Below are positions 1-64,000 of a DNA stretch of 64,000 nt, one piece after another. The DNA is taken from assembly GCF_031951985.1 (NCBI RefSeq), contig NZ_JAVLVU010000001.1, positions 4,898,001 through 4,962,000 on the forward strand, given 5' to 3'. The stretch comes from Mucilaginibacter terrae (lineage in GTDB: Bacteria > Bacteroidota > Bacteroidia > Sphingobacteriales > Sphingobacteriaceae). The position numbers were made by a program, and so were the translations under genes. Position 1 is the stretch's first letter, and every line of letters begins with the position of its first letter. Under the pieces are notes generated by a model. That model was not told where the DNA came from, did not search any database, and worked only from the letters and a program-made list of their open reading frames with translations.

Positions 1-1
1 T

Positions 2-1102
2 AAGCCCTACGCGTTGGTTGGCGGTGCTACCGGCATGGTGGGCGATCCGTCGGGTAAATCGGCCGAGCGTAACTTGCTTTCTGAAGATGTATTGCAGCAT
101 AACCTGCAAAGTATTCAAAAACAGCTGGAGCAATTTTTGGATTTTGATTGCGGCCCTAACAGCGCCCAAATGGTAAATAACTACGATTGGTTTAAAGATT
201 TTTCGTTCCTGAACTTTATTCGCGATGTGGGTAAACACATTACCGTAAATTACATGATGGCCAAAGACTCGGTTAAAAACCGTTTAAATGGCGATACGGG
301 CATGTCGTTTACCGAATTTACTTACCAGTTGGTGCAGGGTTACGATTTTTATTACCTCTGGAAACATCATAACTGTGCCCTGCAAATGGGCGGTAGCGAC
401 CAATGGGGTAACATTGTAACCGGTACGGAGTTAATTCGTCGTAAAGATGCCGGTGAAGCTTTTGCCTTAACCACCCAGTTAATTAAAAAAGCCGACGGTA
501 CCAAGTTTGGCAAAACCGAAAGCGGTGCTGTATGGTTAGATACCGCCCGCACATCGCCCTACCAGTTTTACCAGTTTTGGTTAAATGCCAGCGATGCCGA
601 CGTGAAAAAGTTCATCCGCATATTTACGCTGTTAAATCGTGAAACCATTGAGGCCTTAGAGGCTGAGCATGATTTAGCACCACATCAGCGTGCTTTGCAA
701 AAAGCTTTGGCTAAGGATATTACCATCCGCGTGCATGGTGAGGCGGCTTATAACAAGGCTATACAATCGTCAGAGTTTTTGTTCGGAAACACAAGTGTTG
801 AATTTTTGAATGAATTAAGGGACACAGAAATTGTAGGGATTTTTGAAGGTGTTCCGAACTTTAAAATAAAGCGTGCTGACCTTGAAGCAGGTATCGGAGT
901 TTTGGATTTACTTGCAGTTCATGCTAATGTTTTTCCATCGAAAGGAGAAGCTAAAAAAATGATTCAAGGAGGGGGGACTGCTATTAATAAAGTAAAAGTA
1001 CCAGCTCCAGAAGAAATCTATAATACAGATAATCTTATTAATGGGAAGTTTTTAGTAGTACAAAAGGGAAGAAGAAATTATTTTTTAATTATTGCCGAAT
1101 AA
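2..1102 (+). CDS. tyrS: Tyrosyl-tRNA synthetase, C-terminal part (5' end outside window)
   Basis: Class I aminoacyl-tRNA synthetase that charges tRNA-Tyr in the cytoplasm. The reading frame is open from the window edge, so roughly the first 60-70 residues of a normal ~430-residue protein are missing. Visible are the [13 protein letters not shown] segment, the tyrosine-binding GGSDQWGN segment, the KFGKT version of the KMSKS loop, and a C-terminal S4 RNA-binding domain (last ~70 residues). Codon use changes at about base 775: upstream favours GCC/GGC/AAC, downstream is AT-rich with GGA, AGA and AGG codons, though the protein stays in frame and S4-like. A toxin-antitoxin pair follows 37 bp later. 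Confidence 0.96.
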
Positions 1103-1109
1103 TTTGCAA

Positions 1110-1148
1110 ATACGACAAATGTGTTTTACATTTGGATAAATGTCGTAT
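1110..1148 (+). promoter_or_regulatory. Nested palindromic operator of the RES/Xre pair
   Basis: An outer inverted repeat ATACGACA (1110-1117) / TGTCGTAT (1141-1148) encloses an inner one, CAAATGT (1116-1122) / ACATTTG (1128-1134) with a 5-nt loop. The hexamer AAATGT thus occurs three times in alternating orientation (1117, 1128 reversed, 1138). The right outer arm overlaps the antitoxin ATG at 1140. Autoregulation by the antitoxin is known for this toxin-antitoxin class; that this is its binding site is inference. Confidence 0.72.
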
Positions 1149-1634
1149 AGTAAAAAACATATTGATCAAAATGAGGTTCATGAACCAATGGCTGCTTACA
1201 TCACCACTGATAGTGTAACCTCATTTTATAATTTGCTTACCGGCGTAAATCCCGGTAAAGCATCTTCTGATTTTGATGTTGTGCGTTTGGCCCGCCAGGG
1301 CTTGCCCAAAAAGGTATTAACCACTTTGGCGCAAAAAATCTCTTTAACCCTGCAAGAGCTTGCCGGTATTATGCATATTAACGAGCGCACTTTGCAACGT
1401 TACGATGATGATACCGTAGTTAAGACCGAGTATGCCGAAAAGGCCGTTGAACTTGCCCGCCTCTATACCCGAGGTGAGGAGGTATTTGGCTCTATGGATA
1501 AATTTAAACGCTGGATGAAAACCCCGAGCCACATATTTAAAGGTGAGTCACCGGTTTCGCTATTGGATACCTCTATAGGTTTTGATTTGGTTTTACGCGA
1601 GTTGGGCCGTATTGAGCATGGTATTTTTGCCTGA
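1140..1634 (+). CDS. Xre/ParS-type antitoxin of a RES toxin (DUF2384 family)
   Basis: 164-residue antitoxin partner of the RES protein encoded 3 nt downstream. An N-terminal segment of about 45 residues is followed by an Xre-like helix-turn-helix (about residues 60-90, with ERTLQRY) and the C-terminal Xre-MbcA-ParS toxin-binding domain (W...P...LLDTSIG...V..EL.RIEHGIFA). Members of this family neutralise the toxin and repress their own promoter, which fits the palindromes over the start. ATG 1140 is used; ATG 1188 (residue 17) is a possible alternative that would free the operator from the coding region. Codon use matches the chromosome, giving no sign of recent import. Confidence 0.92.
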   Translation: MSYSKKHIDQNEVHEPMAAYITTDSVTSFYNLLTGVNPGKASSDFDVVRLARQGLPKKVLTTLAQKISLTLQELAGIMHINERTLQRYDDDTVVKTEYAEKAVELARLYTRGEEVFGSMDKFKRWMKTPSHIFKGESPVSLLDTSIGFDLVLRELGRIEHGIFA

Positions 1635-1637
1635 GAG

Positions 1638-2087
1638 ATGCTGCTGTACCGTATATCAAAATGCACTTATATTAATGATTTAAGCGGCACAGGTGCCCGC
1701 CTCTACGGCGGCCGCTGGAACAATATTGGCCGCCCTATGGTTTATACGGCATCGTCGCGCTCATTGGCAGTGCTCGAAGTGCTGGTACATTTACCCCCAA
1801 CCATTATCCCCGATGATTTTTGCCAGATTACCCTTGATGTGCCTAATGATGTACAGGTGCTCGACATAGATGCCCTACCTGAAAACTGGCAGGATTATCC
1901 TGAACCGTCCTTACTCAAATCAATGGGGGATGCTTTTTTAAAGTTGAACAAACATTTGCTATTAAAAGTACCATCGGCTATTGTTAAGGAGGAGTTTAAT
2001 TACCTGCTTAACCCCATGCATCCTAAAGCTCATTTGGTAAAAATTGTGGAGCAAAAGGTGTTTAATTTTGATGAAAGGTTGTTGTAG
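1638..2087 (+). CDS. RES-domain toxin (NAD-degrading type)
   Basis: 149-residue RES domain protein. The family is named for conserved Arg, Glu and Ser; candidates here are R26 in GGRWN, E47 in VLEVLVH and S113 in VPSAIV, with Y36 also conserved, so the active site looks intact. Characterised RES toxins of type II toxin-antitoxin systems (for example MbcT) deplete cellular NAD+. The gene starts 3 nt after the antitoxin stop, implying one transcript with translational coupling. Length is normal for the family. Confidence 0.92.
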   Translation: MLLYRISKCTYINDLSGTGARLYGGRWNNIGRPMVYTASSRSLAVLEVLVHLPPTIIPDDFCQITLDVPNDVQVLDIDALPENWQDYPEPSLLKSMGDAFLKLNKHLLLKVPSAIVKEEFNYLLNPMHPKAHLVKIVEQKVFNFDERLL

Positions 2088-2330
2088 GAAAGGTTTTTTT
2101 TCTCTTGAGAGGGGGAGCTTATCGCTTCGGTAGCGCTCATTGCCGCGCGGGCTACTACTTTGGCATAGCCCCAAAGTAGCAAAACGCCTATTCATCGCAA
2201 TCCCTGCCACCCCACAGGCAGCTCCCGGCCGGGTGCGCTGAATGCCCCGCGCTCTTGAAAAACTGAAATCAGTTGCGCAGCAACTGATTTCACCCTTCAC
2301 CACTCACCAATTGTTAATTTTTGTTAAAAC
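2088..2330. repeat. GC-rich non-coding repeat-like element with two hairpins
   Basis: No convincing gene lies here. The GC-rich stretch holds a 9-bp stem CTACTTTGG (2155-2163) / CCAAAGTAG (2171-2179), and a perfect 13-bp stem (2264-2276 / 2280-2292) with a 3-nt loop. Its base composition is clearly richer in GC than the flanking promoter region (2331-2437). It resembles dispersed intergenic elements of Sphingobacteriaceae, but no second copy is in this window. Confidence 0.5.
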
Positions 2331-2365
2331 AACTAAATTCTTAGTTTTTAACTAACTTCTTAGTT
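2331..2365 (+). promoter_or_regulatory. Duplicated palindromic operator AACTAA-N4-TTAGTT
   Basis: Two 16-bp palindromes, 2331-2346 (spacer ATTC) and 2350-2365 (spacer CTTC), repeat with a 19-bp period, close to two helix turns. The second overlaps the first base of the -7 element at 2365. This is the expected layout for cooperative binding by a dimeric repressor; the regulator is not in the window. The half-site geometry would suit a BlaI/MecI-like or other winged-helix repressor, but that is a guess. Confidence 0.75.
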
Positions 2366-2372
2366 ATATTTG
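2365..2372 (+). promoter_or_regulatory. -7 promoter element (TAnnTTTG) of the GLPGLI operon
   Basis: TATATTTG matches the Bacteroidetes -7 consensus TAnnTTTG and would give a 5' leader of about 60 nt before ATG 2438. It abuts the duplicated palindrome, so bound repressor would occlude it. Confidence 0.65.
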
Positions 2373-2437
2373 TGGTGTTAAGGTTATGCAACTGTACCAT
2401 AATCTAACATTAATCACTTTTAACAAACTTAAACTAT

Positions 2438-3412
2438 ATGAAACTTAAACTTTTCACCACAATTTTACTTGCTAACCTGGCTGTTGCAGCCCAGGCGCAA
2501 AAGGCCGATACTGCCCAGGTCATCGTTCATTACAAATTTACGCATGTGCGCGACACTACCGCGCGAGACAAGCCCCTGAATGAAAACATGGTGTTGCTGG
2601 TAGGGCGTAATGCAAGTGCTTATAAAAGCTACGACCGCAAACTGCGCGAGGAGCAAATGCGCAGGTCGGTAATGGAGCAGGTAAATTCCGGATCTACCAA
2701 CTTTAAGCTTACCAGCCCCGGTGGACCAATGGGACCCAACATTGAATACTATCAGTATCCTAACGATAACAAATTTTATATTAATGAGCGTGTGGTAAAC
2801 AACTATGTTATTGAAGAGGCTATGCCCGCCCCGGCCTGGAAAATTACTGCCGACACGAGTACCATTAAAGGCCTGGCTTGCCAAAAAGCTACCACTCATT
2901 TTAAAGGACGTGATTATACCGCCTGGTTTTGTGCTGATCTACCTTACCGCGTTGGTCCGTGGAAACTGAACGGCTTGCCAGGGCTCATTGTAGAAGCCTA
3001 TGATGCTAAAAAAGAGGTCTTATTTAATTTTGATGGTTTGGAAAAGGTTGACCCAACTGCCAAAGCTACAAATGAGGCCGACCAGTTGAGTGCTACTGGC
3101 CGTACCATTATTGTTGGTGCAATGGGCGGTGATGGCAACCAAAATCCCAACGTAATAGCTTTACCTAAAAACGCCATTAAAACCACACCTAAGGAACTTA
3201 GCGAATTAAAGGAAATTATGCGTAAAGACCCGCAGGCTTTCATGCAATCGCAAATAGCAGCAATGGGTGGCGGTCGCAGCTTTTCGATGAATAGTGGAGG
3301 TGCAGCCGGTTCTCCGGTAATATCGAGCGTAAGCGTTCAACGTGCACCGGCCGGTACGGCTGCTGTGATAAATAATCCTATTGAACTACCCGAAAAAGGC
3401 GCTAAAAAATGA
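2438..3412 (+). CDS. GLPGLI family secreted protein
   Basis: 324-residue protein with a signal peptide ending near AQA-QKA (residue ~20), so it is exported to the periplasm or surface. The family signature GLPGLI is at residues 179-184, followed by VEAYD as usual. The function of the family is not established. The C-terminal ~80 residues are rich in Gly, Ser, Ala and Pro and look disordered. The stop codon overlaps the start of the following barrel gene (ATGA), so the two proteins are probably made together and may work together at the outer membrane. Expression is probably controlled by the double palindrome upstream. Confidence 0.9.
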   Translation: MKLKLFTTILLANLAVAAQAQKADTAQVIVHYKFTHVRDTTARDKPLNENMVLLVGRNASAYKSYDRKLREEQMRRSVMEQVNSGSTNFKLTSPGGPMGPNIEYYQYPNDNKFYINERVVNNYVIEEAMPAPAWKITADTSTIKGLACQKATTHFKGRDYTAWFCADLPYRVGPWKLNGLPGLIVEAYDAKKEVLFNFDGLEKVDPTAKATNEADQLSATGRTIIVGAMGGDGNQNPNVIALPKNAIKTTPKELSELKEIMRKDPQAFMQSQIAAMGGGRSFSMNSGGAAGSPVISSVSVQRAPAGTAAVINNPIELPEKGAKK

Positions 3413-6084
3413 GAAGGGCAATAGAAATTGCCGTAGCCTGTATTTGTGCCTTGTTATGTTCTCAAAAGGGCATTGCCCAAACTATTAAGGGTACAGTTAC
3501 AGATAGCCTGGGTAAGGTGGTGCCTTACGCCAATGCTAAACTCATGAAAGGTGGTAACCTAATTATAGCCTTTTCCACCAGTGATAATAAAGGTGTATAC
3601 AGCCTGGCTATTCCGGCTGATGCCGATAAAACTGGGTTAAAGGTTGAAATAAGCTCCGTAGGTTATAAAAAACAAAGCAAGCCCGTAACTGATTTTGCTG
3701 TTCTGTATAACTTCAAACTATCATCAACCAATAACGCGCTTGATGCCGTTACGGTGAAAGATAAGCGGCCACGATTAAGCACACGGGGTGATACGCTCAA
3801 TTACAGTGCTGCCGAATTTTCGGCCCCGCAAGATAGGGTGATAGGCGATGTAATTAAGCGCCTGCCCGGGGTGGAGATGGACGATAATGGGAAAATAAAA
3901 TATAACGGTAAGGCCATATCGAGTCTGTACTTAGGCGGCGATAATTTGCTTGACGATAAGTACAACATCGCTACCAAAACTATTCCTAACGGGGTGGTTG
4001 ATAAGGTGCAGATCATGGAAAATCATCAACCCATCAAAGCTTTAAAGGATAAAGTGGTAAGCGACGATGTGGCCATGAACCTCACCTTTAAAGATGATGC
4101 CAAAATGCAGATGGTAGGGCAGGGCAATGTAGGCGGTGGTTTGCCCGGAAAATACGACGGAAACGTTAACGCCATGATGTTTAAGGATAAATACAAGGCC
4201 ATTAATTACATTAAAGGCAACAATACCGGTATTGATGTGCAAAATGATTTAATATCGCACAACCTGAGTGCTTACCTGAGTCGTTTGGATAATAATAAAC
4301 CCAATAACTTATTAAGCCTGGGTGCGGCGGGTAACCCCAATTTGCCTACCAACCGTTATTTGTTTAACCAATCGGGTTTGGTGAACATGAACAATTTGGT
4401 GAATGTTAAAAAGGATGTGCAACTGAAAGCCAATGTATCATACCTGCATGACAGGCAACTGCAAAGCTACACCAAGGTGCGCGAAACGTATTTGCCCGAC
4501 CAAACTATTCGTTATACCGAGATGCAGGATAATCGCCGCCGGCCCGATTTGCTGCATGCCCAGGCAACGCTCAACATCAATAAAACCAACTATTATCTCA
4601 ACAATAACTTGGTTACCGATTATGAGAACACCGGTTCATACTCGGGTTTAAACGCTACGGGTATAAGTTCAAACCAGTCCATGAGCAATCGCCGGTTGGA
4701 TTTTTCGAACGAGTTTAACCTCATGAAAACCAGTAAATCGGGGAATGTGTACGAGGGCTATTCGTACATCAACCGCCTATCGAACCCCGAACGGCGTACA
4801 TTGGAGCCGGGTGTTAATCAGGATATTTTTAACAGCGGCCAACCTTATGCGCAACTGGAGCAAACGGCTAACATCCCTACCTGGTTTACCAATAATTATA
4901 TGTCGTTCAGGCATCCGGATGGTAAAATTACGCAGGCGTACAAAGCAGGTTTCAGTTTGCAGTCGCAAAACCTCGAGTCGGTATTGTCAGTAGTACAAAA
5001 CAGCGGCGCAAGCGTTTTGGCAAGCAGTACATCAACCAATAACTTAGACTGGTTTAAATCGAAAGTTTATGGCGAAGCTGCCTTTGAAATGCCCGGAGAT
5101 AAGCTGAGGCTTACCATGCGTTTGCCGGTGAGCTTGCAAAACATCAGCTTTTCTGAAGCTAAATACGCGGTGGATAAAAAGGTAAGCCGTTTGTATTTCG
5201 ACCCGCAATTTTCATTAAAATACAATACCTCTGCCGAGCAGTACGTTACTGCGGGTTACAGTTACCGTAATGATATTGGCGATATTACCCAGGCATACCG
5301 TGGCGACATACTGCTGAATTACCGTACCCTGCAAGCCAACACCGCCGATTTAAGCGAACGTAAAACACAAACGGCAATGCTGGGTTATAACTATCGTAAG
5401 GCTACCAAAATGTTTTTTTGGGGAGTTAGCGCCATGTATAACCATATAGATTTAAATAACATAACCTCGAGCCAAATTACCAATACTTTTCAGCGGCAAA
5501 TTGTATTACCCTATGCTAATGATATGAATATGGTAACGTTATCGGCCAATGTGAGTAAGTATGTTTTTGCGCTGCACAGTACTTTTGCGGGAGGTTATTC
5601 GTGGCAAAACAATAAGCTCAACCAGTTTTTAAACGGTTTGCTGTTACCTTATAATACCATTGCCAACGGTATTAACGGTAGTGTGGAAACCAAGATAAGC
5701 GAAAAGATCAACGTAAGCTACAAGCTGAATGCTACCCGCACAAACAGTCGTACATCTGTACCGGGTGCAGGTACCAATGCTGTTACACAATTACAGCACC
5801 AGGGCGCTTTAAATTATAATCCAGCCAATAATGTTTTCCTTAAACTATCTGGTGATCAGTATTATACCGGGCAAGGCGTGGGGCCTGATCTGAATTATTC
5901 TTTTGCCGATTTTTCGGCCCGGTTTAAAATCAACAAGTTTAAAAGTGATATAGAATTAAACATTCTCAATATATTTGACACGAAAACCTATAGTTCGCCC
6001 CTACTTACTGCAAACAACTATGTAAATAGCGTATACACCCTGCCGGGCCGTATGGCCACTATGAAGGTGTCGTTCAACTTTTAA
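3409..6084 (+). CDS. Outer-membrane beta-barrel protein with carboxypeptidase-regulatory-like domain (TonB-receptor-like)
   Basis: 891 residues. A signal peptide (to about residue 24, IAQ-TIKG) is followed by a carboxypeptidase-D regulatory-like domain (about 25-110: GTVTDSLGKVVPYANA), a plug-like segment (about 120-240) and a large outer-membrane barrel ending in MKVSFNF, a C-terminus with the terminal Phe typical of barrel proteins. It is a member of the 'outer membrane beta-barrel family' often found beside GLPGLI genes rather than a SusC. It starts inside the stop codon of the GLPGLI gene (4-bp overlap). Substrate and partner are unknown; no TonB box was recognised with confidence. Confidence 0.88.
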   Translation: MRRAIEIAVACICALLCSQKGIAQTIKGTVTDSLGKVVPYANAKLMKGGNLIIAFSTSDNKGVYSLAIPADADKTGLKVEISSVGYKKQSKPVTDFAVLYNFKLSSTNNALDAVTVKDKRPRLSTRGDTLNYSAAEFSAPQDRVIGDVIKRLPGVEMDDNGKIKYNGKAISSLYLGGDNLLDDKYNIATKTIPNGVVDKVQIMENHQPIKALKDKVVSDDVAMNLTFKDDAKMQMVGQGNVGGGLPGKYDGNVNAMMFKDKYKAINYIKGNNTGIDVQNDLISHNLSAYLSRLDNNKPNNLLSLGAAGNPNLPTNRYLFNQSGLVNMNNLVNVKKDVQLKANVSYLHDRQLQSYTKVRETYLPDQTIRYTEMQDNRRRPDLLHAQATLNINKTNYYLNNNLVTDYENTGSYSGLNATGISSNQSMSNRRLDFSNEFNLMKTSKSGNVYEGYSYINRLSNPERRTLEPGVNQDIFNSGQPYAQLEQTANIPTWFTNNYMSFRHPDGKITQAYKAGFSLQSQNLESVLSVVQNSGASVLASSTSTNNLDWFKSKVYGEAAFEMPGDKLRLTMRLPVSLQNISFSEAKYAVDKKVSRLYFDPQFSLKYNTSAEQYVTAGYSYRNDIGDITQAYRGDILLNYRTLQANTADLSERKTQTAMLGYNYRKATKMFFWGVSAMYNHIDLNNITSSQITNTFQRQIVLPYANDMNMVTLSANVSKYVFALHSTFAGGYSWQNNKLNQFLNGLLLPYNTIANGINGSVETKISEKINVSYKLNATRTNSRTSVPGAGTNAVTQLQHQGALNYNPANNVFLKLSGDQYYTGQGVGPDLNYSFADFSARFKINKFKSDIELNILNIFDTKTYSSPLLTANNYVNSVYTLPGRMATMKVSFNF

Positions 6085-6155
6085 AAAGATATAAAAGCAT
6101 TTCGCTGTTTGAAGCAACAGCGTTATCATCAGTTAATAGTTTAATATTGCTTCAT

Positions 6156-6184
6156 AACTCCTGTTTGGCGAGCAAACAGGAGTT
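6156..6184. terminator. Terminator after the GLPGLI/barrel operon
   Basis: Perfect 12-bp stem (6156-6167 / 6173-6184) with a 5-nt loop, followed by a short T-rich tract, 70 bp after the barrel gene stop. Confidence 0.7.
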
Positions 6185-6212
6185 TCTTGTTTTGGTGGGG
6201 ATGATAAAAAAA

Positions 6213-6296
6213 CGTCATTGCGAGGAACGAAGCAATCTCTGAGCTATGTATGGCCGTTATGCCTACGCAGGGATTGCTTCGTACCTCGCAATGACG
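6213..6296. repeat. Interspersed inverted repeat, family 1, copy 1
   Basis: 25-bp arms 6213-6237 and 6272-6296 pair with one mismatch around a 34-nt centre. The right arm with its CCTACGCAG flank matches copy 2 (9061-9097) at all but one base. It lies between two convergent genes. Confidence 0.85.
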
Positions 6297-6323
6297 CGAT
6301 GGTTTATCATAAGTTTTAAGCTA

Positions 6324-6983
6324 CTACAAGTCGCTCAATAATTCCATTTTCTTTTGATTGTATTCCTCTTGCGAGATCAACCCGTTATCAAACAGCATTT
6401 TCAGCTTTTTGAGTTTTTCGGTCAACTCATCTGGCTTGGCTTCAACCACAGGGGACGGAGCCGGTGCAGGCGGCGGAGTAACAGGCTGCGGCGCAGGGGC
6501 GGGTGCTTCAAACACAGGTTTGGCCGGTTCTTCCGCAGGTTTTTCAACCGGGCGTGGCGGTGGCGGGGTATGCTGAATTTTTTGCAACTCCTCACGCTTG
6601 CGCTCATTTTCGCGGCACTCCTGCGAATATTGGTATAATTTACGGCCTTGTGATTTGGGCAGGTAATCAACACCCATTTCGGCACCTTGTGTAGTTTTTA
6701 TGGTAAACACAGCGCCAATAATTTCTTCTTTCATGTTTACGTCGGCAATGTCTTTCCATATAAAGTCGATGAATTTTAAGGATAGGCCAAGGTTGGCCGG
6801 CGTAAAAAATAACACCCTGCGGTTGGTGATCACAATGGTATCGGGCAGGAGGTTAACCAGTGGTTTCTTCTGCGTGGCAATATATAAGGTTTCTTCGCCG
6901 GGAGGTAATAACTCTACCAAACGTGAGTATACTTTCTCAACTGCTTTAGGGTCTTGCTGGTCGTTTAAAAATTTTTCAATCAT
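6324..6983 (-). CDS. PH-domain and SHOCT-domain protein
   Basis: 219-residue cytoplasmic protein without signal peptide. Residues ~30-125 resemble a bacterial pleckstrin-homology (YdjM/bPH) domain (DTIVITNRRVLFF, then FIWKDI and the basic GRKLYQYS). Residues ~138-180 form a Pro/Ala linker. Residues ~188-218 are a SHOCT domain (LKKLKMLFDNGLISQEEYNQ), a short helical oligomerisation or targeting module. Such proteins are usually annotated as PH/SHOCT proteins of unknown role; membrane-lipid binding is inference. It stands alone, with family-1 repeat DNA on its 3' side. Confidence 0.85.
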   Translation of the reverse strand: MIEKFLNDQQDPKAVEKVYSRLVELLPPGEETLYIATQKKPLVNLLPDTIVITNRRVLFFTPANLGLSLKFIDFIWKDIADVNMKEEIIGAVFTIKTTQGAEMGVDYLPKSQGRKLYQYSQECRENERKREELQKIQHTPPPPRPVEKPAEEPAKPVFEAPAPAPQPVTPPPAPAPSPVVEAKPDELTEKLKKLKMLFDNGLISQEEYNQKKMELLSDL

Positions 6984-7022
6984 AAAAAGATGAATGTTTT
7001 AGCCAAATGTAGTAAAATTACC

Positions 7023-7146
7023 CCACCCAAACCCTTCCCGAAGGAGAGGGCTTAAAAAATTTTACCACACTAAATTTTTTTGAGTGAACCAGTAATTTAT
7101 TATCATGCAAATAAAAGCCCTCTCCTTTGGAGAGGGTTGGGAGAGG
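7023..7146. repeat. Long imperfect inverted repeat (family 4)
   Basis: Arms of about 31 bp at 7023-7053 and 7115-7146 are near-complementary; the right arm also contains its own hairpin CCCTCTCC-TTT-GGAGAGGG (7118-7136). The element fills the gap downstream of the LuxE-like gene, touching its stop codon, and may stop its transcript. It resembles dispersed CCCTCTCC repeats of Bacteroidota (from memory). Confidence 0.7.
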
Positions 7147-8133
7147 TTACCCCACCAATAAATTACACCCTCTGATATCCGAAGCATCAAATCTGCCCAA
7201 AATCTCAAATGAGCCATTTTTATACACCTTGCCCAAATCCTGCGTGGCAATAAACGAACAGGAGTTGATGTTAGCTAAATCAATTACGTTTATGCCGCCG
7301 GTTTGGCTGGTGGCTAATGGACTGAGAGGATCGTTGGTGTCGCGGGTTTGGATGCGCATCCAGGGCGGACAGTTAAAAATGCCCTGGCCGTTGGAGTAGG
7401 CTTGCGAGAGGAGTTCGGTCATGCCGTATTCGGAGTGAATGGCATTAACCCCAAATCCGTTACATAATATGCTGTGCAATTCCTCGCGTATCATTTCTTT
7501 ACGACGGCCTTTCATGCCGCCGGTTTCCATCACAATCAGTTCAGGGAAATCCATAGTAAAGAGTTCCACAAAATCTAACAGGGCAAATGTAACACCTATG
7601 AGCAGAGTAGGTGTACCCGCTTTTTTTAGCTTGGTAAGTTGCTGATGCAGTTCCTCATAGTTGTAAAGGTAAAAGCCACTGTTGGGGTGGCCTGATTGCT
7701 TGATCAGATCATCGGCCATGTAAACTAATGAGGAGCCGCCACGCTGTAAATAGGCCGGCAGCAAGGCCAGAACACAGTATTGTTTAATATCTCCATAAAA
7801 CAGCTTAAACGCTGCTCTGAAGCTTTGTATGTACCAACTTACATCGGTTATGTAATGGCTGCTGGTAATCATACCCGTAGTGCCCGAACTGGTAAACGTT
7901 ACCTCAGGTTCGGCATTACTGCTTACTACCGTATGCTGTTTAAAAAACTCGATGGGTAAAAACGGAATATCGGCAAGTTGAGTAACCGCATCAATATTAA
8001 TCTGCAATCCATTAATAAATTGCCGGTAAACCGCGTTATTTTGAGCCTGATGCCTGAATACCTGCAAGGCTGCCTGGGTAAATTGCTGGTTATTGCTGAT
8101 AGAAAATATTTGCTGCTGTTGCGGCTTTTGCAT
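7147..8133 (-). CDS. LuxE/acyl-protein synthetase-like enzyme
   Basis: About 328 residues. The motif TFTSSGTTG (an ATP/AMP-binding P-loop of ANL-type adenylating enzymes) and HSEYGMTELLSQAY place it with LuxE-like acyl-protein synthetases, which activate an acyl group as an acyl-adenylate and pass it to a Cys or a carrier. The carboxylic substrate is unknown. There is no LuxC reductase or acyl carrier protein beside it. ATG 8133 is chosen rather than the longer frame from 8163, because the -7 element TATCTTTG lies at 8145-8138 inside that extension. This would make the mRNA almost leaderless. Confidence 0.82.
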   Translation of the reverse strand: MQKPQQQQIFSISNNQQFTQAALQVFRHQAQNNAVYRQFINGLQINIDAVTQLADIPFLPIEFFKQHTVVSSNAEPEVTFTSSGTTGMITSSHYITDVSWYIQSFRAAFKLFYGDIKQYCVLALLPAYLQRGGSSLVYMADDLIKQSGHPNSGFYLYNYEELHQQLTKLKKAGTPTLLIGVTFALLDFVELFTMDFPELIVMETGGMKGRRKEMIREELHSILCNGFGVNAIHSEYGMTELLSQAYSNGQGIFNCPPWMRIQTRDTNDPLSPLATSQTGGINVIDLANINSCSFIATQDLGKVYKNGSFEILGRFDASDIRGCNLLVG

Positions 8134-8137
8134 GGCG

Positions 8138-8145
8138 CAAAGATA
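8138..8145 (-). promoter_or_regulatory. -7 element (TAnnTTTG) of the LuxE-like gene
   Basis: TATCTTTG on the minus strand, 4 nt from ATG 8133. A transcript starting about 7 nt downstream would have essentially no leader. Confidence 0.6.
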
Positions 8146-8298
8146 ACAAGGCTGCATGAGCAAGCGTTATATATTGGCAATTTGATTACAGTGGCTTTAC
8201 AATCATCGTTGCCTGATTGTAAACTTTAAACGTACTGCGATGTTAGTGAAGTGACTGTATTTATACTTGTCGACAAATATTTTAAAGAAACTACCGAT

Positions 8299-8970
8299 AT
8301 GAAACTTTTTAAATTTTTAATGGTACCTGCGCTGCTGAGTGCAATGCTGGTACTGGCTTCGGCTACTGATGCCGGTAAGGAAACCGAGCGTGTTCAAAAC
8401 TCCACCAAAGTGCTCACCACCTTTGCCAATATGGACGAAACTATACCCGAAGAATTGCTAAAGCAAAGCGAAGGTATAGTGGTAATACCTAAATTAATTA
8501 ATGCCGGCTTTGGTATTGGCGGCAAACGTGGCAAAGGGATAGCCACCGTTAAACTGGCCGATGGCACCTGGAGTAATCCGGTATTTGTTACGCTCACAGG
8601 CGGCAGTATTGGTTTCCAGATCGGTGTACAATCGGTTGACCTGGTACTGGTGTTTAAACACAAAGGCGTGCTAACCAAGGTTAAAAATGGCGATTTCACC
8701 ATTGGTGGCGATATTTCGGCCGCAGCAGGACCGGTTGGCCGTAGTTCAACTGCCAGTACCGATCATAAACTTGAGGCCGAAGTTTACTCGTACTCACGCA
8801 GCCGTGGATTGTTTGCCGGTATCAGTATCAATGGTTCAAACCTGGCTATCGATAAAACTTCGAACGCCAACTTTTACGGATCGGGCACAACCTCGCAGCA
8901 AATTTTTGAAACCAGCAAAACCGCTTCAACCGCTGTTGTGGAGTTTAAAACTGCTTTAAAAGGTTTGTAA
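8299..8970 (+). CDS. SYLF-domain (Ysc84/DUF500) secreted lipid-binding protein
   Basis: 223 residues from ATG 8299, which gives a clean signal peptide (MKLFKFLMVP...ASA); a frame opening at 8251 would bury it. The rest is one SYLF domain: ...EGIVVIPKLINAGFGIGGKRGKGI, then GGSIGFQIGVQ, DLVLVFK and the final YSRSRGLFAGISINGS. Eukaryotic SYLF domains bind phosphoinositides; the bacterial proteins are exported and poorly characterised. Single gene, convergent with the membrane protein downstream; repeat copy 2 lies between them. Confidence 0.9.
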   Translation: MKLFKFLMVPALLSAMLVLASATDAGKETERVQNSTKVLTTFANMDETIPEELLKQSEGIVVIPKLINAGFGIGGKRGKGIATVKLADGTWSNPVFVTLTGGSIGFQIGVQSVDLVLVFKHKGVLTKVKNGDFTIGGDISAAAGPVGRSSTASTDHKLEAEVYSYSRSRGLFAGISINGSNLAIDKTSNANFYGSGTTSQQIFETSKTASTAVVEFKTALKGL

Positions 8971-9013
8971 ACAGTTGCTTGTAAGTACACAGACAACGGC
9001 AAACTTTTAAATG

Positions 9014-9097
9014 CGTCATTGCGAGGTACGAAGCAATCTCTGAAACATGCAGTAGTGAATATCCTACGCAGAGATTGCTTCGTACCTCGCAATGACG
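9014..9097. repeat. Interspersed inverted repeat, family 1, copy 2
   Basis: Perfect 27-bp arms 9014-9040 and 9071-9097 around a 30-nt centre. It lies between convergent genes, as copy 1 does. As RNA it would form a long hairpin that could stop transcription from both sides. Confidence 0.88.
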
Positions 9098-9121
9098 TTT
9101 TTATATAAGCTAATCATTCTG

Positions 9122-9490
9122 CTAATTCTTCAATTCAGTAAATTCTGATTCAGACGGTTTTTCGAATACCCGCTTCACATACAACCCCGCCAGCGCGGCA
9201 AGCCCGCCTACCAGTCCGCCAATTAAGGCGGTAACAAACAATAGTAACAGCCAGTTGGGCAGTCCAAACAATTCAGCTACACGCTTGGCAAGCATATGGT
9301 TATTAGGTATGCTTTTAAACAAGGCAATAATTATCCACACCAAAAATATAGCCCCAAAGCCCGACCAAAATGCCTGACGTGGCCTTGTACCTGCGTACAC
9401 CGACATGGCAAACGCAATAGCTGCTACCGCCCACCAGGGCAACACATAACTGGTAGCTAAACTGATAATGAATATGAGGATGAAAAGCAT
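9122..9490 (-). CDS. Small integral membrane protein, unknown function
   Basis: 122 residues with four hydrophobic segments (about residues 2-17, 19-34, 42-60 and 77-103), the last continuing into a short charged C-terminal tail (RVFEKPSESEFTE). No enzymatic motif was seen. Probably an inner-membrane protein. It is a single gene with its 3' end toward the family-1 repeat. Confidence 0.75.
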   Translation of the reverse strand: MLFILIFIISLATSYVLPWWAVAAIAFAMSVYAGTRPRQAFWSGFGAIFLVWIIIALFKSIPNNHMLAKRVAELFGLPNWLLLLFVTALIGGLVGGLAALAGLYVKRVFEKPSESEFTELKN

Positions 9491-9687
9491 AATTTTTGAT
9501 TTCGAATTTTTCAGTACTTAATTATTCTCTCAAAGGTCTTCAAGAGGGCTTCGCCGTTTCGGATGTTCAATTTCGGATTAGTTACTAATACACGAATGAG
9601 GCTAATTGTCTCGAATAAGTTTTCTCAACCCTAATTTGTGAAATTCGCGCCAATTCGTGTTTATTAAATTCGTCCCGTTCGTAATAA
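9491..9687. other. Intergenic region with short AATTCGTG-like direct repeats
   Basis: Imperfect units of about 10-11 bp (AATTTGTGA, AATTCGCGCC, AATTCGTGTT, AAATTCGTCC) follow each other around 9632-9682. No gene was found. Similar AATTCGTG tracts are known to me as dispersed sequence in Bacteroidota; function unknown. Confidence 0.4.
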
Positions 9688-12132
9688 TTAGTGTCTATCT
9701 TTTTTTAATGTCAATGTCGTTTTAATACGTTCTGATTTTTCACCAGCCGATTTTAAGAACAGCAGTTCGTTGAGCTTGCCTTCTTTCCAGGTTTGCAGCA
9801 TGTTGGTGTAATAAAAACTGCCGGGGTTGCCCGATTGCCCACCCGGGTAAACGCCATAACCTTTAACCTGCGGCCCCATCTCTACAACCATACGCCAAGA
9901 TGGTCCGGCACCGCCGCTCATGGCGTTCACTATGCCACTATTGCCACCGGTAGAAAACTCTTGAGACCCGAAACCCGGTAAATTAGCCATATGGTCAATT
10001 TTAGATGGCCTTATGGTGCCCCATTGCCAGCCTTTGCCGGGCTTGCTGTGTTTTTTAGCTAAATCGTTAACCGCCACATTAAAAGCTTCGCTCACAATAT
10101 CGGCACAGGTTTCAACCGATGGGGTTTTTACATCGTCGAACCATTTGGCTTTGGGCTGGGTAAGCAGTAGTTGAATGGTACGGTCGCGGCTGGGCCAGCG
10201 TAAATCAGCGTTAGGGGAGTCAAAATCGTCTTTCCAAATCATGGAGTAAACGTTTACCCACCAGCTGTTAAAAATGCTTGCCCCAATAGAGGTGGCATCG
10301 TAACACAGGTTCCACTGCTTCAACTCAGTTAAAGCTGCGCGTTGGGTGGCGTCTAACTTGGTTGGGTCGAGGTAATTTAGCAGTGTTGGTAAAATATCAT
10401 GCGCGGTGATGCTGTAATTGTCGGTTTGCAGCAGGCGTAAGCTATCTGCCGTAATATTGCTCATGGCGGCTAAGCGGTTGTTTATTCGTTTGCCACGGTT
10501 ATAGTTGCCAAATTGCCAGTTTAGGTAATAAGGGTAAGTAGCATCCGTTGAAGATTGGTTGGCCGAACTCACAAAGCCGCGCGGCGGGTTTTTCACCGTT
10601 GGGTTGTGCGCTGCCGGAATCCACCCCTGCCAATCATTAGCAGCATCGGTACCGTCTAAAATAAATTTGCCCTGCTCCTTAAATTTCAGCGGATAGCGGC
10701 CGTTGGGCGTAATGGCAATATCTTTACCGGTGCTGGCAAAAATAAAGTTTTGCGCCGGTGCCGAGTAGTAGGTGAGTGCCTTGCGGTAATCATCGTAATT
10801 ACTGCCCCGGTTAAGCAGGTGAAAAGCAAGCAAATCATTCGACTCATCATGGGCGATCCACCTTAGTGCCGTACCAGCAGGAACATTAACGGGCACCTTG
10901 CGCGATTTTTGCGTACTATCTTCATAAACTACCGGGCCAAAGTGGGTATAAATTACCTGCTCGGTAACATCGGGTTTGCCACGTACCTTAATCACCTCTG
11001 TGCGGCGGGTGGTTTTGTTCCAGCGGTTGTTGTACCAGTATTCGTTTTTAGTATTGTCTTTAAACTTAAGCTGATACCAGTCCAGCACATCGGCATCTAC
11101 ATTGGTAAAGCCCCAACTGGTTTTATTATTATAACCAATGATTACATAAGGCGAACCCGGTAGTGACACCCCGCACACATTAACGCCCGGTGCCGTAAGC
11201 TGAATTTGGTACCAGATGGATGGAAAAGTAAGATTCAAATGCGGATCGTTAGCCAGCAGCGGATAGCCCGATGCACTTTTACTACCCGACACTGCCCAGT
11301 TGTTACTGCCAATGCCTTCAACCCTGGCTTTGGGCTTGTTGCCGCTCATCATTTGTGCCTTGAAACTTTCGGATGTTTTAGGTACTGGTACTGGCGTAAA
11401 ATTCCATTTGGTACCTGTGGGAATAATCGGGTCTTCCTGGTAATTATGGTCGGGGAACAAATCCTTTGTAACAGCTGCACCAAACTTATTGAGCGTGTTG
11501 GTCATCTCCAGATCGTCAGATCCACCGGCCAGGGTTTCGCTCATGAGCTTGAGGAGCAGGGCGGTGTTCAACGGTGTCCATTCTTCTGGTTTGTATCCCA
11601 ACAATTTAAATTCAATAGGGTAGTTGCGTATGGTGAGGTTACGCACATACTGGTTAATACCGGCGGTGTAAGCTTCCACGGCCAGTTTGGTGCGCGGGTC
11701 TTTCATCATGCCGCGCAAGGAGTTTTCGGCACCGTAAACCATGCCGGTGCGGCGGTGGTAACGGTCGGTTTCCAAAGCATCGGGGCCAACCACTTCGGCC
11801 AAACGGCCTCCGGCGCTACGGGTTTGAATATCCATTTGCCAAAGTCGGTCGGTTGCGGTAACGTATCCTTGGGCAAAATATAGGTCGTGCTCGTTTTTGG
11901 CAAAAATGTGGGGTACCCGGTTTTCATCATAACGGATGATCACCTCATCCTGCAAACCGTCTAACTGTAAAGTTTCATCATTTTTTAAGTTTTTACTTTC
12001 GGCATTTTGCCAAAACCCCGTAGCCGGATTAATAAATCCACCCACAGGCGGCACAGGTCCAAACTTGGTTTGCAACGCCCATATAAGCACGCCCAACAGC
12101 GCAACAGAAAACAAAGCCCGGAAGATTTTCAT
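9688..12132 (-). CDS. Penicillin acylase (penicillin amidase) family hydrolase
   Basis: 814-residue N-terminal-nucleophile hydrolase of family S45, which hydrolyses amide bonds of acylated amines such as beta-lactams or acyl-homoserine lactones. The precursor should cut itself before Ser276 (GIG|SNNWAVSG), leaving that Ser as nucleophile. N-terminal to it is the alpha-chain region (VPHIFAKNEHDLYFAQGYVTA...DRLWQMD); C-terminal is a full beta chain, including NDPHLNL and SANQSSTD. ATG 12132 is preferred because it begins a membrane-anchor/signal segment (MKIFRALFSVALLG); an upstream extension to 12255 looks non-coding. Natural substrate unknown; acyl-homoserine lactone cleavage is possible. Confidence 0.92.
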   Translation of the reverse strand: MKIFRALFSVALLGVLIWALQTKFGPVPPVGGFINPATGFWQNAESKNLKNDETLQLDGLQDEVIIRYDENRVPHIFAKNEHDLYFAQGYVTATDRLWQMDIQTRSAGGRLAEVVGPDALETDRYHRRTGMVYGAENSLRGMMKDPRTKLAVEAYTAGINQYVRNLTIRNYPIEFKLLGYKPEEWTPLNTALLLKLMSETLAGGSDDLEMTNTLNKFGAAVTKDLFPDHNYQEDPIIPTGTKWNFTPVPVPKTSESFKAQMMSGNKPKARVEGIGSNNWAVSGSKSASGYPLLANDPHLNLTFPSIWYQIQLTAPGVNVCGVSLPGSPYVIIGYNNKTSWGFTNVDADVLDWYQLKFKDNTKNEYWYNNRWNKTTRRTEVIKVRGKPDVTEQVIYTHFGPVVYEDSTQKSRKVPVNVPAGTALRWIAHDESNDLLAFHLLNRGSNYDDYRKALTYYSAPAQNFIFASTGKDIAITPNGRYPLKFKEQGKFILDGTDAANDWQGWIPAAHNPTVKNPPRGFVSSANQSSTDATYPYYLNWQFGNYNRGKRINNRLAAMSNITADSLRLLQTDNYSITAHDILPTLLNYLDPTKLDATQRAALTELKQWNLCYDATSIGASIFNSWWVNVYSMIWKDDFDSPNADLRWPSRDRTIQLLLTQPKAKWFDDVKTPSVETCADIVSEAFNVAVNDLAKKHSKPGKGWQWGTIRPSKIDHMANLPGFGSQEFSTGGNSGIVNAMSGGAGPSWRMVVEMGPQVKGYGVYPGGQSGNPGSFYYTNMLQTWKEGKLNELLFLKSAGEKSERIKTTLTLKKDRH

Positions 12133-12345
12133 GTAAGGTTGAACAGATATACTAATGTAGCTAAATAACCATGCTGCGCCAAATTTGTTGGTGGTTACCG
12201 ATGAATGGGATTGTACTACAGGCATAAGACAATATAGGAAATGTTTATAAAGCATTTTATTCCCTCCTCGGGACGGTTAAGGCGTATCCGCTATGCCTCA
12301 CCATCAACCCCTCCCAAACGGCACACTTTCCGAACTGTGAAAGAT

Positions 12346-12537
12346 GCACCGTAGGTGCTACCTATTTATAGAAAAGTAAGCAATTTATTTGTCCCAGCGG
12401 GACTACCCTTCGTAAGCATGTATAAATAAAGGGTAGCTCCTAACGGAGCATGTTCGATTGCTAAACCAATTGCTATAAACAGGTAGCCCCGCTGGGGCAT
12501 AAAACCTGTGGCTACACGGTAGTTCCCGAGTAGGGGA
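12346..12537. repeat. Array of five short hairpins of like design
   Basis: Five hairpins with 5-bp stems occur in 192 bp: GCACC-GTA-GGTGC (12346-12358), GTCCC-AGC-GGGAC (12391-12403), GCTCC-TAAC-GGAGC (12436-12449), GCCCC-GCT-GGGGC (12486-12498) and TTCCC-GAGTA-GGGGA (12523-12537, one G-T pair). The first four start 40-50 bp apart. The stems vary in sequence while keeping their pairing. Two longer-range pairings link them: TACCCTT 12404-12410 / AAGGGTA 12429-12435, and ACAGGT 12479-12484 / ACCTGT 12504-12509. No protein-coding gene is recognised in the 527-bp gap (12133-12659). Confidence 0.65.
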
Positions 12538-12646
12538 TCAAAAGACATTAGCCTAACAGGGTACTAACGAAAGTATCAGCAGAAATTATATTAAAAATTG
12601 ATGTCGTTTTGCTTAGCGAAGTATTCAAACAAACCATCCAATCCAT

Positions 12647-12654
12647 TACTTTTG
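12647..12654 (+). promoter_or_regulatory. -7 element (TAnnTTTG) of the amylase gene
   Basis: TACTTTTG, 5 nt before ATG 12660, predicting a nearly leaderless mRNA. It argues against the longer frame that opens at 12609. Confidence 0.6.
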
Positions 12655-12659
12655 TTACT

Positions 12660-14376
12660 ATGGCATCTACCTCGCATAAACTCACTATATACCAGCTGCT
12701 ACCCCGTTTATTCGGTAATACCAACACGACCAATAAGTTTTATGGTTCGATAGAAGAAAATGGCTGCGGAAAGTTTAACGATATAACGCCCCAAGCCCTT
12801 ACCGAAATAAAAGCCATGGGTTTTACCCACGTTTGGTACACCGGTATTATTGAGCACGCCACCATGACCGATTACGCGGCCCACGGCATTAAGCCCGACG
12901 ACCCCGACGTGGTGAAAGGCCGTGCCGGTTCTCCCTATGCAATAAAGGATTATTACGATGTTGACCCCGACCTGGCGGTAGATGTACCCAACCGTATGCA
13001 GGAGTTTGAGGCGCTTATAATCGCGCACCCATGAGCAAGGCTTAAAGGTGCTTATCGACTTTGTGCCCAACCACGTTGCCCGTACCTACAACTCCGATGT
13101 AAAGCCCGAAGGCATACGCGATTTTGGTGCCGATGATGATGTTACGCAGGCATTCAGTCCACAAAATGATTTTTATTACATCCCAGGTGTGCCCTTTACC
13201 GTGCCGCAGGGTTACGAGCCGGGCGGTAAGGGGTTTCGCAGCCCCATGAAGGATGGTAAGTTTGATGAAAACCCTGCCAAAGGAACCGGTGATGATGTTT
13301 TTACGGCCAGCCCATCCATCAACAACTGGTTTGAAACCATCAAACTCAATTACGGGGTAGATTTTAGTGGTGGGTACCATATGCACTTTGACCCCATACC
13401 GCCTGTATGGACTAAAATGCTCCACATTTTAAGCTTTTGGGCCGATAAAGGCATTGATGGTTTCCGGTGCGATATGGTGGAATACGTTCCCTCAGAGTTT
13501 TGGGCATGGATCATACCCCAAATGAAACAACGTTACCCATCGCTTATATTCATTGGCGAAGCCTACCAAACCCATCAGTACGGTAATTACCTGTTTAACG
13601 GGCAGTTTGATTACCTGTACGATAAAGTGGGACTGTACGATGCCCTCAAACGCCTCACCCGTAACGAATGGGGTGCCAGTACCTGGCAAATAAACGCCGT
13701 TTGGAACCACCATTGTAAAGACTTTGACGAGCGCATGCTGCGCTTCATGGAAAACCACGATGAGCAGCGCATAGCCTCGCCTGATTTTGCCGGTGATGCC
13801 TGGCTGGCCGTTCCGGGAATGATCGTAACTGCTACGCTGAATACCGGCCCGGTAATGATTTACTTTGGGCAGGAAGTAGGCGAACCCGCAACCGGGGCCA
13901 GCGGCTTTAGCGGCAACGATGGCCGAACCACCATATTTGACTATTGGGGCGTACCCGAACATCAGAAATGGGTAAACAACGGTGCCTATGATGGAGGACA
14001 ATTAACGGATAACCAGCGCAGCCTGCGTAGCTTTTACAGTCGCTTGCTTAATATTTGTACCCGGCACCCTGCTATTTATGAGGGCAAGTTTTATGAGCTG
14101 ATGATGGGCAACGAGCGCAACGAAGGTTTTAACGAGCATATTTACACTTACCTGCGCTATACACCAACCAGCCGCATTTTGGTGATTGTTAATTTTAACC
14201 GGCACGAGCAGTATTTGCACGTAACCATGCCTTACGAATTATTGGGCGAATTTGGCCTCATGGGCGAAGCCCGCTTTACCGATCTATTGACTAACGAAGT
14301 TTTTACCGCCATTGAAATAGGCGAGGGGCTACGGGTTAAGCTACCGGCTATGGGTGGATTGATATTGAATTTTTAA
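12660..14376 (+). pseudogene. GH13 alpha-amylase family protein, broken by one frameshift near 13022
   Basis: Alpha-amylase-like glycoside hydrolase of about 572 residues. The first frame reads from ATG 12660 to a stop at 13032-13034; the continuation is in the next frame from about 13024 (RTHEQGLKVLIDFVPNH) to 14376. Removing one base in the 13020-13025 region (ataatcgcgcac) restores one protein. All four GH13 blocks are present in the second part: DFVPNH, GFRCDMVEY (nucleophile Asp), FIGEAYQ (acid/base Glu) and ENHDEQR (transition-state Asp). No signal peptide is seen, so it is cytoplasmic. A sequencing error is as likely as true inactivation, since the rest is unspoilt. Confidence 0.85.
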
Positions 14377-14395
14377 TGGCAAATATTAGCAACCA

Positions 14396-14426
14396 AAAAA
14401 TCCCCGGTTTAAGGCCGGGGATTTTT
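14396..14426. terminator. Bidirectional terminator between amylase and DoxX genes
   Basis: Perfect 12-bp stem AAAAATCCCCGG / CCGGGGATTTTT with a 7-nt loop between convergent genes; U-runs form in both directions. Confidence 0.9.
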
Positions 14427-14451
14427 AGTTTATGATGTTTTGTCGATCAAA

Positions 14452-14922
14452 TTATTCGTGGGGTTGTGGTTTAGGTACCGGTCGGTTCATGTTTATCCAG
14501 TGGTCAACCGAAAACGCGCCCGAGCCTACTACCCAAAACACGACAAGCATCAGCAGTACCACAATTGATAGCCATAATTCGGAATTAAGGAAAGTAAACC
14601 CGCGGGCTATGTTCACAAAAAATATGGCACCCAGCAAAATAGGTATTTGTATAACCACTGCAAAGCGCGTTAATAAACCCATGGTAATGAGCAGCCCGCC
14701 CACAATGTGCACAAAGGCCACGGTGTGAATTATAGCCATTGACGTAAGCGCCGTAGAACTGAACATGCTGTTTTGCAAAATCCAATCCTGCTGCGCACCG
14801 GTTTGACTAATAAATACAATGCCCTTGCTAAAAATAATTAATCCTAATAAAACACGGATTGCGTCGAGCCATTTGGCATGATGTACATCGCCCCAATGCT
14901 CCACTTTTTGAACTACATTCAT
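14452..14922 (-). CDS. DoxX family membrane protein
   Basis: 156-residue inner-membrane protein with four transmembrane helices (about residues 23-42, 60-82, 85-103 and 114-134), characteristic of the DoxX family. Its motifs include the first-helix RVLLGLIIFSKG and the GLLITMGLLTRFA segment. Members are linked to respiration and redox stress, but the reaction is mostly unknown. The start is well fixed by a strong Shine-Dalgarno AGGAGG, which is uncommon in this phylum. Confidence 0.9.
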   Translation of the reverse strand: MNVVQKVEHWGDVHHAKWLDAIRVLLGLIIFSKGIVFISQTGAQQDWILQNSMFSSTALTSMAIIHTVAFVHIVGGLLITMGLLTRFAVVIQIPILLGAIFFVNIARGFTFLNSELWLSIVVLLMLVVFWVVGSGAFSVDHWINMNRPVPKPQPHE

Positions 14923-14927
14923 AGTGT

Positions 14928-14933
14928 CCTCCT
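14928..14933 (-). promoter_or_regulatory. Strong Shine-Dalgarno site of the DoxX gene
   Basis: AGGAGG on the minus strand, 5 nt before the ATG. Most genes in this window lack such a site, as is normal for Bacteroidota, so this one is unusual. Confidence 0.75.
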
Positions 14934-15057
14934 TTTTTAAAGAATGTTATAATTTGGTAGTATGAAGTTACGGATAATTGGTTGAATATTTACAACTATA
15001 ATTGATGCTTTGTTGCGGCTTTAAACAGGATTTGTTTTATAGAGATCAATGAAAAAT

Positions 15058-15143
15058 ATGTCATTTCGAACGATAGAGAGAAATCCTGTACGCCTTGCAT
15101 TCGTATCGCACGTATAAGATTCCTCCTAAAGTCGGAATGACAT
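15058..15143. repeat. Interspersed repeat, family 2, copy A
   Basis: Begins ATGTCATTTCGAACGATAGA and ends with the near inverse GTCGGAATGACAT; only the ends pair (one mismatch in 12). Related copies are at 17601 and 20811. Confidence 0.6.
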
Positions 15144-15172
15144 AATTGATTTGAAGATTCACAATTCATCAC

Positions 15173-16048
15173 TTAATAACTCAACATATCTCCAACAATT
15201 TTCCACTCGCCATTGAGCTTTTGCCAGGTGCGCACATAAAACCCGTTAGCCGCCTGCTTAACGCCTGCTTTGTTAATGATGTTAAGGGTAACCGTGCCGT
15301 AGGCATAAGCTAAATCGTTGCTTTGCGCCGTTTCGCCACTAACGAAGGTGTATTTGCATTCAGTAATTTTAGGATTGATGACCATAGTCAGGTTATCAGT
15401 TTTGTTCTTACCTGCTATTTTACCGGGGCGTAAGGCCCATGCGCTATCGGCCATATGTTTATGATAGGCAGCTTTGGCATCAGCATTACATGCTGTAATA
15501 AAAGAGTTTTCTAACTGATCAACAGTTATCAAGCTTTTGGCTGGCTTGCTTACCGGGCGTTTCGCCAGCGGCTTGCCATCGGTTAATTTAGCTTCCATTA
15601 CGGCATCGGCGGGTCGGCGGCAGCCACCATCAAGCACAACTTTAAATTTACCTGCTGCGTTGCGTTTCCATACCGAGAAAAAGTAACTGTTAAACCCCCG
15701 TGCCGAATCGATATTAGGTTTATAAACGGCTGGCCCCATGGTAAAGCCCATATCACCAAATGCAGAAACAGCAGCATTTGCCGGATGCCATATCAGCGCT
15801 GCTTTCTTATTTTCAGCAGAGGCCTTCCAAAGGGTAAGGCCATCAACAGGTTTATTGTTATCAAAATTGATGCTTTTTTCATCCAGCGATAGCAGGAAAG
15901 CTTTTTTTACGCCCGAATCGGCAGCGAGTTTTACAAAGCCGTTTTCGGCCGCAATTAATTGGTTAAGATGTTTTTGTGATTGGGTTTGTGCCCATGCACT
16001 GGTACCCCCAATAAGTGCAATTATGAAAATAAGGTTAAGGTGTTTCAT
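15173..16048 (-). CDS. Secreted protein with NTF2-like (SnoaL/DUF4440-type) domains
   Basis: 291 residues with a signal peptide (to about residue 20, AWA-QTQ). The C-terminal half (about 165-291) looks like an NTF2/DUF4440 fold: helix LENSFITACNADAKAAYHKHMADSA, then strands ending FYVRTWQKLNGEWKIVGD. The N-terminal half (about 25-135) has a similar opening helix (LNQLIAAENGFVKLAADSG) and ends VWKRNAAGKFKVVLDGG, so it is probably a second, tandem copy. Function unknown; such domains are common ligand-binding or minor enzymatic folds. Confidence 0.78.
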   Translation of the reverse strand: MKHLNLIFIIALIGGTSAWAQTQSQKHLNQLIAAENGFVKLAADSGVKKAFLLSLDEKSINFDNNKPVDGLTLWKASAENKKAALIWHPANAAVSAFGDMGFTMGPAVYKPNIDSARGFNSYFFSVWKRNAAGKFKVVLDGGCRRPADAVMEAKLTDGKPLAKRPVSKPAKSLITVDQLENSFITACNADAKAAYHKHMADSAWALRPGKIAGKNKTDNLTMVINPKITECKYTFVSGETAQSNDLAYAYGTVTLNIINKAGVKQAANGFYVRTWQKLNGEWKIVGDMLSY

Positions 16049-16244
16049 TAAATAAAGGCTTAGTATTAAAAGTTACGTAAATATAAACAATGTAAATACT
16101 AACGTATACGTTCAAATATATTTTGCCTTTAAAAATTACCGGATTTAACTTGGGGAAAAGCAATTCGTAATGAATTGGAAATAATTAAGCTATGAGTTAA
16201 CTACTTTTTAAATGAAGCTTTTACCCCCTAAAGAGCATTGATAA

Positions 16245-16394
16245 TTACCCCTTAGGGCAGCTACCGCAGCGTTTACCTTTCTTATACTTCTTACAGCACT
16301 TTTTGTAAACGCACTCGAGTTGAAAGCTAAAGTCTTTTAATATAAACTGATTAACAGTATATTGGGCTGGCTTATTTGTTTGCTCTTGTTCCAT
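16245..16394 (-). CDS. Small Cys-rich protein (49 aa)
   Basis: 49-residue reading frame, ATG 16394 to TAA 16247-16245. The N-terminal half is polar with FILKDFSFQLE; the C-terminal part is strongly basic with five Cys in a C-x4-CC-x8-C-x2-C pattern (C28, C33, C34, C43, C46) and ends CPKG. A metal-binding (zinc knuckle) or nucleic-acid-binding role is suggested by composition only. A -7 element TACTTTTG lies 15 nt upstream, supporting expression. I recall similar short Cys/Lys-ending proteins in this family, but this was not checked. Confidence 0.7.
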   Translation of the reverse strand: MEQEQTNKPAQYTVNQFILKDFSFQLECVYKKCCKKYKKGKRCGSCPKG

Positions 16395-16409
16395 GGCACT
16401 TGTCGGGTA

Positions 16410-16417
16410 CAAAAGTA
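16410..16417 (-). promoter_or_regulatory. -7 element (TAnnTTTG) of the small Cys-rich gene
   Basis: TACTTTTG on the minus strand, 15 nt before ATG 16394. The remainder of the 420-bp gap between 16048 and 16469 shows no other gene. Confidence 0.55.
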
Positions 16418-16468
16418 GTTTATATTTATTCTAAATAAAAACACTGTTTAAAAATTATTAAAACCACC

Positions 16469-17545
16469 ATGAATAAACTGTTTTGTACCATACTACTCAG
16501 CTTGGGCTCGTTTGCATGTTTTGCGCAGCAAATTACCGTTAAAAATGATGATGAGCACATCCATTACATGGGCCGGGTTGATGTAAGGACGGATAGTACG
16601 ATGCTGTCATGGTCGGGCAATAGCGTAAAGATAAATTTTAATGGCACCGGCGTAAAAGCCATGCTTAAAGACCAAGCAGGACTTAATTACTACAACGTAA
16701 TTGTTGACGGACAGGTAGCTCAAAAATTTAAAGCCGAAACACAAAAGCAGTGGTATACGCTGGCATCGGGCTTAACGGCGGGGCCGCACAGTTTGGAATT
16801 GTATAAACTATCGGAGTGGGCATTTGGGCAAACCTGGTTTTATGGTTTAAATTTAGATGAAGGCACGCAACTGTTAACCGCCCCTGAAACTAAGAAGCGT
16901 AAAATTGAGTTTTATGGCAACTCCATTACCTGTGGCTACGGCAACCTCGATACCACTAAACAGGATAGAGGAACATCGCCGTTTGAAGATAATTACCAAA
17001 GCTACGCAGCTATTACGGCCCGCCATTTTGATGCTGAATACAGCTGTATTGCCAAAAGCGGCATTGGAATTATGGTAAGCTGGTTTCCGCTCATTATGCC
17101 CGAAATGTATAACCGTTTAGATGCCAACGATTCAACCAGCAAATGGGATTTTAGCAAATATACGCCCGATGTGGTGGTGGTTAACCTCTTTCAAAACGAC
17201 TCGTGGATTATTGCTCAAGCTAAGCATGAGCAATACAAAGCTCGTTTTGGTAACAAAGCACCTACTCCTGATGATATTATAAGTGTTTACCAGGCATTCA
17301 TAAGTATCATCCGTTTAACCTATCCTAAAGCTCAAATTATTTGCGCCTTAGGCAGCATGGATGCCACCCGCGATGGTTCGGCATGGCCGGGATATGTGCG
17401 GCAGGCGGTTAAGAATTTGAAGGATAAGAACATCTATTCATTGATGTTTCCCTACAAAAACACGGGCGGTCACCCCAGCTTAAAAGAACATAAGGTAATG
17501 GCCGACCAGTTAATTGGCTTTATTGAGAAGAATGTAAAGTGGTAG
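16469..17545 (+). CDS. Secreted SGNH esterase, carbohydrate esterase family 2-like
   Basis: 358 residues with a signal peptide (to about residue 19, CFA-QQ). Residues ~20-135 form a jelly-roll-like N-terminal domain (MGRVDVRTDSTMLSWSG), and residues ~143-358 an SGNH hydrolase domain. Ser152 in FYGNSITCGYG is the nucleophile, and the His in GGHPSLKEH near the end is the base. Two-domain architecture matches CE2 acetyl-xylan/sugar esterases, which remove acetyl groups from plant polysaccharides. The acetylxylan link would suit the xylose genes at 36.6 kb, but they are distant. Confidence 0.87.
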   Translation: MNKLFCTILLSLGSFACFAQQITVKNDDEHIHYMGRVDVRTDSTMLSWSGNSVKINFNGTGVKAMLKDQAGLNYYNVIVDGQVAQKFKAETQKQWYTLASGLTAGPHSLELYKLSEWAFGQTWFYGLNLDEGTQLLTAPETKKRKIEFYGNSITCGYGNLDTTKQDRGTSPFEDNYQSYAAITARHFDAEYSCIAKSGIGIMVSWFPLIMPEMYNRLDANDSTSKWDFSKYTPDVVVVNLFQNDSWIIAQAKHEQYKARFGNKAPTPDDIISVYQAFISIIRLTYPKAQIICALGSMDATRDGSAWPGYVRQAVKNLKDKNIYSLMFPYKNTGGHPSLKEHKVMADQLIGFIEKNVKW

Positions 17546-17550
17546 TTTGA

Positions 17551-17571
17551 AGTGAGTGAGTGAGTGAGTGG
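17551..17571. repeat. GTGA short tandem repeat
   Basis: About five units of GTGA just after the esterase stop codon; a slippage-prone microsatellite in non-coding DNA. Confidence 0.8.
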
Positions 17572-17600
17572 AAAATAGTGAATTATCGGTAACCCAATCG

Positions 17601-17675
17601 TGTCATTTCGACGTTAGGAGAAATCTTTTCAAAGCGATTAGTTAACGATAGGAAAAGATTCTTGTCATTACTCGC
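17601..17675. repeat. Interspersed repeat, family 2, copy B
   Basis: Starts TGTCATTTCGACGTTAGGAG and continues AAATCTTTTC, which pairs with GAAAAGATT at 17652-17660. It lies between convergent genes. Confidence 0.55.
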
Positions 17676-17706
17676 ACAGACAGGATTTAAATATCACTCA
17701 ATTACC

Positions 17707-18081
17707 TTAACCCTTCGTCTTTTTACCTTTTAAAAGATTTTGCTCCACTCTGAATTTTACAATCCGGGTAATTAAATCTAAAGGCATTAGCTCGTTTATA
17801 GGAAACTGTATAGAGCCTTTACCGGTTTTATATTTCGATAGCTCTTCGGCAAACTCACTGTTACCAGTTGGCGTGGCATAAAAGCCAATGTGGTTGGCGT
17901 AGCCTGCAAAATGTACCAAATTGCCATTCAGCTTAAAGGTAGGCATGGCGTAACTAATGGCCTCGGTAGCCTCTGGAGCAGCTTTCTGAATAATCTCGCG
18001 CACCTGTTGCAATATAGCTTGCGTAGCCTTAGGGAAGGTGGCTAAATAGGCATCAATATCAGCGGGAGTTTCTGCTTTCAT
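17707..18081 (-). CDS. DUF1801 / YdhG-type protein
   Basis: 124-residue cytoplasmic protein of the DUF1801 (YdhG/Fra-like) family: PADIDAYLATFP, EAISYAMPTFKLNG, HIGFYATP and the closing KGSIQFP...LIT.IVKFRVEQN are the family blocks. A member in Bacillus (Fra/YdhG) binds iron and is called an iron chaperone, but most members are uncharacterised. Length is normal. Confidence 0.88.
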   Translation of the reverse strand: MKAETPADIDAYLATFPKATQAILQQVREIIQKAAPEATEAISYAMPTFKLNGNLVHFAGYANHIGFYATPTGNSEFAEELSKYKTGKGSIQFPINELMPLDLITRIVKFRVEQNLLKGKKTKG

Positions 18082-18147
18082 GATATATAATTTGTGGTTC
18101 TTATATCAAGCCTTTTACCTTTACCCTTTCAGCTTTCACCTTAAAGT

Positions 18148-18885
18148 CTATTTTTTTTGATAGATGAGGAAATGCTGCATGGGCAAGCCGTTTTTATCTT
18201 CAACAAAACTAAAGCCGTTGGCGGCAAGTTCTTTGGTAATTTGTTTTTCGGTGGTTTTGTGCAGTTCTTTAATGGGTACTTCAGGATCTTCTCCGCGGTA
18301 CTCGAGCATTACAATTTTGCCGCCGGGTTTAAGTGATTTATATAATGCCTGGAGGTATTCCTGCGGAAATTCCAACTCGTGGTAAACGTCGACCATTAGG
18401 GCCAGGTCTACACTGCTGTTGGGTAGGTTAGGGGCTTTTTCTTCACCTTTTACCACTTCAACGTTTTTTTGTTTAAGTTCTTTACTCCGGAGTTTTAGGT
18501 AGTCTAATGCTTCATCTTGTAACTCGATTGCATAAACCTTACTTACCTTGGGTGATATACGAAAGGTGTAAAATCCGGTTCCGGCACCAATATCAGCTAC
18601 TATGCTGTTTTTGTTAACTGGTAAATTTTCTACCGCCAGTTGTACGTTTTCTTCCTGGTTGCGGGTGTCGCGCTCAAGCCATCCGGCACCGCTAAAACCC
18701 ATTACCTGGGCAATTTCGCGACCTTTGTAAACTTTGCCTATACCGTTTTTAGCCGGTTTTTTATAAGTGTAAACGGTATCTTTTTGCTGCGCCGCTTTTT
18801 GCTCGGTTTGATGCCTTGACGCGGGTTGCGTACAGCAGCAAAACAAAAAAACAGCAGGGAAGAGGTAAGTCCTTAAATTTAACAT
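18148..18885 (-). CDS. Exported (lipoprotein-like) SAM-dependent methyltransferase
   Basis: 245-residue class I methyltransferase. The SAM-binding motif VADIGAGTGFYTF (about residues 95-107) and the acidic VYAIELQ after strand 2 are intact, followed by VDLALMVDVYHELE and a LKPGGKIVMLEYRG block. Unusually, the N-terminus is a signal peptide ending in a Cys cluster (FLFCCCTQ, residues 13-20), which looks like a lipoprotein signal. That would put a SAM-dependent enzyme outside the cytoplasm, where SAM is not expected. Substrate unknown. Confidence 0.85.
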   Translation of the reverse strand: MLNLRTYLFPAVFLFCCCTQPASRHQTEQKAAQQKDTVYTYKKPAKNGIGKVYKGREIAQVMGFSGAGWLERDTRNQEENVQLAVENLPVNKNSIVADIGAGTGFYTFRISPKVSKVYAIELQDEALDYLKLRSKELKQKNVEVVKGEEKAPNLPNSSVDLALMVDVYHELEFPQEYLQALYKSLKPGGKIVMLEYRGEDPEVPIKELHKTTEKQITKELAANGFSFVEDKNGLPMQHFLIYQKK

Positions 18886-18982
18886 AGGTTGAGCGTGTGT
18901 TTACGTTAAAGCAAGGCTAATTTACCTTATTTGTTTTAATAAAGGCACATAAAATATGAAGTAAGCTATAAGTTGGCGGTTC

Positions 18983-19099
18983 TTATTTTGCGCCTTTATC
19001 ATAATGGCTCATTTGTTTTACCAGCCAGTAGCTGGTGCCTCCCGCTACGCCCAGGCGTAACAGCGTGCTAAGTATTAGCATTATTGTACTGCACATCAT
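18983..19099 (-). CDS. Very small membrane protein (38 aa)
   Basis: 38-residue frame, ATG 19099 (or 19096) to TAA 18985-18983. One hydrophobic helix (CSTIMLILSTLLRLGVAGGTSYWLV) is followed by a polar tail, MSHYDKGAK. It begins 13 nt after the stop of the siderophore-interacting protein gene, so it is probably co-transcribed. Its role is unknown; an accessory to iron uptake is a guess from position only. Confidence 0.5.
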   Translation of the reverse strand: MMCSTIMLILSTLLRLGVAGGTSYWLVKQMSHYDKGAK

Positions 19100-19112
19100 T
19101 ATTAATTGTTAT

Positions 19113-19826
19113 TTACGACCAAAAGCCCTGGCTTTTGATCTGGTTTGAGTTGTATCCTTGTTTTTTTAACAGTTTGCGCAGCTCAACTACCATGGTGTTG
19201 TTGCCTACAATGTAAAAAAAAGTGTTTTGCAAGTTGTACGATTGCTGTAAAAGCCATTCGGTTAAGCTATGATGGCCATACACATCATTGCGGGCAATAG
19301 GCTGCAGCGGTGAGCGAAAATACTCTTTAAACTGATTGCGGTGCTCGGGGTTGCCCATAACCACCGCGCCCGAAAAACGGGTGCCAGGCAGGGTAAGTTG
19401 CTGCATGGCCAGTAAGTGGCCTATACTGCTTTCATCGCCCAGGCATATAACCGATGAGGTAGTACTGGGCATTTGGCGGGTTGAATTGGTACCCGCATAA
19501 CTAACGGTATCGCCATTTTGCAATTGCTGTGCCCATTTACTGCCAGCTCCGTTATGCCCGGCATCAACATACAGGGTGCAAGTCTGAGTTTCGGCATCCC
19601 AGCCCGATGGGGTATAATCGCGATAGGTAAAATCGGCTACCTTGCATTTAATGTAGGGCACCTCATGCCAGCTATCCATAGTGGTTTGTGGCAGGTGCAG
19701 GTCAATTTCTATGATGGTTGATGGTTCCCACTTGCGTATATCAAGTACACGACCGGTTTTTAACAGGCGGCCTTCAATTAAGCCGGCTGCTTTTTTCTTT
19801 AAGCGTTGTAGAGTATGGCTTTGCAT
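19113..19826 (-). CDS. Siderophore-interacting protein (FAD-linked ferric reductase family)
   Basis: 237 residues. The family reduces ferric siderophores in the cytoplasm to release iron. RDYTPS (residues 69-74) is the flavin-binding motif R-x-Y-T/S-x-S of the ferredoxin-reductase superfamily; GHNGAGSKWAQQL and YAGTN follow, and the C-terminal NAD(P)H-like half has ICLGDESSIGHLLAM. The usual C-terminal YWRxG signature is replaced by QGFWS, so the C-terminus is slightly divergent. AraC regulator upstream, same strand, 80 bp away. Confidence 0.88.
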   Translation of the reverse strand: MQSHTLQRLKKKAAGLIEGRLLKTGRVLDIRKWEPSTIIEIDLHLPQTTMDSWHEVPYIKCKVADFTYRDYTPSGWDAETQTCTLYVDAGHNGAGSKWAQQLQNGDTVSYAGTNSTRQMPSTTSSVICLGDESSIGHLLAMQQLTLPGTRFSGAVVMGNPEHRNQFKEYFRSPLQPIARNDVYGHHSLTEWLLQQSYNLQNTFFYIVGNNTMVVELRKLLKKQGYNSNQIKSQGFWS

Positions 19827-19906
19827 GGTAACTGTTGTTATTTAGTGTTACAAAGAAAGCCGGAAACCATTGCCCCTGAAATGGAACAATTGGGGTAGAT
19901 ATTGGA

Positions 19907-20761
19907 TTATTTGCGGTAAGTGGCTTTAAACGCCAAAGGAGTTACTCCGCTGGTTTTTTTAAACAAGCGCGAAAAGTAAGTATGGTCATCATAGCCAACT
20001 TCATGTGCAATTTGCTTCACATTCAGGTTTGTGTGATATAAAAGGCGCTTAGCTTCGAGCATTACCTCGTTAATTATCCAGTAAGATACGGGCAAGCCTG
20101 TTGTATTTTTCAGGGCTTCGTTAAGGTACGACTCTGATATGTTAAGCATGGAGGCATAAGCCGCCGGCCGCTTTTGGGTTTTAAAGTTTTCATTCAGGAT
20201 GTTTTTAAAATCCTGCATAATTTGCGAAGGCCTTTGTTGCTTTTTGCCCGTATTGTTCAACACCTCGTAGCCGCACGCAACCATGCCTATGAAAGAGTTA
20301 AGCAACGAGTGCATGATGTCTTTATAAAATACCGATTCGGTATTGTTGTTATAATGGTTGTGAATGAGTTTTAAGAGGGTGTGGCATTGCTGGTAATGCT
20401 TATCATCCAAGTTATAAGGCTGTTGCAGCAAAAGCTGGTTCTCAAATATCCGCCTGAAATCTTTAGGTACCAGCAGGGTATCTACGGCTAAAAACCAGCC
20501 CTCAATGTGTGAGTTATTTATTTTGTGGTGTACCTGGCCGGGTAGCATGTAGTAAATAGTTCGTCTTTTTAGTAAAACCTCCTCAAAATCTACCACAAGT
20601 GAGCCATGACCTTCTTCTACCATGAAAAATATGTAATGATCATCACGGTGAGCGCCCAATTTTTGTGCCTCTTGAAGGTACTTGCCGCCGTCAGATGTAT
20701 GGCGTACCTCCACGCCAATTCCTGCACGTTCGCTAAGACGGTGTATGGGAATGTGTTTCAT
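19907..20761 (-). CDS. AraC family transcriptional regulator
   Basis: 284 residues. An N-terminal cupin-like sensor (about 1-160; HRDDHYIFFMVEEGHGSLVVDFEE) is followed by a C-terminal double helix-turn-helix (about 185-284) with the family features SYLNEALKNTTGLPVSYWI and VKQIAHEVGYDDHTYFSRLFKKTSGVTP. It is upstream of the siderophore-interacting gene in the same direction and may control it, as AraC-type regulators often do for iron genes; ligand unknown. Confidence 0.94.
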   Translation of the reverse strand: MKHIPIHRLSERAGIGVEVRHTSDGGKYLQEAQKLGAHRDDHYIFFMVEEGHGSLVVDFEEVLLKRRTIYYMLPGQVHHKINNSHIEGWFLAVDTLLVPKDFRRIFENQLLLQQPYNLDDKHYQQCHTLLKLIHNHYNNNTESVFYKDIMHSLLNSFIGMVACGYEVLNNTGKKQQRPSQIMQDFKNILNENFKTQKRPAAYASMLNISESYLNEALKNTTGLPVSYWIINEVMLEAKRLLYHTNLNVKQIAHEVGYDDHTYFSRLFKKTSGVTPLAFKATYRK

Positions 20762-20810
20762 AAAAGAAAGCCATTGTTGGCTCTAACGTAGTGAGAAGAA
20801 TTTTAAAAAA

Positions 20811-20893
20811 ATGTCATTCCGAACGATAGTGAGTAATCTTATGTAAACGAAAGGCGTTAACGTACAGGATTTTTTGTTATCACTCGAAACAAC
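20811..20893. repeat. Interspersed repeat, family 2, copy C
   Basis: Begins ATGTCATTCCGAACGATAGT, nearly the same as copy A, and ends GTTATCACTCGAAACAACAA. The arms no longer pair well. Confidence 0.55.
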
Positions 20894-20913
20894 AAAATGG
20901 TTTATTTATTTCA

Positions 20914-20953
20914 AACAAAACAGCCCTCCGTTTTGGGGAGGGCTATTTTGTTT
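20914..20953 (-). terminator. Terminator of the arginine decarboxylase gene
   Basis: Stem AGCCCTCC (20922-20929) / GGAGGGCT (20937-20944) extended by A/T-rich flanks, right at the stop codon; minus-strand transcripts end in a U-rich tail. Confidence 0.82.
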
Positions 20954-22346
20954 ATGCTGTGTAACCTAATATTTTCAACACTTGTTTACTGTTCTGTTCC
21001 TCGCCAAACACCTCAAAATTGAAGGTCTCATCGCGGTTGCGGCGTACAAGCACATGCTTGGGCGATGGCAGCAGGCAGTGGTGTATACCACCGTAACCGC
21101 TCAATACCTCCTGGTATGCCCCGGTATGAAAAAAGCCCAAATATTGCACCTTACGGGTTTTAGGCATATACACACTGTTCATGTGAGCTTCCTGGTTGTA
21201 GTAATCCTGGCCGTCACAGGTAATACCGCCTAAATTCACGCGTTCGTACTCAGAATCCCAGTTATTAATGGGCAACAAAATGTATTTTTGGTTAAGTGCC
21301 CAAACATCGGGCAGGTTGGTAATAAACGAACCATCCAGCATCAGCCACTTTTCGCGATCGTTTTGCTGTTTACGGCCCAATACCTTGTATAAAATGCCCG
21401 AAGCCTCGGCGCAGGTGTATTTACCAAATTCGGTAATAATATCCGGTTCTTCTACATCGTGCTCGGCGCAAATCTCTTTAATACGGCTCACGATCTCGTT
21501 GATCATGTATTCGTAATCAAAATCAAAAACCAGCGAATCTTTAAACGGCATGCCACCGCCAATATCCAGGGTATCCAGGTCAGGATTGATCTTTTTGAAT
21601 TTGCAATACAGCGTAACGTAGCGCTCTAACTCATTCCAATAATAAGGCGTATCTGATATACCCGAGTTAATAAAGAAATGCAGCAGCTTTACGCGGAAGT
21701 TAGGATTTTTTTCGATCTTGTTATAATAAAGATCGATCACATCCTCCATGCGGATACCTAAACGCGAGGTATAAAACTGCGAATCGGGCTGCTCCTCAGA
21801 TGCTATGCGGATGCCCAGGTTACAAGGGGTATCCAGCTCAATTTCATCATCATAAATATTGAACTCTTCCTTGTTATCAAGCACCGGGATGATATTGCTG
21901 AAACCATCGTGCAGCATATCAACAATGTACTGCTTGTACTGGTAGGTTTTAAAACCGTTACAAATTACCGTAATGTCTTTGCTTACCACACCTTTTTTCT
22001 CCAATGCATCAATCATCGGCATATCAAAAGCCGACGATGTTTCGAGGTGAATATCGTTGCGTAAAGCCTCTTCAACCACGTGTTTAAAGTGCGAACTTTT
22101 GGTGCAGTAGCAGTATTTATAGCTGCCACGGTAATTGTTTTTGATGATGGCCTGCTGAAACATCAGTTTTGCCTGCTGAATCTTCTTAGAAATAATTGGC
22201 ACATAGGTAAACCTTAACGGCGTACCATAGGTCTCAATCATTTCCATCAGGTTCAGGTCATGAAAGTATAACTCATCATCTATGATCTCGAAGCCCTCTT
22301 GTGGGAAACCCACGCTCAGGTCCAGAAACTCCTGGTAACTTTGCAT
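20952..22346 (-). CDS. speA: Arginine decarboxylase, PLP fold-III type
   Basis: 464-residue PLP-dependent decarboxylase of the alanine-racemase-fold Orn/Arg/DAP group. The PLP Lys is in YCYCTKSSHF, and LETSSAFD, ICNGFK and DIGGGMPF (the phosphate-binding Gly-rich loop) match; a late CDGQDYYN segment is typical. In Bacteroidota this ~463-residue type is annotated as arginine decarboxylase, making agmatine for polyamines. Substrate is family-level inference. It stands apart from other polyamine genes but could feed with the arginine-deiminase-family gene at 50-51 kb. Clear terminator at its stop. Confidence 0.82.
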   Translation of the reverse strand: MQSYQEFLDLSVGFPQEGFEIIDDELYFHDLNLMEMIETYGTPLRFTYVPIISKKIQQAKLMFQQAIIKNNYRGSYKYCYCTKSSHFKHVVEEALRNDIHLETSSAFDMPMIDALEKKGVVSKDITVICNGFKTYQYKQYIVDMLHDGFSNIIPVLDNKEEFNIYDDEIELDTPCNLGIRIASEEQPDSQFYTSRLGIRMEDVIDLYYNKIEKNPNFRVKLLHFFINSGISDTPYYWNELERYVTLYCKFKKINPDLDTLDIGGGMPFKDSLVFDFDYEYMINEIVSRIKEICAEHDVEEPDIITEFGKYTCAEASGILYKVLGRKQQNDREKWLMLDGSFITNLPDVWALNQKYILLPINNWDSEYERVNLGGITCDGQDYYNQEAHMNSVYMPKTRKVQYLGFFHTGAYQEVLSGYGGIHHCLLPSPKHVLVRRNRDETFNFEVFGEEQNSKQVLKILGYTA

Positions 22347-22629
22347 TCTTTATAACGTAGTTTTAAATTTTGGCAAAAATGAATTTTTTTTAGCTAAATC
22401 AGGCGTAAAAACTCATACAAAATTATCGCTTCAATGTAATTTGTAACGCGGGGTTAGTTTATTGGTTATTAGGATATTGGATTATAGGTTTAGTTATTAA
22501 GTTGTTGTACTGTTTTACTTGTTTAAAAACGCCTTTAGCCTAAATAAGTTTTGAGGTGTTTATACCGTAGTTGCGTTGCACCATTATCAGGTGTGGGCCA
22601 TGCTTTTAACAGCAAGCGCTAACTGCAGT
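22347..22629. other. AT-rich intergenic region, no gene seen
   Basis: 283 bp between the decarboxylase start and the next gene; AT-rich with no recognisable coding frame or strong hairpin. The decarboxylase promoter must lie at its left end. Confidence 0.6.
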
Positions 22630-23229
22630 TTATTTCCCCAGGCAATTATTCAAATAACTGGTATACTCACCTATAAAATCATTTCGTTGCCCTTGGTAAT
22701 CTGCCAGGTTTTTAAAATTGGAAAGTTCGGGTTTCAGGTTATTAAAGTAGAAATAAACAATGGTATTATTCCCCGGAAACATCACAAATGTGCCTAATGT
22801 ACTACCGCTTTCAATGCTATTGCGGCTTAGGCCGTATATTTTAAAGCCGTTATAATTTAATTCTATTAAATCTTTAGTTTCCATGGTAATGCTGTTTGCA
22901 TTAAGATAGCGCAAGTGGGCAAGCAGGTTACGTTTATCGGTTTCGTAATTTTGTGCGGTTGATGTTTCAACTTTGAGATTTACAAATGGAACATTTTTGC
23001 TGTTGTAATACAGTATACGGTAGCCATCAACCATGGTTAATATAACCTCGCCGTCTTGAGTATTCAATTTGTAGTTATGGTCGGCCTCTGCCGGGAAGCG
23101 GTCGGCGCTATTCATTTTTAAATTGCCAGTTTTTTTAAAGGAGATATAGCAATTGTTTACCTGAGCAGACGCGTTAAAGTTAATGCCCAACAAAAAAGTC
23201 AAAGTAAATAAATATACTAAGCGTTTCAT
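22630..23229 (-). CDS. Secreted protein of unknown function
   Basis: 199 residues from ATG 23229, which starts a signal peptide (MKRLVYLFTLTFLLGINFNASAQ); a frame from 23253 adds eight residues before it. The mature protein is a small mixed alpha/beta-looking domain with no recognised motif; near the C-terminus it has VMFPGNNTIVYFYFNNL. It probably acts in the periplasm or on the cell surface. Confidence 0.7.
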   Translation of the reverse strand: MKRLVYLFTLTFLLGINFNASAQVNNCYISFKKTGNLKMNSADRFPAEADHNYKLNTQDGEVILTMVDGYRILYYNSKNVPFVNLKVETSTAQNYETDKRNLLAHLRYLNANSITMETKDLIELNYNGFKIYGLSRNSIESGSTLGTFVMFPGNNTIVYFYFNNLKPELSNFKNLADYQGQRNDFIGEYTSYLNNCLGK

Positions 23230-23292
23230 TGATCGTGTTAAATAATGGTTCAATATAACGAAATACTGAAATAACTAAGCCTAACCCAATAA

Positions 23293-23877
23293 TTACAGCC
23301 CCTTCCTCATCTTACTAAAAAACTCGGGCGTAACACCAATGTATGATGCTATTTGCTTTTGCGGCAAATGATAAATAAGGGTAGGGTAGCGTTTACAAAA
23401 ACGGTCGTAACGCTCGGCGGCGGGCAGGCTTAGGTTATCAATAAGGCGCTGCTGGTAGGCTACCAGCGATTTTTCGGCCAGTATACGGAACACACGTTCA
23501 AATTTTGGCACCTGCTGGTACAAATCTTCCTGGCTGCTTTTAGGGAGCATCAAAATTTCGGTATCTTCTAATGCCTCAATGTTTAGGTTGCCGGGCTGGT
23601 GGGTGAGCAGGCTGTACATATCGGCCATCCACCAATCGCGTGGGGCAAAACTGAGCACATGTTCATAGCCATTATTATCAACCGTGTAACCGCGCAAACA
23701 ACCTGATATTACAAAGGCCGAATGGCGGCAAATATCACCGCTGGCTACCCAATGCTGCTTGCGTTTAAGTTGTTTGGGTTGCAGCATGGCCGTAAAAATA
23801 TTTTTTTCGGCAGGGGTAAGGTTAACGTGTTTACCAACGTTGTTTAAAATCAGGGCTAAGGGCTCGTCCATCGGCAT
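23293..23877 (-). CDS. Crp/Fnr family transcriptional regulator
   Basis: 194 residues. A cyclic-nucleotide-binding-like domain (about 15-130; HSAFVISGCLRGY, then LPKSSQEDLYQQVPKFERVFRIL) and a C-terminal HTH (about 145-194) ending ...YHLPQKQIASYIGVTPEFFSKMRKGL, the normal ending of the short Bacteroidota Crp-like group. The usual cNMP-binding Arg/Ser pattern is not clear, so ligand is uncertain. ATG 23871 is an equally good start. Divergent from the response regulator gene. Confidence 0.88.
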   Translation of the reverse strand: MPMDEPLALILNNVGKHVNLTPAEKNIFTAMLQPKQLKRKQHWVASGDICRHSAFVISGCLRGYTVDNNGYEHVLSFAPRDWWMADMYSLLTHQPGNLNIEALEDTEILMLPKSSQEDLYQQVPKFERVFRILAEKSLVAYQQRLIDNLSLPAAERYDRFCKRYPTLIYHLPQKQIASYIGVTPEFFSKMRKGL

Positions 23878-23974
23878 AAAAGTAAAATTATTTTTATAAA
23901 GCAGAAAAACGCCACTTTTTAAGGTTTATCACAATTAGGTGTATGATTTACACTTTGTAATGAAACCAATTCAT

Positions 23975-23993
23975 TAACTATTAGTTAGATTTG
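23975..23993 (+). promoter_or_regulatory. Palindrome over the -7 element of the response-regulator gene
   Basis: TAACTA-T-TAGTTA (23975-23987) overlaps the -7 element TAGATTTG (23986-23993), 21 nt before ATG 24015. It resembles the AACTAA/TTAGTT palindromes at 2331-2365. Operator function is inference. Confidence 0.5.
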
Positions 23994-24014
23994 GGTGCAA
24001 ACCACAACAACTAT

Positions 24015-24386
24015 ATGAACAACAGGATATTATTGGTAGACGATGATAAACTTACACTTAATATAACCACCATTATATTGCGTAAAAAAGGCTACGAGGT
24101 TGAAACCCGCGAATATGCCAACGGGGTTTTAGAACAAATTGAAGATTTTAAACCCAACCTTATCATACTGGATGCCAAGCTACCTGATGGGGATGGACGC
24201 GATATTTGCAGACACATTAAACTATCGCCACATTTACAGCATATTGTAGTACTTATGTGCTCGGGCTTAATGGATATTATGGAGGCCTATAACCAGCAGG
24301 GCCCGCCTGATGGAATATTATCCAAACCCTTCGATATGCTGCAATTCATTAATTTAATTGGTAACAAATTGCCCCTGGCAGCCTAA
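24015..24386 (+). CDS. Stand-alone response regulator receiver protein
   Basis: 123-residue CheY-like receiver domain with no output domain. Phospho-acceptor Asp53 (LDAKLPDGDG), acidic pair near D9-D11 (LLVDDD), Ser83 of the switch and Lys104 (LSKPFD) are all in place. Start at ATG 24015 (MNNRILLVDDD). Partner kinase is not in the window. It is followed 108 bp later by a BLUF photoreceptor gene in the same direction. Confidence 0.93.
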   Translation: MNNRILLVDDDKLTLNITTIILRKKGYEVETREYANGVLEQIEDFKPNLIILDAKLPDGDGRDICRHIKLSPHLQHIVVLMCSGLMDIMEAYNQQGPPDGILSKPFDMLQFINLIGNKLPLAA

Positions 24387-24466
24387 CTTTAGAGCCACGG
24401 GTTATATGTAAGGTAATTATTACAATACGGTAAAGGGCATTTTACGGTTAAGCCATACGCAGAGGC

Positions 24467-24474
24467 TATATTTG
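24467..24474 (+). promoter_or_regulatory. -7 element (TAnnTTTG) of the BLUF gene
   Basis: TATATTTG, 20 nt before ATG 24495; so the BLUF gene has a promoter of its own. Confidence 0.6.
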
Positions 24475-24494
24475 CACCGTACACACTACCTCCT

Positions 24495-24914
24495 ATGAAA
24501 TATTTAGTTTACATCAGTACGGCAAGTCATTTGCTGAACGAAGATGAGTTGTTGGAAATTCTCCAAACCAGCCGTAAAAACAACGAAGAAAATAACCTTA
24601 CCGGTATGCTGTTATATGGCGAAGGTGTATTTATACAGGTACTGGAAGGTGAGGAAGACGCACTGGCTAAAACTTACCATTCTATTGAGCGTGACGATAG
24701 GCATCGCAGCATTCTTAAAATGACCGAAGGCACCATTACCGAACGTAATTTTCCTGATTGGCGTATGGGCTTTAAAAGCACTAATGCTGATGATCTGGCT
24801 ACTTTTGATACTTATATCAATCCGCGTACGCCAGGCTTTTTAGGCCACGAAAAATCGAACGCAGTTATTGGAATGCTGAAAACCTTTGCCAATAACAACC
24901 GCATGTCAGTATAA
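24495..24914 (+). CDS. BLUF-domain blue-light photoreceptor
   Basis: 139-residue short BLUF protein. The photocycle residues are visible: Tyr6, Asn34 (ENNLTGMLLY), Gln48 (FIQVLEGE), with Trp89 and Met91 in the FPDWRMGF strand. It should bind FAD non-covalently and respond to blue light by a hydrogen-bond switch at Tyr6-Gln48. No effector domain is fused, so it must act through a partner protein. The stand-alone receiver 108 bp upstream is a candidate, but this is inference. Confidence 0.93.
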   Translation: MKYLVYISTASHLLNEDELLEILQTSRKNNEENNLTGMLLYGEGVFIQVLEGEEDALAKTYHSIERDDRHRSILKMTEGTITERNFPDWRMGFKSTNADDLATFDTYINPRTPGFLGHEKSNAVIGMLKTFANNNRMSV

Positions 24915-25063
24915 TATTGTAAACAGAAGGATAGGAGAGCGAAAGCGTACTGCCCAGAGGTGAAGCTATGAAAAATGATCAGGGCTTTGCGGCTTATTGA
25001 TCCATGTTCCTTGCTTCAAATCCCTCACCCCTCAATTACAAAAATCACTATCTTTACGGCCGC

Positions 25064-25795
25064 ATGAACAAAACCGTAACGCCGTACCAAAACCAGCAGG
25101 CAACCAAAAAAGAGCAGGTAGCCGATATGTTTAACAACATATCAAAAACCTACGATTTTTTAAATCATTTTATGTCGCTGGGTATTGATATTGTTTGGCG
25201 TAAAATAGCTATAAACGAGCTTAAATCTCTTAAGCCAAAACGTATATTGGATGTGGCCACCGGCACCGGCGATTTTGCCTTCGAAGCCCTGTCTATCCTT
25301 AATCCCGATAAAATCATAGGTGTTGATATTTCGGCCGGAATGCTCGAAATTGCAAAGCAAAAGATTGCTAAACGCAAACTGAGCGATAAGTTTGAGGTGC
25401 GCCTGGGCGATTCGGAAAAGCTGTCTTTTGAGGCCGATGAATTTGACGCCCTTACCGTAGCATATGGGGTGCGTAACTTTGAAAATCTTGAAGTTGGCCT
25501 GGCCGATATGCGCCGTGTGCTAAAACCCGGTGGAAAAGCGGTAGTGCTGGAGTTTTCAAAACCTAAGGCGTTTCCGGTTAAGCAATTGTATAACTTTTAC
25601 TTTAAATACATTACACCGGGCATAGGCCGGATATTTTCAAAAGACGCGCGGGCTTACTCTTACCTTCCTGAGTCGGTTGCGGCATTTCCCGATGGTAAAG
25701 ATTTTGTAAAGCTGATGGAGAAAGTAGGCTTTAAAAACACGAAGAACAGACCTTTGCTTTTCGGCATTTGTTCGGTATATACAGGTGTAAAATAA
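25064..25795 (+). CDS. ubiE: Demethylmenaquinone methyltransferase
   Basis: 243 residues from ATG 25064 (MNKTVTPYQ). Class I methyltransferase making menaquinone in the cytoplasm/inner membrane: SAM motif ILDVATGTGDFAFEAL, VAYGVRNFENLEVGL and LKPGGKAVVLEFSKP are UbiE/MenG blocks. Bacteroidota use menaquinone, so the ubiquinone activity is not expected. TATCTTTA 7 nt before the start is close to the -7 consensus. The porT-like gene follows directly (TAA then ATG). Confidence 0.94.
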   Translation: MNKTVTPYQNQQATKKEQVADMFNNISKTYDFLNHFMSLGIDIVWRKIAINELKSLKPKRILDVATGTGDFAFEALSILNPDKIIGVDISAGMLEIAKQKIAKRKLSDKFEVRLGDSEKLSFEADEFDALTVAYGVRNFENLEVGLADMRRVLKPGGKAVVLEFSKPKAFPVKQLYNFYFKYITPGIGRIFSKDARAYSYLPESVAAFPDGKDFVKLMEKVGFKNTKNRPLLFGICSVYTGVK

Positions 25796-26524
25796 ATGCG
25801 CATCAAAAAAGCCATATTATTATCGGTTATGCTGCTTTTAAGCCATGCAGGCTTTGCACAGGTGCAGGCCTGGGGCGGCGGTGCCGATGAAAATTTGGTG
25901 AGTTTTGGTTTTAGTTTTCAGTACCTGCTGCAGGATTATAAAATTGTAAGGCAGGATAGCTGGCGTACACCCATACGCGATCCCGAAAACGGCAAGGATT
26001 TAACCAGTCCCATTACCCAAATAAGTTCAAGACCTTCGCCTGGCTTTACCGTGGGCTTTATAACCCGCTATCGTGTTGCCGAACACCTGGAACTACGTAC
26101 CACCCCGGCGCTCGTTTTTGCCGACCGCGAAATAAACTACGAGTTTGAAAAAAAATCGGACGCATTAAACCGGCAAATACAAACCACTTCTATTGATTTG
26201 CCATTGTTGCTCAAATTACGGTCAGACAGGTTGAAAAACTTTCGTGCTTATTTGCTTGGCGGGGTAAAATACTCGTTGGCCGTAAGTAAAGGCAAAGTTG
26301 ACGAAAATGCCGCCCCTTTGCAGCAAAACATTCTCAACAAGCGGGGTATAGGCTCATATGAATTTGGCATCGGCTGCGATATTTATTTCGAATACTTTAA
26401 AATGTCGCCCGAAATTAAAGTGGCCAATTCCTTTAACAGCGTATTAGCAGGCAATGTGCCGCTAAGCCAACCACTCAGCAAGCTGTTTTTACATAGCATT
26501 ATGTTTAGCCTGCACTTTGAGTAG
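25796..26524 (+). CDS. porT: PorT-like outer-membrane protein (type IX secretion)
   Basis: 242 residues. Signal peptide to about residue 21 (GFA-QVQAWGGG). Then a small beta-barrel-like region in alternating polar/hydrophobic strands; the ending LFLHSIMFSLHFE has the terminal barrel-type strand. Length, charge and the adjacent, abutting ubiE gene match PorT/SprT, an outer-membrane component of the type IX secretion/gliding machinery. The ubiE-porT order is known from Bacteroidota. Assignment rests on context as much as sequence; no other T9SS gene is in the window. Confidence 0.78.
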   Translation: MRIKKAILLSVMLLLSHAGFAQVQAWGGGADENLVSFGFSFQYLLQDYKIVRQDSWRTPIRDPENGKDLTSPITQISSRPSPGFTVGFITRYRVAEHLELRTTPALVFADREINYEFEKKSDALNRQIQTTSIDLPLLLKLRSDRLKNFRAYLLGGVKYSLAVSKGKVDENAAPLQQNILNKRGIGSYEFGIGCDIYFEYFKMSPEIKVANSFNSVLAGNVPLSQPLSKLFLHSIMFSLHFE

Positions 26525-26603
26525 CAAAGCGTGATGTTTGGAGCGAAGAGCGAGGGAGAATTCTAATTAAATCTTTTTTCCGCTCCAAACACCCCGCTCT
26601 CTG

Positions 26604-26822
26604 TTAATATTCATTCAACTGTTCACCAATGGTTTGAATTTCTTCGGCACTAAAACCGGCATCATCATTGGCAGCCCATGTGTACAGGGTGTCTTTATAA
26701 ATGCTGATCGAAAAATCATCGGTAGTAATGTCGTAATAAGTTTTTTCGCCCTCAACATGGGGGTGTACCGTAGCCTCAATTAGCCTGCTGTTTATTGATA
26801 ATGTTATTCCAAAATCTTCCAT
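26604..26822 (-). CDS. Small hypothetical protein (72 aa)
   Basis: 72 residues, acidic, without signal or membrane segment: MEDFGITLSINSRLIEATVHP then TYYDITTDDFSISIYKDTL. The amino-acid pattern and its clear start next to a divergent promoter make it a probable real gene of unknown function. Confidence 0.6.
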   Translation of the reverse strand: MEDFGITLSINSRLIEATVHPHVEGEKTYYDITTDDFSISIYKDTLYTWAANDDAGFSAEEIQTIGEQLNEY

Positions 26823-26862
26823 AATTAGTAGGTTAACAAAAAAACAGTTGTTATGGTTGTGT

Positions 26863-26870
26863 TAAATTTG
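26863..26870 (+). promoter_or_regulatory. -7 element (TAnnTTTG) of the desaturase gene
   Basis: TAAATTTG about 59 nt before ATG 26930. Confidence 0.55.
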
Positions 26871-26929
26871 ACAATATCGTGATTTTTTTTACCTACCTTA
26901 CAGCCAAATTATAAACATTATAAATAAGC

Positions 26930-27994
26930 ATGGCTTTTATTGATACAGTGTTAGAGCAACCCTCTTACGGGTGGACAGACGGGAATGGGGAATTATCAAA
27001 ACCAACTACGGGCCAAATATTTAAAGAGTTTTTTAAACGCCTTAACGTATTCAGAGATAAAAAAAACTGGTTGTCTTTTACCAGTTGGATGATGATTGTT
27101 GGCCTGGCCATACCGCTATGCTTCTTCATCTTTAAATTTTTTAGTTTTTCGTTACTATTCATTGCGTTCGCTTACAGCATGATCGTTATGGGTTCGCATG
27201 GTACAGTTTGGTATCACCGTTATTGTACACACCGTGCTTATAAATTCCGTAACCCGGTTTGGCGCTTTATTACGCAAAACATCACCCTCAAAATTATACC
27301 CGAAGAAATTTACGTGATTTCGCATCACGTGCATCATGCCAAGTCTGACCAGCCAGGCGACCCATACAATGCACAAGGCGGATTTCTATATTGCTTTTTG
27401 GCCGATGTTAATCATCAGCCCATTGCCCGCAATATGGATGAGAAAGCCTACGGCCGTTGCGTAAAGCTAATGGGGCACACTGGTCAGGTATCAAACAGTT
27501 ATGCGATGTACCAAAAATGGGGAACATTAGCTAACCCGTTGCGCACCATTGGCGGCATTTTGCTAAACTGGGGTTTTTGGTACTTCGTGTTTTTTATGAT
27601 AGGAGGGCATGCACTAGCTTGTACCATATTTGGAGCAGCCGGCTTTTGGGCCGTGGGTGTACGTACTTTTAATTACGAAGGCCATGGCAAAGGTGAAGAC
27701 AAACGCCGCGAAGGAACGGATTACAATAAGGCAGATATGTCTGTAAACCAGCTTTGGCCGGGCTATGTAGCCGGCGAATGGCATAATAACCACCACTTAT
27801 ATCCTAAAAGCGCCCGTTCGGGGTTTTTGCCTCACCAGTTAGATTTGGCGTGGTGCTACATTAAGCTTTTAAATTTAATGGGCGGTGTGACTGAATACCA
27901 TGACTCTAAAAAGAAATTTTTAAAAGATTATTACAAGCCGCACCAGGAAACGAAAGTTTTGGCCAAACCATTGATATTAGAAACTGTAAAATAA
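26930..27994 (+). CDS. Acyl-CoA/fatty-acid desaturase
   Basis: 354-residue membrane desaturase that would insert a double bond into a fatty acyl chain. The three His boxes of the di-iron site are HRYCTHRAYKF, HHVHHAKSDQPGD and GEWHNNHHLYP. Hydrophobic pairs at about residues 45-70 and 165-215 span the membrane. The regiospecificity (delta-9-like) and carrier are inferred from box spacing. No regulator is adjacent. A strong terminator follows the stop. Confidence 0.9.
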   Translation: MAFIDTVLEQPSYGWTDGNGELSKPTTGQIFKEFFKRLNVFRDKKNWLSFTSWMMIVGLAIPLCFFIFKFFSFSLLFIAFAYSMIVMGSHGTVWYHRYCTHRAYKFRNPVWRFITQNITLKIIPEEIYVISHHVHHAKSDQPGDPYNAQGGFLYCFLADVNHQPIARNMDEKAYGRCVKLMGHTGQVSNSYAMYQKWGTLANPLRTIGGILLNWGFWYFVFFMIGGHALACTIFGAAGFWAVGVRTFNYEGHGKGEDKRREGTDYNKADMSVNQLWPGYVAGEWHNNHHLYPKSARSGFLPHQLDLAWCYIKLLNLMGGVTEYHDSKKKFLKDYYKPHQETKVLAKPLILETVK

Positions 27995-27997
27995 AAC

Positions 27998-28028
27998 AAA
28001 AAGACCTGCTCGAAAAGCAGGTCTTTTT
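27998..28028. terminator. Terminator after the desaturase
   Basis: Perfect 13-bp stem AAAAAGACCTGCT / AGCAGGTCTTTTT, 5-nt loop. Confidence 0.92.
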
Positions 28029-28070
28029 GTTTGTTATGAAGTTTATTCAACTAAATCAAACTAATCAGTC

Positions 28071-28097
28071 CGTTATGCTGAAATAAATTCAGCATGA
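28071..28097. repeat. Short hairpin repeat ATGCTGAA / TTCAGCAT
   Basis: 8-bp perfect stem ATGCTGAA (28075-28082) / TTCAGCAT (28088-28095) with a 5-nt loop and GTCATGCTGAA-like ends on the minus strand, 17 bp from the stop of the trehalose operon. It may serve as a weak terminator. I recall similar GTCATGCTGAA hairpins as dispersed sequence in related genomes. Confidence 0.5.
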
Positions 28098-28113
28098 CTT
28101 TAAGGGTATTACA

Positions 28114-31100
28114 TTATACCCGGTGGTATAACCTTACCCATTGCAATAGTTTTTCCTCTACGTTAGTATCCAGTACAGTGGTTAAACGCCATACCCAGTT
28201 GTTTTTAACTGATGATGGGTTGTTCATTCTTGCTGTTTCATCTAACCCAATTACATCCTGTAGTGGCAGTATGGCTATTTTAGCGGTAGAAGAGTAAGCC
28301 TGGCGCGCTAATACGTCATGAATGTTTTTTGCCTTAACCGACTGGCCGGTATACTGCTCAATTTGCTTTTTGGTGCTTTTGTTTACATCCTGGTTAAACC
28401 AGCCTACCGTGGTATTATTATCATGTGTACCAGTATATACCAGGTAGTTTTCTGCGTAATTGTGCGGTATGTATAATGATGCGGCCACATCATCGCCAAA
28501 GGCAAACTGGAGTATTTTCATCCCCGGTAATTCAAATTCATCCCGCAGGTTAAATACAGGTTCGTCTATCTCGCCCAAGTCCTCGGCCACAAACGGTAGC
28601 TTACCTAATGCCTGTTTAATGGAGATAAAAAAGTTGCGGCCCGGGCCGGGTTTCCATTTACCGTTTTTAGCGGTTTCATCACCTGCGGGCACTTCCCAGT
28701 AGGCCGAAAATGCACGGAAGTGATCTAACCTGATCAGTTCAAACAATTGCATGTTCTTGCGTAGGCGTTTAATCCACCAATCGTAACCCCGGGCTTTCAT
28801 AGCATCCCAGCGGTAAACCGGCATGCTCCAAAGCTGCCCATCGGCATTAAAATAATCAGGAGGTACACCTGCAACCCCAAGCATTTGTCCCTCAGTATTT
28901 AAGCTAAAGCTATCAGGGTTAGCCCATACATCAACCGAATCATGACTTACATAGAACGGAATATCGCCAAAGAGGGTGATGTTTTGTTGTTGGCAGTAGG
29001 CTTTCAAATCGGCCCATTGGCGTTCAAAAATAAACTGCTGCCATTTGAGTTCAGTAATTTCGGCTTCGTGCTGTGTGGCAAAACGCTTTATAGCTGGTGC
29101 TTTACGCTGGCGGTATTCAGCAGGCCATTCGTACCAGGGTTCGTTGTTATTGTTTTGTTTTAAGGCCATGTAAATGGCAAAATCATCCAGCCAATACGCC
29201 TCTTGTTGCTTAAATTGTTCAAATTGATTACTGAGTAATTTGAACTCTCCGCTGGTAAAATTCTGATAAGCCCGGCTTAATAACTGGTTTTTAATATGCT
29301 GAGCTTCGGTGTAATTAACCTTAGCATTCACCGGCAACTGGAAACCTTTAATATCGTCTGCACTAAGCAATCCGGCTTCAACCAATAGCGCCGGACTAAT
29401 CAATAACGTATTACCCGCCATGCTGCTTACCGAGCTGTATGGCGAAAACTGTTGCTCGGCACCCGTTGGGTTCAAGGGTAATAACTGCCAGTATTTTTGT
29501 CCCGAGCGGCTTAACGAATCGGCAAAGTTGTAAGCCTCCGGTCCTAAATCGCCCACACCAAAAGGAGATGGTAAAGATGTAATGTGCATCAATATACCCG
29601 CACCCCGATTACTTTCGGGAGATTGCATTTTGAGCAGAGCCAGCGGCAACTCTTTAAATACATCTTTTATACGGATGCTGTTTTCGTTGGTCTTGCCGGT
29701 AGTGCCGGTAAATATGTTTTGCCACTCGGCGGGTGCTTCGGGTGGTAATATAACCCTTGTATTGCGCCATTTAAGCTCGTTGTCGGCACGGTCCTGGTCG
29801 CGGCAAAGCTCGGCTAAGTTTACCGGAGCAATGGTAATGTACCACTGCTGCTGATAACGACGCGCGTACGCAATAATATAATCATCATAAGCACCTTTTA
29901 CTTTTAGCGGGATGTAACTGCCGTTGGCAAATACCCCGGCCTGTTCGCGCCGTTGAGCAAATAGCTTGTGGGTGATGAATTGTTTAATAGCTCCATTGTA
30001 ACGGGTTTCCCATAAATTATTGAGCAATGCCGAAGTATTATCCGCTCTTTCAAACTCCTCTAAAAAGCTATTTCGTAAATCGTAATTAACCGGGCGGCGG
30101 TTATCAGGATCAACTAAACTTAAATCCCAAAGTTCGGTTCCCTGGTAAACATCCGGCACACCCGGACTGGTAAATTTAATCAACACCTGCGCCAAAGAGT
30201 TCACAATACCATAATCGGCAATTTTTTGTTGAAACGCCAAGAATAAAGGCCAAAACTCACCATCCTGATCTAATAACGCTGTGGCAAAATTTAAGGTAGC
30301 TTTTTCATACTCTTCATCAGGATGCGCCCAATTGGAGTTAGTTTTAGCCTCGCGCAGGGCCTTGGTGAGGTACTCTTTTAAGCGCTCGGCAAAATTATCA
30401 TCAGGTTCGCCGGGCATAGGGTAAGCACCCACCAGGGTTTGATAAATAAAGTATTCATCATTGGGGTCTGGCGCTTCGCTTGTTTTTAAGTCAGCGTTTA
30501 CTTCCTGCCACTGTTTTACCGTTTTAAGCCAGGTTTTAGATAGATCGGTAAGTGCGTTCAGGCGCGCGCGTACATCCTCGCCCCGTTTAGTATCATGGGT
30601 TGATGTGCCGTTTATAGCCACCGGCCATTGCTTTTGCCGCTGCTTCATGAGTTTGTGAAACTCTTTAACTCCAATGCCAAATGCCTCTGGTGCATCGCCC
30701 ACCTCGTTGTGCCCAATAAAGCGGTTGTAGGTGTACATAAGTGTATCTTCAACGCCTTTAGCCATCAAAGGGCCGCTAAACTGCATCAGGCGCTGGTAAA
30801 ACTGCACAGCGCGCTGATTATAATCGGCGCTGCCCAGCTTTGGTTTTTCCAGCAATACAATTTCCAGCAGGTTAAGTGCTGGTCGTAATTCTTTATTCTC
30901 CTGTTTAGCTTGTTTAAATATTGCTTTTACGGCATCATATTCGGCATTTTGTAAGGGTAGCTGATTGCCATAATATCGGTACACCGGGCATAATATCAAA
31001 AGCTGGGCAATAGCTTTCTTGATCAGGTCGGTATCCAGGCCCGATAATATTTTCTTATCAGTTAGGCGGAGCTTTTTAAACAGTTGGTATAGGTTTTCCA

Positions 31101-32340
31101 ACTCACCGCCCATATGATCGAACAGGATGGCTGCTTTTTTCTGTTTGATCTGTTCGCTTATCGGCTGCTCACTGTCAACCAGATCTTCGTAAAAAGCAGT
31201 GAAGCGTTTTTTTGCTGCGGGATTGGTAAACAGGTTGTTTAATATGGCCAAATAATCATACCCCGATGTGCCTTGTAAAGGCCATTCGGTGGGCAGTTCC
31301 TCGCCATGCTCCAGTATTTTTTCGGCAACAATGTAGGTTTCTTCTCCTGCCAGTTGGCGCAGGCGCTCGAGGTATTGGCTTGGGTCGTATAACCCATCAA
31401 TATGATCGATGCGTAAGCCTTGAAAAACACCCGCTTGTACCTGGTGCTTAATAAACTGGTGAAAATGATCAAATACCGCTTTGTCCTGGATATTAAGGCA
31501 TATTAATCCGTTTACGGTAAAGAAGCGGCGGAAATTTATGCTTTGGTCAGTTTCCTGCCAGTTACATAAACGGTAAGCCTGGTTGTTAGCCAGTTGGGTA
31601 AGCTGCTCTTTGTTTTGATTAATTTGATTGAGGCACTGCTCAAAATGTTGTTTAAAATCGTCTTCGTTGAGGGCCTTAATCAGCTTTTGTTTAATGCCCT
31701 GCCATTTAATGGCGTAAGTGCCCACATCAGTTGTAGGTAATGTATTGATGCTTTTAACCAGGCTTTGCACCTGTTTTAATTCGGCGTTATCAATGGCCTG
31801 TAATACACTAATGTATGAAGCCGCACTTAACGGATACCAGCTTTCGGCATATTGAAGCACTAAGCCTTGTTGCTGTTCGTAAGCTAATATTAATTCATTA
31901 TTGGCTATTGCCTTTGCTAAGTTGCTACCTAAAAACGGAACCATTAAAGGCTCGTCTTTAAATAAGGCGCTCGACCATGTGGCATCAAAAAACGTTGCGT
32001 ATAACGATAACTTGCCTTTCTCCAGCACATCCATTAACCACGGGTTGTGGTGATGAAAGCCCATGTGGTTAGGCACAATATCCTGCAGCCAGCCTATGTT
32101 GTCTTTTTGCAGTTTGGCGCTAATGGCTTTCAGTTGCTTTTCGGTGCCAATTTCGGGGTTTATGTGGTGCGGATTAACACCATCATATCCATGCGTACTA
32201 CCCGGAACTGCCTCAAAAACCGGCGAAGCGTAAATAGTACTTACGCCTAATTTTTGCAGGTAGGGAATAATGCGCTCAAAATCATCGAACGTAAAGGTGG
32301 AGTTAAACTGAAGACGATAGGTAGCAACAGGGTTATTCAT
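28114..32340 (-). CDS. treY: Fused maltooligosyltrehalose synthase (TreY) and 4-alpha-glucanotransferase (MalQ)
   Basis: 1,408-residue bifunctional protein. Residues ~1-900 are TreY, a GH13 enzyme that isomerises the terminal alpha-1,4 bond of a maltodextrin to the alpha,alpha-1,1 bond: ATYRLQF start, DIVPNHMG, LRIDHIDGLYDP (nucleophile Asp), IVAEKILEHGEELP (Glu) and STHDTKRGEDVRAR. From ~residue 910 a complete GH77 MalQ follows: GILMHITSLPSPFG, RLDHFRAFSAYWEVP (nucleophile), FVAEDLGEIDEPV (acid/base), YTGTHDNNTTVGW and the final MNNPSSVKNNWVWRL. No stop or frameshift separates them. Its start overlaps treZ by 8 bp. The fusion is unusual; MalQ could rebuild longer chains from TreYZ leftovers. 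Confidence 0.93.
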   Translation of the reverse strand: MNNPVATYRLQFNSTFTFDDFERIIPYLQKLGVSTIYASPVFEAVPGSTHGYDGVNPHHINPEIGTEKQLKAISAKLQKDNIGWLQDIVPNHMGFHHHNPWLMDVLEKGKLSLYATFFDATWSSALFKDEPLMVPFLGSNLAKAIANNELILAYEQQQGLVLQYAESWYPLSAASYISVLQAIDNAELKQVQSLVKSINTLPTTDVGTYAIKWQGIKQKLIKALNEDDFKQHFEQCLNQINQNKEQLTQLANNQAYRLCNWQETDQSINFRRFFTVNGLICLNIQDKAVFDHFHQFIKHQVQAGVFQGLRIDHIDGLYDPSQYLERLRQLAGEETYIVAEKILEHGEELPTEWPLQGTSGYDYLAILNNLFTNPAAKKRFTAFYEDLVDSEQPISEQIKQKKAAILFDHMGGELENLYQLFKKLRLTDKKILSGLDTDLIKKAIAQLLILCPVYRYYGNQLPLQNAEYDAVKAIFKQAKQENKELRPALNLLEIVLLEKPKLGSADYNQRAVQFYQRLMQFSGPLMAKGVEDTLMYTYNRFIGHNEVGDAPEAFGIGVKEFHKLMKQRQKQWPVAINGTSTHDTKRGEDVRARLNALTDLSKTWLKTVKQWQEVNADLKTSEAPDPNDEYFIYQTLVGAYPMPGEPDDNFAERLKEYLTKALREAKTNSNWAHPDEEYEKATLNFATALLDQDGEFWPLFLAFQQKIADYGIVNSLAQVLIKFTSPGVPDVYQGTELWDLSLVDPDNRRPVNYDLRNSFLEEFERADNTSALLNNLWETRYNGAIKQFITHKLFAQRREQAGVFANGSYIPLKVKGAYDDYIIAYARRYQQQWYITIAPVNLAELCRDQDRADNELKWRNTRVILPPEAPAEWQNIFTGTTGKTNENSIRIKDVFKELPLALLKMQSPESNRGAGILMHITSLPSPFGVGDLGPEAYNFADSLSRSGQKYWQLLPLNPTGAEQQFSPYSSVSSMAGNTLLISPALLVEAGLLSADDIKGFQLPVNAKVNYTEAQHIKNQLLSRAYQNFTSGEFKLLSNQFEQFKQQEAYWLDDFAIYMALKQNNNNEPWYEWPAEYRQRKAPAIKRFATQHEAEITELKWQQFIFERQWADLKAYCQQQNITLFGDIPFYVSHDSVDVWANPDSFSLNTEGQMLGVAGVPPDYFNADGQLWSMPVYRWDAMKARGYDWWIKRLRKNMQLFELIRLDHFRAFSAYWEVPAGDETAKNGKWKPGPGRNFFISIKQALGKLPFVAEDLGEIDEPVFNLRDEFELPGMKILQFAFGDDVAASLYIPHNYAENYLVYTGTHDNNTTVGWFNQDVNKSTKKQIEQYTGQSVKAKNIHDVLARQAYSSTAKIAILPLQDVIGLDETARMNNPSSVKNNWVWRLTTVLDTNVEEKLLQWVRLYHRV

Positions 32341-34177
32341 TAACGTATATTAAAAACGATTGGGGTTGAAGTTGAACACTTTTGCCGCCGTCAACCTTTT
32401 GGGCAGATGCCTGCGGTCCATTCCATTTTACATCTGCCGAATCAAATTGTTTGTTCCAGGACTGCGACGTAGCGGGTAAATATAATGTTTGTATGTTAAC
32501 AGAAAAGTTCATGAGCACAATAGCTTGCTGCTCGCAGCTTTTTCTACTTAATATCAGCGTGTTTTGCTGCTCATCGGCCTGGGCAAAAGTTTGTTTACGG
32601 TTAAGCTGATGCAGGGCGGGCAGGGCTTTTCGTAACGCGATCAACTCACTGTAAAAATCAAGCATCAGCTTGTGCTTGCCTTGTGCTGGCAAAGCCCATT
32701 GTAATTTGGAATTGTTGAACGTTTCCTCGGTCATAGGGTCGGGAGCCTCGCCCTGCGCGTGGAAAGCTGCAAACTCTGCTTTACGGCCTTGGCGTACAGC
32801 TTCGGCCAGTTCAGGGTCGGTATGGCTTACAAAGTACATGAAACGGTTAGCCTCGGCCCATTCTTCGCCCATAAATAGCATGGGTAAAAAAGGTGCAGTA
32901 AGAACAGCCCCGGCCATGAGTTTTTGCATCTCGAAGCTGAACAACTCGCTGCTGCGCTCGCCCAGCATACGGTTTCCAACCTGGTCGTGGTTTTGCGAAA
33001 AAACAATAAATTGTTCACCCGTATTATCAACGGCCTTACTGCCAAAATGCTTATCACGATGTGGCGAATATTGGCCATCGTACACATAGGCATCATTGTA
33101 GGCTTTAGCCAAATGACTGATGCCTTCAAAGTCGCTGTAATAGGCTGTTTTTTCGCCGCCTGCGGTAACCCTTAAAGCATGATTAAACTCATCGATCCAC
33201 TGGCTGTCCATCCCATAGCCACCCTGAGCAGGTGGATTGATATAGCGCACATCATTCAAGTCGCATTCCACAATAAGATAATGCGGCTTACTGGTTTCTT
33301 TTGAGAGTTCATCTACCCGGCCTTTAATTTCGGCCAGTAAATGCACCGGACTAAAGTCTTTAATGGCATGCACCGCATCCATACGCAAGGCATCAACATG
33401 AAAATCGCGGAACCACATCAGTACATTTTCTATAAAATAATGCCTCACGGCATCGCTGCCTGCATCGTCAAAATTGAGGGCTTTACCCCAGGGGGTGTTG
33501 TACTTATCGGTAAAGTAAGGGCCGTACTCGTTAAAATAATTTCCTTCGGGTCCTAAGTGATTGTACACCACATCTAATATTACGGCTATACCCTTAGCAT
33601 GGCAGGCATCAACCAACTTTTGTAAGCCTTTTGCGCCATCATATGAGTTTTGAACTGCGTACGGAAACACACCATCGTAACCCCAGTTACGCTCGCCCGG
33701 AAACTGTGCCACAGGCATAATCTCAATAGCGTTTATGCCAAGGCTCACCAGGTGATCGAGTTTTTCTTCGATACCTTCAAAGGTGCCGGCATCACTAAAC
33801 GTGCCGGTATGCAGCTCGTAAATAATATAATCCTGCAAAACGGGGTTTTGCCAGTTGGCATCGCTCCATTTAAACGCGTTTAAATTTACTACTGCCGATG
33901 CACCATGCACACCATCAGGTTGGCTTAATGATGCAGGGTCGGGCAGGGCATCTTTGTCATCCAGCATGAATTTGTAATGGCTGCCTTCCAGCAATTTATC
34001 GGTAGTAAGCTGCCAGTAGCCATAGGCAGCTTTCTCCAAAGGCAAAATATCGCCTTTGGATTCAAGCTTCACAGCCGCCGATTTTGCCAAGGGGGCCCAA
34101 AGGCACACTTCTGCTTCAGCGCCGTTAATAGTTACGCCAGGGCGTTTATACGGTTGCTTCAACATTGCTTTGGTCAT
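32333..34177 (-). CDS. treZ: Maltooligosyltrehalose trehalohydrolase
   Basis: 614 residues. Releases free trehalose from maltooligosyl-trehalose made by TreY. An N-terminal CBM48-like domain (VCLWAPLAKSAAVKLES) precedes the GH13 barrel with DVVYNHLGPEGNYF, VDALRMDAVHAI (nucleophile Asp), LIVECDLNDVRY (Glu) and SQNHDQVGNR. Start at 34177 overlaps the end of glgX by 32 bp; ATG 34165 (MLKQPYKRPG) also fits. It also overlaps treY by 8 bp at its 3' end, so glgX-treZ-treY is one tight operon. Confidence 0.95.
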   Translation of the reverse strand: MTKAMLKQPYKRPGVTINGAEAEVCLWAPLAKSAAVKLESKGDILPLEKAAYGYWQLTTDKLLEGSHYKFMLDDKDALPDPASLSQPDGVHGASAVVNLNAFKWSDANWQNPVLQDYIIYELHTGTFSDAGTFEGIEEKLDHLVSLGINAIEIMPVAQFPGERNWGYDGVFPYAVQNSYDGAKGLQKLVDACHAKGIAVILDVVYNHLGPEGNYFNEYGPYFTDKYNTPWGKALNFDDAGSDAVRHYFIENVLMWFRDFHVDALRMDAVHAIKDFSPVHLLAEIKGRVDELSKETSKPHYLIVECDLNDVRYINPPAQGGYGMDSQWIDEFNHALRVTAGGEKTAYYSDFEGISHLAKAYNDAYVYDGQYSPHRDKHFGSKAVDNTGEQFIVFSQNHDQVGNRMLGERSSELFSFEMQKLMAGAVLTAPFLPMLFMGEEWAEANRFMYFVSHTDPELAEAVRQGRKAEFAAFHAQGEAPDPMTEETFNNSKLQWALPAQGKHKLMLDFYSELIALRKALPALHQLNRKQTFAQADEQQNTLILSRKSCEQQAIVLMNFSVNIQTLYLPATSQSWNKQFDSADVKWNGPQASAQKVDGGKSVQLQPQSFLIYVNE

Positions 34178-36293
34178 AAATTACCGGGTGATGCAAAACC
34201 ACTATGGAGCGCCCGTTAACCGTAATGTTCGATTCGGCCTCGTACGTGTCCTCGTCTTCAACAGTATGGTTGGTGGTGTCAATAATTTTAGTCCAGTTTT
34301 TGGCATACAGGCTGCCCGGAAGTTTGTACTCCACAGGTTCCCAGTGGGCGTTGAAAATCACGTAAAAACCATCGTCAATTAAGGCCTCGCCAACTTCGTT
34401 GCGGGTGCGCAGGCCACGGCCATTAATAAACACAGCCAATGATTTGGCAAAATCATTATTCCAGTGGTCGTCGCTTAGTTGTTCACCTTCCGGCAAAAAC
34501 CAGGCAATATCTTCCACCCCTTTAATAGGGGTGCCCCTAAACCAGCGTTTGCGGGCAAATGCCGGGTGTTTACGACGGAAATGTATCATCTGGCTGGTAA
34601 ATTCGATCAATTCCTGGTCAGCATTTTCCCAATCCAACCATGAAATTTCGTTATCCTGGCAGTATGCGTTATTGTTACCTTGTTGGGTGCGGCTCATTTC
34701 ATCGCCGGCAACCAGCATAGGTACCCCTTGCGATAAAAACAGCGTGGTTATAAAATTACGTTTCTGTTGTTCGCGTATCTGATTGATCGTTTCATCATCG
34801 GTAGGGCCTTCGGCACCGTAATTATTCGAACGATTGTGGCTTTCGCCGTCGTTATTATCCTCGCCGTTGGCATCGTTGTGCTTTTCGTTGTAGCTCACCA
34901 AATCGTTAAGGGTAAACCCATCGTGTGCGGTCACAAAGTTTATACTGGCTGTGGGGTTTCTAAAGTCATCCTTATATAAGTCGGCGCTGCCGGTAAACCT
35001 CGATGCAAACTCGGCAAGGGTACTATGTTCGCCGCGCCAGTAATCGCGCACACAATCGCGGTATTTACCGTTCCACTCGCCCCAGCCCTGCGGGAACTTG
35101 CCAACCTGATAGCCTCCCTCACCAATATCCCAGGGCTCGGCAATTAGCTTAACCTGCGATATGATAGGGTCCTGGTGAATAATATCGAAGAACGCACTCA
35201 AACGGTTTACCTCATGCAGCTCACGCGCTAAGGTTGATGCCAGGTCGAACCTGAAACCGTCAACGTGCATCTCGGTGATCCAGTAGCGCAGGCTATCCAT
35301 AATTAAACGCAATACATTGGGCAGGTAGGCGTTAAGCGTATTGCCCGTGCCGGTGTAGTCCATGTAGTAACGTTTATCTTCGGTAAGGCGGTAGTAGCCC
35401 TCATTGTCAATACCTTTAAAAGAAAGGGTAGGACCTAACTCGTTACCTTCGGCGGTGTGATTGTAAACCACATCGAGTATAACCTCAATGCCTGCCTTGT
35501 GTAACTCTTTTACCATTTGCTTAAACTCGGTAACCTGCTCGCCCTGACGGCCGCTGCTGGCGTAGCGTACATCGGGGGCAAAGTAGCCAATAGTATTGTA
35601 GCCCCAGTAATTGGTCAATCCCTGCTCTACCAAATGGCGGTCGGCCACAAATTGATGTACCGGCATCAGTTCAATGGCGGTAATGCCAAGTTTTTTTAAA
35701 TATTCAATGGTAACCGGATGGCCCAAGGCTGCGTAGCTGCCACGAATTTCTTCAGGAATATCGGGGTGAAGCTTGGTAAAGCCTTTAACATGCGTTTCGT
35801 ATATAATAGTGCTGTGATATGGGGTAGCAGGCGGGCAATCACCTTCCCAATCAAACTTCGAACTAACCACAACGCTTTTTGGGATGAAGGGTGCGCTATC
35901 GGTTTCACTAAAACTTAAATCTTTTTCATCGCTATATACATCATAGGCAAAAAGCGAATCGTGCCAGTCAATTGTACCAGATAACGCTTTGGCGTATGGG
36001 TCGATGAGTAATTTATTGGCGTTAAAGCGCAAACCATTTTGCGGCTCATACGGGCCATGTATACGGTAGCCATATAATTGTCCCGGTTTTAAATGCGGGA
36101 TATAGGCATGCCATATATGGTGCGAGTGTTCGGTAAAATTAATTTTCAGGTACTCCACTTCATCTTGCGGAGTTTTAAATAAGCACAGCTCCACTTTGGT
36201 AGCGTTGCTGGCATATATAGCAAAGTTTACACCTTTACTGTCGGGCGTTGCGCCAAGGGGATAAGGTTTACCCGGGAAGCTGTTAATTTTCAT
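34146..36293 (-). CDS. glgX: Glycogen debranching enzyme GlgX/TreX (isoamylase type)
   Basis: 715 residues. Hydrolyses alpha-1,6 branches of glycogen-like glucans to give linear maltodextrins for TreY. N-terminal CBM48 domain (PLGATPDSKGVNFAIYASNATKVELCLF), then GH13: VVYNHTAEG, MHVDGFRFDLAS (nucleophile), LIAEPWDIGEGGYQVG (Glu) and TAHDGFTLNDLVSYNEKHN, the debranching fingerprint. First gene of the trehalose operon; its promoter lies in the divergent gap shared with xylB. No glycogen synthase or branching enzyme is near. Confidence 0.95.
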   Translation of the reverse strand: MKINSFPGKPYPLGATPDSKGVNFAIYASNATKVELCLFKTPQDEVEYLKINFTEHSHHIWHAYIPHLKPGQLYGYRIHGPYEPQNGLRFNANKLLIDPYAKALSGTIDWHDSLFAYDVYSDEKDLSFSETDSAPFIPKSVVVSSKFDWEGDCPPATPYHSTIIYETHVKGFTKLHPDIPEEIRGSYAALGHPVTIEYLKKLGITAIELMPVHQFVADRHLVEQGLTNYWGYNTIGYFAPDVRYASSGRQGEQVTEFKQMVKELHKAGIEVILDVVYNHTAEGNELGPTLSFKGIDNEGYYRLTEDKRYYMDYTGTGNTLNAYLPNVLRLIMDSLRYWITEMHVDGFRFDLASTLARELHEVNRLSAFFDIIHQDPIISQVKLIAEPWDIGEGGYQVGKFPQGWGEWNGKYRDCVRDYWRGEHSTLAEFASRFTGSADLYKDDFRNPTASINFVTAHDGFTLNDLVSYNEKHNDANGEDNNDGESHNRSNNYGAEGPTDDETINQIREQQKRNFITTLFLSQGVPMLVAGDEMSRTQQGNNNAYCQDNEISWLDWENADQELIEFTSQMIHFRRKHPAFARKRWFRGTPIKGVEDIAWFLPEGEQLSDDHWNNDFAKSLAVFINGRGLRTRNEVGEALIDDGFYVIFNAHWEPVEYKLPGSLYAKNWTKIIDTTNHTVEDEDTYEAESNITVNGRSIVVLHHPVIYDQSNVEATV

Positions 36294-36646
36294 ACACCCA
36301 ATTAATGTTTTTACGCAAAAAATGTTTGGGCTATATTGATAAATAACTATTAATTTATAGATTAAAAATTGTTTTATTAGTATAGAAATGCATTAATTTT
36401 AAACATAGAGAGCCATTCTTAAATCTCAACCCTGTCTCAATTCATATATACTTGATGGTAATTAAAAGACAGTAATTGTATTTCGATAAAAATTTGGTGT
36501 GTTTTTTTTACACTAACTATTGCATCATAACAAAATCAAAGTATATTTGACAATCGATTGCAAAGATTGAAAACGCCCTATTTTAGGTATGGCCTTATAC
36601 TCAACTTTAAATCGCTGGTCCTCGAGCTTAAATTATAAACAAACGC
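36294..36646. promoter_or_regulatory. Divergent promoter region between glgX and xylB
   Basis: 353 AT-rich bp with no gene. For xylB there is a -7 element TATATTTG (36542-36549) with a weak upstream TTGC at 36520, and a perfect palindrome CAATCGATTG (36551-36560) where the transcript would begin, so a binding site for a regulator is likely. A second candidate is GTGT-T-rich-ACAC (36497-36514). No XylR gene is present. Confidence 0.6.
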
Positions 36647-38158
36647 ATGTTATTATTAGGTATTGATATAGGTACATCATCGGTAAAGGTGTCGGTGGTT
36701 GATGCTGCATCGCAAAAAGCTTTGGCATCGGCCCAATACCCCGATACCGAATCGCCCATTATATCGTTAAAGTTAGGTTGGGCCGAGCAAGACCCCGAAA
36801 TGTGGTGGGAGCAGGCCCAGCAGGCTATTAAAATGTGCCATGCCACGGGTAAGTATAATCCGCAGGATATTGCCGCCGTTGGAATAGCCTACCAAATGCA
36901 CGGCTTGGTATTGGTTGATAAAAATCAGCAAGTATTACGCAACAGTATTATTTGGTGTGATAGCCGCGCCGTAGAATATGGCGACAAAGCTTTTGAAGCC
37001 ATAGGTGAGGAGCGAAGCCTGTCGCATCTGTTAAACTCGCCCGGAAATTTTACCGCAGCCAAGTTAGCCTGGGTAAAACAAAACGAGCCAGAGCTTTACG
37101 AAAAGATCGATAAAATTATGCTGCCCGGCGATTTTATTGCCATGAAGCTAACTGGTGCAATTACCACATCGGTATCGGCCTTATCCGAAGGGGTGTTCTA
37201 TGATTTTAAGGAAGAATGCCTGTCTAAAGACGTAATGAAATTCTTTGGGTTTGATGAGCAGGTAATCCCTGATGTGAAACCCTTGTTTTCATCACATGGC
37301 GAATTGAAAGCTGACATAGCTGCACAACTGCAGTTAAAAGCAGGTATACCCGTGGCTTACAAGGCGGGCGATCAGCCTAACAATGCGCTCTCGTTAAACG
37401 TACTTAACCCCGGCGAAGTGGCCGCTACGGCAGGTACTTCGGGTGTAATATATGGCGTGAGCGATCAATTGACCTACGACCCGCAATCGCGCGTGAATAC
37501 TTTTGCTCATGTGAACTACAGCCAGGTAAGGCAACGTTTGGGTGTACTTTTATGCATAAACGGAACGGGCAGCCTTAACCGCTGGGCTAAAAACCTATTC
37601 GGCTCTAACATTGGTTATGCCGACATGAACAATTTGGCTAAACAGGCTCCTGAAGGTAGCAGCGGCTTGCGCATTTTGCCTTTTGGTAACGGTGCCGAGC
37701 GCATGCTGAACAACAAACTGGTTGGGGTACATTTTCATCATATAGATCTTAACCTGCACGAGCGTTCGCACATTTTCCGTGCGGTGCAGGAGGGTATAGC
37801 CTGTGCGTTCCGTTATGGGTTAGATATTATGCGCAGTAACGATATGAACCCTACGGTTATACGTGCGGGCAAAGCCAACTTGTTCCTGAGCGATTTATTT
37901 GCCGAAACCTTTGTAAACGTAACCGGCGTACCCGTTGAACTTTACAATAACGATGGCAGCGTGGGTGCGGCCTTGGGTGCCGGTATTGGCGCAGGGGTAT
38001 TTGCATCGCCGGCCGAAGCGTTTAAAGGCATGGAAAAACTACAGGTGATAGAGCCAAACCCAAACAGCAATATTGAAGAGGTGTACCAAGAGTGGAAGGT
38101 GTTACTTGACAAGCAGCTTATTGCAGAAACCGCCATTGAAGAAGAAGTTGGAAAATAG
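36647..38158 (+). CDS. xylB: Xylulokinase
   Basis: 503 residues, FGGY sugar-kinase family: phosphorylates xylulose to xylulose-5-phosphate. The first domain begins LLLGIDIGTSSVKVSVVDA (phosphate 1 motif). AVGIAYQMHGLVLVD is the xylulokinase substrate segment, and KAGDQPNNALSLNV with AATAGTSGVIYG forms the second domain's ATP site. First gene of the xylose cassette. Confidence 0.95.
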   Translation: MLLLGIDIGTSSVKVSVVDAASQKALASAQYPDTESPIISLKLGWAEQDPEMWWEQAQQAIKMCHATGKYNPQDIAAVGIAYQMHGLVLVDKNQQVLRNSIIWCDSRAVEYGDKAFEAIGEERSLSHLLNSPGNFTAAKLAWVKQNEPELYEKIDKIMLPGDFIAMKLTGAITTSVSALSEGVFYDFKEECLSKDVMKFFGFDEQVIPDVKPLFSSHGELKADIAAQLQLKAGIPVAYKAGDQPNNALSLNVLNPGEVAATAGTSGVIYGVSDQLTYDPQSRVNTFAHVNYSQVRQRLGVLLCINGTGSLNRWAKNLFGSNIGYADMNNLAKQAPEGSSGLRILPFGNGAERMLNNKLVGVHFHHIDLNLHERSHIFRAVQEGIACAFRYGLDIMRSNDMNPTVIRAGKANLFLSDLFAETFVNVTGVPVELYNNDGSVGAALGAGIGAGVFASPAEAFKGMEKLQVIEPNPNSNIEEVYQEWKVLLDKQLIAETAIEEEVGK

Positions 38159-38249
38159 AATACAGAGCTAATAAACAGGTTCAATAAATTATAAATTAAC
38201 ACAATCGATTAAATAGATTCAAAATTCGATATCCGAAATCAAAAAACTT

Positions 38250-39578
38250 ATGAGCATATTAACAGGAGACAGAGAGTATTTTAAAGGCATAGGCCAAATT
38301 AAATTTGAAGGCCCGGAGAGTGATAACCCGTTAGCTTACCGTTGGTACGATGAAAACCGTGTGGTAGCCGGAAAAACCTTGAAAGAACATTTAAAGTTTG
38401 CCGTTTCTTACTGGCATTCTTTTAATGGTAATGGCAGCGATCCGTTTGGCGGCGCAACCCACAATTTTGCCTGGGATGAGAAAGCCGACGCCGTTGAACG
38501 TGCTAAAGATAAAATGGATGCCGCGTTTGAGTTTTTTACCAAACTGGGCTTACCTTACTATTGTTTTCATGATGTTGACGTAGTTGATTACGGTAACGAC
38601 ATTAACGAAAACGACCGCCGTTTACAGGCTTTGGTTGATTATGCTAAAGAAAAACAAGCAGCCAGCGGTGTTAAACTTTTATGGGGAACCGCTAACCTGT
38701 TTTCGCACAAGCGTTACATGAACGGTGCTTCAACCAATCCCGATTTTCACGTTTTAGCACATGGTGCAGCGCAAGTTAAAGCTGCTTTGGATGCTACTAT
38801 TGCCTTAGGTGGCGAAAACTATGTATTCTGGGGCGGTCGCGAAGGTTACATGAGTTTGCTGAATACCGACATGAAACGCGAGCAGGAGCATTTGGCTAAG
38901 TTTTTACATGCATCAAAAGATTATGCCCGCAGAAACGGTTTTACCGGTACGTTCTTCATCGAGCCAAAACCATGTGAGCCAAGCAAGCACCAGTATGATT
39001 ATGATGCGGCTACCGTATTAGGCTTCTTACAAAAATACGATCTGCTGAACGATTTTAAATTGAACCTTGAGGTGAACCATGCCACCTTGGCCGGGCACAC
39101 TTTTGCCCACGAAATGCAGGTAGCTGCCGATGCCGGATTATTGGGTTCGTTAGATGCCAACCGCGGCGATTATCAAAATGGCTGGGATACCGACCAGTTC
39201 CCGAATGATATTACCGAAGTTACCGAGTATATGATGGTATTATTGCAAGCCGGCGGTTTGCAAGGTGGTGGTATTAACTTTGACGCAAAGATACGCCGTA
39301 ACTCAACCGACCCGGCCGATTTGTTCTACGCACACGTTGGCGGAGCCGATATTTTTGCCCGTGCGTTAATAATTGCCGACAATATTTTGCAAAAATCTGA
39401 TTACAAAAAGATCCGCGCCGAGCGTTATTCATCGTTTGATGCGGGAAAAGGCAAAGAGTTTGAAGAGGGAAAATTAACGTTGGAAGACCTGAGAGCCTAT
39501 GCAATCGATAACGGCGAACCTGCCACTATTAGTGGAAAACAGGAGTACCTCGAAAATTTGATTAACAGGTTTATTTAA
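38250..39578 (+). CDS. xylA: Xylose isomerase
   Basis: 442 residues. Interconverts xylose and xylulose in the cytoplasm with two divalent metals. [37 protein letters not shown] and [17 protein letters not shown] are the catalytic/metal-ligand blocks of the class II (bacterial ~440 aa) enzyme. Lies 91 bp after xylB, 46 bp before the symporter. Confidence 0.97.
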
Positions 39579-39624
39579 GTATACTTGTTGCCAGTTAAAA
39601 CCAAAACCAAGTATATATTAAAAA

Positions 39625-41295
39625 ATGAAAGAGTTAATCGCAGGAGATTGGATCGTATTCGCAGTCTACTTTGTTATTGTGGCCGTTTATGGCTTATGGG
39701 TGTATCGTCGCAAACGCAATGCCGACGCTACCTCTAAAGATTATTTCTTAGCCGAAGGCTCGTTAACCTGGTGGGCAATAGGTTCATCGCTAATTGCTTC
39801 CAATATTTCGGCAGAGCAGTTCGTTGCCATGAGTGGTAACGGCTTTACCATGGGCTTGGCCGTATCGGCCTACGAGTGGATGGCAGCCATTACCCTGGTA
39901 ATTGTGGCCATATTCTTTATTCCGGTTTACTTACGGAATAAAATTTTTACCATGCCGCAGTTCCTGCACCAACGTTACAATAGCACCGTTGCCATGATTA
40001 TGGCGGTATTTTGGTTGCTACTTTACGTAATAGTTAACCTTACCTCAATTTTATACCTGGGTGCTATTGCCGTTAACGGTATCTCCGGAATTAACTTTAC
40101 GGTTTGTTTAATTGGTTTGGCTTTTTTTGCCGTCATAATCACCTTAGGTGGTATGAAGGTAATTGGTTTTACCGATGTTATCCAGGTATTCTTTTTGATA
40201 CTGGGCGGTTTGGTAACTACCTATATTGCTGTTAGCCTTGTGGCCGAACACAGTGGTTCAACAGGCGTATTAAATGGATTGAAGATCATGAGCGAAAAGG
40301 CTAACGATCACTTCCATATGATATTGAAGAAAGATAACCCAAGCTTTATTGATTTACCTGGCTTAACCGTATTGTTAGGTGGTATGTGGATAGTAAACTT
40401 AAACTACTGGGGCTGTAACCAATACATTACACAGCGTGCTTTAGGTGCAAATCTTAAAACCGCCCGTAACGGTATCTTGTTCGCCGCATTTTTAAAGTTA
40501 ATGATGCCTTTGATCGTGGTATTGCCTGGTATCGCAGCTTATGTTTTGTATAAAGACAATGTGTTTGATGCAGGTGACCACGCAAGATTAGCTGAAAATG
40601 CCGATAACGCTTATCCAATTTTATTAAACCTGCTTCCTGCCGGCTTTAAAGGGCTTTCGTTTGCTGCGTTAACTGCTGCAGTGGTTGCATCATTGGCAGG
40701 TAAGGCTAACAGTATTGCCACTATCTTTACTTTAGACATCTTTAAAAAGTTAAAACCCGAAACTCCTGATTATAAACTGGTATCGGTAGGTAAAATTACC
40801 GTAGTAGTAGCTATGATATTAGGTGTGGTTATCTCTCCGTTTTTAGGTATCGATAAAAAAGGCGGTTTTACCTTTATTCAGGAATACACAGGCTTTGTAT
40901 CTCCGGGTATCTTTGCCATGTTTATTTTGGGCTTCTTCTGGAAAAAAGCAACTTCAAATGCAGCCTTGTTTGCTACGATCGGGGGCTTTATTTTCTCGGT
41001 AATATTCAAGTTCCTGCCTAAATATGTTGATTTATCATTCCTGTACTCAAGCGGTTTTGCAGTAATTGGTAAAGACAGCCACAGATACGAAATCCCATTC
41101 CTTGACCGTATGGGCTTTGTATTCATCATCTGTATTATTGGTATGTGGATCATCAGTACTATCGAAAACGCCCGTGGTGTTAAAACCAATGGTTTGGATG
41201 TAGATACCAGCATGTTCAAAACATCAAAATCTTTTGCTATAGGTTCATTACTAATTGTAGGTATACTGGTAGCATTATATTCTTTACTTTGGTAA
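39625..41295 (+). CDS. Sodium:solute symporter, probably xylose uptake
   Basis: 556-residue SSS-family transporter with about 14 hydrophobic segments; opens DWIVFAVYFVIVAVYGLWVYRRK. SLIASNISAEQFVAMSGNGF is the sodium-sugar symporter signature region. Its place right after xylA makes xylose the likely substrate (inference); the family also has galactose and inositol carriers. Followed by a strong terminator. Confidence 0.93.
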   Translation: MKELIAGDWIVFAVYFVIVAVYGLWVYRRKRNADATSKDYFLAEGSLTWWAIGSSLIASNISAEQFVAMSGNGFTMGLAVSAYEWMAAITLVIVAIFFIPVYLRNKIFTMPQFLHQRYNSTVAMIMAVFWLLLYVIVNLTSILYLGAIAVNGISGINFTVCLIGLAFFAVIITLGGMKVIGFTDVIQVFFLILGGLVTTYIAVSLVAEHSGSTGVLNGLKIMSEKANDHFHMILKKDNPSFIDLPGLTVLLGGMWIVNLNYWGCNQYITQRALGANLKTARNGILFAAFLKLMMPLIVVLPGIAAYVLYKDNVFDAGDHARLAENADNAYPILLNLLPAGFKGLSFAALTAAVVASLAGKANSIATIFTLDIFKKLKPETPDYKLVSVGKITVVVAMILGVVISPFLGIDKKGGFTFIQEYTGFVSPGIFAMFILGFFWKKATSNAALFATIGGFIFSVIFKFLPKYVDLSFLYSSGFAVIGKDSHRYEIPFLDRMGFVFIICIIGMWIISTIENARGVKTNGLDVDTSMFKTSKSFAIGSLLIVGILVALYSLLW

Positions 41296-41321
41296 TAAAC
41301 AAAATGTAGATCTTTAATATG

Positions 41322-41350
41322 AAAGCGGCAGCCCATAAGGTTGCCGCTTT
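41322..41350. terminator. Terminator of the xylose operon
   Basis: Stem AAAGCGGCA / TGCCGCTTT (41322-41330 / 41342-41350) with a poly-T tail. Confidence 0.9.
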
Positions 41351-41488
41351 TTTATTGGCCTTATTTGAGGCTGACTTATCGATTAGTCCTTATTAAATTG
41401 TATTTTAAGTGTCATGAAGAAACATAGCGTGATTAATGTTGTAACTAATATCACAATGCCCTATCTAAAACTAAAACAAACATAATTA

Positions 41489-42175
41489 GTGGAAACTATT
41501 CTCGACATACACAACCTGAGCAAGAGTTACGGCAGTGCAGGCAAAACGCTTACCGTGCTCGATGATGTTAACTTTGCAATTGAAACCGGATCGAGCAATG
41601 CCATAGTAGGCCCCTCGGGCAGTGGTAAAACAACGCTGCTGGGTTTGTGCGCCGGACTCGACCGCTCGAGCGGTGGAAGCGTAACCCTAAACGGTATCAA
41701 CCTGAATACGTTAAGCGAAGACAAACGTGCACAGGTACGTAACCAGTTTGTAGGGTTCATATTCCAGAATTTTCAATTATTGCCAACCCTTACCGCTTTA
41801 GAGAATGTAATGGTACCTCTTGAATTACGTGGCGAGCGTAACATTAAAGCGCGGGCTATGGACTTGCTGGATAAAGTGGGTTTAGCCAGCCGTAGCCACC
41901 ATTATCCTACACAACTTTCGGGAGGCGAGCAGCAAAGGGTATCCATTGCACGTGCGTTCTCTAATCAGCCTAAAATATTATTTGCCGATGAACCCACCGG
42001 TAACCTTGATGCCGAAACCGGCGAACGTGTGCAAAAGCTTTTATTTGACCTTAACCAGGATGCAGGTACCACGCTGGTAGTGGTTACGCATGACTTAGAA
42101 TTGGCCGGTAAAACAGGACGTATATTGCGTATAAAAGGCGGCAAACTGGTGTCGGACGAAAAAACTACCGCCTGA
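41489..42175 (+). CDS. ybbA: ABC transporter ATP-binding protein, YbbA/LolD type
   Basis: 228 residues with Walker A (GPSGSGKT), LSGGEQQR signature and Walker B (ILFADEPTG). It starts at a GTG (41489). The YbbA/LolD/MacB-like group energises FtsX-like permeases rather than nutrient import. The stop overlaps the start of the permease (TGATG), so the two form a complex. Confidence 0.93.
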   Translation: METILDIHNLSKSYGSAGKTLTVLDDVNFAIETGSSNAIVGPSGSGKTTLLGLCAGLDRSSGGSVTLNGINLNTLSEDKRAQVRNQFVGFIFQNFQLLPTLTALENVMVPLELRGERNIKARAMDLLDKVGLASRSHHYPTQLSGGEQQRVSIARAFSNQPKILFADEPTGNLDAETGERVQKLLFDLNQDAGTTLVVVTHDLELAGKTGRILRIKGGKLVSDEKTTA

Positions 42176-44742
42176 TGAACCACATGCAAGAACCTGTTAA
42201 CTTAAACCGCTCGGTAAAACTGGGATGGCTGTTTAAAATGGCCTGGCGCGATAGCCGTCGCAATCGTTCGAGGCTGTTCCTCTTTGTATCGTCTATTATA
42301 TTAGGAATAGCTGCGCTGGTGGCTATTTATTCGTTTGGCTATAACCTGCGCGCCGATATTGATAACCAGGCCGCAACGCTGGTTGGAGCCGATTTAGTTA
42401 TATCGGGCAACCATGCGCCCGAAGGCAAATTGCAAAAGTTGCTCGATACGTTGGGGAGCGAGCGCTCGCAGGAACGCAACTTTGCATCGATGGTGCTTTT
42501 TACCAAAAGCAAATCAACCCGGCTGGTACAAATTCGTGCGCTGCAAGGTGGTTATCCATATTATGGCAGCATTGAAACCGTCCCGGCGCAAGCATCTCAT
42601 AATTTTAGAAAAGGCAGGTATGCTTTAATTGATGCCTCGTTAATGGAGCAGTTTAATGCCCGTATAAACGATTCGGTGAAGATTGGCAAACTTACATTTG
42701 CCGTAGCGGGTGTACTTAAACAGGCGCCCGGCCAAAGCGGGTTAGCGGCCGGTATCGCACCGGTAGTTTATATACCGTTGCAATATCTTGAAGAAACCGG
42801 TTTGGTTGACAAGGGTAGCCGCCTTAACTATAATTATTACTACAAATTCAATAGCAAAACCAATGTTGATACACTGGCTGCCCAGCTCGATAAGCAGCAG
42901 TTGGATAAAGCGAACCTGCATTACGAAACCATCCAAACCCGTAAAGAAAATACCGGCCGTGTATTTGGCGATTTAAACCGCTTTTTATCATTGGTGGGCT
43001 TTGTAGCCTTATTGCTTGGCTGTATTGGCGTTGCCAGTGCCACACAAATTTACGTGCGCGAAAAAGTGGCATCCATTGCCATATTGCGCTGTTTGGGTAT
43101 TAAAGCCTCTGAGGCATTTTTAATATTCCTGATACAAATTGCAGGGCTTGGGTTAATTGGTTCGGTCGTTGGGGCCGCATTGGGCACGGCTGTACAGCAG
43201 TTACTGCCAATCGTATTAAAAGATTTTATCCCGTTCGATGTATCGGTAACGGTATCGTGGTTAGCGTTGGGGCAGGGCGTGGTGCTTGGAGTAATCATAT
43301 CGGTATTGTTTGCCCTGTTGCCATTGATCAGCATTCGTAATATATCGCCCTTAAACACCCTGCGTTCGGCATTCGAAAATGCCAAAACAAACCGCGATCC
43401 TTTAAGATGGCTGGTATACCTGCTCATACTCGGCTTTATGGCAGGGTTCAGTTATTTGCAACTGGGTAGCTGGCAAGGCAGCGCTGCGTTTACTGTGGCT
43501 ATTCTTATCGCGTTCCTGATACTCACCTTCACCGCCATATTGCTAATGCGTGTAATGCGCCTGGTTATGAAGGCATCATGGAGTTACCTGGTACGGCAGG
43601 GCTTTGCCAATTTGTACAGGCCTAATAACCAAACTATTATTCTCATGGTTTCTATAGGATTAAGTACAGCGTTTATTTGCCTGCTTATATTTGTGCAGAG
43701 CTTGCTTATTAAACAGGTTACCCTATCGGCCAGTGGCAACCAGCCTAACATGATCTTATTCGATATTCAAACCGCGCAGGAAAAGGGTGTGGTTGATATA
43801 ACCGATCAGTATAAAATGCCGGTTATTCAGCAGGTGCCCATTGTAACTATCCGCATTGATAAAATTAATGGTAAAACTGCTGCCACATTGCCTAAAGACA
43901 GCACCTATGATGATAAACGACGTGCTTTTGGTTATGAGTACCGTGTAACCTATCGTGATAAACTCATATCCTCCGAAAAAATAGCCTCAGGCAAGTGGAT
44001 AGGAGAGGCGGGTAACGCCCAGGTGATCCCGGTTTCGGTTGATGAGCGCATGGCAAACCGACTCAATTTAAAGCTCAATGATAAAGTAACTTTTAATGTA
44101 CAGGGAACGCTCATTAATACCTTCGTAGCCAACATGCGCAAGGTGAACTGGAACCGCTTACAAACTAATTTCCAGGTGGTATTTCCAACCGGGGTATTAG
44201 AGCAGGCGCCGCAGTTTCATGTGTTGCTTACGCACGTACCATCAACCGAAGTTTCGGCCAAGTTTCAGAGTGCGGTGGTTAGCAAGTACCCAAATGTATC
44301 AATAGTTGATTTAGGACTGGTGCTTACCGTGTTAGACGAAATACTGAACAAAATAGGCTACGTTATTCGTTTTATGAGCGGTTTCAGCATTGCTACTGGC
44401 ATAATTGTTCTTATTGCTTCGGTGCGTATCAGCAAATATCAGCGCATTAAAGAGAGTGTGTTGTTGCGTACACTGGGTGGCAGCCGCAGGCAAATATTAT
44501 GGATCTCGGCTTTAGAATATTTGTTTTTAGGCGCCTTATCATCATTAACCGGTATTTTGCTGGCGGTAGCCGGAGGCTGGCTTTTGGCTAAATACACATT
44601 TGATGTACCGTTTGATGTTAATTTTTTACCAGCTGTAATCCTGTTCGGAATAACAGTTGGCTTAACAATTGCAATCGGATTGTTAAACAGCCGTGGCGTG
44701 CTTAACCGCCCGCCGCTGGAGGTTTTGCGTTCAGATACATAA
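42175..44742 (+). CDS. ybbP: FtsX-like ABC permease, YbbP type
   Basis: 855-residue inner-membrane protein with the duplicated FtsX/YbbP plan: N-terminal helix (about 32-52), periplasmic domain, three-helix block (about 265-395), a central helix pair (about 415-460), a second periplasmic domain and a final three-helix block (about 730-845). YbbAP-type systems handle hydrophobic substrates at the inner membrane (general family knowledge; cargo unknown). Followed directly by a TesA-like esterase gene, as the ybbA-ybbP-tesA neighbourhood of proteobacteria. Confidence 0.9.
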   Translation: MNHMQEPVNLNRSVKLGWLFKMAWRDSRRNRSRLFLFVSSIILGIAALVAIYSFGYNLRADIDNQAATLVGADLVISGNHAPEGKLQKLLDTLGSERSQERNFASMVLFTKSKSTRLVQIRALQGGYPYYGSIETVPAQASHNFRKGRYALIDASLMEQFNARINDSVKIGKLTFAVAGVLKQAPGQSGLAAGIAPVVYIPLQYLEETGLVDKGSRLNYNYYYKFNSKTNVDTLAAQLDKQQLDKANLHYETIQTRKENTGRVFGDLNRFLSLVGFVALLLGCIGVASATQIYVREKVASIAILRCLGIKASEAFLIFLIQIAGLGLIGSVVGAALGTAVQQLLPIVLKDFIPFDVSVTVSWLALGQGVVLGVIISVLFALLPLISIRNISPLNTLRSAFENAKTNRDPLRWLVYLLILGFMAGFSYLQLGSWQGSAAFTVAILIAFLILTFTAILLMRVMRLVMKASWSYLVRQGFANLYRPNNQTIILMVSIGLSTAFICLLIFVQSLLIKQVTLSASGNQPNMILFDIQTAQEKGVVDITDQYKMPVIQQVPIVTIRIDKINGKTAATLPKDSTYDDKRRAFGYEYRVTYRDKLISSEKIASGKWIGEAGNAQVIPVSVDERMANRLNLKLNDKVTFNVQGTLINTFVANMRKVNWNRLQTNFQVVFPTGVLEQAPQFHVLLTHVPSTEVSAKFQSAVVSKYPNVSIVDLGLVLTVLDEILNKIGYVIRFMSGFSIATGIIVLIASVRISKYQRIKESVLLRTLGGSRRQILWISALEYLFLGALSSLTGILLAVAGGWLLAKYTFDVPFDVNFLPAVILFGITVGLTIAIGLLNSRGVLNRPPLEVLRSDT

Positions 44743-44754
44743 TTGCATATTATC

Positions 44755-45450
44755 ATGATAAAATACAGGTTTATAACCTTTTTAATGGCCTTGGGCTTGC
44801 TAAGCTTTACAGCTTGCGAAAGTAATACCCGCCAGGAAAATACTGATACCAGAGGTGCTGCCGATACCGCTGCACAGGAGCCAGACAATAAGCCCAATAA
44901 AGTTGTGTTGTTTTTTGGCGATAGCCTTACCGCAGGGCATGGTTTAGATGACCCTGCAACCGACTCGTACCCAAGCGTTATTCAGCAGAAAATAAATGAT
45001 GCTAAACTGCATTATACTGTGGTAAACGCAGGCAACAGCGGCGAAACAAGCGCCGGCGGGCGTGCACGCATTGATTGGGTGTTGAAGCAAAAAGTTGACA
45101 TATTTGTGCTCGAACTTGGCGCAAACGACGGCCTGCGCGGAACCCCGGTAAGCGAAACTACCCGTAACCTGCAATTTATTATTGACAAGGTAAAAGCTAA
45201 ATATCCCGAAGCTAAACTGGTAATAGCAGGCATGCAAATGCCGCCAAGCATGGGTGCCGATTATACCAATGGCTTCAAAAATATCTTCCCTAAACTGGCT
45301 CAAAAGAACAATATGATTCTCATTCCCTTTTTATTGGATGGAGTAGGGGGCGTTGCCAAATTAAACCAGGACGATGGTATACACCCAACCCCCGAAGGCG
45401 CAAAAATTGTAGCCGATAACGTGTGGAAGGTTTTAGAAGGAGTATTATAA
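44755..45450 (+). CDS. tesA: TesA-like SGNH esterase, predicted lipoprotein
   Basis: 231 residues from ATG 44755 (a frame from 44743 adds four). A lipoprotein signal LSFTAC anchors it; residues ~50 onward are an SGNH hydrolase like TesA/arylesterase: GDSLTAGHG (Ser), NSGETSAGG, ELGANDGLRG (Asn) and DGIHPTPEG (Asp/His). Substrates would be acyl esters or lysophospholipids. Anchoring as a lipoprotein, rather than a soluble periplasmic enzyme, is different from E. coli TesA. Confidence 0.9.
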   Translation: MIKYRFITFLMALGLLSFTACESNTRQENTDTRGAADTAAQEPDNKPNKVVLFFGDSLTAGHGLDDPATDSYPSVIQQKINDAKLHYTVVNAGNSGETSAGGRARIDWVLKQKVDIFVLELGANDGLRGTPVSETTRNLQFIIDKVKAKYPEAKLVIAGMQMPPSMGADYTNGFKNIFPKLAQKNNMILIPFLLDGVGGVAKLNQDDGIHPTPEGAKIVADNVWKVLEGVL

Positions 45451-45453
45451 CAC

Positions 45454-45488
45454 AAACGCCGCTGTTCAAATTAAGAACAGCGGCGTTT
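45454..45488. terminator. Bidirectional terminator after tesA
   Basis: Perfect 14-bp stem (45454-45467 / 45475-45488), 7-nt loop, between convergent genes. Confidence 0.93.
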
Positions 45489-45507
45489 TTATAGTATACA
45501 TTGAAGA

Positions 45508-46077
45508 TTACTTTTCATCAACATAGCCCGAATAAGATATGGCGTTTTTATTATTACTTATAACCTGTAAGGTAGCATAGCCGCTGGTACTTACATCCAA
45601 TATCATTTTGTTGGTATAACGGGCATCCTTTGGCGTAATTACAATGGTGGTACTTCCCTTTTTGTTGGTTTTACTCTCATAGCCAAACTTGGTTGAGGTA
45701 AATTGAATACCATTATCGGTGTTGGTGCCGTACCCGGCAGCCATAGTTACGCGGCCAAAATAAGGCAAAAATGAAATTACCGAGTCGGGTTTAATGCGTA
45801 CATCATAAGGGTAATTCAAATATATACGCCCCGAACCATCAGGCGCCAGGTTAAAAAAGCGACCGTTAAGTGTGGTCATGGTGCCGCCAAGCGGATCGGC
45901 AAACTGGGCTTTAAAAATATACGCTTTACTATCAAGCAGTTTTTTAACCTCCTCGGCCTTCATGGCTTTGCGGTCTTTGTGAGGCTCTTTTTTAGTAGAA
46001 TCCTGGGTTTGAGCCATAGCAAATGCACCATAGGTAAGCATGCCAGCCAGCACAAGTAAGTATTTGAAACTTTTCAT
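45508..46077 (-). CDS. DUF4251 family secreted protein
   Basis: 189 residues from ATG 46077, which starts a signal peptide (MKSFKYLLVLAG...AMA-QTQ). The body, with KKLLDSKAYIFKAQFADP.GG, DGSGRIYLNYPYDVRIKPDSVISFLPYFGR and GIQFTSTKFGYE, is a DUF4251 domain, found widely in Bacteroidota with unknown function. Short N-terminal charged segment (KKEPHKDRKAMKAEEV) precedes it. Confidence 0.86.
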   Translation of the reverse strand: MKSFKYLLVLAGMLTYGAFAMAQTQDSTKKEPHKDRKAMKAEEVKKLLDSKAYIFKAQFADPLGGTMTTLNGRFFNLAPDGSGRIYLNYPYDVRIKPDSVISFLPYFGRVTMAAGYGTNTDNGIQFTSTKFGYESKTNKKGSTTIVITPKDARYTNKMILDVSTSGYATLQVISNNKNAISYSGYVDEK

Positions 46078-46166
46078 AAGGGTAAATAATTTAGATAAAC
46101 AATAGGTTGAATTGATAAGTATCAATGTCGGTATATTGTTTGACAATCAGTATAGTAGACCTAAAA

Positions 46167-46193
46167 AAAGCTGCCCGGTTTAATGGCCGCTTT
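46167..46193 (-). terminator. Probable terminator of the purM operon
   Basis: Stem AAAGCTGCC / GGCCGCTTT (46167-46175 / 46185-46193, one mismatch), with a U-run on the minus strand (A-run 46163-46169 on plus). Confidence 0.6.
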
Positions 46194-46201
46194 AATTTTT
46201 G

Positions 46202-46903
46202 TTAGTCCTGTTTTTTATAAGTGCCTAACAACTTATCCCATATTATGGTGTAAAAGCCAAAGTTGTGCTCTACATCAGTATGGTGGTTATGATGAAAGGT
46301 AGATGTACCTAAAAGCTTAAACGGTAGTGTATTCCTGATGCGGGCGGGCAGTGGCTCAAAACCCAAATGCCCTATTATGCCAAATAGCACATTAGCAGCC
46401 AGGTAAATAATTACTGCCGGGAAATTGAAATTGTATAAGCTAAGTATGATTAACCATAGCGAGCCAAATCCTAATGTTTCAATGGGATGCAGAACATACA
46501 GATCAATTGGCGAGGGGTTATGATATTGATGATGAAGTTTGTGAATTGCGTTGTAAATAAATGAATGGTGAATGGCATAATGAAAAACATACATGGCCAG
46601 ATCCATTGCTAAAAACAGCAATACAAAATGCGGAATAATAAGGTAGGAGAAGCCGAAGCTAAAGCTAATAAAACCGTATTGACACAGCTTAAAGCCTGCA
46701 TAGGTTATTATGGTATTAATTAGGTTGGTTATGATGAATAGCCTGTATTCTTGTAAGGTGGTTTGGGGTGATGAAATTTTGCTGAATTTAAGAATTAATG
46801 CCCCCAGTAATAACGAAGAAACCGATACCAGTAAATTTTCGGCTAAAAAAATAAGCCATAAACTGGTATCGGTTTGCTGGTGCAAAAAGTTTAAAATATG
46901 CAC
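46202..46903 (-). CDS. Sterol desaturase/fatty-acid hydroxylase superfamily protein
   Basis: 233-residue integral membrane protein with the di-iron His motifs of this superfamily: HYAIHHSF, HKLHHQYHNP and FHHNHHTDVEHNFG. Lipid hydroxylation or desaturation is likely, substrate unknown. It begins 5 nt after the purM stop, on the same transcript, a curious pairing with purine synthesis. Confidence 0.85.
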   Translation of the reverse strand: MHILNFLHQQTDTSLWLIFLAENLLVSVSSLLLGALILKFSKISSPQTTLQEYRLFIITNLINTIITYAGFKLCQYGFISFSFGFSYLIIPHFVLLFLAMDLAMYVFHYAIHHSFIYNAIHKLHHQYHNPSPIDLYVLHPIETLGFGSLWLIILSLYNFNFPAVIIYLAANVLFGIIGHLGFEPLPARIRNTLPFKLLGTSTFHHNHHTDVEHNFGFYTIIWDKLLGTYKKQD

Positions 46904-46908
46904 ATCGG

Positions 46909-48087
46909 TTAGTTATAAACAAACTCGCCAAATTCCGATTTAACGGTTACCTGTTTTTTGCCTTCTTCAACACGGCCAATAATTTGGGCCTCTATGCCAA
47001 AGCTTTGGGTTATGCTGATAATATCTGCGGCAATTTCTTCGGGCACGTATACTTCCATACGGTGGCCCATGTTAAATACCTTGTACATTTCCTGCCAATC
47101 AGTGCCCGATTCCTGCTGAATAAGTTTAAACAGCGGTGGGATAGGGAAAAGGTTATCTTTAACCACATGCACATCATCAACAAAGTGTAATACTTTGGTT
47201 TGCGCGCCGCCGCTGCAATGCACCATGCCATCAATTTGGTTGCGATATTTATCTAAAATTGCTTTAATTACCGGTGCGTAGGTGCGGGTTGGCGATAATA
47301 CCAGTTTACCGGCGGTAACAGTTTTTCCGTTGCCAATATCAATCAGGTCGGTAAGGTTTTTACCGCCCGAAAATACCAGGCTTTCGGGCACGGCCGGGTC
47401 AAAGCTTTCAGGAAATTGCTGGGCCACAGTTTTATTAAACACATCATGACGGGCCGAGGTTAACCCGTTTGAGCCCATGCCGCCGTTATATTCCTTTTCG
47501 TAAGTGGCCTGACCGTATGAGGCCATACCTACAATCACATTTCCGGGTTTAATACGATGGTTTGAAACTACATCCTCACGTTTTAAACGGCAGGTAACGG
47601 TCGAATCAACAATTACGGTACGTACCAAATCGCCCACATCGGCGGTTTCGCCACCGGTTGAGTAAATGCCTATGCCGTAACTGCGCAGCTCTTCTAAAAT
47701 TTCTTCGGTACCGTTAATAATAGCGGCAATAACCTCACCGGGTATCAGGTTTTTGTTACGGCCTATGGTTGAAGACAACAGGATATTATCGGTAGCGCCA
47801 ACGCAAAGCAGATCATCAAGATTCATAATAATGGCGTCCTGGGCAATACCGCGCCAAACCGAAAGGTCGCCGGTTTGTTTCCAGTACACATAAGCCAATG
47901 ATGATTTGGTGCCGGCACCATCGGCGTGCATAATATTACAGTACGCCGGGTCGTTGGTTAATATATCGGGTATTATTTTGCAGAAAGCTTTAGGGTAAAG
48001 GCCTTTATCAATGTTTTTGATGGCCTGATGCACATCGTCTTTAGAGGCCGATACCCCCCGCTGATCGTATCTTTGCTCAGAAATCAT
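46909..48087 (-). CDS. purM: Phosphoribosylformylglycinamidine cyclo-ligase (AIR synthetase)
   Basis: 392 residues; fifth step of purine synthesis, closing FGAM to AIR with ATP. SEQRYDQRGVSASK, HADGAGTKSSLAYVYW and GGETADVGDLVRT are typical of the Bacteroidota form. ATG 48087 (MISEQRYDQ) is preferred over the frame opening at 48093, because TATATTTG sits at 48098-48091 just in front of it, giving a nearly leaderless mRNA. Divergent from the ClC gene; the two promoters overlap. Confidence 0.95.
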   Translation of the reverse strand: MISEQRYDQRGVSASKDDVHQAIKNIDKGLYPKAFCKIIPDILTNDPAYCNIMHADGAGTKSSLAYVYWKQTGDLSVWRGIAQDAIIMNLDDLLCVGATDNILLSSTIGRNKNLIPGEVIAAIINGTEEILEELRSYGIGIYSTGGETADVGDLVRTVIVDSTVTCRLKREDVVSNHRIKPGNVIVGMASYGQATYEKEYNGGMGSNGLTSARHDVFNKTVAQQFPESFDPAVPESLVFSGGKNLTDLIDIGNGKTVTAGKLVLSPTRTYAPVIKAILDKYRNQIDGMVHCSGGAQTKVLHFVDDVHVVKDNLFPIPPLFKLIQQESGTDWQEMYKVFNMGHRMEVYVPEEIAADIISITQSFGIEAQIIGRVEEGKKQVTVKSEFGEFVYN

Positions 48088-48090
48088 GGC

Positions 48091-48098
48091 CAAATATA
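48091..48098 (-). promoter_or_regulatory. -7 element (TAnnTTTG) of purM
   Basis: TATATTTG on the minus strand, 3 nt from ATG 48087; decides the start codon. Confidence 0.65.
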
Positions 48099-48148
48099 CG
48101 GCTTCGGGCTTTAAATTTTGTTACTTTGCTTGCATCGCATACATAACT

Positions 48149-49930
48149 ATGATAAAAAAACTGCTCATTTTAATAAACCAGTGGCGTACGCGTCAGCCTA
48201 CGCAACGTAATTTTTTAATTTATTGCAGTGTATTAGTTGGTTTAGTAGCTGGCCTTGCGTCAGTTGTGCTAAAGTATTTGGTGCATTTTATGGAAGAACT
48301 GAGCCGTAGCATGGCTTTGCAGGTGCCCTATCATTACAGTTATTTGCTATTGCCCGCTTTGGGCATATTGGCAACCGTTGCTTACCAGCATTTAATTAAC
48401 CGTGATAAAATGCAAAAGGGTATAGGCAACATCCTTATGAACATAAAGCGTAACCATGGCAACATTCCGCCCGATAATGCTTACGCGCATTTAATAAGCA
48501 GTTCGTTAACGGTTGGCTTTGGCGGTTCATCGGGTTTGGAGGCTCCTATTGTGGTAACAGGTGCGGCCATTGGCTCAAACGCCGGCCGTTTTTTTAAACT
48601 CAGTGCTTACGAAAAAAAGGTATTGCTTGCCGCTGGTTCGGCTGCGGGTATTGCGGCGGTTTTTAACAGCCCCATTGCCGGGGTGCTTTTTGCGTTGGAG
48701 ATATTACTGGGTGAAATTACCATCCCTACGTTTATTCCATTGCTCATAGCATCGGCTACGGGAGTGGTAGTGGCTAAGTTATTAAACTCGCAGCAACTGT
48801 TTCACCTGGTTACCGAGGGGTGGCTGGTGCAAGCTTTGCCCTTTTATGTAGTACTGGGTGTTTTAAGCGGGTTAATTGCCGTATATATTAATAAGGTAGG
48901 GCACGGGTTGGAGAAAGGCATACTATTAAAGTATAACCGCTACACACGAGCCATTGCCGGTGGGTTAATGCTGGGTGTGCTAATTTTGTTATTTCCGCCT
49001 TTATTGGGCGAGGGGTACCATTATTTGCAGTCTATATTAAACGGTAATATTGATGTGCTCAAAGAGGAATCGTTATATGCCGACTGGCTTTCGGAACCTA
49101 TGGTGATGCTGCTTTTTATTGCCGCACTGGTATTAATTAAAATTATAGCCGCAGGTATTACATTAGGGTCGGGTGGTAATGGCGGTACGTTTGCACCTAC
49201 CATGTTTACCGGCGCGTTTTTAGGCTTGCTGTTGGCCTATGGCGTTAATCAAACTGGGTTGATACATTTAAACACCAGTAATTTTATAGCCGTAGGTATG
49301 GCCGGTGCTTTAAGCGGTGTATTACATGCCCCGTTGACTGCCATATTTTTGATCGCCGAAATTACGGGTGGCTATCTGCTGTTTATTCCGCTGATGGTGG
49401 TATCGGCCATCTCGTACATTATTGCGCGTTTGTTTAATCCGCACAATGCTTACTGGCATACACTCATCCACGAAAAAGATATTCACCCCGATCAGGATTA
49501 CAGTATGTTGAATACCATTAGTCTTAACACATTAATTAACCGTGAGTACACGGCCTTAAAACGGGATATGCCGGTTACGGAATTGTATACCATACTATCG
49601 GCCACTAATGCCAATATATTTGCTGTGCTCAATGCTAATAATGAATTGGAAGGCGTAATTTGGATGGACGAAATTCGCAAGCAGTTATTTAAGGCCAATA
49701 AACCCGATGCCAGGGTTGAAGATATTATGGTAAACCCACCGGCACTCATAAGTTATAACCAGCCGGTAAGCAGCGTAATGAATGTGTTTGATAACCTTGA
49801 CGTATGGCAGCTGCCCGTAATTCAAAACGGCAAATTTATAGGCTTTGTATCAAAATCGGGCTTGTTAAACCAGTACAGGCAGGTAATTATACAGCAACAT
49901 AAGGATGCCGACCTGTTTGCCCGTTCATAG
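48149..49930 (+). CDS. ClC-family anion transporter with CBS domains
   Basis: 593 residues from ATG 48149 (MIKKLLILI); a frame from 48086 overlaps the purM start and is unlikely. About ten membrane helices in residues ~20-430, then two CBS domains (~455-590; MPVTELYTILSATNANIFAVL and MVNPPALISYNQPVSSVMNVF). The gating-Glu motif is GSSGLEAP in place of GREGP, and GGNGGTFAP matches GxFAP. The inner segment is FALEILLGE where ClC-ec1 has FIIEEM, so the usual internal proton Glu appears replaced by Ile. Chloride/proton exchange is therefore uncertain. Confidence 0.9.
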   Translation: MIKKLLILINQWRTRQPTQRNFLIYCSVLVGLVAGLASVVLKYLVHFMEELSRSMALQVPYHYSYLLLPALGILATVAYQHLINRDKMQKGIGNILMNIKRNHGNIPPDNAYAHLISSSLTVGFGGSSGLEAPIVVTGAAIGSNAGRFFKLSAYEKKVLLAAGSAAGIAAVFNSPIAGVLFALEILLGEITIPTFIPLLIASATGVVVAKLLNSQQLFHLVTEGWLVQALPFYVVLGVLSGLIAVYINKVGHGLEKGILLKYNRYTRAIAGGLMLGVLILLFPPLLGEGYHYLQSILNGNIDVLKEESLYADWLSEPMVMLLFIAALVLIKIIAAGITLGSGGNGGTFAPTMFTGAFLGLLLAYGVNQTGLIHLNTSNFIAVGMAGALSGVLHAPLTAIFLIAEITGGYLLFIPLMVVSAISYIIARLFNPHNAYWHTLIHEKDIHPDQDYSMLNTISLNTLINREYTALKRDMPVTELYTILSATNANIFAVLNANNELEGVIWMDEIRKQLFKANKPDARVEDIMVNPPALISYNQPVSSVMNVFDNLDVWQLPVIQNGKFIGFVSKSGLLNQYRQVIIQQHKDADLFARS

Positions 49931-49934
49931 TATT

Positions 49935-51383
49935 TTACAAAACATCATCCCTTAACAAAGGCAGGCTCATGCAATGAAAGCCACCCCGTGCGCGCGACAA
50001 TTCAGACGATGGCATGAGGATGAGCGTGTTGGTCATATCATGCGGTTTTAGTGTGCCCGATTCAAATTGCTGTAAAAGATCGGCTACCTTAATAATAGTA
50101 AACCCGTTTTGTTTAAAAGCTTCAACGGTTTTGTCGTTACGGTCATAGCCTAAAACCACACCATCACGCAGGGCCAGCAGGTTGCACGAATCTGTCCATT
50201 GCTCGCGGGCATCAAACGGGAAGGTGTTGTTACCCGAGTAAATGAAGTTGGTTTTCTCTTTGCTTTGCAAATCGTTAACGCTAACGTCGTTCAGCAAATC
50301 CTCAATACTATCAAAAGTGCGTGGCTTATTCTTGCCAATGCTAAACTGCACGATCTCGGTTTTATCTTTCTGCTTTTTGTCGCCAAACCAGGTTATGGGG
50401 TCTTGCAGGTCTTTATTTAGTTCGGCTTTAGCCAGCGAACCTAACAATACCCAGGTGTTGCGCTTTACCTGCGTAAACACCGTATCAATGTGCATGTAAT
50501 CGCGCTTATGCGGTATTTTAAGGATGGTTACTTTTTCAACCACTTTGTTATCAAACAGTAATTTCACGGCCTCGTGCGCACCGCTAACCGATGTACGCTC
50601 GCTGCAACCTATAATTACATGGTTTGGACTAACCACCATTACATCTCCACCTTCCAAAGTGGTTTTCTCGTCCTGGTCTTTACCGGGGCGTAAAAAATGC
50701 TGTATGGGTTCGGTTATCTCTAAAATATTGTTTTGGTAGGCTTCAAAAATGGGGTGATTAAACAGTATGTAACGGGCTAATAAAGTTTCGCGCGAACGTG
50801 CCTTTTTTGCTGGTTTGTTTAATAGTATATAATTATTAATAGTAATACCAATATCGCGAGAAAAAATAAGATTTGGGATAGGCGCAAAAATCATCTGGTC
50901 TTTGTCTATAGACCCGGAGATGAATATTTTGGCCAGCTCCACCGGCGATATTTCGTTGAGTTGCTGCTGTAAGCGATAGTTACAAGTTTCAATAGCACAA
51001 ACCGATGCCGTAAGCTTTTCGCGTATAACCCGGTCTTCTAAAATATCGGCCAGCAGGGTTTGTATTTCTATTACTTTATCTGATGCATAAAAATCGGCAT
51101 GGTCGGGCTTGTAAAAATTGCGGTCGTTTTCGGTAGTGTCTATATCCGTTAACCTGCCTTGTATTTTACCAGGATCTAAAAAATACAGTAGCAGCTTTAT
51201 ATAATAATCATACTCATTACGGCGCATGGTATCCAGGTGCACAATATCTTCAAATAACCAATCCTGAGCTTTCGAGGGAACCACTTTGCCCAAACCGCTA
51301 TCAGGACTGTGAATTAATAAAGCCCGCAGACGACCAATTTCGGAAGTAACGCTAAGTTTTAATTTATCGGAATGTAGTATCAT
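49935..51383 (-). CDS. Arginine deiminase family protein
   Basis: 482 residues of the guanidine-group-modifying superfamily: arginine to citrulline and ammonia. FSRDIG (Asp), LEGGDVM (Glu), MHIDTVFT (His/Asp) and the final GGFHCMSLPLLRDD with catalytic Cys are intact. It is longer than typical arginine deiminases (~410), with an insert near residues 330-390. Convergent with the ClC gene (4-bp gap) and divergent from argS, whose product also uses arginine. No carbamate kinase or ornithine carbamoyltransferase is nearby, so ADI-pathway ATP formation cannot be claimed. Confidence 0.87.
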   Translation of the reverse strand: MILHSDKLKLSVTSEIGRLRALLIHSPDSGLGKVVPSKAQDWLFEDIVHLDTMRRNEYDYYIKLLLYFLDPGKIQGRLTDIDTTENDRNFYKPDHADFYASDKVIEIQTLLADILEDRVIREKLTASVCAIETCNYRLQQQLNEISPVELAKIFISGSIDKDQMIFAPIPNLIFSRDIGITINNYILLNKPAKKARSRETLLARYILFNHPIFEAYQNNILEITEPIQHFLRPGKDQDEKTTLEGGDVMVVSPNHVIIGCSERTSVSGAHEAVKLLFDNKVVEKVTILKIPHKRDYMHIDTVFTQVKRNTWVLLGSLAKAELNKDLQDPITWFGDKKQKDKTEIVQFSIGKNKPRTFDSIEDLLNDVSVNDLQSKEKTNFIYSGNNTFPFDAREQWTDSCNLLALRDGVVLGYDRNDKTVEAFKQNGFTIIKVADLLQQFESGTLKPHDMTNTLILMPSSELSRARGGFHCMSLPLLRDDVL

Positions 51384-51460
51384 AAGTATTCGGCAGTAGC
51401 ATCAAAGTTATTCAATTATTAATCAATTTAATTATAGGCATGAGGTTAAGCCAATTTAAT

Positions 51461-51468
51461 TAATTTTG
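51461..51468 (+). promoter_or_regulatory. -7 element (TAnnTTTG) of argS
   Basis: TAATTTTG, 4 nt before ATG 51473; predicts a near-leaderless mRNA. Confidence 0.65.
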
Positions 51469-51472
51469 CAAG

Positions 51473-53239
51473 ATGGACTTTATAACCAACGCCGCAGTAC
51501 AAGCTGTTCAGCAATTATATAACACAACTATAACCGCACAAGATGTTAACCTGCAGCAAACCCGCAAAGAGTTTGAAGGGCAAATAACGATAGTAACCTT
51601 TCCGTTTACCAAATTTTCGCGCAAAGGCCCCGAGCAAACCGGGCAGGAAATTGGCGAATACCTGCAAGCTAATGTAGCCGAGGTAGCAGGCTTCAATATC
51701 ATCAAAGGGTTTCTTAATATATCAATTGCCGATAGCTATTGGCTTGCTTTGTTTAATGATACTATTAATCAAGAAAGCTTTGGCGTAGCACCAGCCAATG
51801 GTAAAAAGGTAATGGTTGAGTACTCATCGCCCAACACAAACAAGCCATTGCACCTGGGACACGTGCGTAATAATTTATTAGGCTATTCGGTAGCGGCCAT
51901 TTTAGAGGCAGCGGGGTATGAGGTAATTAAAACTAACCTGGTTAACGACCGCGGTATACATATATGTAAGTCGATGCTGGCCTGGCAATTATTTGGTGAT
52001 GGCGAAACTCCGGAATCAACCGGAATGAAAGGCGACCATTTGGTAGGCAAATATTATGTGGTTTTTGATAAGGAATATAAAAAGCAGATAGACCAGCTTA
52101 AACAAGAAGGTAAAACCGAAGAAGAAGCCAAAAAGCAGGCACCTTTAATATTGCAGGCCCAGCAAATGCTCCAAAAATGGGAAGCCGGCGACGAAGAGGT
52201 GATGAGTCTTTGGAAAACCATGAATACCTGGGTTTATGATGGCTTTGCCAAAACTTACAAAAAGCTGGGAGTAGACTTTGATAAATACTACTACGAAAGC
52301 AACACCTATCTATTAGGTAAAGATATTATTGAGGAAGGCTTGTCAAAAGGCGTTTTCTTTAAAAAGGAAGATGGTTCGGTGTGGATTGATTTAACCGAAG
52401 ATGGCCTTGATCAAAAATTGGTTCTTCGTGCTGATGGTACTTCGGTGTATATAACCCAGGATTTGGGTACTGCCCAACTGAAGTATAACGATTTTGGCAT
52501 GAACGAATCGATATACGTGGTAGGTAACGAACAGGACTATCACTTTAAGGTATTGTTTCTTATTTTGCAAAAATTGGGCAAAAGCTGGGCGCAGGGTTTA
52601 TACCATTTATCATACGGTATGGTTGATCTGCCATCGGGCAAAATGAAATCGCGCGAGGGAACCGTAGTTGATGCCGACGACCTGATTGCCGAGATGGAAC
52701 GCACCGCCAAAGAACAAACCGAGGCTTTGGGCAAAACCGCCGACCTGGCCGAAGATGATAAAGCACACCTATATTATATAATAGGTATGGGCGCACTCAA
52801 ATATTTCCTGTTAAAGGTTGATCCTAAAAAACGTTTACTGTTCGATCCTAACGAATCGGTAGATTTTCAAGGTCATACCGGTCCGTTTATTCAGTACACG
52901 CATGCGCGTATCAAATCGGTACTGGGCAGGGTAGGGGATGCAGCGGCAAATATTGTTTTGCCTGATGTGTTGCATGCCGAGGAAAGAGATCTGATTATAC
53001 TGCAATCACAGTTTCCGGAGGTAATTGCCCTCGCTGCAAAAGATTATAATCCTGCGGCGGTTGCAAACTATGTTTACGAACTGGCAAAAGCGTACAACAA
53101 ATTCTATCACGAACACTCCGTGCTGCAAGCTGAGTCTGATGTTTTGAAAGCTTTTAGAGCTGATTTGTCGAAAAAAACGGCACATATTATTGCAAAAAGT
53201 ATGCAATTATTAGGAATTGAGGTTCCGGAAAGGATGTAA
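51473..53239 (+). CDS. argS: Arginyl-tRNA synthetase
   Basis: 588 residues; charges tRNA-Arg. N-terminal Arg-S additional domain (~1-105), SSPNTNKPLHLGHVRNN with the HIGH-type motif HLGH, the KMSKS-equivalent KMKSREG, and a C-terminal anticodon-binding DALR domain ending GIEVPERM. An insert with many Lys and Glu residues (KKQIDQLKQEGKTEEEAKK) is characteristic of Bacteroidota ArgS. Confidence 0.97.
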   Translation: MDFITNAAVQAVQQLYNTTITAQDVNLQQTRKEFEGQITIVTFPFTKFSRKGPEQTGQEIGEYLQANVAEVAGFNIIKGFLNISIADSYWLALFNDTINQESFGVAPANGKKVMVEYSSPNTNKPLHLGHVRNNLLGYSVAAILEAAGYEVIKTNLVNDRGIHICKSMLAWQLFGDGETPESTGMKGDHLVGKYYVVFDKEYKKQIDQLKQEGKTEEEAKKQAPLILQAQQMLQKWEAGDEEVMSLWKTMNTWVYDGFAKTYKKLGVDFDKYYYESNTYLLGKDIIEEGLSKGVFFKKEDGSVWIDLTEDGLDQKLVLRADGTSVYITQDLGTAQLKYNDFGMNESIYVVGNEQDYHFKVLFLILQKLGKSWAQGLYHLSYGMVDLPSGKMKSREGTVVDADDLIAEMERTAKEQTEALGKTADLAEDDKAHLYYIIGMGALKYFLLKVDPKKRLLFDPNESVDFQGHTGPFIQYTHARIKSVLGRVGDAAANIVLPDVLHAEERDLIILQSQFPEVIALAAKDYNPAAVANYVYELAKAYNKFYHEHSVLQAESDVLKAFRADLSKKTAHIIAKSMQLLGIEVPERM

Positions 53240-53536
53240 AATTAAATTTGGCAAATTTTGTACTGATTAATTGCCACATTTATATTACTAAAAGTTTTTT
53301 AAACGGAATATTGAAAGCGGGTTGCGAAGGCGATACGCTTTTTGCATTTAAAAAAATTAGATATGTGTATTTACTTACACAAATTTCCCCATTTTTAATA
53401 AAAGTGGGCTTTAAATTCTACATTTTTTAAAAAAATGCACTTTTTTTAAAAAAATCTTCAATAATGCTATGAAATATTGTTTGGAATTCATAATTTTCAC
53501 TTTTGAAAACTATTTATTAACTCAAACAATTAACAA
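53240..53536 (+). promoter_or_regulatory. AT-rich upstream region of the susC operon
   Basis: 297 bp. A TTTG (53480-53483) and CACTTTTG (53498-53505, near TAnnTTTG) could be its promoter, with shorter spacing than the consensus. Several A/T runs occur. No clear operator or riboswitch was found; the 60-aa frame in it is unconvincing. Confidence 0.4.
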
Positions 53537-56500
53537 ATGAAGAAAATTTTACTTGTTCTTCTTGCTTTGTGTACTATTGCCTCGAGCAACTTGTACGCTC
53601 AAAGCAAAAAAATCACCGGTGCTGTTACGAGCGCCGATGATGGTCAGCCCTTACCAGGGGTTTCTGTTAAGGTTGCCGGTTCAAGCATTGGTACACAAAC
53701 CAGCGCTGACGGTAGCTTCGCTTTAAATGTGCCTGCAAATGCTACTTCTTTGCAATTCACTTATCTGGGTTATGCCACTCAGAATGTTTCTTTAGGTTCT
53801 GGTACGGTTTACAATGTAAAACTCGTATCGGATAATAAAACATTAAGCGAGATCGTGGTGACCGGTTATGGTGTACAACAAAAACGTGAGGTCACAGGCT
53901 CAATTGTTTCAATTAAGGGCTCTGAGTTTGAAAATCAACCGGTTCAAAGTTTTGACCGCGCGTTACAAGGTCGTGCTGCTGGTGTTCAGGTAACTTCAAA
54001 TAGCGGTCAACCTGGTGGTAGCTTAACTGTTAACATCCGTGGTGTTGCCACAATTAACGGTACTACCCAACCACTGTACATTGTTGACGGTGTTCAATTA
54101 AGCTCTGGTGGTATTTCTGGACAAACGTCTGTTAATGCCTTAGCATCTATAAACCCTGATGATATTGAATCGATCGAAATTTTGAAAGATGCGGCTTCAT
54201 CAGCTATTTACGGTTCATTAGCTGCAAACGGTGTTGTAATTGTTACTACAAAACGTGGTAAAGCTGGTAAAACCGTATTTTCTGCTTCTGCTCAGTTTGG
54301 TAGAAGTCAAATGTATAATCCCTATACATTATTGACCGGATCTGAGTATATGACTTTACAAAGAGAGGCTTATGTAAATTCATTCTTACGTCAAGGTTAT
54401 ACTGATGGCGTTGCCCGTGGTATTGCTCAGGCAAATACTGCCAACAGAATTACTACTGCAGATGTGCCTTCTTATGACTGGATAGATGCCATAAAAAGAA
54501 CTGGTAAAGTTGGACAGTATGATCTGTCAGTTAGTGGTGGTGATACCAAAACTAAATTCTTTATTTCGGGTTCATACAATAAAACCAATGGTACTATTAT
54601 CAAATCAAATTTTGAAAGAGGTACTGTTCGTGGTAATTTAGATCACCGTATCAACGATAAATTGTTTATTTCAACGTCGTTAAATTTGAGTGGTTCTGGT
54701 CAGTTTGGTCCAGGTACAAATGCAGGTTTCTTCACCAACACACCTTTTACTGGAGCATTATTAACTGCTCCGGTAAATCCAATTTACAATGCTGATGGTA
54801 CTTTCAACGCAACAAATTTTGTTGGTATCAATACGCAAAACAGTGTTCAAAACTTAAATCAGGAAATCAGGTCAGCAGGTACTTTTCAAACTGTTGATAA
54901 CCTTGCTTTAGTTTACAACATTTTACCTGAGCTTGCTTTTAAAGCCTTTGGTGGTTTAGAGTTTTCTGATATTCGCGATCTAAACTATCGCCCGTCTACA
55001 TTATCTGCAGCAGCGGCTTCTTTAGGTTCTGGTTCTGAAACTTTCAGAAGAAACATTAACTATAATGTTAGCGGTACATTTACCTATAACAAAAAGTTTA
55101 ATGAGGTTCATAACATTTCAGCGATCGGTGGTTTCGAATTCCGTTCGGTTACTCAACGTACTTTAGGTGCTTCATCACAAACTTTTGCCAATCCTTTGTT
55201 AACCTTGGTTAGCCAGGGCGCGGTGCCAACAGCAGCTTCGTCAACCTTTACTGGTTATAAAATTGCCGGTTTCTTAGGTCAGTTAAAGTATGATTATAAA
55301 GGTAAATATCTTTTTACTGCAAACGTTCGTAATGACGGTTCATCTCGCTTTGGTGCAAACCAAAAATATGGTCTGTTCTATGGCTTCTCTGCCGGATGGG
55401 ATGCAGCTGCAGAAGATTTCCTGAAAAATAATAATGTTATCAGCCAGTTAAAACCTCGTATTAGCTACGGTGTTGTGGGTAGCCAGCCAGGTAACGATTA
55501 TAACTTTACAGCATTAAATCTTTATGGTAGCGGTGGTCAATATGGTAACCCTGGTATAATTGGTGGTTTAAGACCATCACAGCTTGAAAACCCTAATTTT
55601 ACATGGGAAAGATCTGCTGCTATTGACTTAGGTTTAGATTATGGTTTATTTGGTAACAGGATCACTGGTTCGGTAAGTGTTTATCGTAAGAAAAATACTG
55701 ACCTTATTTTAGGTGTAACTTTACCTGGTGACTCAGGCTATACCAGTTACACTCAAAATGCAGGTTCGGCACGTAGTGAAGGTATTGATATCGACTTAAG
55801 CACCATTAACATTGATCATAAAGATTTTAAATGGAGCACAAAGTTCAATATTGCTTTCAACCGTACAAAATTGTTATCATTAGTAAACGGTTTACAGCAA
55901 ATTCAAACTTACACTTATACTGTGGGCCGCTCATTGCAAAATATCTATACCTACCGTTGGGCAGGTGTTAACCCTGCAGATGGTCGTGCAATGTATTATG
56001 ATGCTAATGATAATATTACTTATAACCCTGTAGCTGCCGATCAAAAAATTATTGGCAATCAATTACCTAAATTCTATGGTGGTTTAGATAATACTATCAG
56101 CTACAAAGGTTTAACGTTATCGGCATTGTTCCAATATCAATACGGTAACTCATCATATTTGCAATCACAACAATATGTAGAAACTTCAGGAGCAGTGGCC
56201 AGCAACCAAACTGTTAATCAGTTACAGCGCTGGACAACTCCTGGTCAAGTTACCTGGGTGCCACGTCCGTATGCAACCAATTATGCTGAGCCTAACAGCG
56301 CAAGCTTGCAGTTCTTATCAAGTCGTTTTGTTGAAAAAGCATCTTATATTCGTTTAAAACAAATTGATTTAAACTATACTCTACCAAAATCAGTTTTAAA
56401 TGCTGTTAAATTATCATCAGCGTCAATCTTTGTTCAAGCATTAAACCTTGCAACAATTACTAACTACAGAGGCGATGATCCAGAAAATACAGGTAACAAC

Positions 56501-56557
56501 CTAAACTTTTATCCTAACCCAAGAACATATACTTTAGGTATAAACGTTAAATTTTAA
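53537..56557 (+). CDS. SusC/RagA-family TonB-linked outer-membrane transporter
   Basis: 1,006 residues. Signal peptide to about residue 21 (LYA-QSKK), carboxypeptidase regulatory-like domain (~25-100), SusC signature LSEIVVTGYGVQQKREVTGS, plug (~120-230) and a 22-strand barrel ending YTLGINVKF. It forms a pair with the SusD gene 11 bp downstream; together they import large nutrients (glycans, peptides) with TonB energy. Codon use is AT-richer (GGT, GCT, ACT) than the neighbouring housekeeping genes. Confidence 0.96.
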   Translation: MKKILLVLLALCTIASSNLYAQSKKITGAVTSADDGQPLPGVSVKVAGSSIGTQTSADGSFALNVPANATSLQFTYLGYATQNVSLGSGTVYNVKLVSDNKTLSEIVVTGYGVQQKREVTGSIVSIKGSEFENQPVQSFDRALQGRAAGVQVTSNSGQPGGSLTVNIRGVATINGTTQPLYIVDGVQLSSGGISGQTSVNALASINPDDIESIEILKDAASSAIYGSLAANGVVIVTTKRGKAGKTVFSASAQFGRSQMYNPYTLLTGSEYMTLQREAYVNSFLRQGYTDGVARGIAQANTANRITTADVPSYDWIDAIKRTGKVGQYDLSVSGGDTKTKFFISGSYNKTNGTIIKSNFERGTVRGNLDHRINDKLFISTSLNLSGSGQFGPGTNAGFFTNTPFTGALLTAPVNPIYNADGTFNATNFVGINTQNSVQNLNQEIRSAGTFQTVDNLALVYNILPELAFKAFGGLEFSDIRDLNYRPSTLSAAAASLGSGSETFRRNINYNVSGTFTYNKKFNEVHNISAIGGFEFRSVTQRTLGASSQTFANPLLTLVSQGAVPTAASSTFTGYKIAGFLGQLKYDYKGKYLFTANVRNDGSSRFGANQKYGLFYGFSAGWDAAAEDFLKNNNVISQLKPRISYGVVGSQPGNDYNFTALNLYGSGGQYGNPGIIGGLRPSQLENPNFTWERSAAIDLGLDYGLFGNRITGSVSVYRKKNTDLILGVTLPGDSGYTSYTQNAGSARSEGIDIDLSTINIDHKDFKWSTKFNIAFNRTKLLSLVNGLQQIQTYTYTVGRSLQNIYTYRWAGVNPADGRAMYYDANDNITYNPVAADQKIIGNQLPKFYGGLDNTISYKGLTLSALFQYQYGNSSYLQSQQYVETSGAVASNQTVNQLQRWTTPGQVTWVPRPYATNYAEPNSASLQFLSSRFVEKASYIRLKQIDLNYTLPKSVLNAVKLSSASIFVQALNLATITNYRGDDPENTGNNLNFYPNPRTYTLGINVKF

Positions 56558-56568
56558 TTTGATTCCAA

Positions 56569-58050
56569 ATGAAAAGAAAAAGCATATATATAACATGTTT
56601 AGGTGCTCTTCTAACATTTTCTGGTTGCAAGAAAATATTAGAGGTACAGCCTGAGAACCAACTTGATGCTGCTATTGCATTAAGTGATATAAACGGCTAC
56701 CAAGCCTTGTTAATGTCAGTTTATGACCGCTTACAGAGTTACACTTATTATGGCCGGGACATGGCATTAATGGGCGATGCGCTTGCCGATAATATCTTTA
56801 CCCATACAGCCAATGCCAGCGGTCGTTACGTAGGCCAAAACGCTAATACACGTTCAAGCCATTATAATGTTTGGACTAACGTATATTCAGGTATAAATGA
56901 GTTAAATACAATTATTGCTACTATTGACAAGTTCACAACCCTGAGCGGTACTCAAGCCACTTTGCAAAAACAGATCAAAGCAGAGGCTTATGCTTTGCGC
57001 GGTATGATGTATTTTGACCTTGCCCGTATCTATGGATACGAACCAGGAAAAGTGCCTACGACCGGTTCTAATGCAAATTTTGATAAAAGTGCTGTTATCC
57101 GTTTAAAGCCAACTGCCGGGGTTGGTGATGCTGTATCAATACCACGTAGTAACATAACAGATACTTATACTGCAATTGAAGCAGATATGAATGCTGCAAT
57201 TGCAGGATTTAAAGCAATAGGTACAAGTAAACCCGCAAATCCATATCGTTTTTCAGAGTCTGCGGCACACGCAATTTTTGGTAAAATTTTATTGTATGAA
57301 AGCAAATGGGCACAAGCTGTAACTGAGTTTGATAATGCTTTAAACGCAAATATTACACCTTCAACATTGGCACCAATTGCCGCAGGCGGATATTCTGCTG
57401 CTTTCAAAAGAATTCCTAATCCTGAATCATTATTAGAATTGTATTACAATCAATCGGTTGAAGTAACAGGCGTAACAGGTAGTAACGATGGCTTATTCAC
57501 TTATACAACTCCAGCTACTGCCGCATTGAGCACTTTTGGTGGCCAAACAGTTTCTGATGAATTATACAGTTTGTTCTCAGCAGGTGACGATCGTTTAGCA
57601 ATGTTTTACACATCTGCTTCAACACGTAGTGCTGTTGTAATGAGATGGACAAATAAATATTCAGCAGCTGGTGGCCCATATACTGATGATGTTTGGATCA
57701 TTCGCTATTCAGATATCATATTAATGAAAGCTGAGGCATTGGCAAATCAAGGTCAGTATGCTACTGCTGCAGGATTGGTTGTACAATTGCGTGCGAGCCG
57801 TAATGCAGGTACTACAATAACTGTTCCTACTGATGCAAGCTTGTTATCATTTATTCAGGATGAGAGAAGACGTGAGTTGTTTTTTGAAGGTCATCGTTGG
57901 TTTGACTTAAAACGTACAGGTAGTAATATCACTAAGCCTTTGGCAACAGCCGTAGGTACTATTGCTTATACTGATTACCGTTTATTGGCTCCACTACCAG
58001 TAGCTGAAGCTACCTTTAATCCAGCCCTTCCTCAAAATCCTAACTATTAA
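56569..58050 (+). CDS. SusD/RagB-family nutrient-binding lipoprotein
   Basis: 493 residues with lipobox FSGC (Cys20). The fold is SusD-like: N-terminal TPR-like region (INGYQALLMSVYDRL, EAYALRGMMYFDLARIYG), and C-terminal RagB domain with DERRRELFFEGHRWFDLKRTG. Surface lid that binds substrate for SusC. No glycosidase, protease or sigma/anti-sigma gene accompanies it, so the substrate cannot be read from context. Confidence 0.96.
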   Translation: MKRKSIYITCLGALLTFSGCKKILEVQPENQLDAAIALSDINGYQALLMSVYDRLQSYTYYGRDMALMGDALADNIFTHTANASGRYVGQNANTRSSHYNVWTNVYSGINELNTIIATIDKFTTLSGTQATLQKQIKAEAYALRGMMYFDLARIYGYEPGKVPTTGSNANFDKSAVIRLKPTAGVGDAVSIPRSNITDTYTAIEADMNAAIAGFKAIGTSKPANPYRFSESAAHAIFGKILLYESKWAQAVTEFDNALNANITPSTLAPIAAGGYSAAFKRIPNPESLLELYYNQSVEVTGVTGSNDGLFTYTTPATAALSTFGGQTVSDELYSLFSAGDDRLAMFYTSASTRSAVVMRWTNKYSAAGGPYTDDVWIIRYSDIILMKAEALANQGQYATAAGLVVQLRASRNAGTTITVPTDASLLSFIQDERRRELFFEGHRWFDLKRTGSNITKPLATAVGTIAYTDYRLLAPLPVAEATFNPALPQNPNY

Positions 58051-58067
58051 TAATAATATTGAGTAAA

Positions 58068-58703
58068 ATGAAGAGAAATCTATATATAGCGGGTTTAGTT
58101 ACCGCATTAGCAGCCGTATTTACCGGTTGCTTGCCTGATAAGGCTGAAGACGCTTTGATATATAAAGGTCCAACAGTTGTTGAATTCAAAAATCATACAG
58201 TTGGACAAGTAGATACAATTCTTAATCGTAAAGGAGTATACACTTGTACCGCACAAACAGATAGTAGCCGTAGTGTTAACCAAGACTTTATAGCTTATAA
58301 AGCCGCTGCTGCCACCCCAAATACTTTGAGCTGTGTTGCTGCCGCTAATACTAATTACCGTTTAGCTGCCGATCCTACACGTGCCGCAAATCCACGTGTA
58401 ACAGATAGTATATTAGTACAGTTGGTTGGTCCGCAAAGTGCAAATCCTACTGTGATCAATTACACAGTACGTCCTACATCAACAGCTGTTGAAGGTGTAA
58501 ATTACAATTTCAGAACTCCTGGAGCAAGAAGTGTAACTATTCCCGCTAACAAATCTGCTGCGTACATACTTATTGATATACCTCAAGGAGTACTTACCAC
58601 TGCTAATACCAGCAGGCAATTAATTCTTGACCTTGTTGGAAATTCAGAAGTACAGCCAAGTGCTAACTTTAAAAAGTTTTTATTGACTATTCGTAAAAAC
58701 TAA
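58068..58703 (+). CDS. Third lipoprotein of the susCD operon
   Basis: 211 residues from ATG 58068 with lipobox VFTGC (Cys21). No catalytic motif; residues ~130-205 (TAVEGVNYNF then ITIPANKSAAYILIDIPQG-like strands) look like a beta-sandwich similar to DUF4843-type surface proteins of SusCD loci. Position 18 bp after susD suggests an accessory surface binding protein. Followed by a terminator. Confidence 0.75.
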   Translation: MKRNLYIAGLVTALAAVFTGCLPDKAEDALIYKGPTVVEFKNHTVGQVDTILNRKGVYTCTAQTDSSRSVNQDFIAYKAAAATPNTLSCVAAANTNYRLAADPTRAANPRVTDSILVQLVGPQSANPTVINYTVRPTSTAVEGVNYNFRTPGARSVTIPANKSAAYILIDIPQGVLTTANTSRQLILDLVGNSEVQPSANFKKFLLTIRKN

Positions 58704-58721
58704 TTTTTCATGATTTATTAT

Positions 58722-58751
58722 AAAGGGGGAACTTTTGCAGGTTCCCCTTTT
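58722..58751 (+). terminator. Terminator of the susCD operon
   Basis: 11-bp stem (58722-58732 / 58741-58751; one G-T pair) with a poly-T tail. Confidence 0.88.
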
Positions 58752-58837
58752 TTTGTTAAAATATTTGTTGATTTTTTTTCCTTATCACATCATACTGAGT
58801 GTATTAAACGTTATCTTTATTTATAGCAATATTATAT

Positions 58838-59494
58838 ATGAAATTTAAGAGCTTTTTATTTACGTTGTTATTTTTTGCACGCTTAAATAGCATTAGTGCA
58901 CAGGTTGTTTCTCAAGATATTAATGGTAGACCTTATAGATTAAAAGGAGCGGTTGATGTTGAAGGCTCGGCATTTTTGAATGATGATTGGCAAAAAGCAA
59001 CTGTTAAGCTTTCAAACGGGAAAACATATAAAGATGCATCTCTTAAATTTAACCTTGCTGATAATGAGCTTCTTTTTAAAGGGAAAGATGGTGAACCATT
59101 TACTTTTATGGAACCAGTAAGTGAATTTGCAATTACAGATGATTTGCAGAATATTCATACTTACAGAAATGATTATAGCTTTGAAGGAGAGTCTCCTGCT
59201 ACATATTTTGAGGTATTAGCTGATGGAACAACTCAGTTATTGAAAAAGACAACAAAGTCGATAGGTGATTTTAAGGAATATAACGGGCCTATAGTTAAAA
59301 AATATGTTACCTCTGTGAAATATTATTTATATAAGGATAAAAAAGCTATACAAATAAAACCAGATAGAAAATCGCTTTTGTATAGCTTGGGTAGTAAACA
59401 AGCCGAGCTTGATACCTATATAAAAAATAACAACCTTAATTTAAAGCAAGATGCTGATTTGGGAAAAGTTGTGGTTTACTTTAACTCTATATAA
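58838..59494 (+). CDS. Secreted protein of unknown function
   Basis: 218 residues, signal peptide to about 21 (SISA-QVV). The mature part (KGAVDVEGSAFLNDDWQKATVKLSNG, then YFEVLADGTTQLLKK) has alternating strands with no recognised motif. AT-rich codon use like the susC genes just upstream. Its last 19 bases overlap the end of bioD on the other strand. Confidence 0.72.
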   Translation: MKFKSFLFTLLFFARLNSISAQVVSQDINGRPYRLKGAVDVEGSAFLNDDWQKATVKLSNGKTYKDASLKFNLADNELLFKGKDGEPFTFMEPVSEFAITDDLQNIHTYRNDYSFEGESPATYFEVLADGTTQLLKKTTKSIGDFKEYNGPIVKKYVTSVKYYLYKDKKAIQIKPDRKSLLYSLGSKQAELDTYIKNNNLNLKQDADLGKVVVYFNSI

Positions 59495-60096
59495 CTTCCT
59501 TTATCATTAATCCACTGTTTGCTTATAGAATTAATTTTAGGGACATTTAGTAAATTTATACCTGATATATTTTTTAATATTATCTTCTCAGAATACTCAT
59601 CCCTATTTCCATTAAAAATCAAAGTATTCACTTTGATTTTTTTTTGCCTCAATAGTTCGAGTGATAGTAAGGTGTGGTTTATACTTCCCAAATAATGCTT
59701 TACAACTAATATTACTTCGGCGTCGAATTTTTGAATCAAATCAATAACAAAATGCTCATCATTCAAGGGGACCATTAAACCGCCTGCACCCTCTATTATT
59801 AATTGATTATCGGTTTCAGGCAACTCAAATTTATCAAGTTCTATTTTTATACCATCAAGCTCTGCCGATTTATGCGGCGAAAAGGGCTGGGTTAACCGAT
59901 AGGTTTCGGGATGAAAAACTGAAGTGGTATTTGATACTAATGCTTTAACTTTCATCGTATCGCTGTTATTTAAATCGCCCGATTGTACGGGTTTCCAGTA
60001 ATCGGCTTTAAGTTTTTCAACCAATATTGCCGAAACAACTGTTTTACCAACATCGGTGCCAATGCCGGTTACAAAAAGGGGACGGGGCTTATTCAT
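59476..60096 (-). CDS. bioD: Dethiobiotin synthetase
   Basis: 206 residues; ATP- and CO2-dependent ring closure in biotin synthesis. P-loop GIGTDVGKT, YWKPVQSGDL and EGAGGLMVPL are BioD blocks. Slightly AT-rich codon use. bioF lies upstream in the same direction with an 8-bp overlap, so they are co-translated. Confidence 0.93.
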   Translation of the reverse strand: MNKPRPLFVTGIGTDVGKTVVSAILVEKLKADYWKPVQSGDLNNSDTMKVKALVSNTTSVFHPETYRLTQPFSPHKSAELDGIKIELDKFELPETDNQLIIEGAGGLMVPLNDEHFVIDLIQKFDAEVILVVKHYLGSINHTLLSLELLRQKKIKVNTLIFNGNRDEYSEKIILKNISGINLLNVPKINSISKQWINDKGSYIELK

Positions 60097-61204
60097 TGTT
60101 ATCTAAATATTTTAGGGCATTTACCAAGGCATCAATTTGTGCCGGTGTATTGTAACTATGCAAACATATTCTGAGCCTTTCGGTACCTACAGCCACTGTA
60201 GGGCTAAGTATAGGCCGTACATCAAGCCCTGTGTTTTGTAAATGAGCAGCAGCTCTTTTAGTGCGTAGATTGCCGTTTACAATAATGGTTTTTATGGCAC
60301 TGCTGTAAGCAGCAGCGTGTGTGCCCATTTGAGCGTTAAAGTGAGTGATATTTGCTTGAAGGTTATTTATGTGCTCTGAAGCGCTATTTAATAGCTTATA
60401 AGCCATTTTAATGGTTGCCAGCTGATGAAATGGGGAAGCTGTAGTATAAATAAAAGAACGAGCAAAATTAATGAGATAATCACTCAATTTTTTGCTGCCC
60501 AGTATTGCCGCACCGTGGCAGCCCATAGCTTTACCATAAGTAATTATGCGGGCAAAAATCTCTTCCTGTAAATTTAATTTATCAACAAGGCCTTTACCAA
60601 ATACCCCAATGGCATGAGCTTCATCAACAACCAAAGCGGCATTGTACTGGCTGGCAAGTATACAAAGTTCGGTAAGCGGAGCAATATCACCGTCCATCGA
60701 ATACACACTTTCTACAACAATGTAGCAGTTGCCTTTGGCCTGTTTTAATTTTGTTTCGAGCTCATTGAGGTTATTATGTTTAAAGCTGTACCTGTTTGCA
60801 TAGCTCAAGCGTATGCCATCAATAATTGATGCATGGGCAAGTTCATCATGAATTACAGTGTCTCCGCGTTGCGGGAGGGATGATAATAACCCCAGGTTGG
60901 CATCATAACCCGAATTAAACAGTAAAGCAGCTTCGGTGTTATGGTATTGGGCAATATAAGATTCTAACTCTTCGGCATATGCGGTATTGCCTTTTAAAAG
61001 CCTCGAACCGGTTGACCCATTAAAATGGTGAGGGTGATTAAGCAATTCCTGATTAACCAGCTCCTTTAAATCAACTGAGCGTGCAAAACCCAGGTAATCG
61101 TTAGATGAAAAGTCGATCAGGTTGTTTTCGGTTTTTAATTGCCTGTAATTGCCTTTGTGTTGCCTTTGCGCTAACCTTTGCTGTATAAATTGCTGCGGAC
61201 TCAA
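60089..61204 (-). CDS. bioF: 8-amino-7-oxononanoate synthase
   Basis: 371 residues, PLP alpha-oxoamine synthase condensing pimeloyl thioester and alanine. SSNDYLGFA, GSTGSRLLKGN, VDEAHAIGVFGKG, and the PLP Lys in ITYGKAMGCHGAAILG. Start is a TTG (61204). Only bioF and bioD are in the window; bioA and bioB must be elsewhere. Confidence 0.94.
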   Translation of the reverse strand: MSPQQFIQQRLAQRQHKGNYRQLKTENNLIDFSSNDYLGFARSVDLKELVNQELLNHPHHFNGSTGSRLLKGNTAYAEELESYIAQYHNTEAALLFNSGYDANLGLLSSLPQRGDTVIHDELAHASIIDGIRLSYANRYSFKHNNLNELETKLKQAKGNCYIVVESVYSMDGDIAPLTELCILASQYNAALVVDEAHAIGVFGKGLVDKLNLQEEIFARIITYGKAMGCHGAAILGSKKLSDYLINFARSFIYTTASPFHQLATIKMAYKLLNSASEHINNLQANITHFNAQMGTHAAAYSSAIKTIIVNGNLRTKRAAAHLQNTGLDVRPILSPTVAVGTERLRICLHSYNTPAQIDALVNALKYLDNNE

Positions 61205-61230
61205 TATGCTTTGAAATTTTGTGCTAAAAT

Positions 61231-61259
61231 AGAAAAAGCGGCCGATAGCCGCTTTTTCT
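61231..61259. terminator. Terminator between DUF4890 gene and bioF
   Basis: Perfect 12-bp stem AGAAAAAGCGGC / GCCGCTTTTTCT, 5-nt loop. Confidence 0.92.
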
Positions 61260-61264
61260 AAATA

Positions 61265-61657
61265 TTATTTTTGAGGTGGAGGAGGGGGATTGCCTCCGCC
61301 GCCGCCCTGGCGCATTCTGTTAGCTCTTTCGGCTTGCATTTTATCAAATGCTTCTTTTTGCTCAGCTGTTAAAACTTCTTTAATTTTTACATTCGAAGCT
61401 TCCATTATAGGACGCCATGCCTGCATCATAGCCTGACGGTCTCCGTTTGCGGCTGTCATTAAGCTATCGCGTTTTTTGGCTTGAACTTCATAAATAGCTT
61501 TTATTTTACCAGTTTGGGTATCATCAAGCTTTAATTGAGTTTGCAAACGTTTGGCTTGCTCTTCAGGTGTTCCACCCATACGGCCACCGCCACCCTGGGC
61601 GAAGCTTACCGCGCTTATTCCTAATACGAAACAGCACATTAATAAGATCTTTTTCAT
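61265..61657 (-). CDS. Small periplasmic Spy/DUF4890-like protein
   Basis: 130 residues, signal peptide to about 20 (SFA-QGGGG). Helical core with PEEQAKRLQTQLKLDDTQTGKIKAIYEVQ...LTAEQKEAFDKM, matching the DUF4890/Spy-like pattern, then Gly- and Pro-rich C-terminus (RQGGGGGNPPPPPQK). Spy-like proteins are periplasmic chaperones; function here is inferred. Confidence 0.85.
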   Translation of the reverse strand: MKKILLMCCFVLGISAVSFAQGGGGRMGGTPEEQAKRLQTQLKLDDTQTGKIKAIYEVQAKKRDSLMTAANGDRQAMMQAWRPIMEASNVKIKEVLTAEQKEAFDKMQAERANRMRQGGGGGNPPPPPQK

Positions 61658-61721
61658 TTTTTTAAGTTTGTTTAGTTTTTGATAAAGATATTGGCTATGA
61701 GTTTAATAACAACCTTGTAAC

Positions 61722-62495
61722 TTAATTGTTGCTTTGCAGTTTCGAAATTGATTTCTGCATTTCGGACATCATGCTGGTCAGGTTTTCAATGCTTGGCTCA
61801 GGCATAGGGGTTGGCAATTGTGTTGATAAATAAGCCTTGGCCTTCCATATTTCTAAAATGTCCTCGCCGCTAATTTCATAAGGATCGTAAGCAGGGTTGT
61901 CTGATATTAATTTCAGCTTTTTATTATCTCGATATTTATTGCCAATGCGTTTGTATACCACACCTTCGGTTTTAGAAAGTACCACATAAGTTTCTCCCGG
62001 TTTTATATCGCCCCAGTTTTCAACATATTCGCCTATAATTAATGTGCCCGAAACCAGTGGCAGCATAGAGTCGCCTTTTATTTCGAAAGCACGGTAAGTA
62101 CCTTGCTTAAACATAGGTAAATGTAATTTTGATAAGCCGGCAACATATTCAGGATCGGCATAACCATTCAAATAACCGGCACTTGCTTTTACCGGTACCA
62201 TTTCAATGTTTTCGTTATCATCCTTATCAACCGTAATACTCAGCACGCGTAAGTTGGCCGGGTTACCTTTGGGTTTGGGTGCCCACTTTTCGTTAATGGT
62301 TTCATTAATAAAATCATCTATGCTTATTTCAAAATACAATGCTATTTTTTTTAGCAGATCATATTTCGGATCAGCACGGTCTTCCTCATAAGCACCCACT
62401 AACGATCTTTTTATGCCTATTTCGTCGGCAAATTGCTGTTGGGTAAGGCCTTTCTTTTTTCTGAGGAATTTAATATTTGTTGAAATTATTGACAT
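61722..62495 (-). CDS. Xre-family regulator with S24 (LexA-like) protease domain
   Basis: 257 residues. N-terminal HTH (1-65: IKFLRKKKGLTQQQFADEIGIKRSLVGAYEEDRADP), then an S24 domain (~100-225) with catalytic Ser143 (GDSMLP) and Lys182 (VVYKRIG), and possible Ala-Gly cleavage site at 106-107. It may cleave itself after a stress signal, as LexA and phage repressors do. Divergent from the GIY-YIG gene; three half-sites TTACTAA/TTAGTAA lie between. Confidence 0.92.
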   Translation of the reverse strand: MSIISTNIKFLRKKKGLTQQQFADEIGIKRSLVGAYEEDRADPKYDLLKKIALYFEISIDDFINETINEKWAPKPKGNPANLRVLSITVDKDDNENIEMVPVKASAGYLNGYADPEYVAGLSKLHLPMFKQGTYRAFEIKGDSMLPLVSGTLIIGEYVENWGDIKPGETYVVLSKTEGVVYKRIGNKYRDNKKLKLISDNPAYDPYEISGEDILEIWKAKAYLSTQLPTPMPEPSIENLTSMMSEMQKSISKLQSNN

Positions 62496-62506
62496 AAAAT
62501 TTGGAA

Positions 62507-62549
62507 TTACTAAATTTGTTAGTAAAATTTATGCTCATAAAATTAGTAA
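62507..62549. promoter_or_regulatory. Three half-site operator between S24 regulator and GIY-YIG genes
   Basis: TTACTAA (62507-62513) and TTAGTAA (62519-62525) form an inverted repeat with a 5-bp spacer, and a third TTAGTAA is at 62543-62549. The spacer region contains the GIY-YIG gene's -7 element TAAATTTG (62511-62518). Likely bound by the S24 regulator; inference. Confidence 0.65.
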
Positions 62550-62581
62550 CAATAATTCATTTAGCAAAATTTATTATCAAA

Positions 62582-62938
62582 ATGAAGCAGTATATATATA
62601 TAATAACCGACAGAAACCGCACTAATTTACATGTAGGCCTATGTACTGATATGATGAAGACCATACAGTTTTACCGTGACATGCCTACCTTGTTTTTTGA
62701 TAAGGCGCAACAGCTAAACCGTTTAGTATATTTTGAGGAGATTAATACCGAAGAGCAGGCCATGGAGCGCTTTAAATATTTAAGCACCTTTACCCGTGCA
62801 CAAAAAGAAAAAATGATCAGATCGGTTAATGCCGATTGGATAGACCTTACTGTAGGCTTGAAACTTGAAAGCAATATGAGAGTTCGTCCGTTGCTCAGAC
62901 CATCATTGGCAACTGCTAAGCGTCCACTTGTTTTTTAA
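62582..62938 (+). CDS. GIY-YIG family protein, catalytically degenerate
   Basis: 118 residues from ATG 62582. The fold matches the small GIY-YIG family: YIYIITDRNRTNLHVG, LVYFEEI, RAQKEKMIRSVNADWIDL. But compared with active nucleases the Tyr of YIG is His17, the catalytic Arg is Thr27, and the Glu that binds metal is Phe64, while the conserved Asn83 (VNADW) remains. Cleavage is therefore unlikely. It may bind DNA or another partner. Divergent partner of the S24 regulator. Confidence 0.83.
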   Translation: MKQYIYIITDRNRTNLHVGLCTDMMKTIQFYRDMPTLFFDKAQQLNRLVYFEEINTEEQAMERFKYLSTFTRAQKEKMIRSVNADWIDLTVGLKLESNMRVRPLLRPSLATAKRPLVF

Positions 62939-63026
62939 GAAGACGGTTTGCCTTAATTGAGGTAGTATGATGCTGTTTATTCAGCTTATGCTATGTCTGT
63001 ATGTGACAGTATGGTTTGTAAGGCCA

Positions 63027-63641
63027 TTACATAGCCTTGTCTTTAGGCACTAACACACGTGTTATTAAGTGCATTAGTCCGTTGTTTTCTTCAATATTAA
63101 ACTGGCTGATAACACTTTTGCCGCCAGTTTCATCTGTAAATTGTATGTTGCGGTTTTCATCAATGCGGGCCGTAAGCTTACTGCCCGCGAGGGTTAAAAT
63201 GGAAGCCTCGCCATGTCCATCGTTAATGAGTTTCGTAAGGCTTTTAATCGTATACTCACCCGCAAGTATATGATAGCTCAGCACGTTTATCAACTCATAT
63301 TTGTGGGCCGGTTTCATAAGCGTATCCAACCTCAAACCTAATTGTTGCTTAAATGCACTATCAGGAGGAGCTAACAAAGTAAGTGGCCCCCGGCTTTTTA
63401 ACGTGCCTACCATATTTGCAGCCCTAACCGCAGCCAAAAACGTTGTATGTGTTTTTGATGCTGTTAAGTTCTCTATAAAATCCATTGCCGAATTTACCGG
63501 CGCTCCGTTAACCATTACTGTTTTGCCACTTGATGTACTTGCCCTTACCGAATCCTGGTATGAGGAGCCACGAGGCGGGGTAGTTTGCGCGAATGCAAAA
63601 CCAGTTGTTAAGAGTAATAGGAGAGCAAGTAGGTTTTTCAT
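63027..63641 (-). CDS. Fasciclin (FAS1) domain secreted protein
   Basis: 204 residues, signal peptide to about 19 (AFA-QTT). One FAS1 domain (~55-200): FLAAVRAANMVGTLKSRGPLTLLAPPDSAF, YELINVLSYHILAGEYTIKSL and the closing NGLMHLITRVLVP. Cell-surface/adhesion-type fold; single gene. Confidence 0.93.
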   Translation of the reverse strand: MKNLLALLLLLTTGFAFAQTTPPRGSSYQDSVRASTSSGKTVMVNGAPVNSAMDFIENLTASKTHTTFLAAVRAANMVGTLKSRGPLTLLAPPDSAFKQQLGLRLDTLMKPAHKYELINVLSYHILAGEYTIKSLTKLINDGHGEASILTLAGSKLTARIDENRNIQFTDETGGKSVISQFNIEENNGLMHLITRVLVPKDKAM

Positions 63642-63686
63642 AATGATGTTTAAATATAACCACTAATTACCAAAGCTGTTTGTATC

Positions 63687-63719
63687 AACAAAAAAAGCGG
63701 CACAGGCCGCTTTTTTGTT
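63687..63719. terminator. Terminator after the right-edge gene
   Basis: Stem AACAAAAAAAGCGGC / GCCGCTTTTTTGTT (one bulge), 4-nt loop, 13 bp after the stop of the partial gene on the minus strand. Confidence 0.88.
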
Positions 63720-63731
63720 ATGAGTATTTGG

Positions 63732-64000
63732 TTACCATCCTGGAGTAAAATTTAACCCGAATACAGGTTTTTTAACATCTGTACGATTAAATGGAAATGC
63801 ATAATAAGGCTCAAGAATGAGCGCACCAAACAGGTTAATTCTTAAAGAAACACCAGCACTCAGTGCAGGTACGCGTTGATTCGTATTATATATACCATCG
63901 TAAATAGGATTGCCATTACTATCTAATACCGGTTGTTTTTTATCATCAAGGCGTTGTTGATAGTAAAGAAAATCAGGGGCTTTCTGGAATTTAATGCTGT
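63732..64000 (-). CDS. C-terminus of an outer-membrane barrel protein (TolB/PD40-like group), cut by the window edge
   Basis: The open frame runs from the right edge to a TAA at 63734-63732 and gives 89 residues ending LFGALILEPYYAFP then FGLNFTPGW. Near the start it has DFLYYQQRLDDKKQ, and further on ALSAGVSLRINL. A barrel C-terminus like those of large Bacteroidota proteins with an N-terminal TolB/WD40-like part; only the tail can be seen. Confidence 0.75.
   Translation of the reverse strand, partial: SIKFQKAPDFLYYQQRLDDKKQPVLDSNGNPIYDGIYNTNQRVPALSAGVSLRINLFGALILEPYYAFPFNRTDVKKPVFGLNFTPGW

Follow-up and report, generated by a model that had tools for sequence, protein, structure and literature searches.

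BlaI/BlaR1 pairs are best known from Gram-positive bacteria, as switches of beta-lactam resistance. Signalling through BlaR1 and BlaI has been reviewed (PMC7593790). Polymerase exclusion has been proposed for both CopY and BlaI, and CopY/CopR recognizes a 16-bp operator, present twice per promoter, with a proposed separate block of sigma factor and polymerase (PMC7253601). The one Bacteroidota expression lead comes from Porphyromonas gingivalis, in which excess hemin goes with under-expression of a BlaI gene located close to an M56 gene (PMC10470040), and GLPGLI genes have been assigned to other regulons, for example that of PhoP in Riemerella (PMC9603813). In the openly accessible literature that we searched, we found no link of GLPGLI proteins or of TonB-type M56 proteases to BlaI.

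Here we analyze a promoter in Mucilaginibacter terrae whose predicted regulator, a BlaI paralogue that we call type 1, can be compared directly with these systems. As in the BlaI/MecI-BlaR1/MecR1 pairs of Staphylococcus aureus and Bacillus licheniformis, the repressor is of the Penicillinase_R family, the adjacent gene encodes an M56 HExxH protease with a BlaR1-like membrane/protease fold, the operator word occurs in the repressor's own promoter, and the palindromic operators lie in tandem over the promoter. There are also differences. The word is AACTAAN4TTAGTT, in which the BlaI/MecI/CopY operator core TACANNTGTA is not found; the sensor is predicted to consist of a TonB C-terminal and a plug-like domain, whereas the classical one is class-D beta-lactamase-like; the predicted targets are envelope proteins rather than beta-lactamase or PBP2a; and one regulator appears to serve several unlinked operons. 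The CopY/CopR copper repressors of Gram-positive cop operons belong to the same superfamily and also use two operators per promoter, but their core word differs and type-1 BlaI is paired with a protease; it contains no cysteine and therefore lacks the CopY-type Cys-X-Cys metal motif. Judged by their DNA-binding and catalytic domains, the repressor and the protease belong to known families, but two hallmarks usually ascribed to these families, an operator with the core TACANNTGTA and a sensor for beta-lactams, are absent here. The present analysis defines, from sequence, the BlaI operator word, its regulon across the bacterial family and the TonB_C plus plug architecture of the sensor.

The GLPGLI/barrel operon and its promoter

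The window, by which we mean the whole 64-kb stretch of DNA that was analyzed, encodes on its plus strand a GLPGLI family protein of 324 aa (2438-3412; PF09697 Porph_ging, E 1.7e-6, 28.9 bits against a cut-off of 25) and an outer-membrane beta-barrel-type protein of 891 aa with an N-terminal CarboxypepD_reg domain (3409-6084; its PF13620/PF13715 matches lie below the curated cut-off). The two reading frames share 4 bp at the GLPGLI stop codon, and we place both genes in the same operon. They are neighbors in 30/30 homologues fetched, and family and operon arrangement are those of GLPGLI/Porph_ging (PF09697) plus OMP_b-brl_3 systems. The GLPG core of the GLPGLI motif is invariant in our alignment of the family. 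An AlphaFold2 model of the protein (mean pLDDT 66, rising to about 85-90 in the core) is matched by Foldseek to the PNGF-II N-domain (1e-8), LolA (3e-3), RseB (6e-3) and also LprG. For LolA and RseB the Foldseek probability is 1.0 with a query TM of only 0.28-0.30, and across the LolA/RseB/LprG half-barrels identity is 7-9% and TM about 0.21-0.30 over the query, so the likeness in predicted core fold is a fold-level lead. With moderate confidence, the model points to a LolA/RseB-like periplasmic half-barrel. Because model confidence is moderate, the idea that the protein binds lipids or lipoproteins in the periplasm and acts together with the outer-membrane barrel is a lead only.

The promoter carries two predicted BlaI-type operators, each palindromic and without an assigned strand. 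The upstream copy, AACTAAATTCTTAGTT (2331-2346), matches the word found in blaI promoters at 12/12 positions, and the downstream copy, AACTAACTTCTTAGTT (2350-2365), is likewise an exact AACTAAN4TTAGTT, 19 bp from the first. A -7 element, TATATTTG (2365-2372, plus strand), can be read directly, fits the Bacteroidota consensus TAnnTTTG and overlaps the second copy by one base (2365). The initial annotation, which had described two 16-bp palindromes repeating every 19 bp and touching the -7 element, was thus correct on this point. The downstream operator fills the spacer between -33 and -7 and adjoins the -7 element; the upstream operator probably covers the -33 region. Exact AACTAAN4TTAGTT words occur twice in the window against 0.01 expected from dinucleotide shuffles, and the 35-bp tandem, with 3 mismatches allowed, once against 0.00. 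Directly upstream of the operators lies a conserved AT-rich block, TTGTTAATTTTTGTTAAA (2306-2330, no strand assigned). A TGTTAAA-N4..5-TGTTAAA-like sequence occupies this position in most GLPGLI promoters and is also present in the TACGAA-type (type-3) blaI promoters described below; the block could be a promoter or activator element.

A further palindrome in the window, TAACTATTAGTTA (about 23975-23988), stands ahead of TAGATTTG; downstream come a response-regulator gene and then a BLUF photoreceptor gene. It had been taken for a shorter relative of the operator, and its half-sites are indeed BlaI-like. We rejected it as the same operator, as its geometry is AACTA-N1-TAGTT and that of the 2331 operator AACTA-N6-TAGTT: with a spacer of 1 bp the half-sites are so much closer that a dimer fitting one arrangement would not fit the other.

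Several further elements occur in the surrounding DNA. An Xre/MbcA/ParS antitoxin and RES-domain toxin pair (1140-2087), unrelated to the operon, lies directly upstream of it. A dispersed repeat of 115-145 bp, TTTGGCATAGCCCCAAAGTAG...CGGCCGGGTGCGCTGAATGCC, 84-87% identical between copies, occurs in the window (2117-2260), at L020:12370-12514 and at L022:6336-6452, that is just upstream of the GLPGLI promoter, upstream of another blaI and elsewhere too, and is probably a REP/MITE-like element. Another dispersed repeat, this one inverted (CGTCATTGCGAGG...CCTCGCAATGACG), has many copies, among them 6213-6296 and 9013-9106 of the window and others at L025, L027, L029 and L024.

Type-1 BlaI and its M56 partner

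The genome encodes five clear BlaI paralogues whose own promoters bear different palindromes. Type-1 BlaI (3008791-3009159 of the genome's single contig, 1.9 Mb from the GLPGLI operon) has AACTAAN4TTAGTT in its own promoter; type-2 BlaI (4767325-4767684) has AACTATN4ATAGTT, repeated; type-3 BlaI and a fourth paralogue have TACGAA/TTCGTA-like pairs; and the fifth is the sole paralogue with CTCTACAATTGTAGAG. These differences led us to drop the idea that all paralogues are equal candidates and single out type 1. In relatives, a further paralogue has tandem TACTAATN3ATTAGTA-like words upstream of blaI at four loci, and by these promoters at least four BlaI operator words coexist in the genus. The recognition-helix segment varies with BlaI type, types 1 and 2 both starting with PKPAYNTVST.

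The association of type-1 blaI with its word is widespread. In 30/30 loci of the genus the upstream region matches the AACTAA word in 10-12 of its 12 positions. When GTDB contigs were scanned, 80 named blaI loci were obtained, of which 76 promoters were counted for AACTAA; in these type-1 promoters (200 bp each) AACTAA-N4 is the top de novo palindrome and is exact in 63/76, against a background of 5/76 loci of about 10.5 kb each. The word ranges over at least 9 genera, among them Mucilaginibacter, Pedobacter, Daejeonella, Sphingobacterium, Siphonobacter and Spirosoma, and four type-2 loci from the same scan have AACTAT in place of AACTAA. A second site lies within 40 bp in 40/76 type-1 promoters (10.9 expected), most commonly at 20 bp (21/40 second sites). 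Together with the occurrence of the word alongside type-1 BlaI and the tandems of orthologous promoters (see below), this comparison, which covers about 180 genomes in all, indicates that the AACTAAN4TTAGTT palindromes are almost certainly operators of a BlaI-type repressor; the initial annotation had proposed repressor sites. Its suggestion that two dimers sit on one face of the DNA fares less evenly: the spacings of 19-22 bp in GLPGLI promoters and of 20 bp in blaI promoters fit, but the 19 bp in the window amount to only 1.8 helical turns. It had also suggested looking for a linked BlaI/MecI-like gene in relatives. No GLPGLI operon was found linked to blaI in the 80 named loci, where isolated OMP-barrel matches were all that appeared, and the regulator is therefore unlinked to the operon.

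Type-1 BlaI (about 123 aa) is covered almost entirely by PF03965 Penicillinase_R (residues 6-118, E 6.7e-29) and matches MecI/BlaI structures over residues 5-120 with values from 4.5e-10 (1sd6) to 4e-5, 1okr and 1sd4 included. MecI is cleaved near N101-F102, and its segment LNFVEKE aligns with SFFVQKE of type-1 BlaI. The adjoining gene encodes an M56 membrane zinc protease (PF05569) with HEEVH at residue 149 among transmembrane helices. The modeled structure of this partner (pLDDT 76) has matches to S. aureus BlaR1 as solved by cryo-EM (8exq, E 8.8e-5) and also to TonB-CTD and SusC/RagA plug folds. In the 40 M56 partners that we examined across the family, TonB_C is found in 40/40 and Plug in 26/40, and no beta-lactamase or transpeptidase match that would indicate a penicillin sensor occurs in any of them. 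By these domain matches, the outer part of the protease has, where BlaR1 has its beta-lactam sensor, first a TonB C-terminal domain and then a domain resembling the plug of TonB receptors.

Operator boxes in relatives and the BlaI-word regulon

Absence of the motif upstream of orthologous operons would have spoken against a regulatory role; orthologues keep the tandem. AACTAA boxes 19-22 bp apart are present in the closest GLPGLI orthologues (58-73% identity) and in three more distant ones, TATATTTG or TATGTTTG adjoins the second operator in orthologous promoters, and the downstream operator is conserved in nine genomes. Three genomes with type-1 BlaI have no recognizable AACTAA box at the GLPGLI promoter. 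The upstream position is taken by a TACGAAN3TTCGTA-like box, the word that type-3 blaI promoters carry in tandem, in 12 more distant genomes, and 12/12 of these encode type-3 BlaI. Among five genomes without type 3 the upstream box is AACTAA in 4/5 and TACGAA in one, an 83% draft (Fisher p=0.002, with the own clade, which has type-3 BlaI yet two AACTAA boxes, left out). That draft also lacks type-1 BlaI, and its downstream AACTAA box has decayed to GACTAAGCTGCTCGTT. A look at PF09697 in other genera was not counted, as its top matches are downstream genes of barrel operons and their flanks therefore hold no promoter.

Loss of type-1 BlaI is accompanied by loss of the word genome-wide. Mucilaginibacter genomes without it (11/121) average 0.9 exact sites as against 4.8 in those with it (n=110; p=2.9e-7; reversed control 1.4). 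In other genera of the family the averages are 0.32 (n=22) and 2.2 (n=34; p=2e-7), leaving out one genome with a partial type-1 match beside one of its 8 sites. The genomes lacking this BlaI are partly drafts or small, and the difference holds in those of at least 3 Mb in other genera (0.4 versus 2.3, p=1.5e-4; reversed control in the genomes without type 1, 1.6); since the genomes are related and not independent, all these p-values are indicative.

This pattern bears on the best of the alternatives, in which type-2 BlaI, mainly or jointly, binds the operator in vivo and the operon answers another M56 sensor, one without a TonB_C match. AACTAA sites vanish with type 1 even though a type-2-like BlaI (best matches 1e-44 to 1e-47) persists in several of the same genomes; both copies in the window are exact type-1 words; and type-2 blaI promoters have AACTAT words and no AACTAA. 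The two words are, on the other hand, one base pair apart per half-site, so type-2 BlaI could cross-bind, and besides the shared start of the recognition helix there are hybrid AACTATN4TTAGTT boxes at GLPGLI promoters of relatives and an AACTATN4ATAGTT at that of one other genome without type 1. Weighing these, we regard control by type 2 as unlikely and favor type-1 BlaI as the repressor.

The word also defines a larger set of genes. A search of the whole M. terrae genome (5.49 Mb, one contig), which the initial annotation had suggested, returned 6 exact 16-mers, whereas the reversed pattern used as a control gave 0; 0/6 of them lie inside a gene, and the genes sharing the motif are mostly of envelope type. 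Both PF09697 operons bear it, and the first genes of other targets encode OMP_b-brl_3, CarboxypepD_reg, TPR and small secreted proteins. The single-base variant gACTAAATAATTAGTT precedes an operon that encodes a secreted protein of 156 aa together with a repressor of the BlaI family (PF03965) and a BlaR1-like M56 protease. Over 121 Mucilaginibacter genomes exact 16-mers number 536 against about 167 for the control. The shorter 14-mer ACTAAN4TTAGT, with 11 matches versus 7 for the control in the genome, some in coding DNA or terminators, was too loose, and we therefore required the 15/16-mer. We also dropped a site downstream of a gene and without promoter context (L030:7074) and an ACTAAN4TTAGT match (L027:7546) that makes up the stretch nearest the loop in a long, perfect, terminator-like hairpin (L027:7521-7585).

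Coding and intergenic statistics rest on the fetched sites, about 90 groups of 15/16-mers from 20 genomes. All are intergenic, mostly about 10-120 bp from a gene start; equal frequency in coding DNA had been named as a point that would count against operators, and 0 of the ~90 sites examined lies there. TAnnTTT[GA] directly follows 20/89 sites (2.5 expected). The first genes encode secreted TPR proteins (19 loci), CarboxypepD_reg proteins (15-16; about 400 aa each), OMP_b-brl_3 barrels (about 11, a GLPGLI-like gene next in five), secreted TonB_C or TonB_C-plug proteins (10), MacB/FtsX-type permeases (7) and thioredoxin-like proteins (5), along with blaI-M56 and the GLPGLI/barrel operon. Because envelope-protein families recur behind the sites, we read the set as a cell-envelope regulon that includes the GLPGLI/barrel operon. 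The stand-alone secreted TonB_C(-plug) proteins recur at several loci (L221:2845-3483, L212:2814-3464, L207, L227, L239 and others) and share their domains with the outer part of the M56 sensor; possibly they are feedback titrators of it.

Another alternative makes the palindromes sites of an unrelated regulator, such as a Crp-like protein, a response regulator or the WYL/DeoR-type protein encoded divergently from the paralogous OMP/GLPGLI operon. A gene of the WYL type points away from the site in 5 mapped loci, but it accompanies a single family among the many in the regulon; no regulator gene except blaI has the word in its own promoter across genera, and loss of the motif tracks loss of BlaI, making this explanation very improbable. 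Accidental symmetry in AT-rich DNA, to which Bacteroidota promoters and the chance yield of free-flank 14-mers lend some color, can be set aside given the excess of exact 16-mers in window, genome and genus and the tandem kept across orthologues.

A model for type-1 BlaI and its meaning

Altogether, the comparative evidence (the motif, its regulon, the word in the blaI promoter, its co-occurrence with BlaI and the domain architecture) favors a model of a type-1 BlaI tandem operator, polymerase exclusion and an M56-released envelope regulon, to which as a whole we assign a probability of roughly 0.86. We envision two type-1 BlaI dimers binding side by side to the AACTAAN4TTAGTT boxes, the upstream dimer over the -33 region and the downstream dimer filling the spacer up to the -7 element. 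With both regions occupied, RNA polymerase would be excluded from the GLPGLI/barrel promoter, and this is the simplest reading of how two boxes would repress. In this way type-1 BlaI would repress a group of cell-envelope genes as well as its own operon. Once the TonB_C/plug outer part had read a signal from the envelope, the M56 protease would become active, BlaI would be cut and the regulon derepressed, the GLPGLI/barrel operon included. We infer the DNA binding, repression, proteolytic release and nature of the signal, and by analogy with BlaR1/BlaI the activation of M56 from outside and the cutting of BlaI.

The TonB/plug domains of the sensor narrow the candidate signal and, taken with the envelope regulon, lead us to suggest tentatively that it is the state of outer-membrane transport or assembly. 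More speculatively still in its scope, and with similarly low confidence, Bacteroidota may have turned the BlaR1/BlaI pair into a circuit that keeps watch over the outer membrane, in which both faces of the TonB-transporter contact, TonB_C and the SusC-type plug, replace the penicillin sensor. The protease would read TonB/plug engagement or transporter assembly, and an abnormal state would lead to cutting of BlaI and release of a regulon comprising barrels, GLPGLI proteins with the LolA/RseB-like fold and soluble TonB_C-plug proteins, the last of which may titrate the sensor as feedback. Several BlaI paralogues with differing half-site words would share target promoters whose tandem boxes are interchangeable.

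At least four BlaI operator words exist side by side, and boxes at a single promoter change in line with the paralogues that a genome encodes; together these offer a clean example, from nature, of how regulation is rewired. For the GLPGLI/barrel operons, undescribed until now, the analysis provides a named candidate regulator, type-1 BlaI, and a testable class of outer-membrane signal that would induce them.

Follow-up and report, generated by a model that had tools for sequence, protein, structure and literature searches.

A GIY-YIG-fold protein without its catalytic residues as a probable SOS-controlled partner of a LexA-like S24 repressor in Mucilaginibacter and most other Sphingobacteriaceae

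Why would a bacterium keep, next to a repressor of the DNA damage type, a protein with the fold of a nuclease that has lost the residues with which such nucleases cut? The locus that raises this question lies in a 64,000-nucleotide stretch of Mucilaginibacter terrae DNA (the window, to whose numbering positions refer unless another locus is named), part of a 5.49-Mb single-contig genome. A 257-amino-acid HTH_3 (XRE)-S24 repressor is encoded on the minus strand (61722..62495) and a 118-amino-acid GIY-YIG-fold protein, referred to here as the GIY-like protein, on the plus strand (62582..62938), the two genes being divergent with start codons 86 bp apart. A first-pass annotation of the sequence had proposed that a damage-responsive switch controls a non-cutting DNA-binding protein here, and the residues and positions that it gave for both proteins were all found to be correct when rechecked on the translations. 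Around the pair, a fasciclin-domain protein (63027-63641, minus strand), a protein with weak LTXXQ/heavy-metal-resistance matches (61265-61657, minus strand) and genes resembling bioD and bioF by eye (59476-61204) were noted, and inspection of these window neighbours by eye revealed no mobile element.

The repressor matches Pfam HTH_3 (E=1.5e-14) and Peptidase_S24 (E=4.7e-9). It carries the Ser/Lys pair of self-cleaving repressors that the first reading had ascribed to it, since Ser142 and Lys181, together with the putative cleavage site Ala105-Gly106, are invariant in an 18-row family alignment of repressors. The pattern AG...GDSM...Y[KR][KR] is present in 161 of the 165 divergent regulators, the other four being three partial frames and one protein (L199) with FKR for YKR. 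Of 198 genomes of the class, 139 contain relatives of the repressor at E<=1e-30. Within the window genome, only one other S24 protein was found (L079), for which no NCBIfam model matched and no Pfam HTH was recognised.

A class of non-canonical LexA proteins in Bacteroidetes, with a CTAA-N5-TTAG operator, has been described previously (Sanchez-Osuna et al., 2021; PMC8565304). The available part of that article reports EMSA and mutagenesis of the operator in P. actiniarum, mitomycin C induction measured by RT-qPCR in other Bacteroidetes, and large regulons of this repressor class in Sphingobacteriaceae. The regulator studied here shares with that group, as portrayed there, the HTH_3 and Peptidase_S24 domains, the Ala-Gly and Ser-Lys residues, a CTAA-N5-TTAG motif in its own promoter, and the same motif ahead of core SOS genes of its genome, in a regulon with recA, dinB, imuA-imuB-dnaE2 and SRAP. 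Judged by these features, we assign it to the non-canonical group. The proposal of a damage-responsive switch is therefore supported by sequence, although it is not new, the repressor and operator class already being on record in that article. What sets the present locus apart is the small dead GIY-YIG partner, which is absent from the main text of PMC8565304; the sole GIY-YIG mention in the part available is a COG0847 exonuclease, a protein different from the GIY-like one.

The space between the two genes contains three heptamers, at 62507-62513, 62519-62525 and 62543-62549, which had been read as three TTACTAA/TTAGTAA half-sites. Their positions are right and their arrangement is conserved, but they are better described as a perfect predicted operator, O1 (TTACTAA-N5-TTAGTAA, 62507..62525, with its CTAA-N5-TTAG core at 62510-62522), followed by an imperfect predicted operator, O2 (CTCA-N5-TTAG, 62534..62546), whose right half lies in the third heptamer. 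Counted singly, the heptamers show no enrichment in the window, with 11 occurrences against 15.8 expected from shuffling. Their arrangement was compared across 127 distinct intergenic sequences from 163 loci, with loci left out where the gap exceeded 260 bp or a gene was missing. CTAA-N5-TTAG occurs in 127/127 of these sequences, as against a mean of 0.4% and a maximum of 1.6% in shuffles, and a second, imperfect box (C-N-N-A-N5-TTAG) follows the first in 124; the remaining three are g28 loci, in which the perfect and imperfect boxes are swapped. O2 is imperfect in all 124 aligned blocks, its left half being CTCA in 77 and CCAA in 36, with T as the last base of the left half in two blocks. The distance from TTAG to TTAG is 23 bp in 118 of these blocks, 21 bp in five and 24 bp in one, which is that of the window.

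Candidate promoter elements were placed with the Bacteroidetes-type promoter consensus (-33/-7). For the rightward promoter of the GIY-like gene, these are a -33 element, TTTG, at 62500..62503 (plus strand), positioned by the pattern in relatives, and a -7 element, TAAAATTTA, at 62523..62531 (plus strand), which reads TA-AT-TTTA in most relatives; the alternative -7 element chosen in the first-pass annotation is TAAATTTG at 62511-62518. The repressor's own promoter has, by the mirror pattern, a candidate -7 element, TAATTTTA, at 62538..62545 (minus strand), overlapping O2, and a candidate -33 element, TTTG on the minus strand, at 62565..62568. With this consensus, the rightward pattern TTTG-N17-21-TAnn(n)TTT[AG] was found in 85 of the 127 sequences, versus 5.6% in shuffles, and the leftward mirror pattern in 100 of them, versus 6.0%. 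The candidate elements point toward each other across O1 and O2, and the two operators are so placed that they would be expected to block both promoters.

The same operator marks promoters elsewhere in the genome. A search with TTACTAA-N5-TTAGTAA and up to 3 mismatches gave no signal (708 genome matches versus 747 for the reversed control), and the pattern was refined to WTRCTAANNNNNTTAGYAW on this genome after sites had been seen beside polymerase genes. Exactly 13 sites fit the refined pattern in 5.49 Mb, compared with 1.4 expected from a first-order dinucleotide model of the window, and 12 of them are no more than 70 bp from an ORF start; the other (L076, G000:C1:4758507-4758525) is a perfect SOS box with no ORF starting next to it. 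A box stands upstream of five of the six genes for IMS-domain Y-family polymerases or of the cassettes in which they sit, and the sixth (3457004) has no WTRCTAANNNNNTTAGYAW site. Boxes were found at a Y-family polymerase gene that is divergent from SRAP and is followed by a PHP-domain (DnaE-type) gene, at a second Y-family polymerase gene, at a third that is divergent from a 2'-5' RNA ligase-like gene, at a 157-amino-acid ORF, at recA and at the repressor/GIY-like locus. A DUF763 gene (L074, G000:C1:2535343) and a gene for a radical-SAM protein (L073, G000:C1:2429865), one of two radical-SAM proteins among the boxed genes in all, have a perfect box at or just before the start.

A small ORF opens each of two boxed cassettes, and each cassette encodes an IMS-domain protein. 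These ImuB-type cassettes lie near 453 kb and 1,695 kb of the genome, and their small ORFs begin right after the SOS box (L069:1541-1957, 138 amino acids, with no Pfam match; L072:1127-1471, 114 amino acids); in the first cassette, the ORF after the small one encodes an ImuA-like protein (NCBIfam ImuA E=4.7e-16, below the model cut-off). The small ORFs are possibly new SOS genes. Running away from each of the two cassettes is an operon that combines a small ORF with a 2OG-Fe(II) oxygenase gene (AlkB-like) and is also boxed (L008:583-1467 and L072:1526-2928).

Because the pattern was refined on this genome, more independent tests of it come from the recA sites and from the 127 intergenic sequences. 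Of 22 Mucilaginibacter genomes, 20 have CTAA-N5-TTAG 57-61 bp before the ATG of recA, a gene recognised by inspection of its sequence, and 19 of these 20 have the full pattern; the recA promoters of the other two (L258 and L261) are without the motif, as are those of all 8 genomes examined from other families. As predicted from these sites, the 13-site set is an SOS regulon, with the repressor/GIY-like locus as one of its promoters. What was taken at first for a local pair is thus one promoter region of a genome-wide regulon.

The product that this promoter would supply has the GIY-YIG fold, as judged from sequence and a structure model. The Pfam GIY-YIG match (E=0.0048, 17.6 bits) is under the curated cut-off of 22.6, and a PDB profile search found 1zg2 (E=8e-5). 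An AlphaFold2 model (pLDDT 79.5, pTM 0.66) retrieved 1zg2 with Foldseek (E=1.5e-4, prob 1.00), UPF0213 proteins being the best matches and Slx1 and I-TevI ranking below them. VIA-align to 1zg2 gave Z 7.2 and rmsd 5.3 over 78 aligned residues and, as this Z is below 8, the fold call rests on Foldseek and sequence rather than on Z alone. With UPF0213-type proteins (PDB 1zg2, 1ywl), the GIY-like protein shares the fold and a C-terminal Asn-x-x-Trp motif; unlike them, it has the YIG Tyr, the Arg and the Glu replaced, and its gene is fixed beside an SOS repressor.

The replacements claimed at the outset, His17, Thr27 and Phe64 for the active-site Tyr, Arg and Glu with Asn83 kept, were confirmed in the GIY-like protein, and alignment of its family indicated that the losses are common to the orthologous group. 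Among 144 distinct orthologues from 168 loci, the YIG Tyr is gone in all 144 (His stands there in 121), the metal-binding Glu is likewise gone in all 144, with mostly Phe instead, and the catalytic Arg is lost in 139 and kept in 5. Asn83 is present in 144/144, Tyr6 is largely retained, and Arg80 is present in 142/144, a position at which Asn is found in two ordinary paralogues (L218, L219). GIY-YIG relatives from other families served as a control: Tyr, Arg and Glu are all present in 23 of 25, and of the remaining two, one is a frame that was wrongly chosen and the other a partial frame. An ordinary GIY-YIG paralogue in the same genome (L283) keeps all three as well. The GIY-like protein thus lacks the Tyr, Arg and metal-binding Glu by which a GIY-YIG nuclease is recognised, and we infer that nuclease activity has been lost.

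The partner is nevertheless widely kept. Its closest relatives in the named genome collection come from Mucilaginibacter species or uncultured Bacteroidetes/Sphingobacteriaceae, and a profile search found the gene in 183 of 201 Sphingobacteriaceae genomes and 22 of 25 genera, with one copy per genome in nearly all 183. The 18 genomes with no profile match were followed up, 17 by a search for the repressor and one (G075) by direct reading. Seven of them, all g39, have a diverged GIY-like copy beside the repressor; eight lack the repressor too, six of these being less than 90% complete; two (G066 and G091) have the repressor, with a polymerase gene in place of the GIY-like gene; and one (G124) has the repressor and neither the GIY-like gene nor the operator. 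The pair is divergent in 107 of 110 Mucilaginibacter loci (many genomes are counted twice, and the three misses are at contig ends) and in 58 of 58 other Sphingobacteriaceae loci. In one of those 58 (L170, genome G116), the repressor and GIY-like genes are separated by a gene for a Y-family polymerase that runs on the strand of the GIY-like gene, an arrangement which fits SOS co-expression, as if polymerase and GIY-like genes formed one operon. Outside the Sphingobacteriaceae, none of 19 repressor loci has a GIY-like partner beside it. The protein is 65-87% identical across the genus, and its length and C-terminus vary outside the genus; in genomes that we label Sphingobacterium-like by inference, it is about 27-35% identical, and the repressor 65-67%. 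With a median dN/dS of 0.088 (59 usable of 120 pairs, 61 being saturated or undefined), the gene appears to be under purifying selection.

Taken together, we regard it as very probable that the GIY-like gene is SOS-controlled and that its protein is non-cutting and functionally retained. The regulator would be the stand-in of the genus for LexA, of a published type, holding the divergent promoter shut through O1, the perfect site, and O2, the imperfect one, and also controlling recA, Y-family polymerases, cassettes of the imuA-imuB-dnaE2 type and other repair genes. Upon DNA damage, RecA filaments would trigger self-cleavage of the repressor, as its conserved residues suggest, and the regulon, including the GIY-like gene, would be switched on, as the operators suggest. 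The GIY-like protein would descend from a UPF0213-type GIY-YIG nuclease, with catalysis lost and a non-cutting role in the SOS response taken on. The action that we favour, while holding it at somewhat below even chances, is binding to a DNA structure or a repair complex without cutting. GIY-YIG domains usually need another domain to bind DNA, and no added domain was seen in the GIY-like protein, which is a point against its being a DNA binder.

Second in our ranking, and rather less likely than not, is that the protein instead acts as a co-repressor or feedback partner like DdrR or gp7, aiding the occupancy of O2 or altering repressor cleavage and so resetting the response. The umuDAb/ddrR locus of Acinetobacter has the same layout, with divergent genes, a common operator region, an S24 repressor and a small, lineage-restricted protein (PMC11332147), and the second box at which gp7 acts is a non-canonical one (PMC4551915). 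The constant imperfection of O2 points in the same direction, as do the two g31 genomes in which a polymerase gene replaces the GIY-like gene (L277 and L278, from G091 and G066, respectively), where both operators are perfect at the same 23-bp spacing, and the eight genomes from which partner and repressor are absent together. However, the two-box argument comes down to two genomes, the g28 loci have their boxes swapped, and six of the eight co-absences are in the incomplete genomes mentioned above. Furthermore, divergence in the Sphingobacterium-like genomes is much more rapid in the GIY-like protein than in the repressor. In a search for a possible interface, only two repressor positions were 95% invariant where the partner is present and altered in each of the three family genomes that lack it, and no surface of the repressor followed the presence of the partner. 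A related suggestion, to which we give slightly less weight and which we consider doubtful, is that the dead nuclease, produced from the promoter divergent to that of the repressor, modulates the SOS response: by binding either the repressor or the DNA that the repressor binds, it would bring about occupancy of O2 and thereby set the threshold or the shut-off. It is equally doubtful, as part of the same suggestion, that the active site was lost early in the Sphingobacteriaceae and the pseudo-nuclease then turned into an SOS co-regulator.

The known systems differ from this one in instructive respects. UmuDAb-DdrR resembles it in the S24 damage repressor, the unusual operator and the small divergent lineage-restricted partner, whose gene likewise shares the repressor's operator region; DdrR is set apart by its description, which does not present it as a GIY-YIG protein in the available part of PMC11332147, and by co-repressor action, which is established in Acinetobacter and hypothetical here. 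The gp7 protein of phage GIL01, which works with the host LexA (PMC4551915), is comparable in being a small protein that assists an SOS repressor at a canonical and a non-canonical box, a role that would be putative for the GIY-like protein; unlike the latter, it is phage-encoded. CapR of PLE satellites is, in the portion of PMC10448857 available, a non-cutting regulator derived from a homing-endonuclease protein, a role that is putative for the GIY-like protein; CapR keeps the zinc-finger DNA-binding domain and no nuclease fold, whereas the GIY-like protein keeps the fold only.

That the protein still cuts DNA through other residues or a changed metal site, and is an SOS-induced repair nuclease, we consider very improbable. 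The fold is retained, Tyr6 and Asn83 are largely retained, and a number of acidic residues, Glu52 among them, do not vary in a 30-row alignment; against this, the metal-binding Glu and the YIG Tyr are absent from every one of the 144 orthologues. Still less credible is that the gene is a decaying relic kept only through the adjoining repressor: apart from the Asn the catalytic residues are lost, and length and C-terminus are variable outside the genus, but the low dN/dS, on which we rejected this explanation, the level of identity within the genus and the single copy in nearly all 183 genomes all speak for a maintained gene. Least probable of all, a lysis/lysogeny switch of the prophage type was rejected despite the CI-like architecture and the PHROG repressor matches of the regulator, given that the pair is conserved family-wide, the operator stands ahead of recA, and 50,697 phage records hold no relative of the GIY-like protein, which is also unmatched in PHROGs, and two weak relatives of the regulator. 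A defence island was also considered and set aside, as PADLOC gave no match for the GIY-like protein and matches of the regulator that cover the HTH part only.

In summary, the repressor and the operator at this locus were already known, whereas a conserved SOS partner in the form of a dead nuclease appears to be undescribed in the open-access literature searched, which yielded no report on Bacteroidetes of an S24 repressor paired with a small, catalytically dead GIY-YIG protein. Since the pairing is kept across most of the Sphingobacteriaceae, the dead enzyme probably has an undescribed job in the damage response. A single-copy nuclease fold without catalytic residues beside an SOS repressor points to a new step in that response, and the question can be addressed directly because Mucilaginibacter is culturable. 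If the suggestion of an SOS modulator is true, the GIY-like protein would represent a pseudo-nuclease with the function of an SOS co-regulator. The recurrence of the UmuDAb-DdrR layout would suggest that lineages lacking LexA recruit small divergent partners more than once.
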